Below, one piece after another: positions 1 through 38,650 of a stretch of 38,650 bases of DNA. The DNA comes from a virus. The stretch is from IMG/VR virus record IMGVR_UViG_3300010210_000001, positions 1 through 38,650 of that record. One strand, written 5' to 3'. Position 1 is the stretch's first letter, and each line of letters begins with the position of its first letter. A model generated the notes under the pieces. The model saw nothing but the letters and a program-made list of their open reading frames with translations, did no database searches and had not been told where the DNA came from. The position numbers and the translations under genes are program-made.

Positions 1-22
1 GATTAAGAGTCAGCTGCTCTAC
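1..22 (-). other. tRNA-Lys(CUU)-like fragment, probable attachment-site end
   Basis: Read on the minus strand, these 22 bases match the D-arm end to the anticodon loop of a typical bacterial tRNA-Lys with anticodon CTT (GTAGAGCAGC...CTCTTAATC). The match stops abruptly at base 23: the usual D-stem and acceptor sequence is replaced by unrelated AT-rich sequence, so this is not a whole tRNA gene. With an integrase gene at the opposite edge, the natural reading is an att end inside a tRNA-Lys gene whose 3' half would lie left of the window. Whether the tRNA is restored or split by the insertion cannot be seen here. Confidence 0.6.
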
Positions 23-57
23 TTAAGTCCATATAATACAATAGATTTGTAAAAGAT

Positions 58-78
58 GCTCCCCCTTATTTCCCTCTA
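58..78 (+). repeat. possible integrase arm-type site, left copy
   Basis: A pyrimidine-rich 21-base stretch that matches 38478-38498 at 17 of 21 positions without gaps, in the same orientation, about 50 bases inside the left edge. It overlaps the stop codon of the endolysin gene. Direct repeats flanking the core on both sides are typical of tyrosine integrase arm sites. The match is short and of low complexity, so this is tentative. Confidence 0.25.
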
Positions 79-546
79 GTCCCAGGGGTCAAACACCTGC
101 AATAAATCAGTTCTGTGAGGGAAAGGACGCACTCGAACAAAAGCATTTCGAGCCTCTGCATCGGCCTCTGACCTGGTCGAAGAACCACCTCCACCAGCTT
201 CAATAATATGGTCGTGAGATATCAGCATCGCCACGTGGGTGACCTCGTCTGTTCTCTTATTTCCGAAAAATAACAACATCCCTGTTCTGCGAGCTTCAAA
301 ATCTACTGGTTTATAGCCAGCTATTTTTAAGTGTTCCCGAATACCATGGGCGGTCATGTCCTCTTTTGGCCAGGAGGGATGAGACGCTAAGAAAACACGC
401 CGGATAAACCCACTACAATCAAGCCCTGAGCGAATACTCTCACCGCCCCAACGATAAGGCGTACCGACCAAACCTTTTGCGTAATTAACCGCAATATTTA
501 AACCCTCACTTAAGGCCCTAGCACTTTTTAAGCGGCTTTTTGCCAT
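76..546 (-). CDS. NlpC/P60 family cell-wall hydrolase, probable endolysin
   Basis: 156-residue NlpC/P60 cysteine peptidase, a family that cuts peptide bonds in peptidoglycan. The motif GTPYRWGG at 28-35 precedes the catalytic Cys44 in DCSGF. The catalytic His104 is in THVAML, and the third polar position falls near Glu116 in IIEAGGG. No signal peptide or extra binding domain is visible, so it resembles a cytoplasmic endolysin that needs a holin. It is the last gene of the late operon, overlaps the upstream DUF1353 gene by 19 bases, and lies two genes after a holin-like membrane protein. A tail-associated hydrolase is the alternative, but the position after the tail fibre and beside the holin candidate favours lysis. 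Confidence 0.85.
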   Translation of the reverse strand: MAKSRLKSARALSEGLNIAVNYAKGLVGTPYRWGGESIRSGLDCSGFIRRVFLASHPSWPKEDMTAHGIREHLKIAGYKPVDFEARRTGMLLFFGNKRTDEVTHVAMLISHDHIIEAGGGGSSTRSEADAEARNAFVRVRPFPHRTDLLQVFDPWD

Positions 547-1079
547 ATTACTACATCCTCTTGGTTGGAATTCAGGGTAAAACCTGGAATTGGCTGACGG
601 TTGGCCAGTGTGCGAAATTTCTGGATTATTTCATCTGGTTTTTCCCAGCAGAAATAGCCTCCTACGCGCACGGATGCATAAATCAACTTACAGCTAGCCG
701 GATGCACCCCAACAAAAGAAAGGCCTTCATACAGCCTAAAATCTGCTTCTGATCGCGAGCACCATTTTGTAGCATAGTCAACGTCATGCCAGATGTAGAA
801 GATGGTTTGACCAAGCCAACCATGGTCATCAGCGATTAAATCCGGGACTATATCTGGGACAGATCCAATATCAATGATGTTCCCTGGTAAAACCTCAAGC
901 TGCTCTACAATACCATCAGAGTAGAGAGCCTCAATTTTGAATTTTTCATATGAGCGGTAAAGTGGGTTTTTACGCCAGCCGTGTTTCTTCCATTTGGCAA
1001 TATCAGCCACTTCGTGCCGTGCTAGCAGATCTAGCCGAGGGCGTTGGGCCCGAAGCTCAACCAGTTTTCTCGTTACCAT
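528..1079 (-). CDS. DUF1353 family phage protein
   Basis: 183 residues matching the DUF1353 family, small proteins often found next to phage lysis genes. The diagnostic stretch is visible: GNIIDIGSVPDIVPDL, then a WHDVDYAT segment with the conserved His-Asp, then SRSEADFRLYEGL and a VRVGGYFCW tail. The ATG at 1079 overlaps the end of the holin-like gene by 23 bases, and its own end overlaps the endolysin gene, so the three are probably translated together. The biochemical role of DUF1353 is not established. The His/Asp-rich core has the look of a peptidase or hydrolase active site, but that is inference. Confidence 0.8.
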   Translation of the reverse strand: MVTRKLVELRAQRPRLDLLARHEVADIAKWKKHGWRKNPLYRSYEKFKIEALYSDGIVEQLEVLPGNIIDIGSVPDIVPDLIADDHGWLGQTIFYIWHDVDYATKWCSRSEADFRLYEGLSFVGVHPASCKLIYASVRVGGYFCWEKPDEIIQKFRTLANRQPIPGFTLNSNQEDVVIWQKAA

Positions 1080-1437
1080 GATGGTGCTCCAAATGCTGCT
1101 TGAACTCTTCTTTAGTTGTGTACTTTTCGGCCATTTTATCAGAGACTTTGCCCGGCAGGCTAGCTACTTCTTTGGTTAGTTCTTCAAGCCATTTGAAAAT
1201 TTTAGCCTCTTTTGCATCCTTTCTATTCAAGAAATAGATAATCAGAGGTATGGCTATCAGAGTGATGATCCCGAAAAGACCAGATATCAATTCTCCAACT
1301 GTTAGCACAATCACAGGAACTGGCTGCGGAGTAATCCCGTTAGCATTATTGCTACTGGGACCACTCGCAGCCATCACCAGGAGGGCTAAGCTACTCAGCA
1401 GGAGGATCATCACGAAGCGTTTCCAGCCAGGTGACAT
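1057..1437 (-). CDS. two-TM membrane protein, candidate holin
   Basis: About 126 residues from the ATG at 1437. An upstream in-frame TTG at 1479 would add 14 residues but has no better ribosome site. There are two hydrophobic segments, residues about 6-24 (VMILLLSSLALLVM core) and about 40-70 (LTVGELISGLFGIITLIAI), followed by a charged cytosolic tail with coiled-coil character ending in a His-rich patch. Small two-TM proteins with charged tails beside an endolysin are usually holins. The start lies 47 bases inside the upstream gene and the end overlaps the DUF1353 gene, so it is embedded in the lysis cluster. I recognise no specific holin family. Confidence 0.55.
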   Translation of the reverse strand: MSPGWKRFVMILLLSSLALLVMAASGPSSNNANGITPQPVPVIVLTVGELISGLFGIITLIAIPLIIYFLNRKDAKEAKIFKWLEELTKEVASLPGKVSDKMAEKYTTKEEFKQHLEHHHGNEKTG

Positions 1438-1903
1438 AATTACCCCAATCCTTTTCTTTTTCGCTGTCAAGTACAACAAATTCCACGTCCAAATCGTGTG
1501 GAAAATGCAGAAGCTCTACACCTACTTTTTTTGCACCGATTTCTTTTTCTGCAGCAAATACTTCCTTTTCCTTTGTAAACAAATCCGAGAATTCGTCCTT
1601 CAAGGTGTGAAGAATTTCACCAGCACCGGCCTCAGCCAGTTTCAGTTCTACACTGCGATCTTTTCTTGCGTCAATCTCAGCCTGGAAATCCTGCAGAGAT
1701 TCAGCAGCCTTTGCCAATTCATCTGTATGAGGCTTTATTGCCCGCATGTTCGCGCCAAGCAGTCTCTGGTACCAGGCACCTTTCGGATTTGGTGCGAGAG
1801 CTCGAAGCGAGGCTCCAAGGCTGGCCAACTCTGCAATTTCGAATTCACGAGTCTTTTTCGTCAGGCAGATGCTTTGAGTCGTAGTTTTTTTTGCTAAAGC
1901 CAT
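1391..1903 (-). CDS. hypothetical helical late protein
   Basis: 170 residues from ATG 1903, which follows a GAGGTGA ribosome site at good spacing; an in-frame GTG six bases earlier is less likely. No family recognised. The protein is mostly helical and charged, with an Ala/Glu/Lys-rich middle (residues about 80-125) and a more ordered C-terminus rich in Asp, Glu and Trp. No membrane segment or signal peptide is visible. It lies between the tail fibre/small-protein genes and the lysis genes, where tail-fibre chaperones and lysis accessory proteins are often found, so either role is possible. Confidence 0.6.
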   Translation of the reverse strand: MALAKKTTTQSICLTKKTREFEIAELASLGASLRALAPNPKGAWYQRLLGANMRAIKPHTDELAKAAESLQDFQAEIDARKDRSVELKLAEAGAGEILHTLKDEFSDLFTKEKEVFAAEKEIGAKKVGVELLHFPHDLDVEFVVLDSEKEKDWGNYVTWLETLRDDPPAE

Positions 1904-1905
1904 AC

Positions 1906-2169
1906 TCACCTCAGCAGTTTTTGATCATTATTGTCACGCGCCAGTACCCCCGACAAAAAAGCATCAAAGGCTTCTGCGTCAGCATCATTCAAGGGGATAT
2001 TGGTTGATTTTGTACTCGCGCGATTTCCGGCAGCAGATACGAAAGTTCCTTCTTGGATATGCAAGCGGATTTCGCCACCGCCTACACTCGGATCTGGCCC
2101 GCCGCCAGTATTCAAAGAAAAAGACGAGAGTTCAATCCTGTCTCCACCTTCCAGCTCAATTTCAAACAT
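1906..2169 (-). CDS. small hypothetical protein after the tail fibre
   Basis: 87 residues with an AAGAGG ribosome site before the ATG. It begins with an acidic beta-rich stretch (MFEIELEGGD) followed by a Gly/Pro-rich segment and predicted strands. The stop codon lies two bases upstream of the next gene's ATG, so the two are probably translationally coupled. No recognisable domain. A small structural or tail-associated protein would fit the position, but nothing in the sequence proves it. Confidence 0.6.
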   Translation of the reverse strand: MFEIELEGGDRIELSSFSLNTGGGPDPSVGGGEIRLHIQEGTFVSAAGNRASTKSTNIPLNDADAEAFDAFLSGVLARDNNDQKLLR

Positions 2170-2252
2170 AAGTACCTCTTGATGATCGTTTAATCTGATA
2201 CCTATAATTTGATTAAAATGAAAGTATTCGGCAGGAATGAAAGCGGTTTGTG

Positions 2253-5237
2253 CTACATTGGAAACATTTTCATTAAATTATATTTGACTCGTCCGGGATA
2301 TGTAGTTGTCCCGCCTTTAATTATCACATGACTGCCAGACACAGCGAATAGATATAACTCTGATCCAATTATTTTATTTACATGTGCTCCATACGAATTA
2401 TAGGTAATTGTCCAGATAGCGGGGGGGGTGTCGTCATCGTCTTTAGTTGCCATTATGAAATAAGCACCATAGTTTTCAGGTATTAGTGAAAGCACATTAT
2501 ACTGAGCATTTGGCGATACTAAGTTAGCTTCGGGGGAGATGCCAAATTGATCTGCGTTTATATAACTATCTATAAAAACACTGCTACTGAATCGGGCGCT
2601 CGATCCGTACAAATGATCAGTTAAATAGGTTTTCCCAAACACGGAAAGCTTATAATCTGTATTCGGTCTATATGTGGTGTTGATCAGAAGGTGGTCTTCT
2701 ATTTTTGTTTGTCCTGCAACGGTTAAAGAATCGTTACACGTCACACCACCATATATATCAATGTCATCAGGGTTTCCTCTGTTGACATATATATCTAATT
2801 TATCGTATGCCCTAATGCGAAAATATGGAGTATCTCTTGCCATTATATAACCAGCCAAATAGTCATTATAATAAAAGGTCATATAATTATAGCCGTTACT
2901 ATTTGTACCCTCATAACCGAACCTGACTATTTCATCACCACCGCCGTTAATATGAAATCTTTGATCAGCGTACATCCTAAGATGTCCGGCGTTTTTGGCT
3001 TGTATATATCCCCTTCGTGTTGTATAATTATACCAGTCTATATACGGCTCATAAGTCGATGATACCCCATAACCTACCCGCATTTGTTGCGAGCCGGATG
3101 TTCTCAGGTCTACAGTTCCGCCCATCCATGAATTAGAATAGGTGCGAAGGCTGTAACCTGTGTTTGCTTCGCCCCCTATACCTACATGATCGTTAAATCT
3201 TATAGTTTGATCGCCACTATAAAACTTTGCTTGATATGTTTCATAAGGTTGTGTTCCGTCTCTCCTGTCATAGGCTATAAAAAATCTATTGGCTGTCGAA
3301 CCACCGCCCTGATATAACATTCCAATAGTCCAATCTCTTAGATTATCAGTGCCGTCATAGTAACCGAAGTCAATATTTGAATCTTGTCGGGGATAACTTA
3401 ATCCACCTCCATAACCCTGATATATTTTTATATTCCGGTTTACCCTGTCAGTCGTGTTAGCATATAGACGCAAATCACCTGTATTTATTTGACTGCCTGT
3501 GACGGTTAAAGCATATGCAGATGAGAAAGGTTCACCATTTACACCCACGCCATCAGGAGTTAATCTTAAATATCCGTTACCAGTTGCGGTGCGTAAATAA
3601 ATTAAATCCGTACCCTTAATAAATGCATCACCTGTATTAGACTGCATGAAACCGTAAATGTTAGCATCGTCTTTATAATCCCAATGACCGAAGCGGGCAT
3701 ATGATGATGATTGTGACCATGTGTTAATATGAGCAACACCAGTTTTTAAATCGGCTCTAAAATCAAAGTAACCGCCTGTGTTTTCGGTTGAAAATATAAG
3801 AGCGTTTTTTGCGTGTATCTCATTCGGGTCTAATCCGAGGGCATTTGTTGAGCCGTCATCTAAGTATATCCATCCATTAGAAGCCGTTGTTGTCCCAATA
3901 GTTGAAGATATGCCTGATAAATGTAATTGTTTGTCATTTGATGTATTAAGCTTAAAATATCTAGTATCACCATAATTAGAAGTTACAACACGTTCCCAGT
4001 CTAACCATGTATCAGCGGTGTCATACTTTGAACGGAAAAACAAAATGTTACTATTCCCGAAATGGCTGGCAAATTGAAACATTCGGTTATCATACCCGCC
4101 GTCTATGTTTAGATATGTGTAGTAATCGCCGGGAGCACCTGTTGCACTTGTCCATGCTATAAATGCTTGTGTGTCCGATGTCACATTAACATCTGATAAA
4201 GCTCCTACACCGTTTTTAGAAACATATAAATCATCTGTATCAGTTTGTGATACATAATTCTGAGATGTAACCCACGGTTGAGTTGCTATATTATCGCCTT
4301 TCCACTTGAACTCATTTAATCTAAGACGCAAACCTTCGATTGAAACATCGTCACTTGTAGTACGGAAGTTAAAAACTAAACCACCATCAACAGCTCCATT
4401 TAGTCCATTGGTGTCTAGTATGTTTATTATTCTTGCGTCTGCACTTGTTCCAAAATAATCACCATCATCGGTGAACTCTAACCCTTCACCTAGTGCCAAC
4501 GTATCGCCTGAGCGGTTGAAAAATAAATTTATTGATTCCGTTTTAGTGTATGCATCTGTTATCCCATATCCCTCCAATGTAATCGGATGACTCAACAACA
4601 AATCAAAATCAACCCCATGCGGATTAGCACCACCAATCAGCGAGTGCGAGTAGGCAGAATCCCACTGAGCTATCCGGGCAGAACCAATCCCTGAATCAAC
4701 CCCTCGATTTGCAACGGCGTCCCAGGAAAGCAGATTTCCACCAACCGCCGCCAGATCAAATAGATAACTCTTATCAACTCGAAGATCCGCGCCAGAATCG
4801 TGAAGACCAGCACCAACAGATCGCTGATTGACGGTACCGGAATCGCTAAACAACAAACCTGTGGACCAATTCCCACGTAACCCACCAGACGCATAAATGG
4901 GTAAATCATTCTTTGGAGTCAACTCTCCCAAGGAACGAAGCCATAAGTTGAGGCTAAAATGCAAAAAATTCCCACCTCTGGTTTTGTAGGCGAGATCAAA
5001 ATCATCCGGAGTGTCTGGATCATCCAGATAAACCCCTAATTGTCTGGGATGCATTTCCTGCTCAAGAAGGGACAAAGAGTACCCCTCTCGCTTCCATAGG
5101 TCTGCATATTCCACAGTACCGGTGCCATTGACTTCAAGAGGCTCAAAGCTCTCCGGTGCGTCTTCAAAGGGAGTACTCAGATATACCGGGATAATGGGAG
5201 GGTTTTGCGGGTCTCCAGATCTAGTATTTGCGGTCAT
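2253..5237 (-). CDS. tail fibre / receptor-binding protein
   Basis: 994 residues. The N-terminal ~230 residues probably attach to the tail. A segment at about 225-300 (ITDAYTKTESINLFFNRSGD, then GLEFTDDGDYFG) is typical of phage tail fibres. The remaining ~700 residues are Gly/Asn/Tyr/Asp-rich short strands, as in beta-helical or trimeric fibre shafts. I see no C-terminal intramolecular chaperone (peptidase S74) motif. The ATG overlaps the preceding tail-tip gene (ATGA-type). The distal two thirds (about 2253-4560) is visibly more AT-rich than the N-terminal third, which suggests modular exchange of the host-range part. An 8-base C run (coding strand) lies near the C-terminus at 2421-2428. 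Confidence 0.8.
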   Translation of the reverse strand: MTANTRSGDPQNPPIIPVYLSTPFEDAPESFEPLEVNGTGTVEYADLWKREGYSLSLLEQEMHPRQLGVYLDDPDTPDDFDLAYKTRGGNFLHFSLNLWLRSLGELTPKNDLPIYASGGLRGNWSTGLLFSDSGTVNQRSVGAGLHDSGADLRVDKSYLFDLAAVGGNLLSWDAVANRGVDSGIGSARIAQWDSAYSHSLIGGANPHGVDFDLLLSHPITLEGYGITDAYTKTESINLFFNRSGDTLALGEGLEFTDDGDYFGTSADARIINILDTNGLNGAVDGGLVFNFRTTSDDVSIEGLRLRLNEFKWKGDNIATQPWVTSQNYVSQTDTDDLYVSKNGVGALSDVNVTSDTQAFIAWTSATGAPGDYYTYLNIDGGYDNRMFQFASHFGNSNILFFRSKYDTADTWLDWERVVTSNYGDTRYFKLNTSNDKQLHLSGISSTIGTTTASNGWIYLDDGSTNALGLDPNEIHAKNALIFSTENTGGYFDFRADLKTGVAHINTWSQSSSYARFGHWDYKDDANIYGFMQSNTGDAFIKGTDLIYLRTATGNGYLRLTPDGVGVNGEPFSSAYALTVTGSQINTGDLRLYANTTDRVNRNIKIYQGYGGGLSYPRQDSNIDFGYYDGTDNLRDWTIGMLYQGGGSTANRFFIAYDRRDGTQPYETYQAKFYSGDQTIRFNDHVGIGGEANTGYSLRTYSNSWMGGTVDLRTSGSQQMRVGYGVSSTYEPYIDWYNYTTRRGYIQAKNAGHLRMYADQRFHINGGGDEIVRFGYEGTNSNGYNYMTFYYNDYLAGYIMARDTPYFRIRAYDKLDIYVNRGNPDDIDIYGGVTCNDSLTVAGQTKIEDHLLINTTYRPNTDYKLSVFGKTYLTDHLYGSSARFSSSVFIDSYINADQFGISPEANLVSPNAQYNVLSLIPENYGAYFIMATKDDDDTPPAIWTITYNSYGAHVNKIIGSELYLFAVSGSHVIIKGGTTTYPGRVKYNLMKMFPM

Positions 5238-7888
5238 ACAACCTCCTCATCAACGTTTATCCCGGTTGATTCTTCAAATATTCCCATACTGCTCAGGCCT
5301 TCTTCATCGAAAGCAGTTATGTCATTCGATTCATCGGCAGTTGAAAACATCTCAATGTGAGTTTTCATTTTGGCCGGTTCGTGCCTGATGTAGTGGATGA
5401 ATCCAAACAGCGTTTCATCCTCTAGGAGTTTCGCAGATTGCAAGCAACAATGAGTAAAAAGCTCCTGAGCGGCTCCCACATTGATAGAAACATCAAAAGC
5501 TGCAATCCGGTGAGGTTTGGAGATGTGGGTAAACAGCCAGGTCAACCACTCTCTGATTGCTTCGTAGTACTCTTCTTCGGTACCGTAAACCGCAGGATCT
5601 ACAAAAAAGTGTGTTTGGCTCCAGGTCTGCTTCTTTCCAGTTGCCTCGTATGAGTTCCGCAAAATATCAAACAAAGGCGTCCAGTTTGCTATTTGATCAT
5701 CTGGGATCCCAGATATGTCCCCAGCAGCATATGCACTGTCAACGCCGGTAACCTGAATTTTCACCTCAGTGTCTGGTTCGTTATAATCGCGCACAACCAG
5801 GTTGATTTCGTTGTAAATGTTGTTTTCGCGGATCTGCTCAACCTTGACGCTATCTTCAGTAGTTCCTTCGTTGAATACTCTGGTGGTAGTCAAATCATAA
5901 TCGTAGGCAGGAACTGCCTTCAGCTGGCCTTTTCGATCCCAGAATACATTTACAGATGATCCCTTTGCAATATCGGAGATAACATCCTCAGCAGGCCTTT
6001 CCGCGTCCATGATAAAGCCCCCCTTCAACCCAAGGTAAAAACCGCGCAGAGTCATATCTGGTGATATCCAGTCAGATGATAGCCCTAAGTACTTCCGAGC
6101 TATCTGGTCAACCATAAGCATAACGTTTTCAGATACAGACTCTGAATCAACGTAGTTCGGGCCATAGTTAGACGCCAACCCCCCCCATGTTTCGCCATAC
6201 ACTTTGGGTCGGAGGTCTTTGACGTTCAGGTCCTCGTACAATTCGTAAGCAAGTGTTGAGAGTTTGATGCCTGCGGTGTTGCTTGTAATAGTTCCTGGCT
6301 TTTGGAGCGGGATCATCACCTCTATATTAAACCTTTGGTCACGCCACTCGCATGGACTTACATCCAAGCTAACGCCAGACTTGTACCTTGTATTGTAATA
6401 ATCTAAAACCAAATCATTGCCAGCCATTTTCTTGAACCCTGGGCGAGACAGCATTAAAGCAGCCCATTCGGATGGGCTATGGTTAGGGTCTAGATGATAC
6501 TTATCTCCGGAAGCTAGTATTGAATTCTGAACGTCATTGAGCAAAACACCTGATAAGGTAACTCCAGCAGTCCATGTGAAACTTTCAAAATTGAAATCCA
6601 TGTAATCATCATAACTCGCGTTTGGAAGCAATCCCTTTATTAGAAAATCGATTGTCGGCCTAAATTTTAACCCTCTGTCTGCATAGATGCTAAACTGTAA
6701 TTTAATCCTGAAGTCATATACGTCAGTGCTTTGCACGTTAGTTGTGTCCAAAGAAAAAAGTAATACCCCATCATCAAGATTAGCGGGGTCTAAGCTTACA
6801 CTGTCAGGATCAACCCATTCTTCATCAAATAGATCTTCCGTTGGAATTGAATCACCTGATACGCCAAACTGATCAATCACAACATAGGGTGAGTTGGGTG
6901 CTATAATTTGTTCGATTTTTACATCATCAACAGGTTTCGATACAATACTTTCAAAGTCACCTTCCGCATCCACCAGCGCATCGGCAACCCTTACACCGCC
7001 CTCAACATCGGATAAAATCAACTGATCAGAAACCACCTGTTTAATCGAGCTGTGCGCATAGCGGATTATAGTGTCAACCGCCTTAATTTCAAATACGGTT
7101 AGATCTTCAGCACCAACAGCTTTGGCTCTAAACTTACTGAGATCAACAAACTCAGGCAAAATTAAGTCTATACTCCCAGAAGTCCTATTTTCAACACCAA
7201 CAATTTTAGACGACCAACCCGCCCCAGAACCAGAACGAGCCAAGGCAAATTTTCCAATCAAATCACTATCGGTTACATTATAATTTACAGCTATGCGAAT
7301 TTTGTAATCGAACCCAGTTTCAGCACCTTCATAAGTGGTCAAATAGTCCATGGAAGTAGTAGGCTTAGGATCATTCCACCAAAAATTCACAACATCCGAC
7401 TCTTCCCGCTCAACAACGCCCTTCGCAAACTTTACAATCCCAATTGCAGACGGAGCTGGCATCAAACCATCAGTTGACATAGGTGCCCCAAGTTCAATTT
7501 TTACTGACATCTGTTCTGGCCAGATTCTTTTGATCCCTCCACCAAAAATCTGTGTCACGGTACCACCAGACTCCACATATATTTTTGCAAACCCCGAATT
7601 CAAGGCAAATGCATTTTTCAATGCCTGGTATAGCCCAAACTTGGCAATTTTTACACTAGAATGATTTGTTTTATGGTAGCAGGGCCATTGACGAAATCCA
7701 CCACCGCGCTCAATGCTGCTTAGACCACCTTTTGGAATGTAGCCTGGATAGAATGTGAGACCGTTTAGCTCCAGAGAATCAGAACCAGTACATAAATGCA
7801 GCTCGTTGTTCACAATGTTATAATCCGGACTCGTAACATCCCCGACTAATGGTCTAAACTGCAAACTTATCAAAAATCTAACTGACAT
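5234..7888 (-). CDS. tail tip / central hub-like protein
   Basis: 884-residue protein located after the tape measure and one further tail gene and before the fibre, the usual place for the tail-tip hub that carries the fibres. It begins with a beta-rich domain (residues 1-120), has an extended middle with many short strands, and a later segment (about 640-730) with FWDRKGQLKAVPAYD, a style common in tail hub proteins. No peptidase or lysozyme motif is visible. It overlaps the upstream gene by 11 bases and the fibre gene by 4 bases. Family not named with certainty; function is inferred from order and size. An 8-base G run (coding strand) occurs at 6179-6186. Confidence 0.6.
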   Translation of the reverse strand: MSVRFLISLQFRPLVGDVTSPDYNIVNNELHLCTGSDSLELNGLTFYPGYIPKGGLSSIERGGGFRQWPCYHKTNHSSVKIAKFGLYQALKNAFALNSGFAKIYVESGGTVTQIFGGGIKRIWPEQMSVKIELGAPMSTDGLMPAPSAIGIVKFAKGVVEREESDVVNFWWNDPKPTTSMDYLTTYEGAETGFDYKIRIAVNYNVTDSDLIGKFALARSGSGAGWSSKIVGVENRTSGSIDLILPEFVDLSKFRAKAVGAEDLTVFEIKAVDTIIRYAHSSIKQVVSDQLILSDVEGGVRVADALVDAEGDFESIVSKPVDDVKIEQIIAPNSPYVVIDQFGVSGDSIPTEDLFDEEWVDPDSVSLDPANLDDGVLLFSLDTTNVQSTDVYDFRIKLQFSIYADRGLKFRPTIDFLIKGLLPNASYDDYMDFNFESFTWTAGVTLSGVLLNDVQNSILASGDKYHLDPNHSPSEWAALMLSRPGFKKMAGNDLVLDYYNTRYKSGVSLDVSPCEWRDQRFNIEVMIPLQKPGTITSNTAGIKLSTLAYELYEDLNVKDLRPKVYGETWGGLASNYGPNYVDSESVSENVMLMVDQIARKYLGLSSDWISPDMTLRGFYLGLKGGFIMDAERPAEDVISDIAKGSSVNVFWDRKGQLKAVPAYDYDLTTTRVFNEGTTEDSVKVEQIRENNIYNEINLVVRDYNEPDTEVKIQVTGVDSAYAAGDISGIPDDQIANWTPLFDILRNSYEATGKKQTWSQTHFFVDPAVYGTEEEYYEAIREWLTWLFTHISKPHRIAAFDVSINVGAAQELFTHCCLQSAKLLEDETLFGFIHYIRHEPAKMKTHIEMFSTADESNDITAFDEEGLSSMGIFEESTGINVDEEVV

Positions 7889-8627
7889 CTTTCACTAGCT
7901 CCATTTTCAATATGTGACTATCCAGACGCTTCACTGTCTCAGACAGTGCCTGGACATATGCCCAAGTCCCTGACTGCCAAGCCTGACCAAACGGGTAAAG
8001 CCCTGACCACGAGGCCGGGAGTTCAAAACTTAAGCGACGGATGTTTTGTGTAACATCTGCAAGCACCGAGGCAGCTAGTTCCGCCCGCATTCGAGGCGAT
8101 ACAATTGGCCAGGTACCTTTGTTTGCACCATCGCTAAGGGTCTCAAATGTCTGGGGGTAGATTGGTTCTACATTCTGCTGATCTAGGTATGCGCTATTCT
8201 CATAACTAACTGGTACCGGCATTTGGTAAAAGTCCGCAACAACCAGTTCAGGATCTGGATGGTTTTCGCAAATCACATCTATTTGGAACTCATACAGAGC
8301 AAAGTTTTTCCTGGTTACATTTCCAAGGGTTTCCACTCTTAAGCTATAAGATCCAGAGGGATACAACGCACCAAGAACACGCTCTTCATCCTCGGCCGTC
8401 AGGCTGATCGGATCATTATTCCTGATTGATGTTCGAATAGATTCATGCAGAGGATATATTTCAGAATCAACACCACAGATAGCAAATGAACTCCGGATCT
8501 TATCGTATTGAGCCCCCAGATCACGCACATCCCAGTATCCACCCTCAAACTCTCTCCAGATCAATGCCAGGCCATGCTCAACCTTGATCGGGTACTGCAA
8601 ATCGCACTGTATCCCGTTAATCTGCAT
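7878..8627 (-). CDS. tail protein, distal-tail-like position
   Basis: 249 residues, starting three bases after the tape-measure stop with a GGGGTGA ribosome site inside the end of the tape-measure gene. No family recognised. The protein looks compact and mixed alpha/beta with several Trp and Tyr residues and no membrane segment. In siphophages the gene directly after the tape measure usually encodes the distal tail protein or a minor tail protein joining tube to tip, and that is the likely role here. It overlaps the next tail-tip gene by 11 bases, which suggests coupled translation. Confidence 0.5.
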   Translation of the reverse strand: MQINGIQCDLQYPIKVEHGLALIWREFEGGYWDVRDLGAQYDKIRSSFAICGVDSEIYPLHESIRTSIRNNDPISLTAEDEERVLGALYPSGSYSLRVETLGNVTRKNFALYEFQIDVICENHPDPELVVADFYQMPVPVSYENSAYLDQQNVEPIYPQTFETLSDGANKGTWPIVSPRMRAELAASVLADVTQNIRRLSFELPASWSGLYPFGQAWQSGTWAYVQALSETVKRLDSHILKMELVKDVS

Positions 8628-8630
8628 AAA

Positions 8631-11351
8631 TCACCCCAGCGCATATGATGGATCAACAATATCCCGGTAGGTTTCTTGACGCACTATTTCACGCGCTAGG
8701 GACGCTTCATCATAGCCACGGCCATCTACATTGATAACCAGCTGTCTATTTCCCTGTTGACCACCACCAAGAGAACCATTAGCTGCTGCCCAAACCAAAT
8801 TTGCCGTCTGAGCCTGATTGAGCACCACTTCTGAATCTGCAATTTTAGCATAGCGCGTGTCTGAAACCCCTGATCCAACTGGGCCACGGCCACCAGCGAA
8901 GTGCATCCCTGAAACTTTTGCCACATTTTGAGCCACTATTCCACCCATGGCAATAGAAGCCGGGATGTTCAGAGGAAATGGGACGTCGTGATAAATCCGC
9001 TGCACAGCCAGAATACCGTCTATTGTGGCTTTGGTAGTGGCAAAGACTTTGTAAAAAGCTCCGAACGCTTTATTTTGGTCTTTAATGTTGCCAAAAAACT
9101 GGGCATAGAGGCCAAGAGTAGAGCTAAGACCACGCATCATCAGCTGCTGACGGTTTTCTTCGTGTTTAAGCTCCATTTCTTCTTTTCGGCGAAGAAACTC
9201 CCGCTCTATCTCTTCTTTCGCTCCAGCTACGTCCCTATAGGTTTCTAGCTGGGTGTCTTTCCATTGCTCAAGCTGTAAGGCTTCTCTTTCCTCTGGAGAT
9301 GCCCCCCACATTGCTTTCTCGCTGGAAAACTGATCTTGAAGCTGTTTGTCCGCCTCATCAAAAGACCTGTCAATCTCAGCACTTCTACGCCGGTACTCTT
9401 CATCAATCTTTTCTTTTGCACCAGCAACTTCTTGATAAGCCTCAATTTGCTCCTCTTTCCATTGGACAAGTTTAAGTTGCTGTTGTGTCCATTCGTCATC
9501 AATGGATGCTAGTAGCCATTCGTTTTGCTGGTCTTCAAATTTTTTGCGAAGTTCCGCTTCTTCATCGATTTGACCTTCTATTAAGGCCATGAACCGGGCA
9601 TTATACTCGGCATCGATTTCTTCCTGGGCACCTTTAACTTCCTTATATTTTTCTGTCTGCTGTTCTGCCCAAAGATTTAACTCTGCCAGTTCGCGATCAT
9701 ATGTGTCCTCAATCCTTGAGATTTCCCACTTTTTGGCCTGATCAGAAAAATCCTCACGAAGCTTCGCTAGGCGTTTGATTTCTTTTTCGCTTAGGCCGGA
9801 GGCACCGGTTGAGTTTGAAATTTCGGTACCGGTACCCGTTGCACCAGCACCAAACTCTTTGTCATATTCTTTTAATGCCTGTTCTTTTAGAATTTCTTTA
9901 ATCCAATCTTCTTGATCTAATAAAAAGGAGTTTCCAGTACTGCTTTTTAACCCTAAGATGTCCCGTACTTGGTCTCCATTCTTGCCTGATTTATAGAATT
10001 TTGAAAAAGCTTCTGAGTTTTTCTCTATGACTTTTGCAAATTCTTCAGGATTTGAAAAATAGAAGTCCTCTCTTGCTTGATCATTTTTAAGGTTTCCATA
10101 CCCTTTAATGATTTGAGCAGCTGTCACAGCTGTTCCAGCCAAAACAACACCGGCAGCAGCCCCGCCAGCACCAAGCCCACCTCCAAGAAACTTTAATGCA
10201 CCTGAAGCCTTTAAACCAATTGCAGTGCCTTTAAGCTTTGCTAGTGCTCCAGAAAGGTTTGTGATATTTGATGTTAGGCTGGAGATACCTCCAATAAGCT
10301 TCGCGCTCCCCCACACCATCAAAAACTCATCAGCATATGGTGCAAGCTCTTTTAAAATCCCTATAAATTCCTTAAATTGTTTTCCCAGCTCCGCAGCAGT
10401 ACCGTCTTTAATAATTTTATCGAGCTCATCTGCAAGGCCTTGTAACCCACCCTTTGCATCATCCCATACTCCACCTCCGAGAAATTGGCGTTGCAGTTCT
10501 GCAATTTTATCAATGACATTTGACAATTTACCCTCAAATGTTTTTGACATGTCACCCATTAAGCCTTTACTTTTCAAAAGTTCAGCCTGTAAAACCTCCC
10601 ATGCTTCCTTTCCTCTAGCTTGCTTCTGCAGTTCCTCTATTTCTTTTTTTGCTTTGACTGTGATGACACCCAGCTCTGTAAGCCTCATCGTGGCTTCACC
10701 GGCTGCCTGATTATTTTGAAGAGCTGAATATGCTCTGGAAACCCACATTGCAAGCCCGGCTAGATCCTTCTCAGCAGTGTTTGCCGCTGCATCACCAACC
10801 ATCAACAACGCTTCAGCACTATCCAACGCCCCATCAGTCATCTTAGCCAGTGTAAAGCGCGCCTCAGCTACATCTGTAAACTGGAATGGTGTATCCGTAC
10901 TCATTTCTCGGACTTCAGCAAGAGTCTTTTCAGCCAGAGTCACATCTCCAAGCTGCTTATAGTAGTGCTTCATCCGCACTTCTATATTTTCAAGCGCTGT
11001 TCCTGCATCAATAAATGACTTTAAAACAAAAGACCCGGCCACACCTGCAGCCAAAGTCTTCATCCCACCAAATCGCTGTCTGATGCCTTTTGAGGATTTC
11101 TCTATTTTTTTGAGTTTCGCAGGAGTTTTATCAAGCTCATCAAGAAGCTTACCCCAGTCTTTTTTGGCTTCCTTCGCAGTCTTATCAAATTCCTTCTCGA
11201 ATTTGCCAAGCTGTCTCTGTAGTTTTTTCCACTCAGCCTTTGCAGATTTAGGCAAATCAGTAAAGTCAATTTTAGCCTTCTTCAACTCTGATGTATAAGC
11301 ATCCGTTGCTTTGAGGACTAATTCTACTTCTGAGCTAATGTTGTCTGCCAT
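8631..11351 (-). CDS. tape measure protein
   Basis: 906 residues. Tape measure proteins run along the tail lumen and set its length. The N-terminus (1-95) is Lys/Glu/Asp-rich coiled coil. Residues about 100-300 match the lambda-type tape-measure domain (FVLKSFIDAGTALE, STDTPFQFTDVAEAR, ELGVITVKAK). A hydrophobic Gly/Ala segment at about 385-416 is a likely membrane-interacting piece. Three tandem ~70-residue helical repeats occupy 531-736. The C-terminus has the typical AGGRG ... DSEVVLNQAQT motif before a final strand-rich domain. The gene follows the tail chaperone frames and overlaps the second by 17 bases. Confidence 0.93.
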   Translation of the reverse strand: MADNISSEVELVLKATDAYTSELKKAKIDFTDLPKSAKAEWKKLQRQLGKFEKEFDKTAKEAKKDWGKLLDELDKTPAKLKKIEKSSKGIRQRFGGMKTLAAGVAGSFVLKSFIDAGTALENIEVRMKHYYKQLGDVTLAEKTLAEVREMSTDTPFQFTDVAEARFTLAKMTDGALDSAEALLMVGDAAANTAEKDLAGLAMWVSRAYSALQNNQAAGEATMRLTELGVITVKAKKEIEELQKQARGKEAWEVLQAELLKSKGLMGDMSKTFEGKLSNVIDKIAELQRQFLGGGVWDDAKGGLQGLADELDKIIKDGTAAELGKQFKEFIGILKELAPYADEFLMVWGSAKLIGGISSLTSNITNLSGALAKLKGTAIGLKASGALKFLGGGLGAGGAAAGVVLAGTAVTAAQIIKGYGNLKNDQAREDFYFSNPEEFAKVIEKNSEAFSKFYKSGKNGDQVRDILGLKSSTGNSFLLDQEDWIKEILKEQALKEYDKEFGAGATGTGTEISNSTGASGLSEKEIKRLAKLREDFSDQAKKWEISRIEDTYDRELAELNLWAEQQTEKYKEVKGAQEEIDAEYNARFMALIEGQIDEEAELRKKFEDQQNEWLLASIDDEWTQQQLKLVQWKEEQIEAYQEVAGAKEKIDEEYRRRSAEIDRSFDEADKQLQDQFSSEKAMWGASPEEREALQLEQWKDTQLETYRDVAGAKEEIEREFLRRKEEMELKHEENRQQLMMRGLSSTLGLYAQFFGNIKDQNKAFGAFYKVFATTKATIDGILAVQRIYHDVPFPLNIPASIAMGGIVAQNVAKVSGMHFAGGRGPVGSGVSDTRYAKIADSEVVLNQAQTANLVWAAANGSLGGGQQGNRQLVINVDGRGYDEASLAREIVRQETYRDIVDPSYALG
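9144..9761 (-). repeat. three tandem ~210-base repeats inside the tape measure gene
   Basis: The encoded units are residues 531-600, 601-670 and 671-736, each with the pattern L..W..(E/D)Q.E.Y..V.GA.E.I(D/E).E(Y/F)..R. Periods are 70, 70 and about 66 residues. The copies are diverged, so this is an old duplication kept in frame. Adding or removing one unit would change helix length by roughly 10 nm. Confidence 0.85.
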
Positions 11352-11634
11352 ATTGTTTCTCGAATGATTCCTTGCGTTTGCGACACATCGAATCTGTCAA
11401 ATCTGCGATCTGAACGGCTTGTTGAAAGGGCCAGGGCTGCTCTGCAATCCCTCCAGCGAAGGGTAACTGATTTCGGTTTAAGTACTGTGTAACCCAAAAC
11501 CATAATTCAGTTATTTTCTCAGGCACGTGGGGAAGCATTTTAAATTCCAGCCATTTCCCATAATGCACAAAATCCGGCGACTGAAAAGGCTTATCAGGTC
11601 CGGATTCAACGTGCCCAAAAAATAGGGCAGCCAA
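11335..11634 (-). CDS. tail assembly chaperone, frameshift extension (T-like frame)
   Basis: Open frame of 99 codons that has no proper start: its first codon is a TTG immediately after the upstream chaperone frame, in the -1 frame. A slippery A AAA AAC sits at the end of the upstream gene, directly before its TGA stop. Slipping back one base gives K-K-L-I-G-A and then this frame, producing one protein of about 221 residues from the start at 11999. This matches lambda G/GT, in which the long form helps load tape measure and tail-tube protein. The end overlaps the tape-measure start by 17 bases. The extension is Trp/Phe-rich with a C-terminal basic helix. Confidence 0.8.
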   Translation of the reverse strand: MAALFFGHVESGPDKPFQSPDFVHYGKWLEFKMLPHVPEKITELWFWVTQYLNRNQLPFAGGIAEQPWPFQQAVQIADLTDSMCRKRKESFEKQYGRQH

Positions 11635-11642
11635 GGCCCCAA

Positions 11643-11999
11643 TCAGTTTTTTTCAGAATCCTCCAACTGAGAAAGTTTTTTAACCTTATTCCCTACTTCT
11701 TTTAGGAAGTCAAAGCCCCCGAGAGTATCAATGATTTCCGGAGTTAGACTTACAAACTTATGAGGCTGACCGCGCTCCGTAAGGCCTACAACATCCATAA
11801 TGCCAGCCTCGCAGAGATACTTGTGATGCTGGTACAACAGTGACATCTGAGATCCACGATCACCAGATGCCAAACCAGATGCCAGGATGGAGTTTGCATT
11901 CATCAACTGCTCACTGGAAATACCTTTGATATAGACTGTTACATCTTTGTGCTTTTCCAGAGTGAAGTCCTGGTCTTTATAGGTTAAAATTTCAGGCAT
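11643..11999 (-). CDS. tail assembly chaperone (G-like, short form)
   Basis: 118 residues, located between the tail tube and tape-measure genes, the standard place for the siphophage tail assembly chaperone. It starts with an ATG that overlaps the end of the tail-tube gene by 8 bases. The N-terminus has a beta-rich start and helices follow. The C-terminus ends in Glu-Lys-Asn encoded by the slippery run. Most ribosomes would stop at the TGA to give this short form, and a fraction would shift to give the longer fusion. The family varies widely in sequence, so the identification rests on position, size and the frameshift signal. Confidence 0.8.
   Translation of the reverse strand: MPEILTYKDQDFTLEKHKDVTVYIKGISSEQLMNANSILASGLASGDRGSQMSLLYQHHKYLCEAGIMDVVGLTERGQPHKFVSLTPEIIDTLGGFDFLKEVGNKVKKLSQLEDSEKN
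11646..11652 (-). promoter_or_regulatory. programmed -1 ribosomal frameshift site (A AAA AAC)
   Basis: On the coding strand the codons GAA AAA AAC TGA contain a canonical slippery heptamer A AAA AAC in the correct phase, directly before the zero-frame stop. Five bases downstream a short stem can form: GGGGC (11640-11636) with GCCCT (11628-11624). An alternative stem is TGCCC/GGGCA at 11629-11612. The -1 frame stays open through 11335. Confidence 0.85.
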
Positions 12000-13164
12000 T
12001 GGCCGCCTCCACTACTTCTTCAGCTGTGAGGATCATACGAAACTCAGTGTCATCGCCGGAGTCATCGTTTAAATCAAATGTGAGCTGGTGCATCAGAAAA
12101 TTGTTTGCTGTTGTTGGCTGCACATCATGAATCTGCCCAAGGCCTACCAGGATCATCAAATCAGATACATTGCATGAGATCCGCATCTGCTGGCCTGCTT
12201 TATCAGCATAAGGGTCCCAGGAGGATTTATCCTGCTCTTTGATGTCCATGGTGATCTGCACATCAGTACGGCCAGCGTATGCACCACCCTCAACACCTCC
12301 CGCTTGTCGAGCATCTGGCGTCACTTCAACTTGGGTACCAGCATTAAACCCAAGCTTGTGAACCGCAGGAACAATGGTATCAGCAGATGTCAAACGCTCA
12401 ATTTTGATATCAGCATCCGCAAACTGCAGATCCTGACCGTCTGGATAGGTCACAGACGGATCACTGGCCTCACCGGCCAAGGTTCCTTTGCGCCCCTGGT
12501 ACTCAATGGTCTGCATGATACGTTCCATCGTCTGACTGGCTTCCAGAGAGTAGGTGGGCACAGCCGTGCGAACCTCTTCCACATTACCATCTCGGAATAA
12601 AAAGAGCTGCTTGCGCTCAGTGGGACGCGAATTAAGAGAGTACTCAACGGCGCCCTGCTCAAATACAGAGGCTACGGTCTGACCGGAATCTGCACCTTCT
12701 ATCCAGATTGCATCTGAATCAGAAAAAGTTCCGGTATCTGGCAAATACCAAATAATCTTCTCGGACACAAAAGCCACCACACCCGTCTTGGTGGGAGTGC
12801 CAGAATCCCCAATCACATCCCCAGGCGAAGCAGATACTGCAGCAGATGCGATAATCACAGATAGGTAGTTTGAGCTAAACCCAGCAGGTACAATATGCTC
12901 ATCAATACAAGGCTTGACACCTGCTGTTTTTGCCGGGGCCAATGCTGCGGAAAACTTAGTGTTTGCCGTCTGTTGGCCACGCAGATTACTTTTGTGCGTA
13001 TGGCTCTTTCCAGCTACATTTCGGCGCTGAATTGGGGATGAGGCATCACCATACTCCGCATCGTCCTCAATGCGCAAACTGCGAGCAATAGTCGCAGGAA
13101 TAGACGCCTCTGGGGAAGCGTCGTCAAAAACTCCAAGAAACTTAAAATGGTTGTGTTTATACAT
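11992..13164 (-). CDS. major tail tube protein
   Basis: 390 residues from the ATG at 13164, chosen because a GAGGAG ribosome site lies eight bases before it; an in-frame TTG five codons earlier overlaps that site. It lies directly before the tail chaperone pair, the fixed position of the tail tube protein in siphophages. The sequence is beta-rich with a helix-poor middle, and the C-terminal half (about 230-385) carries repeated strands such as VQITMDIKEQDKSSWDP and LTFDLNDDSGDD, consistent with a tube fold. It is longer than most tube proteins, so it may carry an extra surface domain (about 90-210). Confidence 0.75.
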   Translation of the reverse strand: MYKHNHFKFLGVFDDASPEASIPATIARSLRIEDDAEYGDASSPIQRRNVAGKSHTHKSNLRGQQTANTKFSAALAPAKTAGVKPCIDEHIVPAGFSSNYLSVIIASAAVSASPGDVIGDSGTPTKTGVVAFVSEKIIWYLPDTGTFSDSDAIWIEGADSGQTVASVFEQGAVEYSLNSRPTERKQLFLFRDGNVEEVRTAVPTYSLEASQTMERIMQTIEYQGRKGTLAGEASDPSVTYPDGQDLQFADADIKIERLTSADTIVPAVHKLGFNAGTQVEVTPDARQAGGVEGGAYAGRTDVQITMDIKEQDKSSWDPYADKAGQQMRISCNVSDLMILVGLGQIHDVQPTTANNFLMHQLTFDLNDDSGDDTEFRMILTAEEVVEAANA

Positions 13165-13585
13165 TGTCGCACTCCTCAATGGTGGGGATGTTGTTAATTT
13201 CTGTGGTTATTTTAACCGAAAACTCCATAAGCATAGCAGCAGGACAAAGCTGATTGCCTGTGTGGTATTCCTGGGCAGATCGGTATTCTGCCCCAGATAA
13301 TCTTCTTGAGCGATCAGCCTTACGCATGACAGCTAAGATCCGGTACCGGTGATTCTCCAGGTGCTCCAACCCTGTCCAAAAATCTTTTTTAGGGCTCAGC
13401 ACCTCAATCAACACTTTCACAACTTCTGTCAGGTGTCCAGAAGCCTGGCTGTCTTTGTTTTGTTTGGGTCCCCAAATAAGCAAAACAGGGCTTGTCCCTT
13501 CCATTTTTGTTGGGTTAAATTTTTCGTCCCGCACGACGTAACCCGCAGATTCCAGGATAGACTTAATTTCTTTTACAGCACTCAT
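13157..13585 (-). CDS. tail terminator / tail completion-like protein
   Basis: 142 residues from the ATG at 13585, which lies just after the stop of the preceding connector gene; the open frame extends further upstream but inside that gene, so the internal start is preferred. The N-terminus is a helix followed by strands (SAVKEIKSILESAGYVV), resembling tail terminator and minor tail proteins that cap the tube. It lies between the HK97 gp10-like gene and the tail tube gene, the usual terminator position, and overlaps the tube start by 8 bases. Sequence family not certain. Confidence 0.55.
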   Translation of the reverse strand: MSAVKEIKSILESAGYVVRDEKFNPTKMEGTSPVLLIWGPKQNKDSQASGHLTEVVKVLIEVLSPKKDFWTGLEHLENHRYRILAVMRKADRSRRLSGAEYRSAQEYHTGNQLCPAAMLMEFSVKITTEINNIPTIEECDNV

Positions 13586-13586
13586 A

Positions 13587-14006
13587 CTAACCCCGGAAAA
13601 GCTCAATAGTGTTTGTGTCGGGCTCACTGTCAAGTACATCATCTGGAATAGCCAGGATGTCATATTTGTCCAGCTCAGACAGCCGGTGATCAAGCGCCTT
13701 TTTGTAAATCTTCTCTTTCTCGGCCCACATGTCGTGTTTTTGGTTGTTGGCTATCATGGTGACATTCATACCAATATTTCTTTGAGCCACTTTCATGGAA
13801 ACAAACAAATCCAGTAGTTCAGCAGATTCTTCTTTTATTGGATTAGGAATGTCAATTTCTGAAACACCAACAGACCGAGCGATGCGCTTAAACCATGCGT
13901 CTGCCCGATCAAAAAAACTCAAGTTTCTGGTGTATTCACCTGCGTCATCTTTGAAGTACTCCCTGACATTGTCATCTAATATTTTCTCAGGCGTCAAATA
14001 ACTCAT
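13587..14006 (-). CDS. head-tail connector-like protein
   Basis: 139 residues, mostly helical: a run of helices from about 20 to 115 and a short acidic C-terminus. Located between an HK97 gp10-like protein and the tail terminator candidate, where head completion or connector proteins normally lie. The ATG overlaps the upstream stop (ATGA). No specific family recognised. All-helical small proteins here are usually adaptor proteins that join portal to tail, though in most phages the adaptor precedes gp10, so the assignment is only by position. Confidence 0.5.
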   Translation of the reverse strand: MSYLTPEKILDDNVREYFKDDAGEYTRNLSFFDRADAWFKRIARSVGVSEIDIPNPIKEESAELLDLFVSMKVAQRNIGMNVTMIANNQKHDMWAEKEKIYKKALDHRLSELDKYDILAIPDDVLDSEPDTNTIELFRG

Positions 14007-14530
14007 ACACCAGCCTCCACGATTGCAGCTCTCATAGCATCACCTAACCGTTTCTGGTGTGGTCCCCAGCCAGCATCAAGAGCTCTTTCAGGAAATGGAT
14101 TTGGATCCACGGCACCAACCTGATGGCCTCGGCTATAAACAAATCTGCCTGTCTTGGGATCTACCCAACGCAGGGTTTCTTTTTCAACTGGCTTAATAAA
14201 CATTGCAGGGCGCCCGGTGACAACGTGTACAGCGTGGGGAGCGAGCGTTCTGTCAACGAATACGCGCCCTGCAAATGCGCCTGTATGCTCCACATCAATA
14301 GCCTGGTGCAAAGAGCGAAGCATTGACCGATTGACGCCAAATGGATCGTCAATCGGATATTCATCACTCGCCTGCTTTTTGGCTTTGGGAGCCTCATCAA
14401 TCATCCTATCCCGGAAATCTTCAAGAGAGTTCATCATAGCGACACGCACATGTTTTGATACCACCATGGGCGCTTTGCCCAAGGCGTTTATCAAATCCAT
14501 TGCTTTTTCATCGCTAAGACGAACTTGCAT
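14003..14530 (-). CDS. HK97 gp10-like head-tail joining protein
   Basis: 175 residues with the layout of the HK97 gp10 (neck/tail completion) family: helical N-terminus, then a segment LAPHAVHVVTGRPAMFI corresponding to the usual 'APYA..vE.Gt' region, and the C-terminal signature NPFPERALDAGW followed by a helix ending in AAIVEAGV. Such proteins join head and tail. The ATG at 14530 has an AGGGG ribosome site two bases after the previous stop, and the stop overlaps the next gene. It is somewhat longer than many relatives because of the loop at about 115-135 (Arg/Gly-rich). Confidence 0.75.
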   Translation of the reverse strand: MQVRLSDEKAMDLINALGKAPMVVSKHVRVAMMNSLEDFRDRMIDEAPKAKKQASDEYPIDDPFGVNRSMLRSLHQAIDVEHTGAFAGRVFVDRTLAPHAVHVVTGRPAMFIKPVEKETLRWVDPKTGRFVYSRGHQVGAVDPNPFPERALDAGWGPHQKRLGDAMRAAIVEAGV

Positions 14531-14532
14531 GA

Positions 14533-14895
14533 TTACCCCTGACGTAGCTTAGCCAGATAAGCCTTCGCTTGCTCTGACTTCATGTACTTTTCAGGCTTAA
14601 CAAGCCGGTTTTTTTTGGAGACAAAAACCGGCTCAACATCCTTTTTTGGAGTTTCGCTGGCTTTCTGTTCTTCCCCAGATTCATCAGATCGATCAGGAGC
14701 AGATTCTTCCTTTTCCGAATCCTTGGATTTTTCCTCCGACTGCGGAGCCTCAGCAGGTGGCTCTTCCTTTACATCTGATTCCTGAGCATCAGCAGAAGCT
14801 TCAGACGCATCGACTTTGGTTTCTTCCTGTGCAGGATCAGAAACTTTGGTTTCTTCCTTCTTTTGGCTTGCTGTGGTTTTTGTGTTTCTTGCCAT
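14533..14895 (-). CDS. disordered Glu/Lys/Ser-rich small protein
   Basis: 120 residues from the ATG at 14895, which follows GAGG at six bases; an upstream in-frame start lacks this. The first ~85 residues are low complexity (Glu, Lys, Ser, Ala, Asp) and probably unfolded. The C-terminus (about 88-120) looks ordered, with KKNRLVKPEKYMKSEQAKAYL. It lies between the cement gene, with a terminator in between, and the gp10-like gene. Small proteins with acidic unfolded tails at this place are often head-decoration or head-completion proteins. No family recognised. Confidence 0.55.
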   Translation of the reverse strand: MARNTKTTASQKKEETKVSDPAQEETKVDASEASADAQESDVKEEPPAEAPQSEEKSKDSEKEESAPDRSDESGEEQKASETPKKDVEPVFVSKKNRLVKPEKYMKSEQAKAYLAKLRQG

Positions 14896-14928
14896 GATAA
14901 TCCTCACGGTTATGAGTTAATGAAAAGA

Positions 14929-14944
14929 AGGCCCTTGCGGGCCT
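14929..14944 (-). terminator. intrinsic terminator after the cement gene
   Basis: On the minus strand the stem AGGCCC - GCAA - GGGCCT is a perfect six-pair hairpin with a GNRA tetraloop, followed by TCTTTTC. It lies seven bases after the cement-protein stop and ahead of the next late gene, so it would thin out transcription beyond the capsid genes. Confidence 0.75.
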
Positions 14945-14950
14945 AAATCT

Positions 14951-15361
14951 TTACCGGCTGAACTGTCCTTCCAAGACGGCCATCACTTTACCAGTGGCAG
15001 CAGCATCATCAGTAGTAACATTCATACGCGTGTAAACATCCGCATTCGTTGGGATGGGTACACGTGCGATCAGATCACCTGCAGAAATGGTAGTTGCACC
15101 ACTTGCTGTTACTGAGGCGCTCAGCAAATCCGCAAAACCAGAGTCACTTGCAGCGCTGTCTTGCAATGCTACTGTAAGCTTCTTGGTATCAGCCAGGCTT
15201 ACATCTTCAGCAGCGTAAACAGCCACTTCAATCTGACCTTGCTGTCCACCTTTTCCGGTTTTCAGCGCATCAGTTGCAGCACTTGTGTTCTGTGGTACTG
15301 TAAGTGCCTTGGCGTAGTAGCCACCGGCATCATGGAGTCTTTTTCCGAATTCAATACTCAT
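14951..15361 (-). CDS. capsid cement protein (Bbp16-like)
   Basis: 136 residues, Ala/Ser/Thr/Gly-rich and beta-rich. The start MSIEFGKRLHDAGGYY and later ADLLSASVTASGATTISAGD resemble the Bbp16 family of capsid cement proteins first described in Bordetella phage BPP-1. Cement proteins sit on the outside of the shell and stabilise it. It follows the major capsid gene directly, with a strong AAGGAGAAGG ribosome site, and a terminator comes right after, as expected for a protein needed in high copy. Identification is by family resemblance plus order. Confidence 0.7.
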   Translation of the reverse strand: MSIEFGKRLHDAGGYYAKALTVPQNTSAATDALKTGKGGQQGQIEVAVYAAEDVSLADTKKLTVALQDSAASDSGFADLLSASVTASGATTISAGDLIARVPIPTNADVYTRMNVTTDDAAATGKVMAVLEGQFSR

Positions 15362-15372
15362 GTTCCTTCTCC

Positions 15373-16287
15373 TTAAGGCAGTGTAACAAACGGTTCGACA
15401 CCTTGCGCAAACTGACGCGAAGTGATGATTGGGGTGTCATACCACTGAGTGATCATCTGACCAACATCATTGGTTTTTGATGACGTACGCATTACGGTTT
15501 CACCATACTTGTCTTCCAAGATATTCCGCATAAACGGAGACATCATCAGAACAGTTTTCCCACCATCATCAGGGTACACGCTTTCGATCATATTGTTGAT
15601 CTGTAGTTTGGTGGGCACGTTGCTTGCGTCGATGTTTACAATCGCTGCAGTCATACGAGTTGGGTTTGCAACAATGGCTCCCAGCATTGTCTTTAGCTCG
15701 AATTCCCAGCCGGTGATCCCTTGAGCGTTAGAATGCTTGTTTCCGCCATTCAACGCTTCAAGCGCCAACAATTTAGCTGCAGATGTCGATGCTGCATTGA
15801 TAGCCAAACCACACTCTTCATCGACAAAACGCACAGCCAGGATGGAGAAATTGTCATCACCGGCCCCTTTGATTGACTCCACATTCTCTGCAGCAATGGC
15901 AGCAGATGCGTACACATCATAAATGAGGCTTTTTTCAATCGAGTTTCCGGTTTTCATGATGATGCGGGGAAAACGCCCATCGATGTACTTTGCCAGGTTT
16001 CCACCAGAAAGAGCAATCACTTTGTCTTCGGAGACAAAGATCTTACCGCCCACAACCTGAAGATCATCAGATCCAAGATCTGTATCAACCTTCAGAGTAG
16101 CTGGAGCGTCGTCCAGATCCCGCATACTTCCACCAACCACGTCTGACACAATACCATACTTATGCTGTAGCGCATGGTTTGCTTCAAACACTTCAATTTC
16201 TTTGAGAATGTTGTTTCCCTGAGTCAGGTTATCAACAATCACTTCCTGTTCGCCACCGAGGGTGGCAGCCATTTCCTGAAACAGCAT
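15373..16287 (-). CDS. major capsid protein
   Basis: 304 residues resembling the GP7/Bbp17 group of HK97-fold capsid proteins (epsilon15, BPP-1). An N-terminal arm (1-50) is followed by a compact core containing DDLQVVGGKIFV, a conserved helix region around 110-180 (SLIYDVYASAAIA, VDEECGLAINAA), and a C-terminal part with DGGKTVLMMSPFMRNILED and WYDTPIITSRQ typical of this group. The ATG follows GGAG, which overlaps the end of the scaffold gene. It lies between scaffold and cement genes. No N-terminal scaffold or protease segment is fused to it. Confidence 0.85.
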   Translation of the reverse strand: MLFQEMAATLGGEQEVIVDNLTQGNNILKEIEVFEANHALQHKYGIVSDVVGGSMRDLDDAPATLKVDTDLGSDDLQVVGGKIFVSEDKVIALSGGNLAKYIDGRFPRIIMKTGNSIEKSLIYDVYASAAIAAENVESIKGAGDDNFSILAVRFVDEECGLAINAASTSAAKLLALEALNGGNKHSNAQGITGWEFELKTMLGAIVANPTRMTAAIVNIDASNVPTKLQINNMIESVYPDDGGKTVLMMSPFMRNILEDKYGETVMRTSSKTNDVGQMITQWYDTPIITSRQFAQGVEPFVTLP

Positions 16288-16289
16288 AT

Positions 16290-16982
16290 TTATTCTCCTT
16301 TGTTGCCAAGCAAATGCTCAGACAATTTGACAGGGCCAGTGGCACCACCACCGTTTTGCCCAGATCCAGTTCCACCACGGGGAGGCTCACCAAAAAAATC
16401 AGGCTCAGACTTTGCATAACCTTCAATTGCTTCATCCAGAGACTTTCCACCAAATTTCCATTCACCAGATTCTTCGTCATACTCGGACTGGTCTGCAAGG
16501 TCACGAACCGCAATGCGAGAAAACTTGCTGTTGATCCCTTTCTTGGTCAGGGAAGCAGCAAGAGATTCATTGCGATCCTTTTCACGTAGCATCTGTTGGT
16601 CTTTTTTGGATTTGTCTTGGATATCCTGCAAGGTTTTTCGAGTCTGGTCCAGCTCTTTTTGCATCTTCTTGACGGTCTTGTCAGATTCTGAGACTTTCCC
16701 GGTTGTTTTTTCTAAATACGCATCCAGGACATCATCAATGTCGGCATCAGAGTCCTCACCAGGCAGTTCAACATCAAGCTTTTCAGACACTTTTTTAAGT
16801 GCAGATTCAGCTTTCTGAGCACGCTGTCTGTACTTTTTAGATTCTTTCAGAAGCTCTTCAGACTTTGAAGCGCTTGATTCAAGATCCTTTACAGCAGCGG
16901 TAATATCTGCTTGAATACTCTGCTTTTCAGAATCGTCTGATGCAGCGAGTAATTTTTTGATGAGTTCTTTGATTTTGTCCAT
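16290..16982 (-). CDS. scaffolding protein
   Basis: 230 residues, strongly charged, long coiled coil from about residue 5 to 150 (Lys/Glu/Asp/Gln-rich), then a more ordered piece (GINSKFSRIAVRDL) and a Gly-rich C-terminus (TGSGQNGGG). These are hallmarks of internal scaffolds that guide procapsid assembly, and it lies immediately before the capsid gene. No serine protease motif is seen, so it appears to be scaffold only. Its AGGAG ribosome site lies within the 3' arm of a long hairpin upstream, which suggests control of its translation. Confidence 0.8.
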   Translation of the reverse strand: MDKIKELIKKLLAASDDSEKQSIQADITAAVKDLESSASKSEELLKESKKYRQRAQKAESALKKVSEKLDVELPGEDSDADIDDVLDAYLEKTTGKVSESDKTVKKMQKELDQTRKTLQDIQDKSKKDQQMLREKDRNESLAASLTKKGINSKFSRIAVRDLADQSEYDEESGEWKFGGKSLDEAIEGYAKSEPDFFGEPPRGGTGSGQNGGGATGPVKLSEHLLGNKGE

Positions 16983-16986
16983 GATT

Positions 16987-17060
16987 TCTCCTAGATTCTG
17001 ATCGTTCGCTGTCTGCGATGACTGCCAGCTACTGCTAGCGTTTAATCAGAATTTAGGAGA
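16987..17060 (-). promoter_or_regulatory. long hairpin covering the scaffold gene's ribosome site
   Basis: The arms 16987-17002 and 17045-17060 pair at 15 of 16 positions, with a 42-base loop. In the minus-strand mRNA the 3' arm contains TAGGAGA, the Shine-Dalgarno of the scaffold gene, ending four bases before its ATG. The loop can form a smaller inner stem (CGCT...AGCG). Reading this as translational control or an RNase III processing site is inference. Confidence 0.65.
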
Positions 17061-17097
17061 TGAAGTGTTTAACGGCAGGAATAATGTTTAAGTGCGA

Positions 17098-17475
17098 TTA
17101 GAAATGGTCGGGTTCAAATTGCACGGCCAATTCTTCAGCAGTAGGAGCTTCGGGCAAAGGCTCAGAAAATTTGACTTTCGCCTGACACAATTCAATTATG
17201 GAACGACACTGCATCCAGAAACCTAGAGGGTTGGATAGTTTTGGAACAATAAGGAGGGGATGAACGAACAAATCTGAATCCCCTGTGTCAAACTCCGCTC
17301 TCCAGTATCCAGTCTCACGCGCATTCTCTACAGCCGATTTTATATTTTGAAGCATCGCCCACTCATCAACGTCTTTGGAACGATCAAATTTACCGAAACT
17401 AGCTTTCACATCTCCATCTTTCCATTCAAGGTAAGCAACAAATGCTCCCGTGCGGTCTGTAATTGTAATTTTCAT
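17098..17475 (-). CDS. hypothetical protein coupled to the MuF protein
   Basis: 125 residues. The ATG overlaps the stop of the upstream MuF gene (TAATG), so the two are probably made together. It starts with a small beta-rich segment (KITITDRTGAFVAYLEWKDGD), followed by helices and an acidic C-terminus (PEAPTAEELAVQFEPDHF). No known family and no membrane segment. In phages whose MuF protein carries a toxin-like C-terminal domain, the next small gene is sometimes an immunity protein; the acidic character and tight coupling fit that, but a plain head accessory protein is equally possible. Confidence 0.55.
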   Translation of the reverse strand: MKITITDRTGAFVAYLEWKDGDVKASFGKFDRSKDVDEWAMLQNIKSAVENARETGYWRAEFDTGDSDLFVHPLLIVPKLSNPLGFWMQCRSIIELCQAKVKFSEPLPEAPTAEELAVQFEPDHF

Positions 17476-19688
17476 TAGAATTCTCCGGAAAGAAAAGCCC
17501 TAGTAAGCAAGAAATGCTCTCTATGGTTTAATATAAGATTTGTAGGGTTCAAAAACAAATTTCTAACTCCTTCCGTGAAAAACTCATTCGCTTTGAATTC
17601 TTTATCATTGATAACAACACCACCTTTCCCGTCAGGCATGACTTCCCATGGGTAAATACATCCAGTATAGTTTGTAACGAAACCGTCTTTCGCCACAACT
17701 ACCTTCTGCACAATTGCTTTTTTTTGACCATTGGGCAGAATTTCTATCCCCTTATAATATTTAACCTCAATTTCCTTCATGTTTTTCTTTATGAAAGTCG
17801 TAGCAATTTTGACCGACCTGTCATATTGCTCTTTTGGAAGTTGAAATTGAATGTGATGGGTATATTCATGAACGAGCGCATCAACATCATCAACATCCCA
17901 TTCGATTATTTTTGTTTTTTGACTATAGGAACTCTGAAGCTTCACGGGTGACTTTTTGATTTTTGTTACAAGCCCAGCAGGGTTCATTTTACCGGAAAGA
18001 AATGCAGAGTAGAAGTTTTCTACTTCTTTTGCCTTGGATTTGTGTTGGCTCAACTCCTGAGATAGTATGGTGCTAAAGTCCTGAATTTTTGTTGAATGAT
18101 TTCCCATCCCGATTTTGCTCAATAAATCATTGTGTTGCATCTGATCTTTCAATTGGTCCATGAATGCTTCACTCACTGCGCGACTTCCTGCAACTGACAG
18201 TTTATCACGAATGCGTTCAAATTCTTTAAGCTGACCTGGAAACGTTCGTTTATGCGATATTCTCAAAACAAGCTTTTCGTCTTCAATCGGTATTTCTTTT
18301 GGAAAGTCTTCGTTTAAGTAATCTCCGTATTTCCCCTTGAAATACTTCATTGCTGGCACTTTACGAAGTACTCTATTTAGGTCTCTTTCTCCCTGTTCAA
18401 TGATCTGATCATATGACTTTGGCTCAAAGTATCTTTTGCCTGGATTCGCTGTAGCCACATCCTTCAGAGTTTCGGACGCGTCGAAAAAATAAACTTGTTT
18501 CAACTGCTGGGAAGGCGATGCGAATGCAGGATTGTTGTATACCTTAGGCAGATACCCAGATTTAAGCTGTACCAGGCCACCTTTTGGCATTACCTTCTCC
18601 ATAGGCTTGCCTGCTGATAAATCCTGATTCATGGCCTTAAAAAGCCCCTGGTTTAGCTCCTCTTTTGATTGCTTGATTGGTTCTAACCCATAAATAGGCA
18701 TTAGCCTGGACTGGCCAAATGGATGGATAGGCAAAACTGGGGCGTTGACTTTGGAATAAACGCCCGGGCCAGCACCAGAATCCGCCTTAGCGAGTAAATC
18801 ACAAATATCATAGATATCATGCAACGGAGAAAGCCGAAAACGAAACCCCACACACTGCGGATCATTTTCTACGCGAGCCATTCGTCCAAGGTGAGCTGCT
18901 CTCTCTGTCTCTGTAAATGCAATGCGTTTGGCTGCATATCTGGTCTTTTCAAATACAGCTGTCCTGATAGCATCCTCTACTTTTCGTTTAGATCCAGATT
19001 CCACCGCATCTAACAGCTCATTGTAAGCTGCTTTCAAAGGTGCTGTCCGGAGAGTTTGAGTAGCACGACGCAGAGCCTTGACCTTTTTATCAACTCCTGG
19101 AATCAGCTCACCATCGATGCGCAGACGAGCCATTTTATCAAGCGACTGGTGGATCTCTTGTTTGTTCACTAGGTTGGCTTCAACAAAATCGCCGTATTTT
19201 CCTTTGATCCTCTTTCCATTGATAATCTTGGTACCGTATCCATACCCCTCATACAAGTCCAGAGCCAGCTTATCAGCTATTTCCTTCTGCCGGATTGCAC
19301 GACTCACGTTCGATTTGATGCCGTTTAGGGCTTCCTTGGATGCTCCGGTGGTCAGATTAGACAAACTAAGCCCTGAGGTATCCCAGGGCCGTTTTGTGAG
19401 TGTGTTTTCAAGTACTTTACGCTGTACTGGGCTGATAGTTGCATCCAAATCTATTCCATATCCCGCCAGCGTAGATTGGATCATAGCCGTTTTTACAGAG
19501 TCTCGAATCTCATCTGCAACTTTTAAGTCTCGAAAGCTTGACTCCAAAGCATCTTCAAATGGGATGCCATTCTGGTACCGGCGAAACACCTCCCCACGAA
19601 AACGCCGCGCAGCCTGGTCAATCTTAATTGAAGACTTTTGCAGAATGTCCTGGTAACTATCCCAGGATTTTTTCTCGTTAAGCTCCAA
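17475..19688 (-). CDS. MuF-type head morphogenesis protein with C-terminal HExxH metallopeptidase-like domain
   Basis: 737 residues, starting at TTG 19688, chosen because GAGGAG lies seven bases upstream in the portal gene tail and the first ATG is 67 codons later. The N-terminal ~335 residues match phage minor head (MuF-like) proteins that bind the portal: long helices, then ARVENDPQCVG, DIYDICDLLA and the end motif LPIHPFGQSRLMPI, the counterpart of P..H.NCRC. After a ~250-residue linker comes VHEYTHHIQ at 606-614, a clear HExxH zinc motif (His607, Glu608, His611), with a possible third ligand in ANEFFTEG at 700-707. MuF proteins are usually 300-500 residues, so about 400 extra residues form a cargo domain likely packaged in the head. 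Confidence 0.8.
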   Translation of the reverse strand: MELNEKKSWDSYQDILQKSSIKIDQAARRFRGEVFRRYQNGIPFEDALESSFRDLKVADEIRDSVKTAMIQSTLAGYGIDLDATISPVQRKVLENTLTKRPWDTSGLSLSNLTTGASKEALNGIKSNVSRAIRQKEIADKLALDLYEGYGYGTKIINGKRIKGKYGDFVEANLVNKQEIHQSLDKMARLRIDGELIPGVDKKVKALRRATQTLRTAPLKAAYNELLDAVESGSKRKVEDAIRTAVFEKTRYAAKRIAFTETERAAHLGRMARVENDPQCVGFRFRLSPLHDIYDICDLLAKADSGAGPGVYSKVNAPVLPIHPFGQSRLMPIYGLEPIKQSKEELNQGLFKAMNQDLSAGKPMEKVMPKGGLVQLKSGYLPKVYNNPAFASPSQQLKQVYFFDASETLKDVATANPGKRYFEPKSYDQIIEQGERDLNRVLRKVPAMKYFKGKYGDYLNEDFPKEIPIEDEKLVLRISHKRTFPGQLKEFERIRDKLSVAGSRAVSEAFMDQLKDQMQHNDLLSKIGMGNHSTKIQDFSTILSQELSQHKSKAKEVENFYSAFLSGKMNPAGLVTKIKKSPVKLQSSYSQKTKIIEWDVDDVDALVHEYTHHIQFQLPKEQYDRSVKIATTFIKKNMKEIEVKYYKGIEILPNGQKKAIVQKVVVAKDGFVTNYTGCIYPWEVMPDGKGGVVINDKEFKANEFFTEGVRNLFLNPTNLILNHREHFLLTRAFLSGEF

Positions 19689-19691
19689 ACT

Positions 19692-21185
19692 CTACTCCTC
19701 AACATTGTCAGAATCATCATTCTCAACAGTCTTTCCTGAACTAGCCTGTCCAAAGCCACCCATCACGCTTTCAGCATTTCTGCGTTCTTCATCCCACTTT
19801 TGCTGAAACTTAGTCAGCTTTTGAACTGTATCAGAGGAGGATTCAGAAAAGAGCCTTCTGATGACTTTCTTTCGAGTTTCCGACCGAACTTCAGGCGCAA
19901 GAGACAAGTCATCTGAAATTGCAGTTATAGCCATTTCAATAAATTCCATGATGTCATCATCACTAGAGAAATCAGTGTTGTAAATGACTTCAACCTCTGT
20001 TTCAATTCCCATGTAGAGACCGACCATCTCAGTCATCCAGCGCTCTAACGCTTCGCACTGGTGAGCCAGGTATTCAAGGGTTTCATTTCGGACACCTTTG
20101 TCTTGTTTTTTGGATTCGCCACTTTGAACTGTATTCCGGGTTCCCCACCACGCAACGGCATAGTGCAATACCAGTAGTTCAATGATTTTTCCACGTTCTT
20201 CCTGCATTAGGGTCGTTGGTTCGTTTGGTGGCGCAATCCATTGAGGCATTATTTTGCAATCATCATCAACCCTAAGACCTTTAGTTGTACCAACATCAAC
20301 GGCAATTTGTTTTTCTACATCTCCGTCAAGATTTATTTCGCTTCGCGGTTTTGAAATTGAGTTTGGCCCTATAAACACAGGGAAAGCGGTATCAGCGCAA
20401 TTGGATGCTATCCAGCTTGTCAAGTTATAAATCAGCTTACATGCCTGTAGAGCGTAGTTGTAATCGCTCTCTGGCAATTCAGCAGTTAAGTCCTCATCCA
20501 CACTCATCAAAGGGTATACCGGTACCCTGCCCAAAGCATTGGGGATTTCTTCCAACTTGTTTTTGATCTTATTCAGGTTCATGCCTGGCTGGTATTGACC
20601 TTTGGGACAAACGATATATTTCGTGGGTGTGTAGATTTTAGCAACATCAATCAGCCTGCCACGCTTGTCCTTGCCTTTGTCAAGCCAAACAAAACGCTCA
20701 ATTGTGCGCTGTGAGGTTAAAATCAGATCAATTAAGTACTCCGGTGTCACGCTGAAGAAATATGGGAGTAGCTTTGCCTGTACTAACTCAGATCGAAGTC
20801 TGCCAGCAATAGTATCATCCGGGTGATTCTCTGCAACCACAAACAACACACCATTCAAGCATGCTTGGCGCAGGAATCGAGGCATTTTAACCTGTAAGCT
20901 AGCTGCAGGAATGCCACCATCCACCATTTCAGACCATTCAGACAATACATCCTCCCCCTTCTTAAACTCACGCGTAGGTGGATCTCTGAAGATTGGACGA
21001 ACAGTGTTCATATCGATAAGGAGCTTTAAAAACCTGGGGAAAGCACCCAGTTTTCTTCTCTTATCATAAGCATCCTGCTCTTCACGCGGGTGCCGGATCA
21101 AGCCTGTATTGTCTATCGGGCTGTATGGCCCTGATAAGTTGTAGGCATTTCTCAAGTCTTTATATAAGTCGCGCTTGGTTGGCAT
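19692..21185 (-). CDS. portal protein
   Basis: 497 residues, lying between the large terminase and the MuF gene. The segment YDKRRKLGAFPRFLKLLIDMN near residues 40-60, the wing-domain stretch FSVTPEYLIDLIL, the region NALGRVPVYPLM, and a C-terminal helical tail rich in Asp/Glu (SDTVQKLTKFQQKWDEE) fit dodecameric portals of the DUF4055/DUF1073-like group. The portal is the channel for DNA packaging and ejection. The ATG follows GAGG; a small gene separates it from the terminase. Exact family is not certain, but role and order are. Confidence 0.8.
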   Translation of the reverse strand: MPTKRDLYKDLRNAYNLSGPYSPIDNTGLIRHPREEQDAYDKRRKLGAFPRFLKLLIDMNTVRPIFRDPPTREFKKGEDVLSEWSEMVDGGIPAASLQVKMPRFLRQACLNGVLFVVAENHPDDTIAGRLRSELVQAKLLPYFFSVTPEYLIDLILTSQRTIERFVWLDKGKDKRGRLIDVAKIYTPTKYIVCPKGQYQPGMNLNKIKNKLEEIPNALGRVPVYPLMSVDEDLTAELPESDYNYALQACKLIYNLTSWIASNCADTAFPVFIGPNSISKPRSEINLDGDVEKQIAVDVGTTKGLRVDDDCKIMPQWIAPPNEPTTLMQEERGKIIELLVLHYAVAWWGTRNTVQSGESKKQDKGVRNETLEYLAHQCEALERWMTEMVGLYMGIETEVEVIYNTDFSSDDDIMEFIEMAITAISDDLSLAPEVRSETRKKVIRRLFSESSSDTVQKLTKFQQKWDEERRNAESVMGGFGQASSGKTVENDDSDNVEE

Positions 21186-21192
21186 AGTTACC

Positions 21193-21426
21193 TCAATTCA
21201 GCTTTCCCAGCTGAGTCAAAACATCCACTTCTGAACTCATTTCAATGTCGTAGTGTGTAGAAACTTCAACTCCAGACGACACTTCATACATAATCCCATT
21301 TGGCCTCACAACAATCCCAGTTACCATTCTTTCAATTTGTTCTGGATCAATTTTCAGAAATATGCGTTGACCAATATCAAACATTCTCTGATTATAATGA
21401 TCAGTTACTGTGATTTTATCAGACAT
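21193..21426 (-). CDS. small hypothetical protein between terminase and portal
   Basis: 77 residues from ATG 21426, preceded by GAGG at eight bases; an in-frame TTG two codons earlier is less likely. The sequence is mainly beta (FDIGQRIFLKID, GIVVRPNGIMYEVSSGVEVSTHY), suggesting a small SH3-like barrel. It sits within the packaging block in the same direction, a place where small head-joining or regulatory proteins often occur. No family recognised. Confidence 0.6.
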   Translation of the reverse strand: MSDKITVTDHYNQRMFDIGQRIFLKIDPEQIERMVTGIVVRPNGIMYEVSSGVEVSTHYDIEMSSEVDVLTQLGKLN

Positions 21427-21439
21427 AATCAAATCCTCA

Positions 21440-23068
21440 TTACCATGATGTTCTTTGTTTGTCCCACCAGGTTAAAAACTGTACAATCGTATCCATTACA
21501 TCATCGTGAGCCACGTTCGGGAACTTCACAAGTTGCTTCATTGCAGTGCTCAACCAAATAGCAGCAGCTGGGAACCATAGTTCACCAGCTTCAATTCTAG
21601 GAGCCACAGCATTCAGGCGCACGGCCTTTGAGACTGAGGGCTTTTTAATTCCGATAATACCGGGCACACCTTTTTCTCTAAGAAGCTTGATCAGGGCGGG
21701 GCCGTTGGCTGCCTTCTCAATCAGGATTCCAACCGGTTTCCACTGCTTCCACAAACTCAGGACATTATCCCTGGTCTTTGTGATATCCCATTTTTTGTTT
21801 ATCACATCCAGCAAGTAAACATCCATGCCACGAACCCCGAGAACAGAGATTGCAGCATAATCCACTTTGTCTGGATTCTTGCTATCCTTGTCATCGTCAA
21901 AGGGGAGGTCGATGGAAAAATAGATGTGGAGGCCAGAGGGCAAATCCACATAACGTTTGATCCATTCACGCTTGATACGTCCACCCGCATAAGGTGCTGG
22001 GGTCTGGCCATATTGGCCCGCATACTCAAGACTTCCAAGAGTAGCTTCCAGATCACGCAGAATTTGCCGGTTCAAACGTTCAGGAAACAGCAAATCGTCA
22101 TCGTAGCGCTCTAGCAAAGCTTTCGGTGATACTCGCTCACAAGCTTCTACATCGGAAATTTCAGCAGGCAAGCAAATAAACTTCCATTTTTTATGAAAGT
22201 TCTCCAAATGCTCCTGTTTTTTTTCGATTTCCTCTGGGGTTTCCTGGGGAAGATCTTCCCCTAAAAGCCTTCCCGTTACATCAGATTCGTGCAAACGTTG
22301 CTGGATCAGTATTCTAACACCGTATTTCTGGTTATTTAAGCGAGTGCTGAGTGTTTTGGTCCAATGATCCCAGGCTAGCTTTCGCGCAGGCTCAGACTGT
22401 GATTCTTTTTGGCTCTGGAGGTCATCCCCAACAATGATATCTGCACCAAACCCTGTAGCAGATCCAGAGACAGAGGTAGAATACCGTTGCCCACCAGCTG
22501 TATTAGAAAAGTTGGTCTTCTGGCGCTGTGATCGATCCAAAACTACTGGAACTCGGTAACCACGATCAATCCCTCCAATTTCACCCCAGTTAAACTGGTA
22601 CCAGTTGGATAGAATTAGCTGTCTACAGCGTCTGGCATGATCCATAGAAAGATCATGAGAGTAGGAGCTGTTCAGAAACTTAAGGTATGGGCGCCGTGTC
22701 CATGTCCAGGCAGGAAGGCAAATAGAAACAATGAAGCTTTTCAGGCTTCGGGGTGGCACGTTGATCAGGATGTCTTGGGTTTTATTTTGGATCTGTACTG
22801 GTTTTCTGGACTTGTTTGAGTTCGTCAGCCTCATTACTGGCCAGCGCTTGACCTCTGTTTCAATTACTGAACAAATCTCTTGTATATGCCAATTGTCCTG
22901 AAACTCTGTGGTTGGTTCGAGCACTCGGAAAGCTCTCCGGACAAAGGCCTCTAAAGAATCCTCGTACAGGGAGCGCTTCTCAATGAGTCGCAGGTACTTG
23001 CGAAGCTTCTCCCGGTCGGCATCACTCTGAGCCAGGTTTAACATCTGCTGAATCTTACGACTATTCAT
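21440..23068 (-). CDS. terL: terminase large subunit
   Basis: 542 residues from the ATG at 23068 (GAGGAAG upstream), overlapping the small-subunit gene by 8 bases. It powers DNA packaging and cuts the concatemer. The ATPase domain has a Walker A-type NVPPRSLKS at 103-111 and a Walker B stretch DIIVGDDL at 210-217, followed by the coupling region LIQQRLHESDVTG. The C-terminal nuclease domain begins around 390 with IYFSIDLPFDDD and contains GILIEKAANGPALI and, near the end, VAHDDVMDTIVQF, whose acidic residues are probable metal ligands. Length is normal for the family. Confidence 0.93.
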   Translation of the reverse strand: MNSRKIQQMLNLAQSDADREKLRKYLRLIEKRSLYEDSLEAFVRRAFRVLEPTTEFQDNWHIQEICSVIETEVKRWPVMRLTNSNKSRKPVQIQNKTQDILINVPPRSLKSFIVSICLPAWTWTRRPYLKFLNSSYSHDLSMDHARRCRQLILSNWYQFNWGEIGGIDRGYRVPVVLDRSQRQKTNFSNTAGGQRYSTSVSGSATGFGADIIVGDDLQSQKESQSEPARKLAWDHWTKTLSTRLNNQKYGVRILIQQRLHESDVTGRLLGEDLPQETPEEIEKKQEHLENFHKKWKFICLPAEISDVEACERVSPKALLERYDDDLLFPERLNRQILRDLEATLGSLEYAGQYGQTPAPYAGGRIKREWIKRYVDLPSGLHIYFSIDLPFDDDKDSKNPDKVDYAAISVLGVRGMDVYLLDVINKKWDITKTRDNVLSLWKQWKPVGILIEKAANGPALIKLLREKGVPGIIGIKKPSVSKAVRLNAVAPRIEAGELWFPAAAIWLSTAMKQLVKFPNVAHDDVMDTIVQFLTWWDKQRTSW

Positions 23069-23459
23069 CGTCTTCTTCCTCATCCAGCATCTGCTCAATT
23101 GCACTCAGTTGGCTACTGAGAGGGCTCTCAAGGTCTTTCTTTTCCCGGACATTATGATCATGAGAAAGCAAAAGCGCAGAAATCTTTGAGGTGTACTCAC
23201 CTGTAAGCCCTCCCTCCTGCAGAGCTGCCTTCTGTACGTCCTTAAACAGCTCATATGCCTCAGCAAAACTTTTTGATCGCGCCTGTAAGTCTTTTAGTCG
23301 CTTGCTTGGGAATCCGTGTTTATAGCAAAAACGCTCGATAAATAAATATTTACGAGCCTCTTCGCGGTCTTCAAGTTCTGCTAAATTTCCAACCCAAGTC
23401 AGTAATTTCTCAGCAAGCTCATCCGCGTACTTCTTTGTATAGGATCTTGGTCTTGCCAC
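23061..23459 (-). CDS. terS: terminase small subunit
   Basis: 132 residues beginning at a GTG (MARPRSYT). Small terminase subunits recognise the packaging site and load the large subunit. Helical N-terminus with Lys/Arg and a likely helix-turn-helix (about 45-65, RFCYKHGFPSKRLKDLQ), a central helix pair, and a very acidic C-terminus (LDEEEDDE) likely to contact the large subunit. It overlaps the large-subunit gene. The GTG lies at the base of a nine-pair hairpin, so its start is probably controlled. No in-frame ATG is found near; an out-of-frame ATG overlaps the GTG. Confidence 0.8.
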   Translation of the reverse strand: MARPRSYTKKYADELAEKLLTWVGNLAELEDREEARKYLFIERFCYKHGFPSKRLKDLQARSKSFAEAYELFKDVQKAALQEGGLTGEYTSKISALLLSHDHNVREKKDLESPLSSQLSAIEQMLDEEEDDE

Positions 23460-23477
23460 ATCCTAAAAGTGGCAAGA
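23451..23477 (-). promoter_or_regulatory. hairpin covering the terS start codon
   Basis: Perfect nine-base inverted repeat (TCTTGCCAC / GTGGCAAGA) with a nine-base loop. In the mRNA the AGGA ribosome site is in the loop and the GTG start is the first triplet of the 3' arm. It could block terS translation, or serve as a protein-binding operator or packaging-site element. Confidence 0.7.
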
Positions 23478-23515
23478 AAGGAATATTTTCGCAGGAATAA
23501 AGATTTTTAACGCTC

Positions 23516-23545
23516 ATTATACGAAAATTATTAGAATTTAAGCAA
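23516..23545 (-). promoter_or_regulatory. late operon promoter
   Basis: On the minus strand, TTGCTT (23545-23540) and a perfect TATAAT (23521-23516) are spaced by 18 bases, about 55 bases upstream of the terS start. Transcription would begin near 23509 and include the terS hairpin in the leader. No other good promoter is seen ahead of the late genes. Confidence 0.65.
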
Positions 23546-23565
23546 TTCAACCAGAGAGGCTCTAT

Positions 23566-24633
23566 ATGGATTTTTCAGATAAAATATATGAAATTGCAAA
23601 AAGATTACCTTCAACCCTGGAACACATCCAGACAGAAGAAGCAACAAAAAACGCCTTAATCATGCCCTTTATTTCGGCCCTTGGTTATGATGTTTTTAAC
23701 CCAACTGAGGTAGTTCCTGAATTCACAGCAGACATTCCCGAACTTAAGAAAGGTGAAAAAGTTGACTACGCGCTAAAAAAGAATAATCAGATTATAATTC
23801 TTATCGAATGTAAACCTCATAATGCAATACTTTCAGAAGGTTACACTGCACAGCTGTATCGCTATTTTAGTGTTGTTGAAGCGCGTTTTGCAATTCTAAC
23901 AAACGGTATTGAATATCATTTCTTCAGCGATATAAAAACACCGAACGTAATGGATAAAAATCCCTTTTTCACATTCGACATACGCGCAATTTCTGACCAG
24001 AAGATCGACGAATTGAAAAAATTTACTAAAGCTTCATTTGATCTAGATGAAATTATTGATGTTGCTTCAGATCTAAAGTATTCAAAGGACATCAAAGAAC
24101 TTTTCCTGAAAGAAGTAAGCGCACCAAGCGATGCTTTTACAAGACACTTTGCCAGTAGCGTCTATGATGGTCGCCTCACAGCAAGCAATCTTGAAAAGTT
24201 TAAACTTATCGTGAAAAAGACCCTTAATCAGGTCATAACCGATAAAATATCTGAACGCTTAAATGCAGCTCTACAGGAGCAACAAGAAGAGCAAAATCAA
24301 ATCGACGAGCAAACAGAGCCAGAAGAATTGCCGGAGAACGGTATAATCACAACCCAAGACGAAATTGATGGATTCAACATCATAAAATCTATATGCAGAA
24401 AGTGGGTTTCTGCCGAGCGAATTTTCATGAGAGACACTAAATCTTATTGTGGCGTATTACTTGATGACAACAATAGAAAGCCAATCGCGCGCATGCACTT
24501 CAATACTGATAAAAAACAAGTTGAGCTGTTCAATCAGAATAAAGAAGGTGAAAAAATACCCATAAGCTCATTGGATGAAATTTTTGATTTCGAAGAAAAA
24601 TTTAAGTCTTTGATTGAATTCTACGAATCTTAA
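23566..24633 (+). CDS. HsdR_N-like PD-(D/E)XK nuclease domain protein (COG4748-type)
   Basis: 355 residues. The N-terminus matches the nuclease part of type I restriction R subunits without the motor: EEATKNALIMPFISALGYD at about 24-42, then Asp67 in KVDYALK and Glu81-x-Lys83 in LIECKPHN, the PD-(D/E)XK active site, then YTAQLYRYFSV and the ILTNG turn. A Gln/Glu-rich linker (about 243-275) leads to a C-terminal domain with SICRKWVSAERIFMRD that recurs in this group. Such stand-alone proteins are common in prophages. The gene is divergent from the late operon and its stop overlaps the convergent outer-membrane gene by 4 bases. Likely cargo expressed in the lysogen; role in defence or exclusion is inferred. 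Confidence 0.75.
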   Translation: MDFSDKIYEIAKRLPSTLEHIQTEEATKNALIMPFISALGYDVFNPTEVVPEFTADIPELKKGEKVDYALKKNNQIIILIECKPHNAILSEGYTAQLYRYFSVVEARFAILTNGIEYHFFSDIKTPNVMDKNPFFTFDIRAISDQKIDELKKFTKASFDLDEIIDVASDLKYSKDIKELFLKEVSAPSDAFTRHFASSVYDGRLTASNLEKFKLIVKKTLNQVITDKISERLNAALQEQQEEQNQIDEQTEPEELPENGIITTQDEIDGFNIIKSICRKWVSAERIFMRDTKSYCGVLLDDNNRKPIARMHFNTDKKQVELFNQNKEGEKIPISSLDEIFDFEEKFKSLIEFYES

Positions 24634-25346
24634 AATTTCCACACTTGAACACTCATAAGCCACTGAAAATAATGCTCTCCAAACATCGCTTGGGCTCCTA
24701 TTCTCCAGTATGATAGGTAAAAGCCGAAGCGGTGGGGTGAGAATGTTGTGGCTTGTGGTGGGCCTGTGATTTGTAAAACATTATTGCCATCAATAAACAA
24801 AATCGAATCACTATGAGAAGCCATATCTGCATAATAATTACAATCATAAGTGGTTAACATAGGATTCCCATTTTCATCACAATAGTTTTGAGTAACAAGT
24901 TGCTTCGCACTCTTTGAATCATTAAATCCAAAATCAGAAAAAGCGTAGGCATACTCAGCACCTAAACTTAAATCAGCTGGACCCAGTTCAATTTTCACAC
25001 CAGCCCCGATCTGAGGCTGATGATGCCAAAAAACTGTATTTTCAGGTAAATTCGTCTCCACTTTTGAAGGTTTAGACCAGTAGGCAAAACTATATCCCAG
25101 TCGAGCGTATACCGGATAGTCCTCATTATCCCAAGAAAGAAAAAATGCTGGAGAGTATACCGCGTAGTCTTCCCACTTCCAAATATTTTTAGTAATAGAA
25201 ACACCTTCTTCATTCTCTATGATTACAGATCCGTCATAAACATACTGCCACGAAGTACTAATCCCAGATCCAACCTCAACACCAAAATTATTCTGGCTAA
25301 AAACCAACTGGGAAAGTAAACTGATTATTAAAAATAATTTTCTCAT
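24630..25346 (-). CDS. outer-membrane beta-barrel protein, lysogenic cargo
   Basis: 238 residues with a clear signal peptide (MRKLFLIISLLSQLVFS, cleavage around 18) and alternating hydrophobic/aromatic strands (PVYARLGYSFAYW, LSLGAEYAYAF, RFGFYLSYWRIGAQ). The last residue is Phe after SVQVWK, a typical barrel assembly signal. It therefore goes to the host outer membrane, implying a diderm host. Good GAGAGGA ribosome site. It lies apart from the phage operons and overlaps the convergent nuclease gene, so it is a likely moron that changes the cell surface, for instance to hide or replace a phage receptor. The two Cys at about 161 and 175 could pair. No named family. Confidence 0.7.
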   Translation of the reverse strand: MRKLFLIISLLSQLVFSQNNFGVEVGSGISTSWQYVYDGSVIIENEEGVSITKNIWKWEDYAVYSPAFFLSWDNEDYPVYARLGYSFAYWSKPSKVETNLPENTVFWHHQPQIGAGVKIELGPADLSLGAEYAYAFSDFGFNDSKSAKQLVTQNYCDENGNPMLTTYDCNYYADMASHSDSILFIDGNNVLQITGPPQATTFSPHRFGFYLSYWRIGAQAMFGEHYFQWLMSVQVWKF

Positions 25347-25791
25347 ACATCATCCTCTCATCTTCCAACAATCTCAAATCTAATATACGAAGGACAAAAC
25401 AACAAGTTTTTATCAATAAATCACCATCTCGACGTTATGATTATTTCTCTAGGAATTTTAGACATTACTAAATAACTAAAGTTACCATTTCATATCCTAT
25501 ATTCTTACGCGATCGGGGGTGCGCAAAAATAAAAGATTTAAAAGAGTAATGTTGGTAAGAATGGTAATATTCCCTCTAATTTCAGCGCTAAAGTCAATTT
25601 ACTCTATAAAAATCGGTAATAATTTGGTTAGAAAAATCGTTAATATTACCGATATCGGTTAGATATGAGATTGATAAAGATTTTTAAAAACTTATTAGAG
25701 GGTAAAAGTCTGCTTTTGATCAAAAAAAGTAAATCTCTTTAAAACAAAAACAACGTAGCGGGATGGGGTAACGGGTAACTAATTTGATGCT
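25347..25791. promoter_or_regulatory. AT-rich intergenic region with GGTAA repeats and palindromes
   Basis: 445 bases without a convincing gene. It lies between the 3' end of a regulator gene and the 5' end of the outer-membrane gene. It holds ATCGGTAATA (25612-25621) and its exact inverse TATTACCGAT (25644-25653), a 12-base perfect palindrome ACCGATATCGGT (25648-25659), GGTAAG and GGTAAT at 25554 and 25563, and adjacent GGGTAAC copies at 25766 and 25773. Possible uses are operators for the outer-membrane gene, a replication or partition site, or a non-coding RNA. Confidence 0.5.
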
Positions 25792-26109
25792 TTAAAATTG
25801 CTTTTTAGATATGATCTGAAATTCTGACGAAAAAAGGCGTAGTTCCTCCAGCTCACTTTCAAGATCAGTACAGCGTTTTGTCAAATAGCTCACCGTAGAT
25901 GAAAAATCAGGGGTGCGGATGCCAGTTAAAAGCCAGTGTATGTCACCGTGTGAACAAAAAGCTATTAAACCTCGTAGATCTATACCCTGACGATTTGATT
26001 CCCAATTCGAATATCTGCGATTTGTACAACCCAACAACTCTGCAGCCTGTTGCTGAGTATATCCCCTCTCATCCCGCCAATGCCGCAGACGAGATGCTAT
26101 TTCCAGCAT
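25792..26109 (-). CDS. Cro/CI-type HTH regulator (paralogue 1)
   Basis: 105 residues. Helix-turn-helix of the XRE family at about 8-45: RLRHWRDERGYTQQQAAELLG, then CTNRRYSNWESNRQ. The HWLLTGIRTP stretch is the usual end of a CI-like N-terminal domain. The C-terminus (about 71-90) has STVSYLTKRCTDLESELEEL, a short coiled coil nearly the same as in the regulator at 26422-26805. There is no LexA-like self-cleaving domain. The ATG follows directly the stop of the upstream small gene (TAAATG), so the two are coupled. Probably a lysogeny-control protein. Confidence 0.8.
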   Translation of the reverse strand: MLEIASRLRHWRDERGYTQQQAAELLGCTNRRYSNWESNRQGIDLRGLIAFCSHGDIHWLLTGIRTPDFSSTVSYLTKRCTDLESELEELRLFSSEFQIISKKQF

Positions 26110-26343
26110 TTAACGACGGCGATCTATTAAATCAAGATATATAGCGTACAAGTTTGATGTAGTTTGGGAATTATAGTCTTCCCCAGTAAATATTTCGTGT
26201 AAATCTATTCTCATCTCTGCTGCCTCCAACAACACACGAAGCATGGAAGGCGTTAAGTCCGGAAGTATCCGGCCAGATGGCACCTCTACCCCACACTCGA
26301 TTAGTTCTCTCTTTAAACGATTGTCAACTTTTTCAGGCGTCAT
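26110..26343 (-). CDS. small hypothetical protein in the lysogeny region
   Basis: 77 residues with an AAGGAG ribosome site. Helical throughout, Leu/Glu/Arg-rich, with segments RLKRELIECGVEV and SMLRVLLEAAEMRIDLHEIF. It lies between the two regulators and its stop touches the start codon of the downstream regulator, so it is made together with it. No family recognised; a partner of the regulator or an antirepressor-like protein is conceivable from context only. Confidence 0.6.
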   Translation of the reverse strand: MTPEKVDNRLKRELIECGVEVPSGRILPDLTPSMLRVLLEAAEMRIDLHEIFTGEDYNSQTTSNLYAIYLDLIDRRR

Positions 26344-26421
26344 AGCTACTCCTTTTTTTAATTGAGCCTATAACTAAAACGCCTAAACTGATAAATATGT
26401 TACAAAAATCTTTAAAAAAAA

Positions 26422-26805
26422 TCACCCAGCTGCAGAATTGCCAGATATCGCTTCATATTTTGCTCGGCACTCTGCTAAATCTGATTCTAATTTCATACAC
26501 CTATTCGTCAAATATGTTACCGTATCTGACAACCAGGAATCCGGCTTTGGTTGTTCCACTTCAATTACTGGCTCTGCTGTTCCATCCCGAAGCATTGGGC
26601 CATGGCCACTTACAAGCCAGTTCAAATCAACACCCTTTTCATATAGCTTTTGCATACTATACGAATTAAAATTAGGCTTACCTCTTTCCCATAATTGATA
26701 ACCCCGCAAACCAACCCCAAGATACGAAGCAAAGTCTACTTGCTTTATCTCAAAGTGTCGCCGGACAGTCGCAAGTCTTTTTCCCACTTCAAGAAAATTT
26801 TGCAT
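26422..26805 (-). CDS. CI-type repressor-like HTH regulator (paralogue 2)
   Basis: 127 residues. XRE-type helix-turn-helix at about 7-45 (RLATVRRHFEIKQVDFASYLG ... LRGYQLWERGK) and GVDLNWLVSGHGPML, which closes phage CI N-terminal domains. After a Pro-rich linker comes DTVTYLTNRCMKLESDLAEC, shared with the regulator at 25792. No peptidase domain, so RecA-driven self-cleavage is not expected. It is transcribed away from the early operon across a shared operator region, the classic repressor position, and is the best candidate for the main repressor. Confidence 0.8.
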   Translation of the reverse strand: MQNFLEVGKRLATVRRHFEIKQVDFASYLGVGLRGYQLWERGKPNFNSYSMQKLYEKGVDLNWLVSGHGPMLRDGTAEPVIEVEQPKPDSWLSDTVTYLTNRCMKLESDLAECRAKYEAISGNSAAG

Positions 26806-26829
26806 TTACAACCTCAATAGTACATTTTT

Positions 26830-26873
26830 TGCATATATATGCATTATTTTACACTTTGCCCTTGCATACGCAA
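26830..26873. promoter_or_regulatory. paired operator sites between repressor and early operon
   Basis: Two related dyads: TGCATATATATGCA (26830-26843, perfect 14-base palindrome) and TTGCATACGCAA (26862-26873, near-perfect), sharing the half-site TTGCATA. They lie in the divergent intergenic region of 126 bases, where the main repressor would bind. The second dyad covers the -35 boxes of both promoters. Confidence 0.65.
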
Positions 26874-26890
26874 TTAAGTGCTCTTATATT
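26862..26890 (+). promoter_or_regulatory. early rightward promoter
   Basis: TTGCAT (26862-26867), 17-base spacer, TATATT (26885-26890), so transcription would start near 26897 and read into the replication operon. The -35 is inside an operator dyad. A leftward promoter for the repressor can be read from the same dyad on the other strand: TTGCGT (26873-26868), a 16-base spacer, TAAAAT. Confidence 0.65.
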
Positions 26891-26931
26891 TAGAGTAACA
26901 CTATATTACACATTAAAGGGAATAGTAACAA

Positions 26932-27186
26932 ATGGTTACGCTATTGAACAAAAAAAAGCCTCCGAAAAACCTGCAGAACGCAACAAAGCGTCTTTCCCCT
27001 CATTGCCTAACCCTGTTTACTGAGCAATATCTTGAGCTTTTCGAAGCCTTTCCGTCAGAAGAAATCACTGAATCAGAAGTTCTTCATCTCGCACTTAAAA
27101 CTCTTAAATCATCTGGAGGCGCTCGCAAGGCGTATCTTGAAGAAGCACGCAAACATCTGAACCTAATGGAGCAGAAACTCAACTAA
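26932..27186 (+). CDS. small basic protein, ribbon-helix-helix-like, first early gene
   Basis: 84 residues, first gene of the rightward operon. A basic N-terminus (NKKKPPKNLQNATKR) is followed by a short strand and two helices, LFTEQYLELFEAFPSEE and ITESEVLHLALKTLKSS, spaced like a ribbon-helix-helix fold. This would suit a Cro-like early regulator that acts on the nearby operators. The ribosome site (AAAGGG) is weak and distant. Family not proved by sequence alone. Confidence 0.55.
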   Translation: MVTLLNKKKPPKNLQNATKRLSPHCLTLFTEQYLELFEAFPSEEITESEVLHLALKTLKSSGGARKAYLEEARKHLNLMEQKLN

Positions 27187-27219
27187 GCAACACCAGGGAA
27201 TATCAGGAAATCGCTGTCT

Positions 27220-29628
27220 ATGAATATTGAGGAGCTAAAATCTCGGCTTCCCCAGTTGGAAGATATTATCTCAAAACTGGGGCTCAGCAATAAACCATGG
27301 GAAACCGGTAAAGGAAATCCCTGTATTTTTGCTGACGAACACCCAAACCACCCATGCAAAATCAGAGCTGCTATCAAAAATGGTAGATACTACTGCTATT
27401 CTGATGATTCCCATTGTGGAGACGTGTTCGATATAGTTGCCAAGCAAAAAGGACTGGACTTTGCAGAAACAGTAAAGTTGCTGAAAGAAGTCTTTATTCC
27501 AGATGCAGCAAATTCTCCACAGAAATACCAGTTCACAACTGGGAGAGAGACCGAAGGACCACACTTCAACAAAAGTGCCCATTGGTGCGCGCATTATCGC
27601 ACTGAAGCTATGAGGAACTTACGTAGAACCAAAGGCGTTGAAGTACTTAAAAAATGGTTTCCCAAAATTGGGAAGTTTGATCACCCAATCTGTGAATACA
27701 TAGGGTGGGAAGTCAAGACACAAACCCCTGCGATCTTGATTGAAGCAATCAAAGAAGGTAAAGCATACTGGAACAATGTATCTGACTACAATCGCCCAGG
27801 CAAAGACGGAAAATGGATAGGACTCAAAGGGCGGCCAATGATCCCCTTTCCTCAAAAGCTGTTTGAGGACACTAATGAGCCAGGAGACTGGATTTTAGTC
27901 ACAGAAGGTCTAAAAGACTGCGTAAATGCCTGGCTTTCTGGATTCAAGGCAATTACTCTCGGGGGCGGGCTTGTTCCTTGGGACGATCACCTAATATATC
28001 TGGCAGGTAAAAACTTGGTAATCTGTCGAGACCTCGATGATGCAGGGCTGAAATTTCAAAACAAGTTGATTGGAACCATTAAAAACTCCTTCCACAATAT
28101 ACCCCAAATCTACTGCGTGGACTGGTCGGAGCTATCATCTAAAAAAGGGTATGACCTATCTGATGCATTAGTTGATCATCCAGAATTATCGATGAAGGAT
28201 CTGATTAAGCTATCAGATACCCACTTTGACAACAGAGATGAAGATGAATGGCCAACCGACGCAAAAGGCAACCCCATCAAACCAAGACCATCACTTAGAT
28301 TTGCAGCATTTCGTAACAAGTGGCGCATCTGGGCAGGGATGGAATCCCAATACATGTATATCCAGTCCATGAGAACCAAAGAAATCGAGAAGCTAAAAGG
28401 GCCCGATTTTTGGCACCAATTGGATCTGCGCCTCTCTCAACGATCAAGCTCAGATCAGCGCGTGAAGATTCCACAGAAGCGTGAAATTTTCAATCCTGAA
28501 CGGTCGGAGCGTTTTTATTACGACATTGAACGCGGAGAGTACATCTACAACATATTCGAAGCAACCAACCTCTGGCTACTACCCAAAGAAGACGAACTTC
28601 CAGATCTGCCACCACTTATTTCCACCCTCATTGCAAACATTCTCGGGATGCCATTTAATTCAGATGACTGGGATGACTCGCACCTAGCCCTTTTTAACCA
28701 CTTCATAAACTGGCTGGCCACATTTTACCAAACACGGAAGACATCTGAAATTGGATGGATTTTTACCGGTGAAAAAGGGACCGGAAAGAACGTTTTTTAT
28801 GAGCGTGTGATCTGGCCCATATTTGGTGAAAACCAATGTATTCTCGTAGGCGATGAAGACCTAGAAGACAAATACTCTTCATGGCAGTGTAATAAACTGT
28901 TTGTGGTTTTTAATGAGCTATCCCAGGATGCCCAGACACGTCACCGCATGAAAGACAAGATCAAGACCCTGGTCACAGAATCAAAAGTGCGAGTCCGGAA
29001 GATGTACTCCGAAGCTGATCATGATCAAAGAAATACATTCAACTTGATGATCTTCACCAATGAGGCCAATCCATTCAAAGTTGAAAAGAATGACCGGCGC
29101 TTTAATGTGATGGCACCAGAGGTAAAGCTTGAGCAATACAGGGAATTTGTGGATCTGGGAAGAAACTGGACGTTCCAGGAATCACTACCAGCGCTCGATG
29201 CAGAGGTGGAACAATTTGCCCGACACCTCGCATCACGCGATATCGACACCTACTGGTACAATAAAACCATTGAGACCCTGGCCAAAGATGAAATGATCGC
29301 CAGGTCAATGACCATAACAGAGAAGATCTGGTGGGCCTTTGTAAACAATGACAAAACCTTCTTTCTGGAAAATGACATGATCAAGCCAGATGAGCGGTTT
29401 ATTGAAATACCTGGCTACACAGAAGAGCAAGTCCTAGAAAAATGCTTTGAGAAAAAATTTATTCCAAACTTTGTTCTAACTACAGTATACAACAGAGCAA
29501 CAGGAGATCATCGTAAAACTCCGTTTGGGATTAAGAACGCTATCCGTAGTCGTGGAATCAGCATTCCAGAGACAAACAATAAGAGCCATTTGTTTTCCAC
29601 AACTTTTGCGGGGGCTTCATGGAAATAA
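27220..29628 (+). CDS. DNA primase-helicase (CHC2 zinc finger, TOPRIM, DUF5906/D5-like ATPase)
   Basis: 802 residues combining priming and unwinding for phage replication. The N-terminal zinc finger uses Cys35, His41, Cys59 and Cys66 (CIFADEH ... YYCYSDDSHC). A TOPRIM region at about 223-300 has DWILVTEG (Glu229) and the DxD pair in CRDLDDAG (271-273). The C-terminal helicase has Walker A GEKGTGKN at 517-524, a Walker B-like stretch LFVVFNEL, the sensor MIFTNEANP and an arginine finger KNDRRFNV near 624, which places it in the superfamily 3 DUF5906 group. The next small gene starts inside its end. Confidence 0.88.
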   Translation: MNIEELKSRLPQLEDIISKLGLSNKPWETGKGNPCIFADEHPNHPCKIRAAIKNGRYYCYSDDSHCGDVFDIVAKQKGLDFAETVKLLKEVFIPDAANSPQKYQFTTGRETEGPHFNKSAHWCAHYRTEAMRNLRRTKGVEVLKKWFPKIGKFDHPICEYIGWEVKTQTPAILIEAIKEGKAYWNNVSDYNRPGKDGKWIGLKGRPMIPFPQKLFEDTNEPGDWILVTEGLKDCVNAWLSGFKAITLGGGLVPWDDHLIYLAGKNLVICRDLDDAGLKFQNKLIGTIKNSFHNIPQIYCVDWSELSSKKGYDLSDALVDHPELSMKDLIKLSDTHFDNRDEDEWPTDAKGNPIKPRPSLRFAAFRNKWRIWAGMESQYMYIQSMRTKEIEKLKGPDFWHQLDLRLSQRSSSDQRVKIPQKREIFNPERSERFYYDIERGEYIYNIFEATNLWLLPKEDELPDLPPLISTLIANILGMPFNSDDWDDSHLALFNHFINWLATFYQTRKTSEIGWIFTGEKGTGKNVFYERVIWPIFGENQCILVGDEDLEDKYSSWQCNKLFVVFNELSQDAQTRHRMKDKIKTLVTESKVRVRKMYSEADHDQRNTFNLMIFTNEANPFKVEKNDRRFNVMAPEVKLEQYREFVDLGRNWTFQESLPALDAEVEQFARHLASRDIDTYWYNKTIETLAKDEMIARSMTITEKIWWAFVNNDKTFFLENDMIKPDERFIEIPGYTEEQVLEKCFEKKFIPNFVLTTVYNRATGDHRKTPFGIKNAIRSRGISIPETNNKSHLFSTTFAGASWK

Positions 29629-29795
29629 AACGAGGATTTATAAAGCGTGTGATCCCACCTCACACTGAAAACCTCATCGCCTCGATGTGGTTCACAGGCG
29701 CTTTCACACAAAAAGAAATCGGCCAAAGGTTCGGCATCACCCAAGGATACGTTTCAAAAATAGTTGCAAAAGTAACGCGGGAGAAGACAGCATGA
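29619..29795 (+). CDS. 58-residue helix-turn-helix protein
   Basis: The ATG at 29619 overlaps the end of the primase-helicase gene, and the stop overlaps the next start (ATGA), so it is embedded in the operon. The C-terminal half has a clear helix-turn-helix, FTQKEIGQRFGITQGYVSKIV (about 29-49), of the type seen in small regulators and sigma-like DNA binders; the N-terminus is basic (MEIKRGFIKR). It probably binds DNA in the early phase. Short but well supported by overlaps and motif. Confidence 0.7.
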   Translation: MEIKRGFIKRVIPPHTENLIASMWFTGAFTQKEIGQRFGITQGYVSKIVAKVTREKTA

Positions 29796-30088
29796 GACCC
29801 TCATTCCAAAGCTTATACAAATTCAACCATGGGAAACTGGTTCAGATCCCGCCGTTCCTACTAAACAACCAACCCAAGGTTTTGCCTTGGGAACCTGGAA
29901 CACAGAAGATCCAGAAGCAAGACCCCAAAGCGGTGCAGATATTTCTCAGGGCAGACAATAAGCTGGTCAAGCTTCAATTTGGCGAAAACTGTAGAGCCTG
30001 TTTCTTTACCAATTCATGCACAACCCAACGGCAAAAACATTGCTCAAAAATGAGTCAAAAAGTCAACTCACCCATCCACTGGAATTAA
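29792..30088 (+). CDS. small protein with C-terminal cysteine knuckle
   Basis: 98 residues from the ATG at 29792, which overlaps the preceding stop; a longer open frame upstream uses a GTG inside the preceding gene and is less likely. The C-terminal third has C-x2-C-x6-C-x8-C (CRACFFTNSC ... KHC), a possible zinc knuckle, on a basic background. The N-terminal part is Pro/Gln/Asn-rich. No known family; a nucleic-acid-binding early protein is likely from the cysteines and location. Confidence 0.6.
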   Translation: MRPSFQSLYKFNHGKLVQIPPFLLNNQPKVLPWEPGTQKIQKQDPKAVQIFLRADNKLVKLQFGENCRACFFTNSCTTQRQKHCSKMSQKVNSPIHWN

Positions 30089-30098
30089 GGAGAACACA

Positions 30099-30311
30099 AT
30101 GCTTCACACACAACGCATCAGATCAGTAACTAAACGCCGGACACAAACACACCTCGGCACCTACATCCACCAAATACTAATCAACAATGATGTTCACTCA
30201 GAATATGCTGAGCACGTCATGGGATCAGCTGCTGCAATCGCTGCAGCCAACGCAAAATACGCTGATCTTAAAGAAAAACTCAAAATCGATAAATCTGTCG
30301 TCTTTGACTAA
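30099..30311 (+). CDS. small hypothetical early protein
   Basis: 70 residues with a strong AAGGAG ribosome site. The basic N-terminus (MLHTQRIRSVTKRRTQ) is followed by a mostly helical region with an Ala-rich stretch (GSAAAIAAANAKYADLKEK). No recognised family and no membrane segment. It lies between the cysteine-knuckle gene and the ParB-like gene in the rightward operon. Confidence 0.6.
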   Translation: MLHTQRIRSVTKRRTQTHLGTYIHQILINNDVHSEYAEHVMGSAAAIAAANAKYADLKEKLKIDKSVVFD

Positions 30312-30332
30312 CAACCACGCCAGGAGGCAACC

Positions 30333-31901
30333 ATGCTAATTCCAATCAACCAAATCACAGTCTCAAAAAAGAACGCGCGGTCAAAAATTGACCGCAAATC
30401 ACTCAAAACCCTAGCCGAATCCATCCAGCACACCGGACTTATCAATCCTGTTACGGTGGAAAAAGATAAAAACGGCTATACCCTGCTGGCAGGTAAACGT
30501 CGGTACCTAGCTGTGAAGGAAGTTCTCAAGAAAGATCAAATTGAAGCTCATGTTCATGAAGATCTTTCAGAAGAAGAACGAGTGGCCATCATCTACTCTG
30601 AAAACCTCGAACGCGCCAACCTCACCATTCGCGAAGAGCTCAAACAAATTGAATTCTGTACCATGAAAAAAATGAAGGTTCAGGACATCGCCGACCGCAT
30701 GGGTAAATCCGCTGCATGGGTAATCCAACGCAGAAAACTCAAAGACCTGATCCCAGAATTCCTAAGAGTCATCGATGCGCCTGCATGCTCAAGGATTACT
30801 CTGGATAATTGGGCCACAGTAGCAGCACTGCCAGAAGATCAGCAGGAACGACTCGCAGAGTCTTGGAGATATCTGTTTGACGACGCAGACACCTATCTTA
30901 ACTGGGAGGATTTTTCTTCAGAGATCCAGGAGTGGAATAAGCTGCTCAAAAATGCTCCCTGGCCTCTCAACTGGAAATGTGGTGAGTTAGTTCAGTGTAC
31001 TAAATGCCCAGATCGAACCGGCGCAATGATAGATCTATTCTCCGGAGACGCAGACTTGTCAAAAGACCGCTGTCTGAACTCGGATTGCTGGGATAAAAAA
31101 TACAAGGCTTATGCAGACAAAAAACTGGAAGAGCTAAACACTCAATTTCCAAACGCCATTAAAGCAGTAAGTACTTACAAGTTTTCCGCAGGAAAAACCA
31201 TCCCCGAGATTGTACTGAACCATCAAATTGATGATGAATTCAAATCAAGTACTCCTAAAACAGGTATGGTCCCTGTCATCGATGAAGATAAGCTGGCCGT
31301 CACTTACATTGATGAATCCGAATACAAGCGTTTTATGAAAAACAGTGGCCAGGCAACAGAGCCAACTGAACCTAAGCCCAAATCATACGCTGATCGGCTG
31401 GATTCGCTTGGCCGGAAGTGGCTTTCCCATGCCTTCAAGGCCTTCACTGACTTCTTTCAATCCGAAGAGTGTGAGAAGCACTTGGAGACCGCCCTGGACG
31501 TTGACCAAGCTATGCTACTGCTGATCGCATTTGGCGAAGATTACGGATGGATCGCCAAACACGGCAAAAGTAAGTTTGATGAGCTTCGCGATCAAGATGC
31601 CCTGAGGGTACGGGATATCCTGGACACAGGATGCTACAGAAACGCAGCCGTCATGATGACATCAGTTAATATGAACACTGCCAAAATCAACGAGTGCATA
31701 AACTCAATGTTGGATCTGGCTGAATGGGTTAATCTTGACCGGAAAATCATCAATGACATACTGTCTGATGCCCTCACAAAAGACCACCAACCGAAATCCT
31801 GGACAAACCTCGCAGACTACTCAGAAGACGCTTACAACGATCTGAGAAGTTTATTCCTGGATCCAGACTGGAGTGATGACAATGAAGAAGCCCCAGAATA
31901 A
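30333..31901 (+). CDS. ParB-like protein without ParA
   Basis: 522 residues. The N-terminal ParB/Spo0J-like domain is clear: IDRKSLKTLAESIQHTGLINPV, the box AGKRRYLA at 53-60 with the paired arginines, and the ENLERANL motif near 90-97. A helix-turn-helix follows (VQDIADRMGKSAAWVIQRRK, about 116-135). The middle has Cys clusters (KCGELVQCTKCPDR; CLNSDCW), a likely zinc-binding insert, and the C-terminal ~200 residues are helical and unknown. ParB-type proteins clamp DNA using CTP. No ParA gene lies nearby, so plain partitioning is doubtful; a role in replication, recombination or gene control is possible. Good GGAGG ribosome site. Confidence 0.8.
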   Translation: MLIPINQITVSKKNARSKIDRKSLKTLAESIQHTGLINPVTVEKDKNGYTLLAGKRRYLAVKEVLKKDQIEAHVHEDLSEEERVAIIYSENLERANLTIREELKQIEFCTMKKMKVQDIADRMGKSAAWVIQRRKLKDLIPEFLRVIDAPACSRITLDNWATVAALPEDQQERLAESWRYLFDDADTYLNWEDFSSEIQEWNKLLKNAPWPLNWKCGELVQCTKCPDRTGAMIDLFSGDADLSKDRCLNSDCWDKKYKAYADKKLEELNTQFPNAIKAVSTYKFSAGKTIPEIVLNHQIDDEFKSSTPKTGMVPVIDEDKLAVTYIDESEYKRFMKNSGQATEPTEPKPKSYADRLDSLGRKWLSHAFKAFTDFFQSEECEKHLETALDVDQAMLLLIAFGEDYGWIAKHGKSKFDELRDQDALRVRDILDTGCYRNAAVMMTSVNMNTAKINECINSMLDLAEWVNLDRKIINDILSDALTKDHQPKSWTNLADYSEDAYNDLRSLFLDPDWSDDNEEAPE

Positions 31902-32076
31902 TAGGAAAAAAGAACCGGTACCTGGCTTCTGCACTGTCTGCGACATGCAGTTAAACAACAGAGACGAGTACTGCGATATGCATTATGATCTGGCTACAGC
32001 TGGCCGTCTGGTGGATAAATCCACCGGACTCAAGCTGGAACCACCGGCAAAACCCATTCTAAGGGAGGTAAACTGA
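31882..32076 (+). CDS. small zinc-ribbon-like protein
   Basis: 64 residues from the ATG at 31882, spaced eight bases from GGAG; earlier in-frame GTG and ATG codons are too close to the ribosome site. It overlaps the end of the ParB-like gene. Motif C-x2-C-x10-C-x2-H (CTVCDMQLNNRDEYCDMH) is a compact zinc-binding site of the kind in small phage proteins. Its stop overlaps the next start region. Function unknown; probably a protein- or nucleic-acid-binding accessory. Confidence 0.6.
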   Translation: MKKPQNNRKKEPVPGFCTVCDMQLNNRDEYCDMHYDLATAGRLVDKSTGLKLEPPAKPILREVN

Positions 32077-32468
32077 TGGATCTATGGACAGCGCAAGCAA
32101 ATGAAGAAATGCTCCAGGCTGCAATTGCAGAAGCCAGAGCCACAATAATCAAACAGAACAAGGCCTTCGACGCCTCAGAAATCCGGATTTTGATGGAGTG
32201 TGCGCTCGATGAGAATGAGGGCATCACTCGCCGAATTCTGGTCAAAATCGGAGATGAAACCTTTTTCAGGACCAGACGCAATAATCTAACAAAACAGGAC
32301 GGCATCGACCGACTGGTTGAAAGCACCCATAAATCACAGATTGCTGAATGGTTCTGGGGGCTTGAATATCGGCTTATCGAAGCATCCACAAGCCTAGCAT
32401 CAATGTTTCGCGCATCAAAAACACTCGAAAACTTCAAACAAGGACTCAAGGAGGCAAATCATGGCTAA
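32076..32468 (+). CDS. hypothetical helical early protein
   Basis: 130 residues, very good AAGGGAGG ribosome site, start overlapping the previous stop. Helical, with Glu/Ala-rich N-terminus (QANEEMLQAAIAEARATI) and a later WFWGLEYRLIEAS stretch. No recognised family and no catalytic motif. Operon context suggests a replication or host-takeover accessory role. Confidence 0.55.
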   Translation: MDLWTAQANEEMLQAAIAEARATIIKQNKAFDASEIRILMECALDENEGITRRILVKIGDETFFRTRRNNLTKQDGIDRLVESTHKSQIAEWFWGLEYRLIEASTSLASMFRASKTLENFKQGLKEANHG

Positions 32469-32739
32469 GCTCTCAAATAAAAAATTCACCCTCCGGAAAC
32501 TGCCCAACGATGCAGAAATCCGAATTTTCACCTGCGGAGTAACCGGTAAAGAGTTCACAGACTCAAAAGGCTTCCAGGCAATGACAGGCTTGTCTCCTGC
32601 TGGCATGCGAAAATTAAAAGAACGAAAGGAACTGCCGGTAAATCAGATCATGCCAGGCTCACCGATGAAGTTTTATATCAACCACGTTGAGAGCTGGCAC
32701 AACGCAAGAACACAACTCGGAAACCGGAGACCCTCATAA
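32461..32739 (+). CDS. AlpA/excisionase-like small HTH protein
   Basis: 92 residues. The C-terminal half resembles winged helix-turn-helix excisionases and AlpA-type regulators: MTGLSPAGMRKLKERKELP followed by the strand-turn GSPMKFYINHVESWHNA. Such small proteins help integrase excise the prophage or control early genes. It overlaps the previous gene by 8 bases and touches the next start. There is no other obvious excisionase near the integrase, so it is the best Xis candidate, but it lies about 5 kb from the integrase and the match is only by shape. Confidence 0.5.
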   Translation: MAKLSNKKFTLRKLPNDAEIRIFTCGVTGKEFTDSKGFQAMTGLSPAGMRKLKERKELPVNQIMPGSPMKFYINHVESWHNARTQLGNRRPS

Positions 32740-33086
32740 TGGCAAAAAGAAAGACACGCCCCTCATTCAAGGCTGATGGAGTCTTTGTAGAGGATGCAGA
32801 GTTTGGCCACGTCATCTGCGCAATGTATAAAGAATATGATGCCAAATGGCTAGCAAAACATCTGAACCGCGGCATCTGGCTTTCAACAAACCGCTGTCTA
32901 GCAAAGGACATTCGTTACCTAAAAGGAATCATAGAGACAGCCAAAAAGTGGGATGAATACCATGACAACCAGGCAAAGGAAATGGTCTTTTACCTCCTAA
33001 GTACTTGGCTGGATGAGCTGCAGGAATTGCGTATAGAGGAAAAGGAAGAAACCTATCAACCCAAAGACCTCCGGAGAGCATCATGA
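32739..33086 (+). CDS. hypothetical early protein
   Basis: 115 residues, basic N-terminus (MAKRKTRPSFKADG), then a helix-rich body with AMYKEYDAKWLAKHLN and an acidic coiled-coil end (LDELQELRIEEKEE). It overlaps both neighbours, so it belongs to the coupled rightward operon. No family recognised; nothing suggests an enzyme. Confidence 0.55.
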   Translation: MAKRKTRPSFKADGVFVEDAEFGHVICAMYKEYDAKWLAKHLNRGIWLSTNRCLAKDIRYLKGIIETAKKWDEYHDNQAKEMVFYLLSTWLDELQELRIEEKEETYQPKDLRRAS

Positions 33087-33661
33087 AATCATCACTTAAT
33101 ACTGAACGCCCGATTCTTGTCACTGAAGAACTAGTCAGAGCAATCCTTACCGGGCGCAAAACAGTTACACGCAGACCCTACAAAGGCCCGTCAGAGAACT
33201 ACATGATCGAGACCCGTCGGCCTAATTATCCTGCAATTACGGAATTATACAAGGACGTTGCTCGATCCTCCGGAATCCACGTTTCCAGGTGTCCTTATGG
33301 GTTCATTGGTGACAAACTATACGTCCGGGAAACCTTCTGCCTAGTTGATAACGAACAGCCTGCTCCTTACCCACTCAGAGCAGTTTTTCGGGCAACAACG
33401 CCTATCCAGGACAGGGATAAATACACTTGGAAACCTTCTATCCATATGCCAAAGGATATCGCCAGGATTTGGCTTGAAATCACTGACATACGGATTGAAC
33501 GGGTTCAACGTATTTCAGAAGATAAAGCAAAGACTGAAGGGATGCTACCACATCCACAAACTGGATCTTACCGGGATTCGTTTTTTGAGGCATGGAAGGC
33601 GATTTATGGGCCACATAAAAAGGATGTTTGGGTGATAGAGTTTCGGCGGATTGCAATATGA
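33083..33661 (+). CDS. ASCH-domain-like phage protein
   Basis: 192 residues, a familiar phage protein type: start RPILVTEELVRAILTGRKTVTRRP, central CPYGFIGDKLYVRETF, WKPSIHMPKDIARIWLEITDIRIERVQ, and the end PHKKDVWVIEFRRI. The pattern fits ASCH/PUA-like small proteins that bind RNA or nucleotides and are widespread in prophage early operons. It is the last well-supported gene of the rightward operon. Its true activity is not established. Confidence 0.7.
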   Translation: MKSSLNTERPILVTEELVRAILTGRKTVTRRPYKGPSENYMIETRRPNYPAITELYKDVARSSGIHVSRCPYGFIGDKLYVRETFCLVDNEQPAPYPLRAVFRATTPIQDRDKYTWKPSIHMPKDIARIWLEITDIRIERVQRISEDKAKTEGMLPHPQTGSYRDSFFEAWKAIYGPHKKDVWVIEFRRIAI

Positions 33662-33861
33662 ATTTGAGAGACATCAGAAAAACTTACGATATTTCCGCGT
33701 ATCGCGGCGACTAATAAGATTTGTCCCATACTGAAACGTTCTCTTGCTAAGAAAAGCTTTTGCTGTGGGCCACAGGATTAAAATGGAAAGCGAATAATAA
33801 ATAATCACTTGCCCCACATTGGGATAATCTTAGGCTATTGAAACATCAAAATATTGCATCT
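33662..33861. other. convergent intergenic region, no clear terminator
   Basis: 200 bases between the converging early operon and the accessory block. It has a short hairpin CCGCG-TAT-CGCGG (33695-33707), the palindromes AAAAGCTTTT and CTGTGGGCCACAG (33763-33775), but no stem followed by a T-run. I see no gene apart from an 18-codon frame too short to trust. Confidence 0.4.
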
Positions 33862-34389
33862 TCATTTTAAACTTTTTGCCTTGTTTATCATAAGGTCCTC
33901 AATACGCGTAAATTGTTCATTCAAGCTTTTCACAATTCCATCATACTCCTGAAGATAAGGGTGAAAATCTACCCCATTCAAATAAGCTTTCTTTAATGGA
34001 CCATTAATATATCTGCTTAACTTTTGAGAAATCATCTTAGATTTTTCAAGTTCAAGATAGATATCAGGGAAATACATTGCACTTACGGCATCAGCCTTTT
34101 TTATTTCAGTCTTTTTATCTCCCTCAATAATCATATCATTATATTCATCCCAGGATATTTCATCTTTGATAACTAATCCAAAGTACAGTACAAGGCTTGT
34201 AAAACAACCATTATTCCAGTCAACCACCCAATCATATAGTGACTCTAATTTTTCGCGAAGCACATTTTTTTTCTTTGTGCGTGACTGAAGAAAATGCGGA
34301 ACTACTGCACCAACCAAGGAAGATACTAGTGCAATAGAGCCTCCAATAATCAATGAAATGTTTTGTTCAGAGAATTCAATATTCATCAT
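33862..34389 (-). CDS. membrane-anchored helical protein (accessory block)
   Basis: 175 residues; the ATG at 34389 is followed by a second ATG, which has the better spacing to GGGG. One N-terminal membrane segment (about 11-33, ISLIIGGSIALVSSLVGAVVPHFL) is followed by a basic stop (RTKKKNVLREK) and a helical cytosolic domain with no enzyme motif. Layout is the same as its upstream neighbour at 34412-34831: one membrane anchor then a helical domain of 100-140 residues. Last gene of the accessory block; function unknown, phage exclusion possible from context. Confidence 0.65.
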   Translation of the reverse strand: MMNIEFSEQNISLIIGGSIALVSSLVGAVVPHFLQSRTKKKNVLREKLESLYDWVVDWNNGCFTSLVLYFGLVIKDEISWDEYNDMIIEGDKKTEIKKADAVSAMYFPDIYLELEKSKMISQKLSRYINGPLKKAYLNGVDFHPYLQEYDGIVKSLNEQFTRIEDLMINKAKSLK

Positions 34390-34411
34390 GCCCCAATAAT
34401 TTTTGATGAGC

Positions 34412-34831
34412 CTATAAGCCTACCGTTCTCATTTTCTCCTTGATTATAGACTGCCCTAATGACTTCATCTTTATATGGCTTTTCTTAAACTTTTCATTAA
34501 CAGAACCATCATTAATGCAGTCTATCATTTCAGAAACAACCTGAATAAATTCTGAATGAATCTTATTGTGTGGTGTAATCAAAAATTCTGCTTTCTGACG
34601 CAGCACCTCAAGATCCAAATACTCGGAGTCCTTCCTTTCTTCAAACCCGCTCACATAATAGTGAAGCGCTTTCGCAGATAATTCAGAAATAATGTCCCTA
34701 AATTCATTTACCCATTTTTGATGAATAGGAACCAAAAGACTTTTATTTGCAATTCTTGAAGAAATGAAAGGCCCTACAAACACAGACAATACAGCAATTA
34801 TGAGAGAAATAATAGGTATAAACCTTTCCAT
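34412..34831 (-). CDS. membrane-anchored helical protein (accessory block)
   Basis: 139 residues. N-terminal membrane segment (about 4-24, FIPIISLIIAVLSVFVGPFI), then a helical cytosolic part with HQKWVNEFRDIISELSAKAL and HSEFIQVVSEMIDCIND. No good ribosome site is seen before the ATG. No enzyme motif. It pairs by shape with the gene at 33862-34389 and lies 50 bases after the AbiC-like gene on the same strand, so the three may form one unit. Confidence 0.65.
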   Translation of the reverse strand: MERFIPIISLIIAVLSVFVGPFISSRIANKSLLVPIHQKWVNEFRDIISELSAKALHYYVSGFEERKDSEYLDLEVLRQKAEFLITPHNKIHSEFIQVVSEMIDCINDGSVNEKFKKSHIKMKSLGQSIIKEKMRTVGL

Positions 34832-34881
34832 TTAAAAACCAGTTTAGAGCAAAATACCAACAAAGCAAACTTTGTATTCAA

Positions 34882-35979
34882 TCACCTGTAAAAATCACCT
34901 TCGCTAATAGTTATACTTAATTCACGTTTTCTTTGATCAAAAGTACTAACCATTTTTTCATACTCAATAATGTCCTCCATATACACCCCTTTTAAAAGAT
35001 GAAAACCAACCACGCCTTCGACAAATTTTTTATCAGAAAAATCAGAAAGGCAATTATAATAAATCAAAGCAATCTCGTGCCGTGAAAGCTGCGCCCTAAA
35101 TAACTTTGCAAAAAACTCAGGTTCATCCCCAAAATTTTTTCTTAAATAGTCCAATATTCGCTCAAGATTTCTAAAATAATGACCTATCTCACCCCCATAT
35201 ATCCGATATAAATCTGAATAAACCGTTTTATAAAAAGCCAACCTAGTAGACGTACTCCATGAGACCGCTTCAATTAATAAAGCATCTTCAATATAGCTGT
35301 TCCCATCAAGATTCCCAAAGGCATTAATTATCAAATCGCTTTTATTTATTTTGTGCTGGTCATTTAACTCTTGGGTTAAATTCTCGTCATCTAATTCAGC
35401 CATCCATGATTCTGTAGTATGACGAACCCAGCATCGAACAACCCCTAATTGCCATTCATTATAGGTGTTTGATGAAATCATTTGGTTTTGAGTGACAACT
35501 CGTAACGACGCCTTATAAGCTTGTTTTATTTCCCTTAACAAAACTTCAAAGCACATTCGCCGCACAAAAGAGTCTTTACCGAGTCTTATTTGCATTCCAT
35601 CAATTTTTTTGATGTGCAGGTCAAGTATCCGAAAAAAACGGTCATCCTTGTTCTGAGTCCTAAACTGATCAGTTGCTTTAGTATTTGCATCTAATTGTAC
35701 TTTATATGCATAAATAGCCGCAATAACAGCAAAAACAGCAAAGATTGGACTTAATACCCCTCCTAAAAAATCTCCAAATTGCCCCCATACTTCCTGGCTT
35801 TCTGAAACCCTATCGTTAAAACTTGCAAAGAATGAAATTAGGGCGCCAACCAAAAATAATATCATTACAATTGGCATGAGAAAAACCGGTATTTCTTTAC
35901 GCTTACTCTTCTTATCTCTCATTGCATACATCGCTAGCACATCTCTGTTAGTTTTTAAACAGTATTCATAGAATTTCAA
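34882..35979 (-). CDS. putative phage abortive infection protein (AbiC-like)
   Basis: Up to 365 residues if begun at TTG 35979, which has no ribosome site; the ATG at 35931 (residue 17) gives a more usual N-terminus. Two membrane segments (about 31-53 and 75-93) enclose the conserved WGQFGDFLGGVLSP (65-78). A large helical cytosolic domain has FRTQNKDDRFFRILDLHIKKIDG, then GHYFRNLERILDYLRK and the signature FRAQLSRHEIALIYYNCLS. This is the pattern of the putative phage abortive infection family related to lactococcal AbiC. Likely acts at the inner membrane to stop infection by other phages. Good family match; biological role here inferred. Confidence 0.75.
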   Translation of the reverse strand: MKFYEYCLKTNRDVLAMYAMRDKKSKRKEIPVFLMPIVMILFLVGALISFFASFNDRVSESQEVWGQFGDFLGGVLSPIFAVFAVIAAIYAYKVQLDANTKATDQFRTQNKDDRFFRILDLHIKKIDGMQIRLGKDSFVRRMCFEVLLREIKQAYKASLRVVTQNQMISSNTYNEWQLGVVRCWVRHTTESWMAELDDENLTQELNDQHKINKSDLIINAFGNLDGNSYIEDALLIEAVSWSTSTRLAFYKTVYSDLYRIYGGEIGHYFRNLERILDYLRKNFGDEPEFFAKLFRAQLSRHEIALIYYNCLSDFSDKKFVEGVVGFHLLKGVYMEDIIEYEKMVSTFDQRKRELSITISEGDFYR

Positions 35980-35997
35980 AAGAGGGAAAACACAGGT

Positions 35998-36447
35998 CTA
36001 TATGGATCTACCTTCTTTTCTCTCTGCATTAATCCAAACCAAAAGTGATATAAAAAAAACAACTCCTGCAACACGAAGCACACAAGCTCGGTGTTTCTGC
36101 ATTAATACATTGATTTCTTTATACTTTTTAATTTCATCCGAATATTGAACTAAGTGCTTAAAATTACCCTTGTTATATTGGGCCTCCAACTTCTTGATTT
36201 CTGAATTTAACTGTTCCTTTGAGATTTCCTGTTTCTCAGCTTGAGAAAGTAGACCAGATGTCTGGTATAAAAGAGACTCATAATTCATCTTAATTTCAAG
36301 TTTTTTAAGGTTGTAACTAACAACCCTATCTTGAACAAAAATCTGCATTAAATCAGGAATAAAATAAAAAACGAAGAATAGAATTAATGAGCTAGTTGCC
36401 AAAAACTTATAGGACTTATCCGTTGGTATTACAAACACATTACTCAT
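35998..36447 (-). CDS. two-TM protein with coiled coil, coupled to a PUA-like sensor gene
   Basis: 149 residues. Membrane segments at about 15-37 (FLATSSLILFFVFYFIPDLM) and about 124-141 (LRVAGVVFFISLLVWI) flank a long coiled coil (about 45-115, rich in Lys/Glu/Gln). The ATG lies inside the end of the preceding gene (8-base overlap) with its own AAGGA site there, so the two proteins are made in fixed ratio. A membrane effector or pore partner is plausible. No known family. Confidence 0.65.
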   Translation of the reverse strand: MSNVFVIPTDKSYKFLATSSLILFFVFYFIPDLMQIFVQDRVVSYNLKKLEIKMNYESLLYQTSGLLSQAEKQEISKEQLNSEIKKLEAQYNKGNFKHLVQYSDEIKKYKEINVLMQKHRACVLRVAGVVFFISLLVWINAERKEGRSI

Positions 36448-37420
36448 CAGAATTCATCCTTCTTTCAGCAGCCTTAAGATCCTGCAACTGCTGTTGAAAT
36501 TGTTTATCCATTTTTAAAAGGTTGTCATCAACATATTCATTAACTTCAGAATGGACAGGAATAGTGTTTTTATAATAATCATCACTGATTTGGCGACTGG
36601 GCCCTTCCCCACAGCCAAATAAAAGCATAGACATAATTACAACAGCTGCACGAACTTGCTGTAGGTTTAATGAAGTGCAATTCCCAACAACACTAAATAA
36701 AAGATCACCTTCAGACTGCACTTGAGTTTTGATCGTAAAGACCTCTGAACTGCAATCAAAACCATATAGCCTGCATATTGAATCGAAAAGATCTAGCGCC
36801 TTCTCCGCTTCAAAAAATTCACGAGCAGAAACATCTCCCTTTTTTTTGATCGGTATTGAAAAGTATGGTTTGCCATCTTTAATAAACACTGGAAACATTT
36901 TTTTGTACAAATAATCAGCGTTAGAACTCACATCCAATACATGTTTACCATATTGGAATATTTTTTGAAGCTTATGGTCAAACTCACTTTTCCTGTATTC
37001 ACCAAGCCATTCAACTGATCTTACCCGTGGCATGGGTTGATTATTTAGAAAGTCAAACGAGCTTGAAATTTGTCCAACTGAAAACTTGTGGGAGTGTTTA
37101 CCAGGAATAATAACATAATCGCCTTGCTTCATTTCTTGTTCAAAAGACCGGAGTATTGCAATTAAGCTATTGATGGCGTTCTTTTTCATTTTCGGATTGG
37201 CTTCAGCAACTTTTAAGCGTAATAATGCATTTCCCTCTTTGTCATTGAGACCTTCTGAGATTTGGGCAAGAGGTGGAATTTTTGGATTACCAATGGCAAT
37301 ATATCCTTCATCACGGAAGATTTTATAATACTCTCCTCCTTGTGTCCTTACCATCCATAATTTACTTGGCACTGATACATAATCAATTATTTCTCTCAGA
37401 GGAGTAAAATCACGATTCAT
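36440..37420 (-). CDS. PUA/Mrr_N-like domain protein with C-terminal hydrophobic segment
   Basis: 326 residues from the ATG at 37420 (GGGA upstream); a longer frame reaches into the integrase gene and is rejected. Residues about 20-165 carry the pattern of the N-terminal domain found on Mrr-type restriction enzymes: KLWMVRTQGGEYYKIF, GYIAIG, EMKQGDYVIIPG, KFSVGQI and RSVEWLGEYRK. It resembles PUA/EVE folds thought to read modified DNA or nucleotides. No nuclease domain follows. Instead there is an alpha/beta part and a hydrophobic stretch near 253-270 (LQQVRAAVVIMSMLLF). Coupled to a two-TM protein downstream. A sensor-plus-membrane defence pair is a reasonable inference. Confidence 0.65.
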   Translation of the reverse strand: MNRDFTPLREIIDYVSVPSKLWMVRTQGGEYYKIFRDEGYIAIGNPKIPPLAQISEGLNDKEGNALLRLKVAEANPKMKKNAINSLIAILRSFEQEMKQGDYVIIPGKHSHKFSVGQISSSFDFLNNQPMPRVRSVEWLGEYRKSEFDHKLQKIFQYGKHVLDVSSNADYLYKKMFPVFIKDGKPYFSIPIKKKGDVSAREFFEAEKALDLFDSICRLYGFDCSSEVFTIKTQVQSEGDLLFSVVGNCTSLNLQQVRAAVVIMSMLLFGCGEGPSRQISDDYYKNTIPVHSEVNEYVDDNLLKMDKQFQQQLQDLKAAERRMNSDE

Positions 37421-37442
37421 TAGACATTTCCCTTTTTCATCC

Positions 37443-38474
37443 TTACCTAAGCAAACAAATAGCTTTTTCCAAATCACCTGGCAACAAATGCCCATAAGTA
37501 TCCAGCGTAATATTGATATTTGCATGCCCCATCAGTAATTGCACACTTTTTACATTCGCGCCATTTCGGATCAGGTTTGACGCAAAACTATGCCGAAAAC
37601 GGTGCAAGGTGACTGGTCCAGGAACTTGAAACTCTTCTCCAGCAAGAATTCTCTTTAGTAGTTTCAACCTCCCAAACGCAGTTTTTGGTTGTACGTTCAC
37701 TACCATGCCAGTCCGCTCAGATTGAGGGAATTTTGCAAGCTCTGCTAAAATCACAGAATGGATGGGGATAACTCTTGCTTTATTTCCTTTCCCATTTCTC
37801 ACAGTTAATTGATTGTTATCAAGGCTTATATCACCCCATTCCAAATCCATCGCTTCCTGCGAGCGCAATCCCGCATAAGCCATCAATGCCCAGAAAAGCC
37901 TATCACCAGTACTTGGCGCCTTAGTCAAAATTCTAGCGATCTCCTCCAAAGTCCAAAAAGGCCGTTCACGTTGCTGTATTTTAGGCACCTTAAAGGAAGC
38001 CACCGGGTTTGGCACAACACCCATATCGTTAAAGAAGGCTTTCGCCAGACGGAGGACTTCCTTAATCGTTTTGGGTGCCAACACTAGTAATTCAGAGTAC
38101 CAATTTTGTAAATCATCTTTTGTGATGTCTTCTAAGACCATGTCTTTTGGAACCATATCAAAGCATCGACGAATCCTTGAATCATAAGCAATACCGCTTT
38201 TCTGGGAAGATTTAGACACCAGATCAACGGATCTCTTGCGGTACTTTTCAATTTCCTCACCAAAATACCGTTTTTTGCCGGAAAGTCTTTTCTGAAGCTC
38301 TGGACTATACTTCACAGCATTCATTTGCTGCATCCACATATCAGCTTCTTTTTTTAGTTTAGTTCCAAGAGATTTCTCGGAGACCCGCTTTCCATTGTGG
38401 TACTCACGGCCATACCAAATTCCACGGCGTTTAGAGATTGAAAAGGTGATTTTTTGGTTGAAAACAAGTTCCAT
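37443..38474 (-). CDS. int: tyrosine integrase
   Basis: 343 residues with all catalytic parts of the tyrosine recombinase family: Arg204 in YAGLRSQEA, Lys229/232 in the GKGNKAR hairpin, His291-x-x-Arg294 in LHRFRHSFASN, His317 in LLMGHANI and the nucleophile Tyr327 in LDTYGHL. The N-terminal ~65 residues look like an arm-binding domain, and the core-binding helices occupy about 70-165. It catalyses insertion and excision of the prophage. A strong GAGGGAG ribosome site precedes the ATG. It is read inward from the right edge and the accessory block follows. Confidence 0.92.
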   Translation of the reverse strand: MELVFNQKITFSISKRRGIWYGREYHNGKRVSEKSLGTKLKKEADMWMQQMNAVKYSPELQKRLSGKKRYFGEEIEKYRKRSVDLVSKSSQKSGIAYDSRIRRCFDMVPKDMVLEDITKDDLQNWYSELLVLAPKTIKEVLRLAKAFFNDMGVVPNPVASFKVPKIQQRERPFWTLEEIARILTKAPSTGDRLFWALMAYAGLRSQEAMDLEWGDISLDNNQLTVRNGKGNKARVIPIHSVILAELAKFPQSERTGMVVNVQPKTAFGRLKLLKRILAGEEFQVPGPVTLHRFRHSFASNLIRNGANVKSVQLLMGHANINITLDTYGHLLPGDLEKAICLLR

Positions 38475-38477
38475 ATT

Positions 38478-38498
38478 GCTCCCTCTATTTCCCCTCTA
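38478..38498 (+). repeat. possible integrase arm-type site, right copy
   Basis: GCTCCCTCTATTTCCCCTCTA, 17 of 21 matches to 58-78 in the same orientation. It covers the ribosome site of the integrase gene, so integrase binding here could also limit its own synthesis. Low complexity limits the confidence. Confidence 0.25.
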
Positions 38499-38504
38499 AA
38501 CTAA

Positions 38505-38513
38505 AATATAACA
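38505..38513 (-). promoter_or_regulatory. probable integrase promoter (extended -10)
   Basis: On the minus strand TGTTATATT reads as an extended -10 element (TGn plus TATATT), about 30 bases upstream of the integrase ATG. The -35 region (CCCCAAAACCCC side) is poor, as is usual for extended -10 promoters. Confidence 0.45.
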
Positions 38514-38604
38514 GTAATAACGGGGGTTTTGGGGTTGTCTTTATAATTCTTTATGTACCTTTAAAATTACTTTTTTAAGCTCTAAAAAACCATGAATATC
38601 TACG

Positions 38605-38611
38605 ATTAAGC
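38605..38611. other. possible attachment core GATTAAG (right copy)
   Basis: The same seven bases open the window at 1-7, where they are the anticodon-loop part of the tRNA-Lys-like fragment. Seven bases is a usual crossover length for tyrosine integrases, and this copy lies 130 bases from the integrase start. A seven-base match can be chance, and no tRNA sequence continues after it. Confidence 0.3.
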
Positions 38612-38618
38612 AATAAAA

Positions 38619-38647
38619 AAGGCGTTTCTCTCACGAAAAACGCCTTT
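38619..38647 (-). terminator. intrinsic terminator at the right edge
   Basis: Ten-pair stem AAAGGCGTTT / AAACGCCTTT with a nine-base loop. On the minus strand it is followed by a run of T, so it stops leftward transcription entering from the right; on the plus strand the T-run is short. It shields the integrase gene from outside read-through. Confidence 0.75.
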
Positions 38648-38650
38648 AGT

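Follow-up and report, generated by a model that had tools for sequence, protein, structure and literature searches.

The window, by which we mean the whole 38,650-nt stretch analyzed, is a stand-alone virus record whose late genes lie on the minus strand; the RNA to be folded is therefore that of the minus strand. In the direction of transcription, the late genes comprise the terminase small subunit (start at 23459), the terminase large subunit, the portal, a MuF-like protein of 737 aa and a 125-aa protein, followed by a gap of 115 nt (16983-17097), which is the widest among the head genes, as the earlier note on this DNA had observed. Beyond the gap lie a gene for a 230-aa protein, a GP7-like major capsid gene, and the tail genes. 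The 230-aa protein gave no convincing family match in Pfam, PHROGs, or the PDB, and the label "scaffold" used here is taken solely from its position and its charged, helical-looking composition. The features of the leader and of the related sites are collected in Table 1. The MuF-like protein (17475-19688, minus strand; L004:1671-3875) contains an HEYTHH (HExxH) motif in its C-terminal part that is conserved in both phages, which suggests a zinc-peptidase-like domain fused to MuF.

Table 1. Features of the putative scaffold leader and of the other box-headed genes in the window
Feature	Positions	Strand	Sequence	Remarks
Putative scaffold gene (230 aa)	16290-16982	-		Assigned by position; buried start
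Major capsid gene (GP7-like)	15373-16287	-		Pfam PF20911, 5.7e-9
Hairpin, 3' arm	16987-17002	-	5'-AUCAGAAUCUAGGAGA (mRNA)	Holds Shine-Dalgarno AGGAG (16988-16992)
Hairpin, 42-nt loop	17003-17044	-	Inner stem GCUAGC-AGUA-GCUGGC	Largely kept in G002 (CCAGC..GCUGG)
Hairpin, 5' arm	17045-17060	-	5'-UCUCCUAAAUUCUGAU (mRNA)	Anti-Shine-Dalgarno side
Putative weak -10-like hexamer	17050-17055	-	TAAATT	In 5' arm; TAATTT in G002; equal distance from box in both
Box, scaffold leader	17075-17084	-	TTATTCCTGC	10 bases; 14 nt upstream of 5' arm; candidate late-promoter/activator element
Box, terminase	23491-23500	-	TTATTCCTGC	Second exact copy; ahead of terminase small subunit
Terminase stem	23451-23477	-	UCUUGCCAC/GUGGCAAGA	GTG start (23459) in 3' arm
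Variant box	2231-2240	-	TCATTCCTGC	Ahead of lysis-end gene (1906-2169)

The gap contains a long inverted repeat, the arms of which read TCTCCTAGATTCTGAT (16987-17002) and ATCAGAATTTAGGAGA (17045-17060) on the plus strand, with 15 of the 16 positions paired. The AGGAG sequence is located 5 nt ahead of the ATG codon of the putative scaffold gene at 16982, and a weak GCG.. stem is found in the loop besides the GCUAGC/GCUGGC stem. The coordinates, pairing, and loop length given in the earlier note proved exact, and the inner stem and the AGGAG that it had placed in the 3' arm are both present. No other inverted repeat in the window has arms of 16 nt with one mismatch or none and a loop not exceeding 60 nt, whereas random sequences of the same length and first-order (dinucleotide) make-up contained a mean of 0.125 such repeats and had any at all in 3 of 40 cases. 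The gap folds with an energy of -32.8 kcal/mol, compared with -18.5 +/- 3.1 kcal/mol for its shuffles (z = -4.6), and 1 of 5000 shuffles was as stable as the native sequence; the statement that such pairing is unlikely by chance is thus upheld. The hairpin gave no score above the gathering threshold for known Rfam RNA families. The U-tract that, together with a GC stem, characterizes an intrinsic terminator is absent, and the hairpin is therefore not one. By a measure of stability for base composition, the most stable folds in the window are those at 1271-1410 (z = -4.7) and 14431-14530 (z = -4.2), both on the minus strand, which surpass the scaffold hairpin on this measure.

Searches of viral and genome contigs with capsid, scaffold, portal, and MuF queries yielded two relatives with the scaffold-capsid region, namely, G001, which is near-identical, and G002, in which the capsid is 60% and the putative scaffold 50% identical. 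When the leader was sought in two scans with exact DNA patterns, the same two relatives alone were returned, and the remaining matches fold differently. The distant MuF relatives L012 and L013 were set aside as comparators because scaffold-capsid genes are absent downstream, as were Nitratiruptor and Roseobacter phages, whose gene content is too distant. The hairpin of G001 is identical to that of the window, with zero changes. G002 has a hairpin at the equivalent position (z = -4.8; 1 of 5000 shuffles as stable). As the MAFFT alignment was wrong in the 3' arms, the pairs were counted after manual alignment with CTCCT/AGGAG and GAT/ATC as anchors. Every aligned pair is retained, and four of them carry two-sided compensatory changes: U-A to A-U in the outer helix, and A-U to U-A, C-G to A-U, and U-A to C-G in the middle helix. 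The apical stem (AGCAG..GCUGGCAG) is retained in both sequence and pairing between the window and G002, nearly letter for letter. The compensatory changes that the earlier note had proposed to look for are therefore found, in one independent relative. As two-sided changes that preserve pairing indicate selection on RNA containing both arms, the hairpin is, on comparative sequence grounds, almost certainly a selected RNA structure; with two independent lineages, the evidence for selection is strong but not deep. The earlier note had also considered cutting by RNase III, which would free the downstream message, and a long paired stem between two groups of head genes is what such a site would offer. 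However, the G002 stem consists of 6 + 8 pairs separated by an internal loop, which is short for RNase III, and cutting would leave the conservation of the apical sequence unexplained; the proposal found no support, and we consider it highly improbable.

The computed cost of opening the scaffold start is 15.2 kcal/mol, which ranks second among the 44 genes and was reached by none of 1500 shuffles when shuffling was confined to the upstream portion of the gap. The corresponding cost in G002 is 17.4 kcal/mol, which was likewise reached by 0 of 1500 shuffles. By computation, the Shine-Dalgarno sequence is paired with leader RNA further upstream, and the hidden ribosome site described in the earlier note is borne out in that burial exceeds that of all 1500 shuffles in the window and in G002. 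The highest opening cost among the 44 genes (16.5) belongs to the start at 8627 (minus strand), within a tight gene cluster. The capsid gene, directly downstream of the scaffold gene, has the lowest cost of the 44, 2.6 kcal/mol. The suggestion that the hairpin times scaffold and capsid synthesis is accordingly plausible for the scaffold but does not extend to the capsid, which has a start of its own that is the most open in the window. In the folding model, the hairpin is likely to lower scaffold translation from RNA that carries both arms. An origin of the pairing by chance, or as a dyad acting at the DNA level (repressor site, terminator, or transposon scar), could draw on the two-fold symmetry and on nothing else; the relative changes the letters yet keeps the pairing, and 0 of 1500 shuffles match the burial, so that this reading is largely refuted and its probability very small. 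Another possibility is that the hairpin is present in all scaffold mRNA as a constant throttle, which would lower scaffold relative to capsid and set the assembly ratio, and the ranks of the two starts agree with this. On the other hand, a cost of 15 kcal/mol would shut off initiation almost completely instead of adjusting its level.

The TTATTCCTGC box bears on this question. Two exact copies are present in the window versus 0.1 expected, and G002 carries exact copies at both equivalent sites (scaffold and terminase), with the 14-nt spacing to the scaffold hairpin shared. A third exact copy in G002 (10039, plus strand) was set aside, as it is apparently located within a gene encoded on the opposite strand. 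Several differences between the window and G001 precede the terminase box, and the box and the next 70 bases are identical as printed. The three box-headed genes, i.e., the scaffold, terminase small subunit, and lysis-end genes, occupy burial ranks 2, 3, and 4 of 44, respectively, for which the probability with three given genes is 3e-4 in a ranking that was unplanned beforehand. The terminase hairpin is moderately unusual (z = -2.8 in the window and -1.6 in G002), and that of the lysis-end gene is not significant (z = -0.8). The Shine-Dalgarno sequence of the terminase small subunit GTG start is unrecognizable in G002 (9426, minus strand) and too close in the window (23459, minus strand), and this message is possibly leaderless. 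Base pairing between box and loop (CUGCC/GGCAG) was considered, as were boxA and sigma-54 readings of the box; judged by eye, these proved inconsistent between sites and were dropped. From its sequence and placement, the box is a candidate late-promoter element in the window phage and G002. A constant throttle leaves both the box and the other buried box-headed genes unexplained.

We propose that the leader hairpin is a lock on read-through RNA with a promoter inside the hairpin, in the manner of T4 gene e, and we assign this explanation as a whole a probability of about one-half. In read-through RNA from the head genes upstream, the Shine-Dalgarno arm would be paired with the 5' arm, and initiation would be blocked. 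The box would probably be part of a late promoter with the weak -10 within the 5' arm and a start point where the loop begins, at approximately 17043; late RNA made in this way would lack the 5' arm and have a free ribosome site, and it would still carry the small inner hairpin at the front. Transcription starting inside the hairpin is, as a separate claim, rated at slightly below even odds. RNA that starts at least 26 nt past the box loses the 5' arm wholly or mostly, and the computed scaffold cost decreases from 15.2 to approximately 4 kcal/mol, as does that of G002 from 17.4 to approximately 5 or less. The decrease of 11.1 in the window is the largest in the genome, the median being 0.15. 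The same offset from the box would give a leaderless terminase mRNA in both phages. We infer the promoter, the start point, and the on/off use; the costs of the long and the short RNA forms are computed. Several observations weigh against the promoter-containing lock: a sigma-70 scan found no promoter in the 115-nt gap and did not pick up TAAATT, a hexamer that was chosen after the fact; the reason to silence read-through from the head genes is not obvious, given that the two units both appear to be late; the same offset would require a leaderless terminase message; and the data searched contain two independent lineages only. A promoter in the loop accounts for more of what is found around the hairpin, namely, the shared box, the buried starts of the other box-headed genes, and the parallel with phage Mu described below.

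The conserved apical stem may instead signal protein binding, which the earlier note had listed among the possible functions. The hairpin would then be a regulated lock that is opened by a phage RNA-binding protein with the apical stem as its binding site, and the conservation of this stem in sequence and pairing between the phages is in keeping with such a role. A precedent is the late gene mom of Mu, in which a translation-inhibition structure is opened by Com (PMC6483171). Like the scaffold gene, mom is a late gene whose start is covered by a hairpin, with a second, small hairpin next to it; it differs in that its start is not buried by the same measure (3.8). Neither a Com-like protein nor another candidate RNA-binding protein was found among the genes of the window phage that were scanned, and the apical conservation is also compatible with a stem at the 5' end of late RNA, which makes a protein-opened lock unlikely.

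The lock with an internal promoter has a close functional counterpart in phage T4, in which the starts of genes e, soc, 49, and I-TevI are sequestered (PMC3014915). In the case of gene e, RNA reading through early is locked, whereas transcripts from late promoters within the hairpin's 5' strand are without that strand and therefore open (PMC3014915). The opening cost of T4 e by the same measure is 15.4, compared with 15.2 for the scaffold, and the two leaders are alike in having the Shine-Dalgarno sequence in a helix with the upstream leader and a promoter-like box near the 5' arm. In contrast, homology is absent, the gene is a putative scaffold here and the lysis gene e there, and the promoters and both RNA forms of T4 e are experimental, whereas the promoter and start of the window phage are putative. 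If the proposed promoter is right, the lock would work like that of gene e, a likeness of mechanism rather than of demonstrated descent.

In phage Mu, a late promoter, P_I, is located between genes G and I (PMC4461284). Gene I (protease/scaffold; L041:8057, AF083977) has a position equivalent to that of the scaffold gap in the window, i.e., after MuF and one more gene and before scaffold and capsid. The P_I start, as implied by a published 92-mer carrying 20 nt after the start (PMC4461284), falls where the 5' arm of a predicted hairpin ends, a hairpin that covers the ribosome site of gene I. Gene I has an opening cost of 14.8 when read-through RNA is folded (rank 1 of 32) but of 2.4 in RNA from the P_I start, and the start of the capsid gene T has burial rank 32 of 32. 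However, the predicted stem in Mu is short, the region taken as a whole is not unusually stable (z = -0.4), and no sequence similarity to the window leader was seen. P_I is also activated by C, whereas neither a C homologue nor another Mor/C-type match was recognized in the window phage among the regulatory and early proteins and the portion of its small genes that were scanned.

Five further Mu-like phages were compared. The protease/scaffold start ranks second of 20-24 genes in three of the five, with a more open capsid start; in these three, the burial is mostly local, and a nearby transcript start would not relieve it. Comparable burial of the scaffold start is absent in the other two, in P22 gene 8, and in epsilon15 gp6, which counts against the promoter-containing lock as well. 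Such burial is common but not general, and for this reason a constant throttle remains a real rival. The ranks of gene I and T in Mu and those of the three Mu-like phages are in its favor, but the Mu-like ranking is post hoc and two of the five lack the pattern, and we regard a throttle as rather unlikely overall. Scaffold synthesis in P22 is self-limiting, and in a similar manner free scaffold or capsid protein might bind the hairpin and restrain its own synthesis. The conserved apical stem and the location of the hairpin exactly at the scaffold start would suit such feedback; however, the P22 scaffold start is not buried, and as the hairpin needs no ligand for its high stability, little would be gained by a repressor, so that feedback is very unlikely.

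It is a tentative suggestion, which we think will probably not hold in this general form, that phages with a Mu-like head order commonly have the scaffold-capsid promoter inside a locking hairpin and would make scaffold solely from the RNA of that promoter, with the box here also heading a leaderless terminase message and the lysis-end unit. The coordination of scaffold and capsid synthesis at the RNA level is poorly known in phages. Here, a scaffold start under a conserved lock is next to the capsid start, the most open of all, which makes for a concrete and testable switch; the comparison with Mu suggests that a laboratory phage whose promoter is mapped could serve for such a test.

Follow-up and report, generated by a model that had tools for sequence, protein, structure and literature searches.

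A nine-pair inverted repeat over the start codon of a phage small terminase gene: a possible brake on translation

What does a perfect inverted repeat do when it takes in the start codon of a phage small terminase gene? The repeat lies in a phage record, the whole of which (38,650 bases) is called the window here. The window gives matches to integrase, terminase, portal, head and tape-measure proteins, and the phage is temperate. Its small terminase gene, terS (23061-23459, minus strand; PHROG 3064, E 3.3e-8), encodes 132 amino acids from a GTG start and precedes the large terminase gene terL (21440-23068, minus strand; PHROG 38, E 4.4e-91), the ATG of which, at 23068, overlaps the 3' end of terS. 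As terS is the first minus-strand gene past a 106-nt intergenic stretch, its translation cannot depend on being coupled to that of an immediately preceding gene. Divergent from terS, a gene at 23566-24633 encodes an HsdR_N-type endonuclease-like protein (PHROG 4225, endonuclease). No tRNA genes were found in the window.

The original prediction placed a nine-pair hairpin at 23451-23477, with AGGA in its loop and the terS GTG in its 3' arm, and the minus-strand sequence bears this out. The inverted repeat is exact (9/9 pairs around a 9-nt loop). Its 5' arm, TCTTGCCAC (23469-23477), is non-coding leader; the loop, TTTTAGGAT (23460-23468), contains AGGA and, in frame, the stop codon TAG (23465-23463); the 3' arm, GTGGCAAGA (23451-23459), has the GTG as its first three bases and continues through codons 2-3. 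This TAG precedes the GTG by 6 nt, which makes the GTG the first possible common start of terS. The hairpin is a real and well described sequence feature. AGGA ends 1 nt before the GTG, and terS is among the 17 of 44 window genes without an SD-like 4-mer at 4-12 nt, which the other 27 possess. These 44 starts are our pick of likely genes from a mechanical ORF list and a few are probably wrong; terL, for example, was placed at GTG 23104 in the SD counts and in the start-region energy and opening-cost comparisons below, where ATG 23068 is likelier. An intrinsic terminator was rejected, as a T run is absent after either arm and 23200-23700 holds no terminator-like site. A known RNA family was also discarded, the four Rfam matches over 23000-24000 all being far below their gathering scores.

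Such a repeat might simply have fallen on the start codon unselected, with any physical effect tolerated, and we regard chance of this kind as a serious if somewhat doubtful explanation. Viewed as a mere inverted repeat, the hairpin is no more than chance would provide: the window has five centres with arms of at least 9 and loops of 3-30, against one to nine in 30 first-order Markov sequences, and so shows no excess. Judged per start, the stem over the terS start codon is beyond chance. When the 106-nt leader was shuffled with the coding part kept, only 2 of 20,000 sequences gave a stem of at least nine pairs over the start (P = 1e-4), which argues against coincidence. Among 735 other phage ORF starts (176 other loci; longest-ORF starts, and uncertain as such) one has nine pairs and four have eight. 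Multiplied by 44, the two per-start rates of 1e-4 and 1/735 give 0.004 to 0.06 expected cases per 44 starts; the value of about 0.06 is favourable to chance, many windows presumably having been read. The 27-base pattern, with up to three mismatches, occurs once in the window where 0.02 are expected, a test that is circular since the pattern was derived from the site itself.

The predicted RNA at the terS start is a stable stem that takes in the start codon. The region from -30 to +20 has a minimum free energy (MFE) of -14.9 kcal/mol, the lowest among the 44 window starts, and is more stable than shuffled leaders (z -3.1, P 0.006). The z-score depends on the length folded, being -4.0 for 46 nt, -2.2 for 71 nt and -1.3 for 97 nt. 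In other loci, 25 of 708 start regions (again uncertain longest-ORF starts) fold as stably, with energies uncorrected for GC content. Whatever the leader length tried (18 to 106 nt), the probability that the GTG is unpaired is 0.001-0.002 and the cost of opening the start is 14-16 kcal/mol. With 50-nt flanks this cost is 14.8, second of the 44 after a highest value of 16.1, and the probability of an unpaired start codon (0.002) is the lowest among the ten highest-cost starts listed. Being the most extreme of 44 in local stability and the least accessible of those ten counts against chance placement.

These results suggest a possible translational brake. An mRNA with 18 nt or more ahead of the GTG would fold its leader into the nine-pair hairpin, which would bury the terS start codon and leave a short AGGA in the loop. 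Initiation at terS would then be slow, and because of this little small terminase would be made unless the stem were opened or bypassed. That the hairpin, if transcribed, lowers or gates terS translation is our tentative reading, held at a little less than even confidence; with much the same reserve, poor initiation may be taken as the most straightforward physical effect to expect when both arms are transcribed. The sequence, its predicted stability and the low predicted accessibility of the start codon support this reading. We infer that transcripts include the leader, that they adopt the stem inside the cell and that the phage gains from low or gated terS expression. Among the points against the brake, such a stem is absent at 20 distant terS starts, a promoter is unsupported, the z-score is only -1.3 at 97 nt, 25 of the 708 start regions elsewhere are as stable, and one of the 44 starts costs more to open. 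A brake at terS is plausible but unproven.

The original prediction derived the leader from a TATAAT promoter. The hexamer is indeed present (23521-23516, minus strand), but no accompanying -35 element passes the scan and the hexamer is altered to CATTAA in a close relative described below. The scan detected no sigma-70-like -10/-35 pair in 23200-23700, phage-specific promoters being outside its scope. A promoter for the terS leader is, on the sequence, poorly supported. Transcripts might also come from further away: since the HTH repressor-like genes at 25792-26805 lie on the same strand as terS (leftward), read-through from them could reach it. Between these genes and a leftward gene at 24630-25346 lies an inverted repeat, ATCGGTAAT / ATTACCGAT (25612-25653), with similar half-sites nearby, which may be an operator. 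The motif AAAATCTTTA occurs at 23498, 25675 (minus) and 26405 (plus), in or near non-coding stretches; its three copies may belong to a promoter or an operator, or may reflect AT-rich chance.

The brake depends on leader length, as a transcription start within 15 nt of the GTG would lose the stem. The predicted stem disappears once the leader is no longer than 15 nt, and at 6 to 15 nt the loop bases TAGGAT (23465-23460) pair instead with ATCCTA in terS codons 5-7 (23440-23445, minus strand). The message could be near-leaderless, beginning no more than about 15 nt ahead of the GTG, with the 5' arm serving as promoter DNA rather than RNA and the dyad as promoter or operator sequence. The close spacing of AGGA and GTG, too short for a normal ribosome site, would suit such a message, as would the lack of conservation of the proposed upstream promoter in the relative. 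However, the scan found no -10/-35-like pair close to the gene either, and the loop is still predicted to pair with codons 5-7 when the 5' arm is missing; we consider this arrangement highly improbable. The same complementarity could in principle form a pseudoknot or alternative stem. Its shuffle P of 0.047 is a hint only, and the tight 5-nt linker would have to span the nine-pair stem; a pseudoknot between the SD loop and codons 5-7 is not claimed.

TerS and TerL served as queries for protein and alignment searches against viral_contigs, genome_contigs and phages. These gave a single close relative, IMGVR_UViG_3300010215_000017, with collinear aligned blocks and 93% identity over 29,877 aligned bases; the next TerL has 38% identity (tblastn). 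The relative is identical over 23296-23506 (211 nt), a span that takes in the hairpin together with terS codons 1-54, and past codon 54 it differs in 17 codons, 15 of them silently. Conservation of the hairpin was considered as evidence of selection and dropped once the identical runs of the pair had been listed. The 211-nt run is only the 14th longest (the longest is 560), so identity over the hairpin is uninformative about selection, and mosaic exchange explains it equally well. Identical runs of at least 200 nt are common (16 among the 25 longest listed for the pair), a point in favour of chance. Chance is also favoured by the distant phages, where 20 terS starts, some from near-identical phages, have no start-overlapping stem of more than five pairs. 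An end of the contig lies near the integrase gene in both the window and the relative (37443-38650 and 1-1391), and the relative has a further end at window position 1391; an integrated prophage or a break in the assembly may be the reason.

The dyad could alternatively act as DNA, bound, perhaps together with a second dyad upstream, by TerS (as a pac site or operator) or by another regulator. We judge this unlikely, though worth keeping in view because SPP1 shows that pac may extend across the promoter, the ribosome site and the opening codons of terS, and because gp1 reportedly represses its own synthesis (so the title of a 1997 paper by Chai et al.). The original prediction had suggested delayed packaging, autoregulation by small terminase or a packaging site; SPP1 offers a precedent for the last two, but these regulatory proposals are not supported by the present sequence. 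The second dyad, ATTTTCGTA (23528-23520) and TGCGAAAAT (23493-23485) around a 26-nt loop (23485-23528, minus strand), shares the single 106-nt intergenic stretch with the hairpin, an arrangement that would suit a bound site. Its upstream half, ATTTTCG(T/C)A in the two phages, pairs with TGCGAAAAT; the one G-U pair of the window phage is C-G in the relative, where the repeat is a perfect 9-base one and several loop bases differ. As 12 columns of the 106-nt leader differ between the two phages, the G-U to C-G change is within chance. A binding site is also compatible with the single copy of the hairpin element in the window and in the searched pieces of the relative, but the 9-base half-site has no further occurrence in either phage, and the only other virus in viral_contigs with the exact dyad, besides the relative, has it inside an unrelated gene. 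A host or phage operator reused elsewhere was rejected on this distribution.

The TerS protein itself gives points for and against a DNA site. Its profile matches PDB chains 3hef and 4dyc (Gene 1 protein / terminase small subunit; E about 1e-4), which we take to be from Shigella phage Sf6, and short helices at residues 32-61 of the structure model are a possible HTH. Against this, the model is poor (pLDDT 63.8) and a fold search with it gave no match at E 0.001. Its identity as a small terminase is supported by the PHROG 3064 match, the position before terL, the profile match and an alignment with distant phage TerS proteins (18-31% identity, the close relative excepted); the match to PF16677 is weak (E 0.00095, below the family cutoff), and an NCBIfam search gave no match. 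The contig ends are uninformative on packaging type.

The precedent for a DNA site comes from SPP1/SF6 phages (PMC6316719, PMC4737164). The SPP1 pac covers late promoters, the ribosome site and the part of gene 1 for the DNA-binding domain (PMC6316719), and has boxA, boxB and boxC direct repeats around the cleavage site (PMC4737164). The likeness lies in an element placed over the beginning of terS, with its opening codons, and in a suspected HTH-type TerS; the difference is that the SPP1 boxes are direct repeats, whereas the present element is an inverted repeat, with no convincing or clearly repeated box of that kind. The region 23250-23600 holds three weak two-copy direct-repeat families (21 nt at 71%, 15 nt at 80% and 8 nt exact), none of them convincing as SPP1-type pac boxes. 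Short two-copy families often arise by chance, and the AACGCTC core of the 21-nt family is not kept in the leader of the relative.

Both roles could be combined in one element, the 27 bp being bound by TerS as DNA and, once transcribed, locking the start codon, with a pseudoknot between the SD loop and codons 5-7. Late-made small terminase would in this way shut off its own translation and mark the start of packaging. In a simpler version, the lock would serve lysogeny: no TerS would be made from transcripts that read through from the leftward repressor-like genes. We think this combined scheme, simpler version included, very unlikely.

Returning to the brake, if real it would be a simple way to keep a packaging protein low until late, and a direct handle on how the phage sets its small-terminase level. 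The phage concerned has one close relative only in the collections searched; the hairpin is seen there only in these two phages and may be a coincidence. A search of the literature by title or abstract found no start-codon hairpin at terS, and an earlier report in print is possible. As it stands, the hairpin is a modest, testable lead and no surprise.

A start hairpin of this sort is not new in kind. For autocontrol by TerS, the operator hairpin of T4 gene 43, placed about 40 bases upstream of the start (PMC3014915), is a possible model, in that a DNA-acting protein represses its own synthesis through an RNA hairpin. That hairpin lies upstream of the start, whereas the terS hairpin covers it, and RNA binding by TerS is putative. 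Start-region hairpins of T4 gene e and I-TevI, described in the same paper, are a precedent for start locks in phage; in T4 the stem is eliminated by a late promoter within the 5' part, and both RNA structure and effect were tested (PMC3014915). The terS stem differs in having no promoter detected inside it by the sigma-70-like scan and in being known from sequence alone. It resembles the T4 cases in the predicted stem over a translation start and in belonging to a phage gene expected to act late. Since read-through from the repressor-like genes could reach terS, a regulated lock like that of T4 gene e is possible there.
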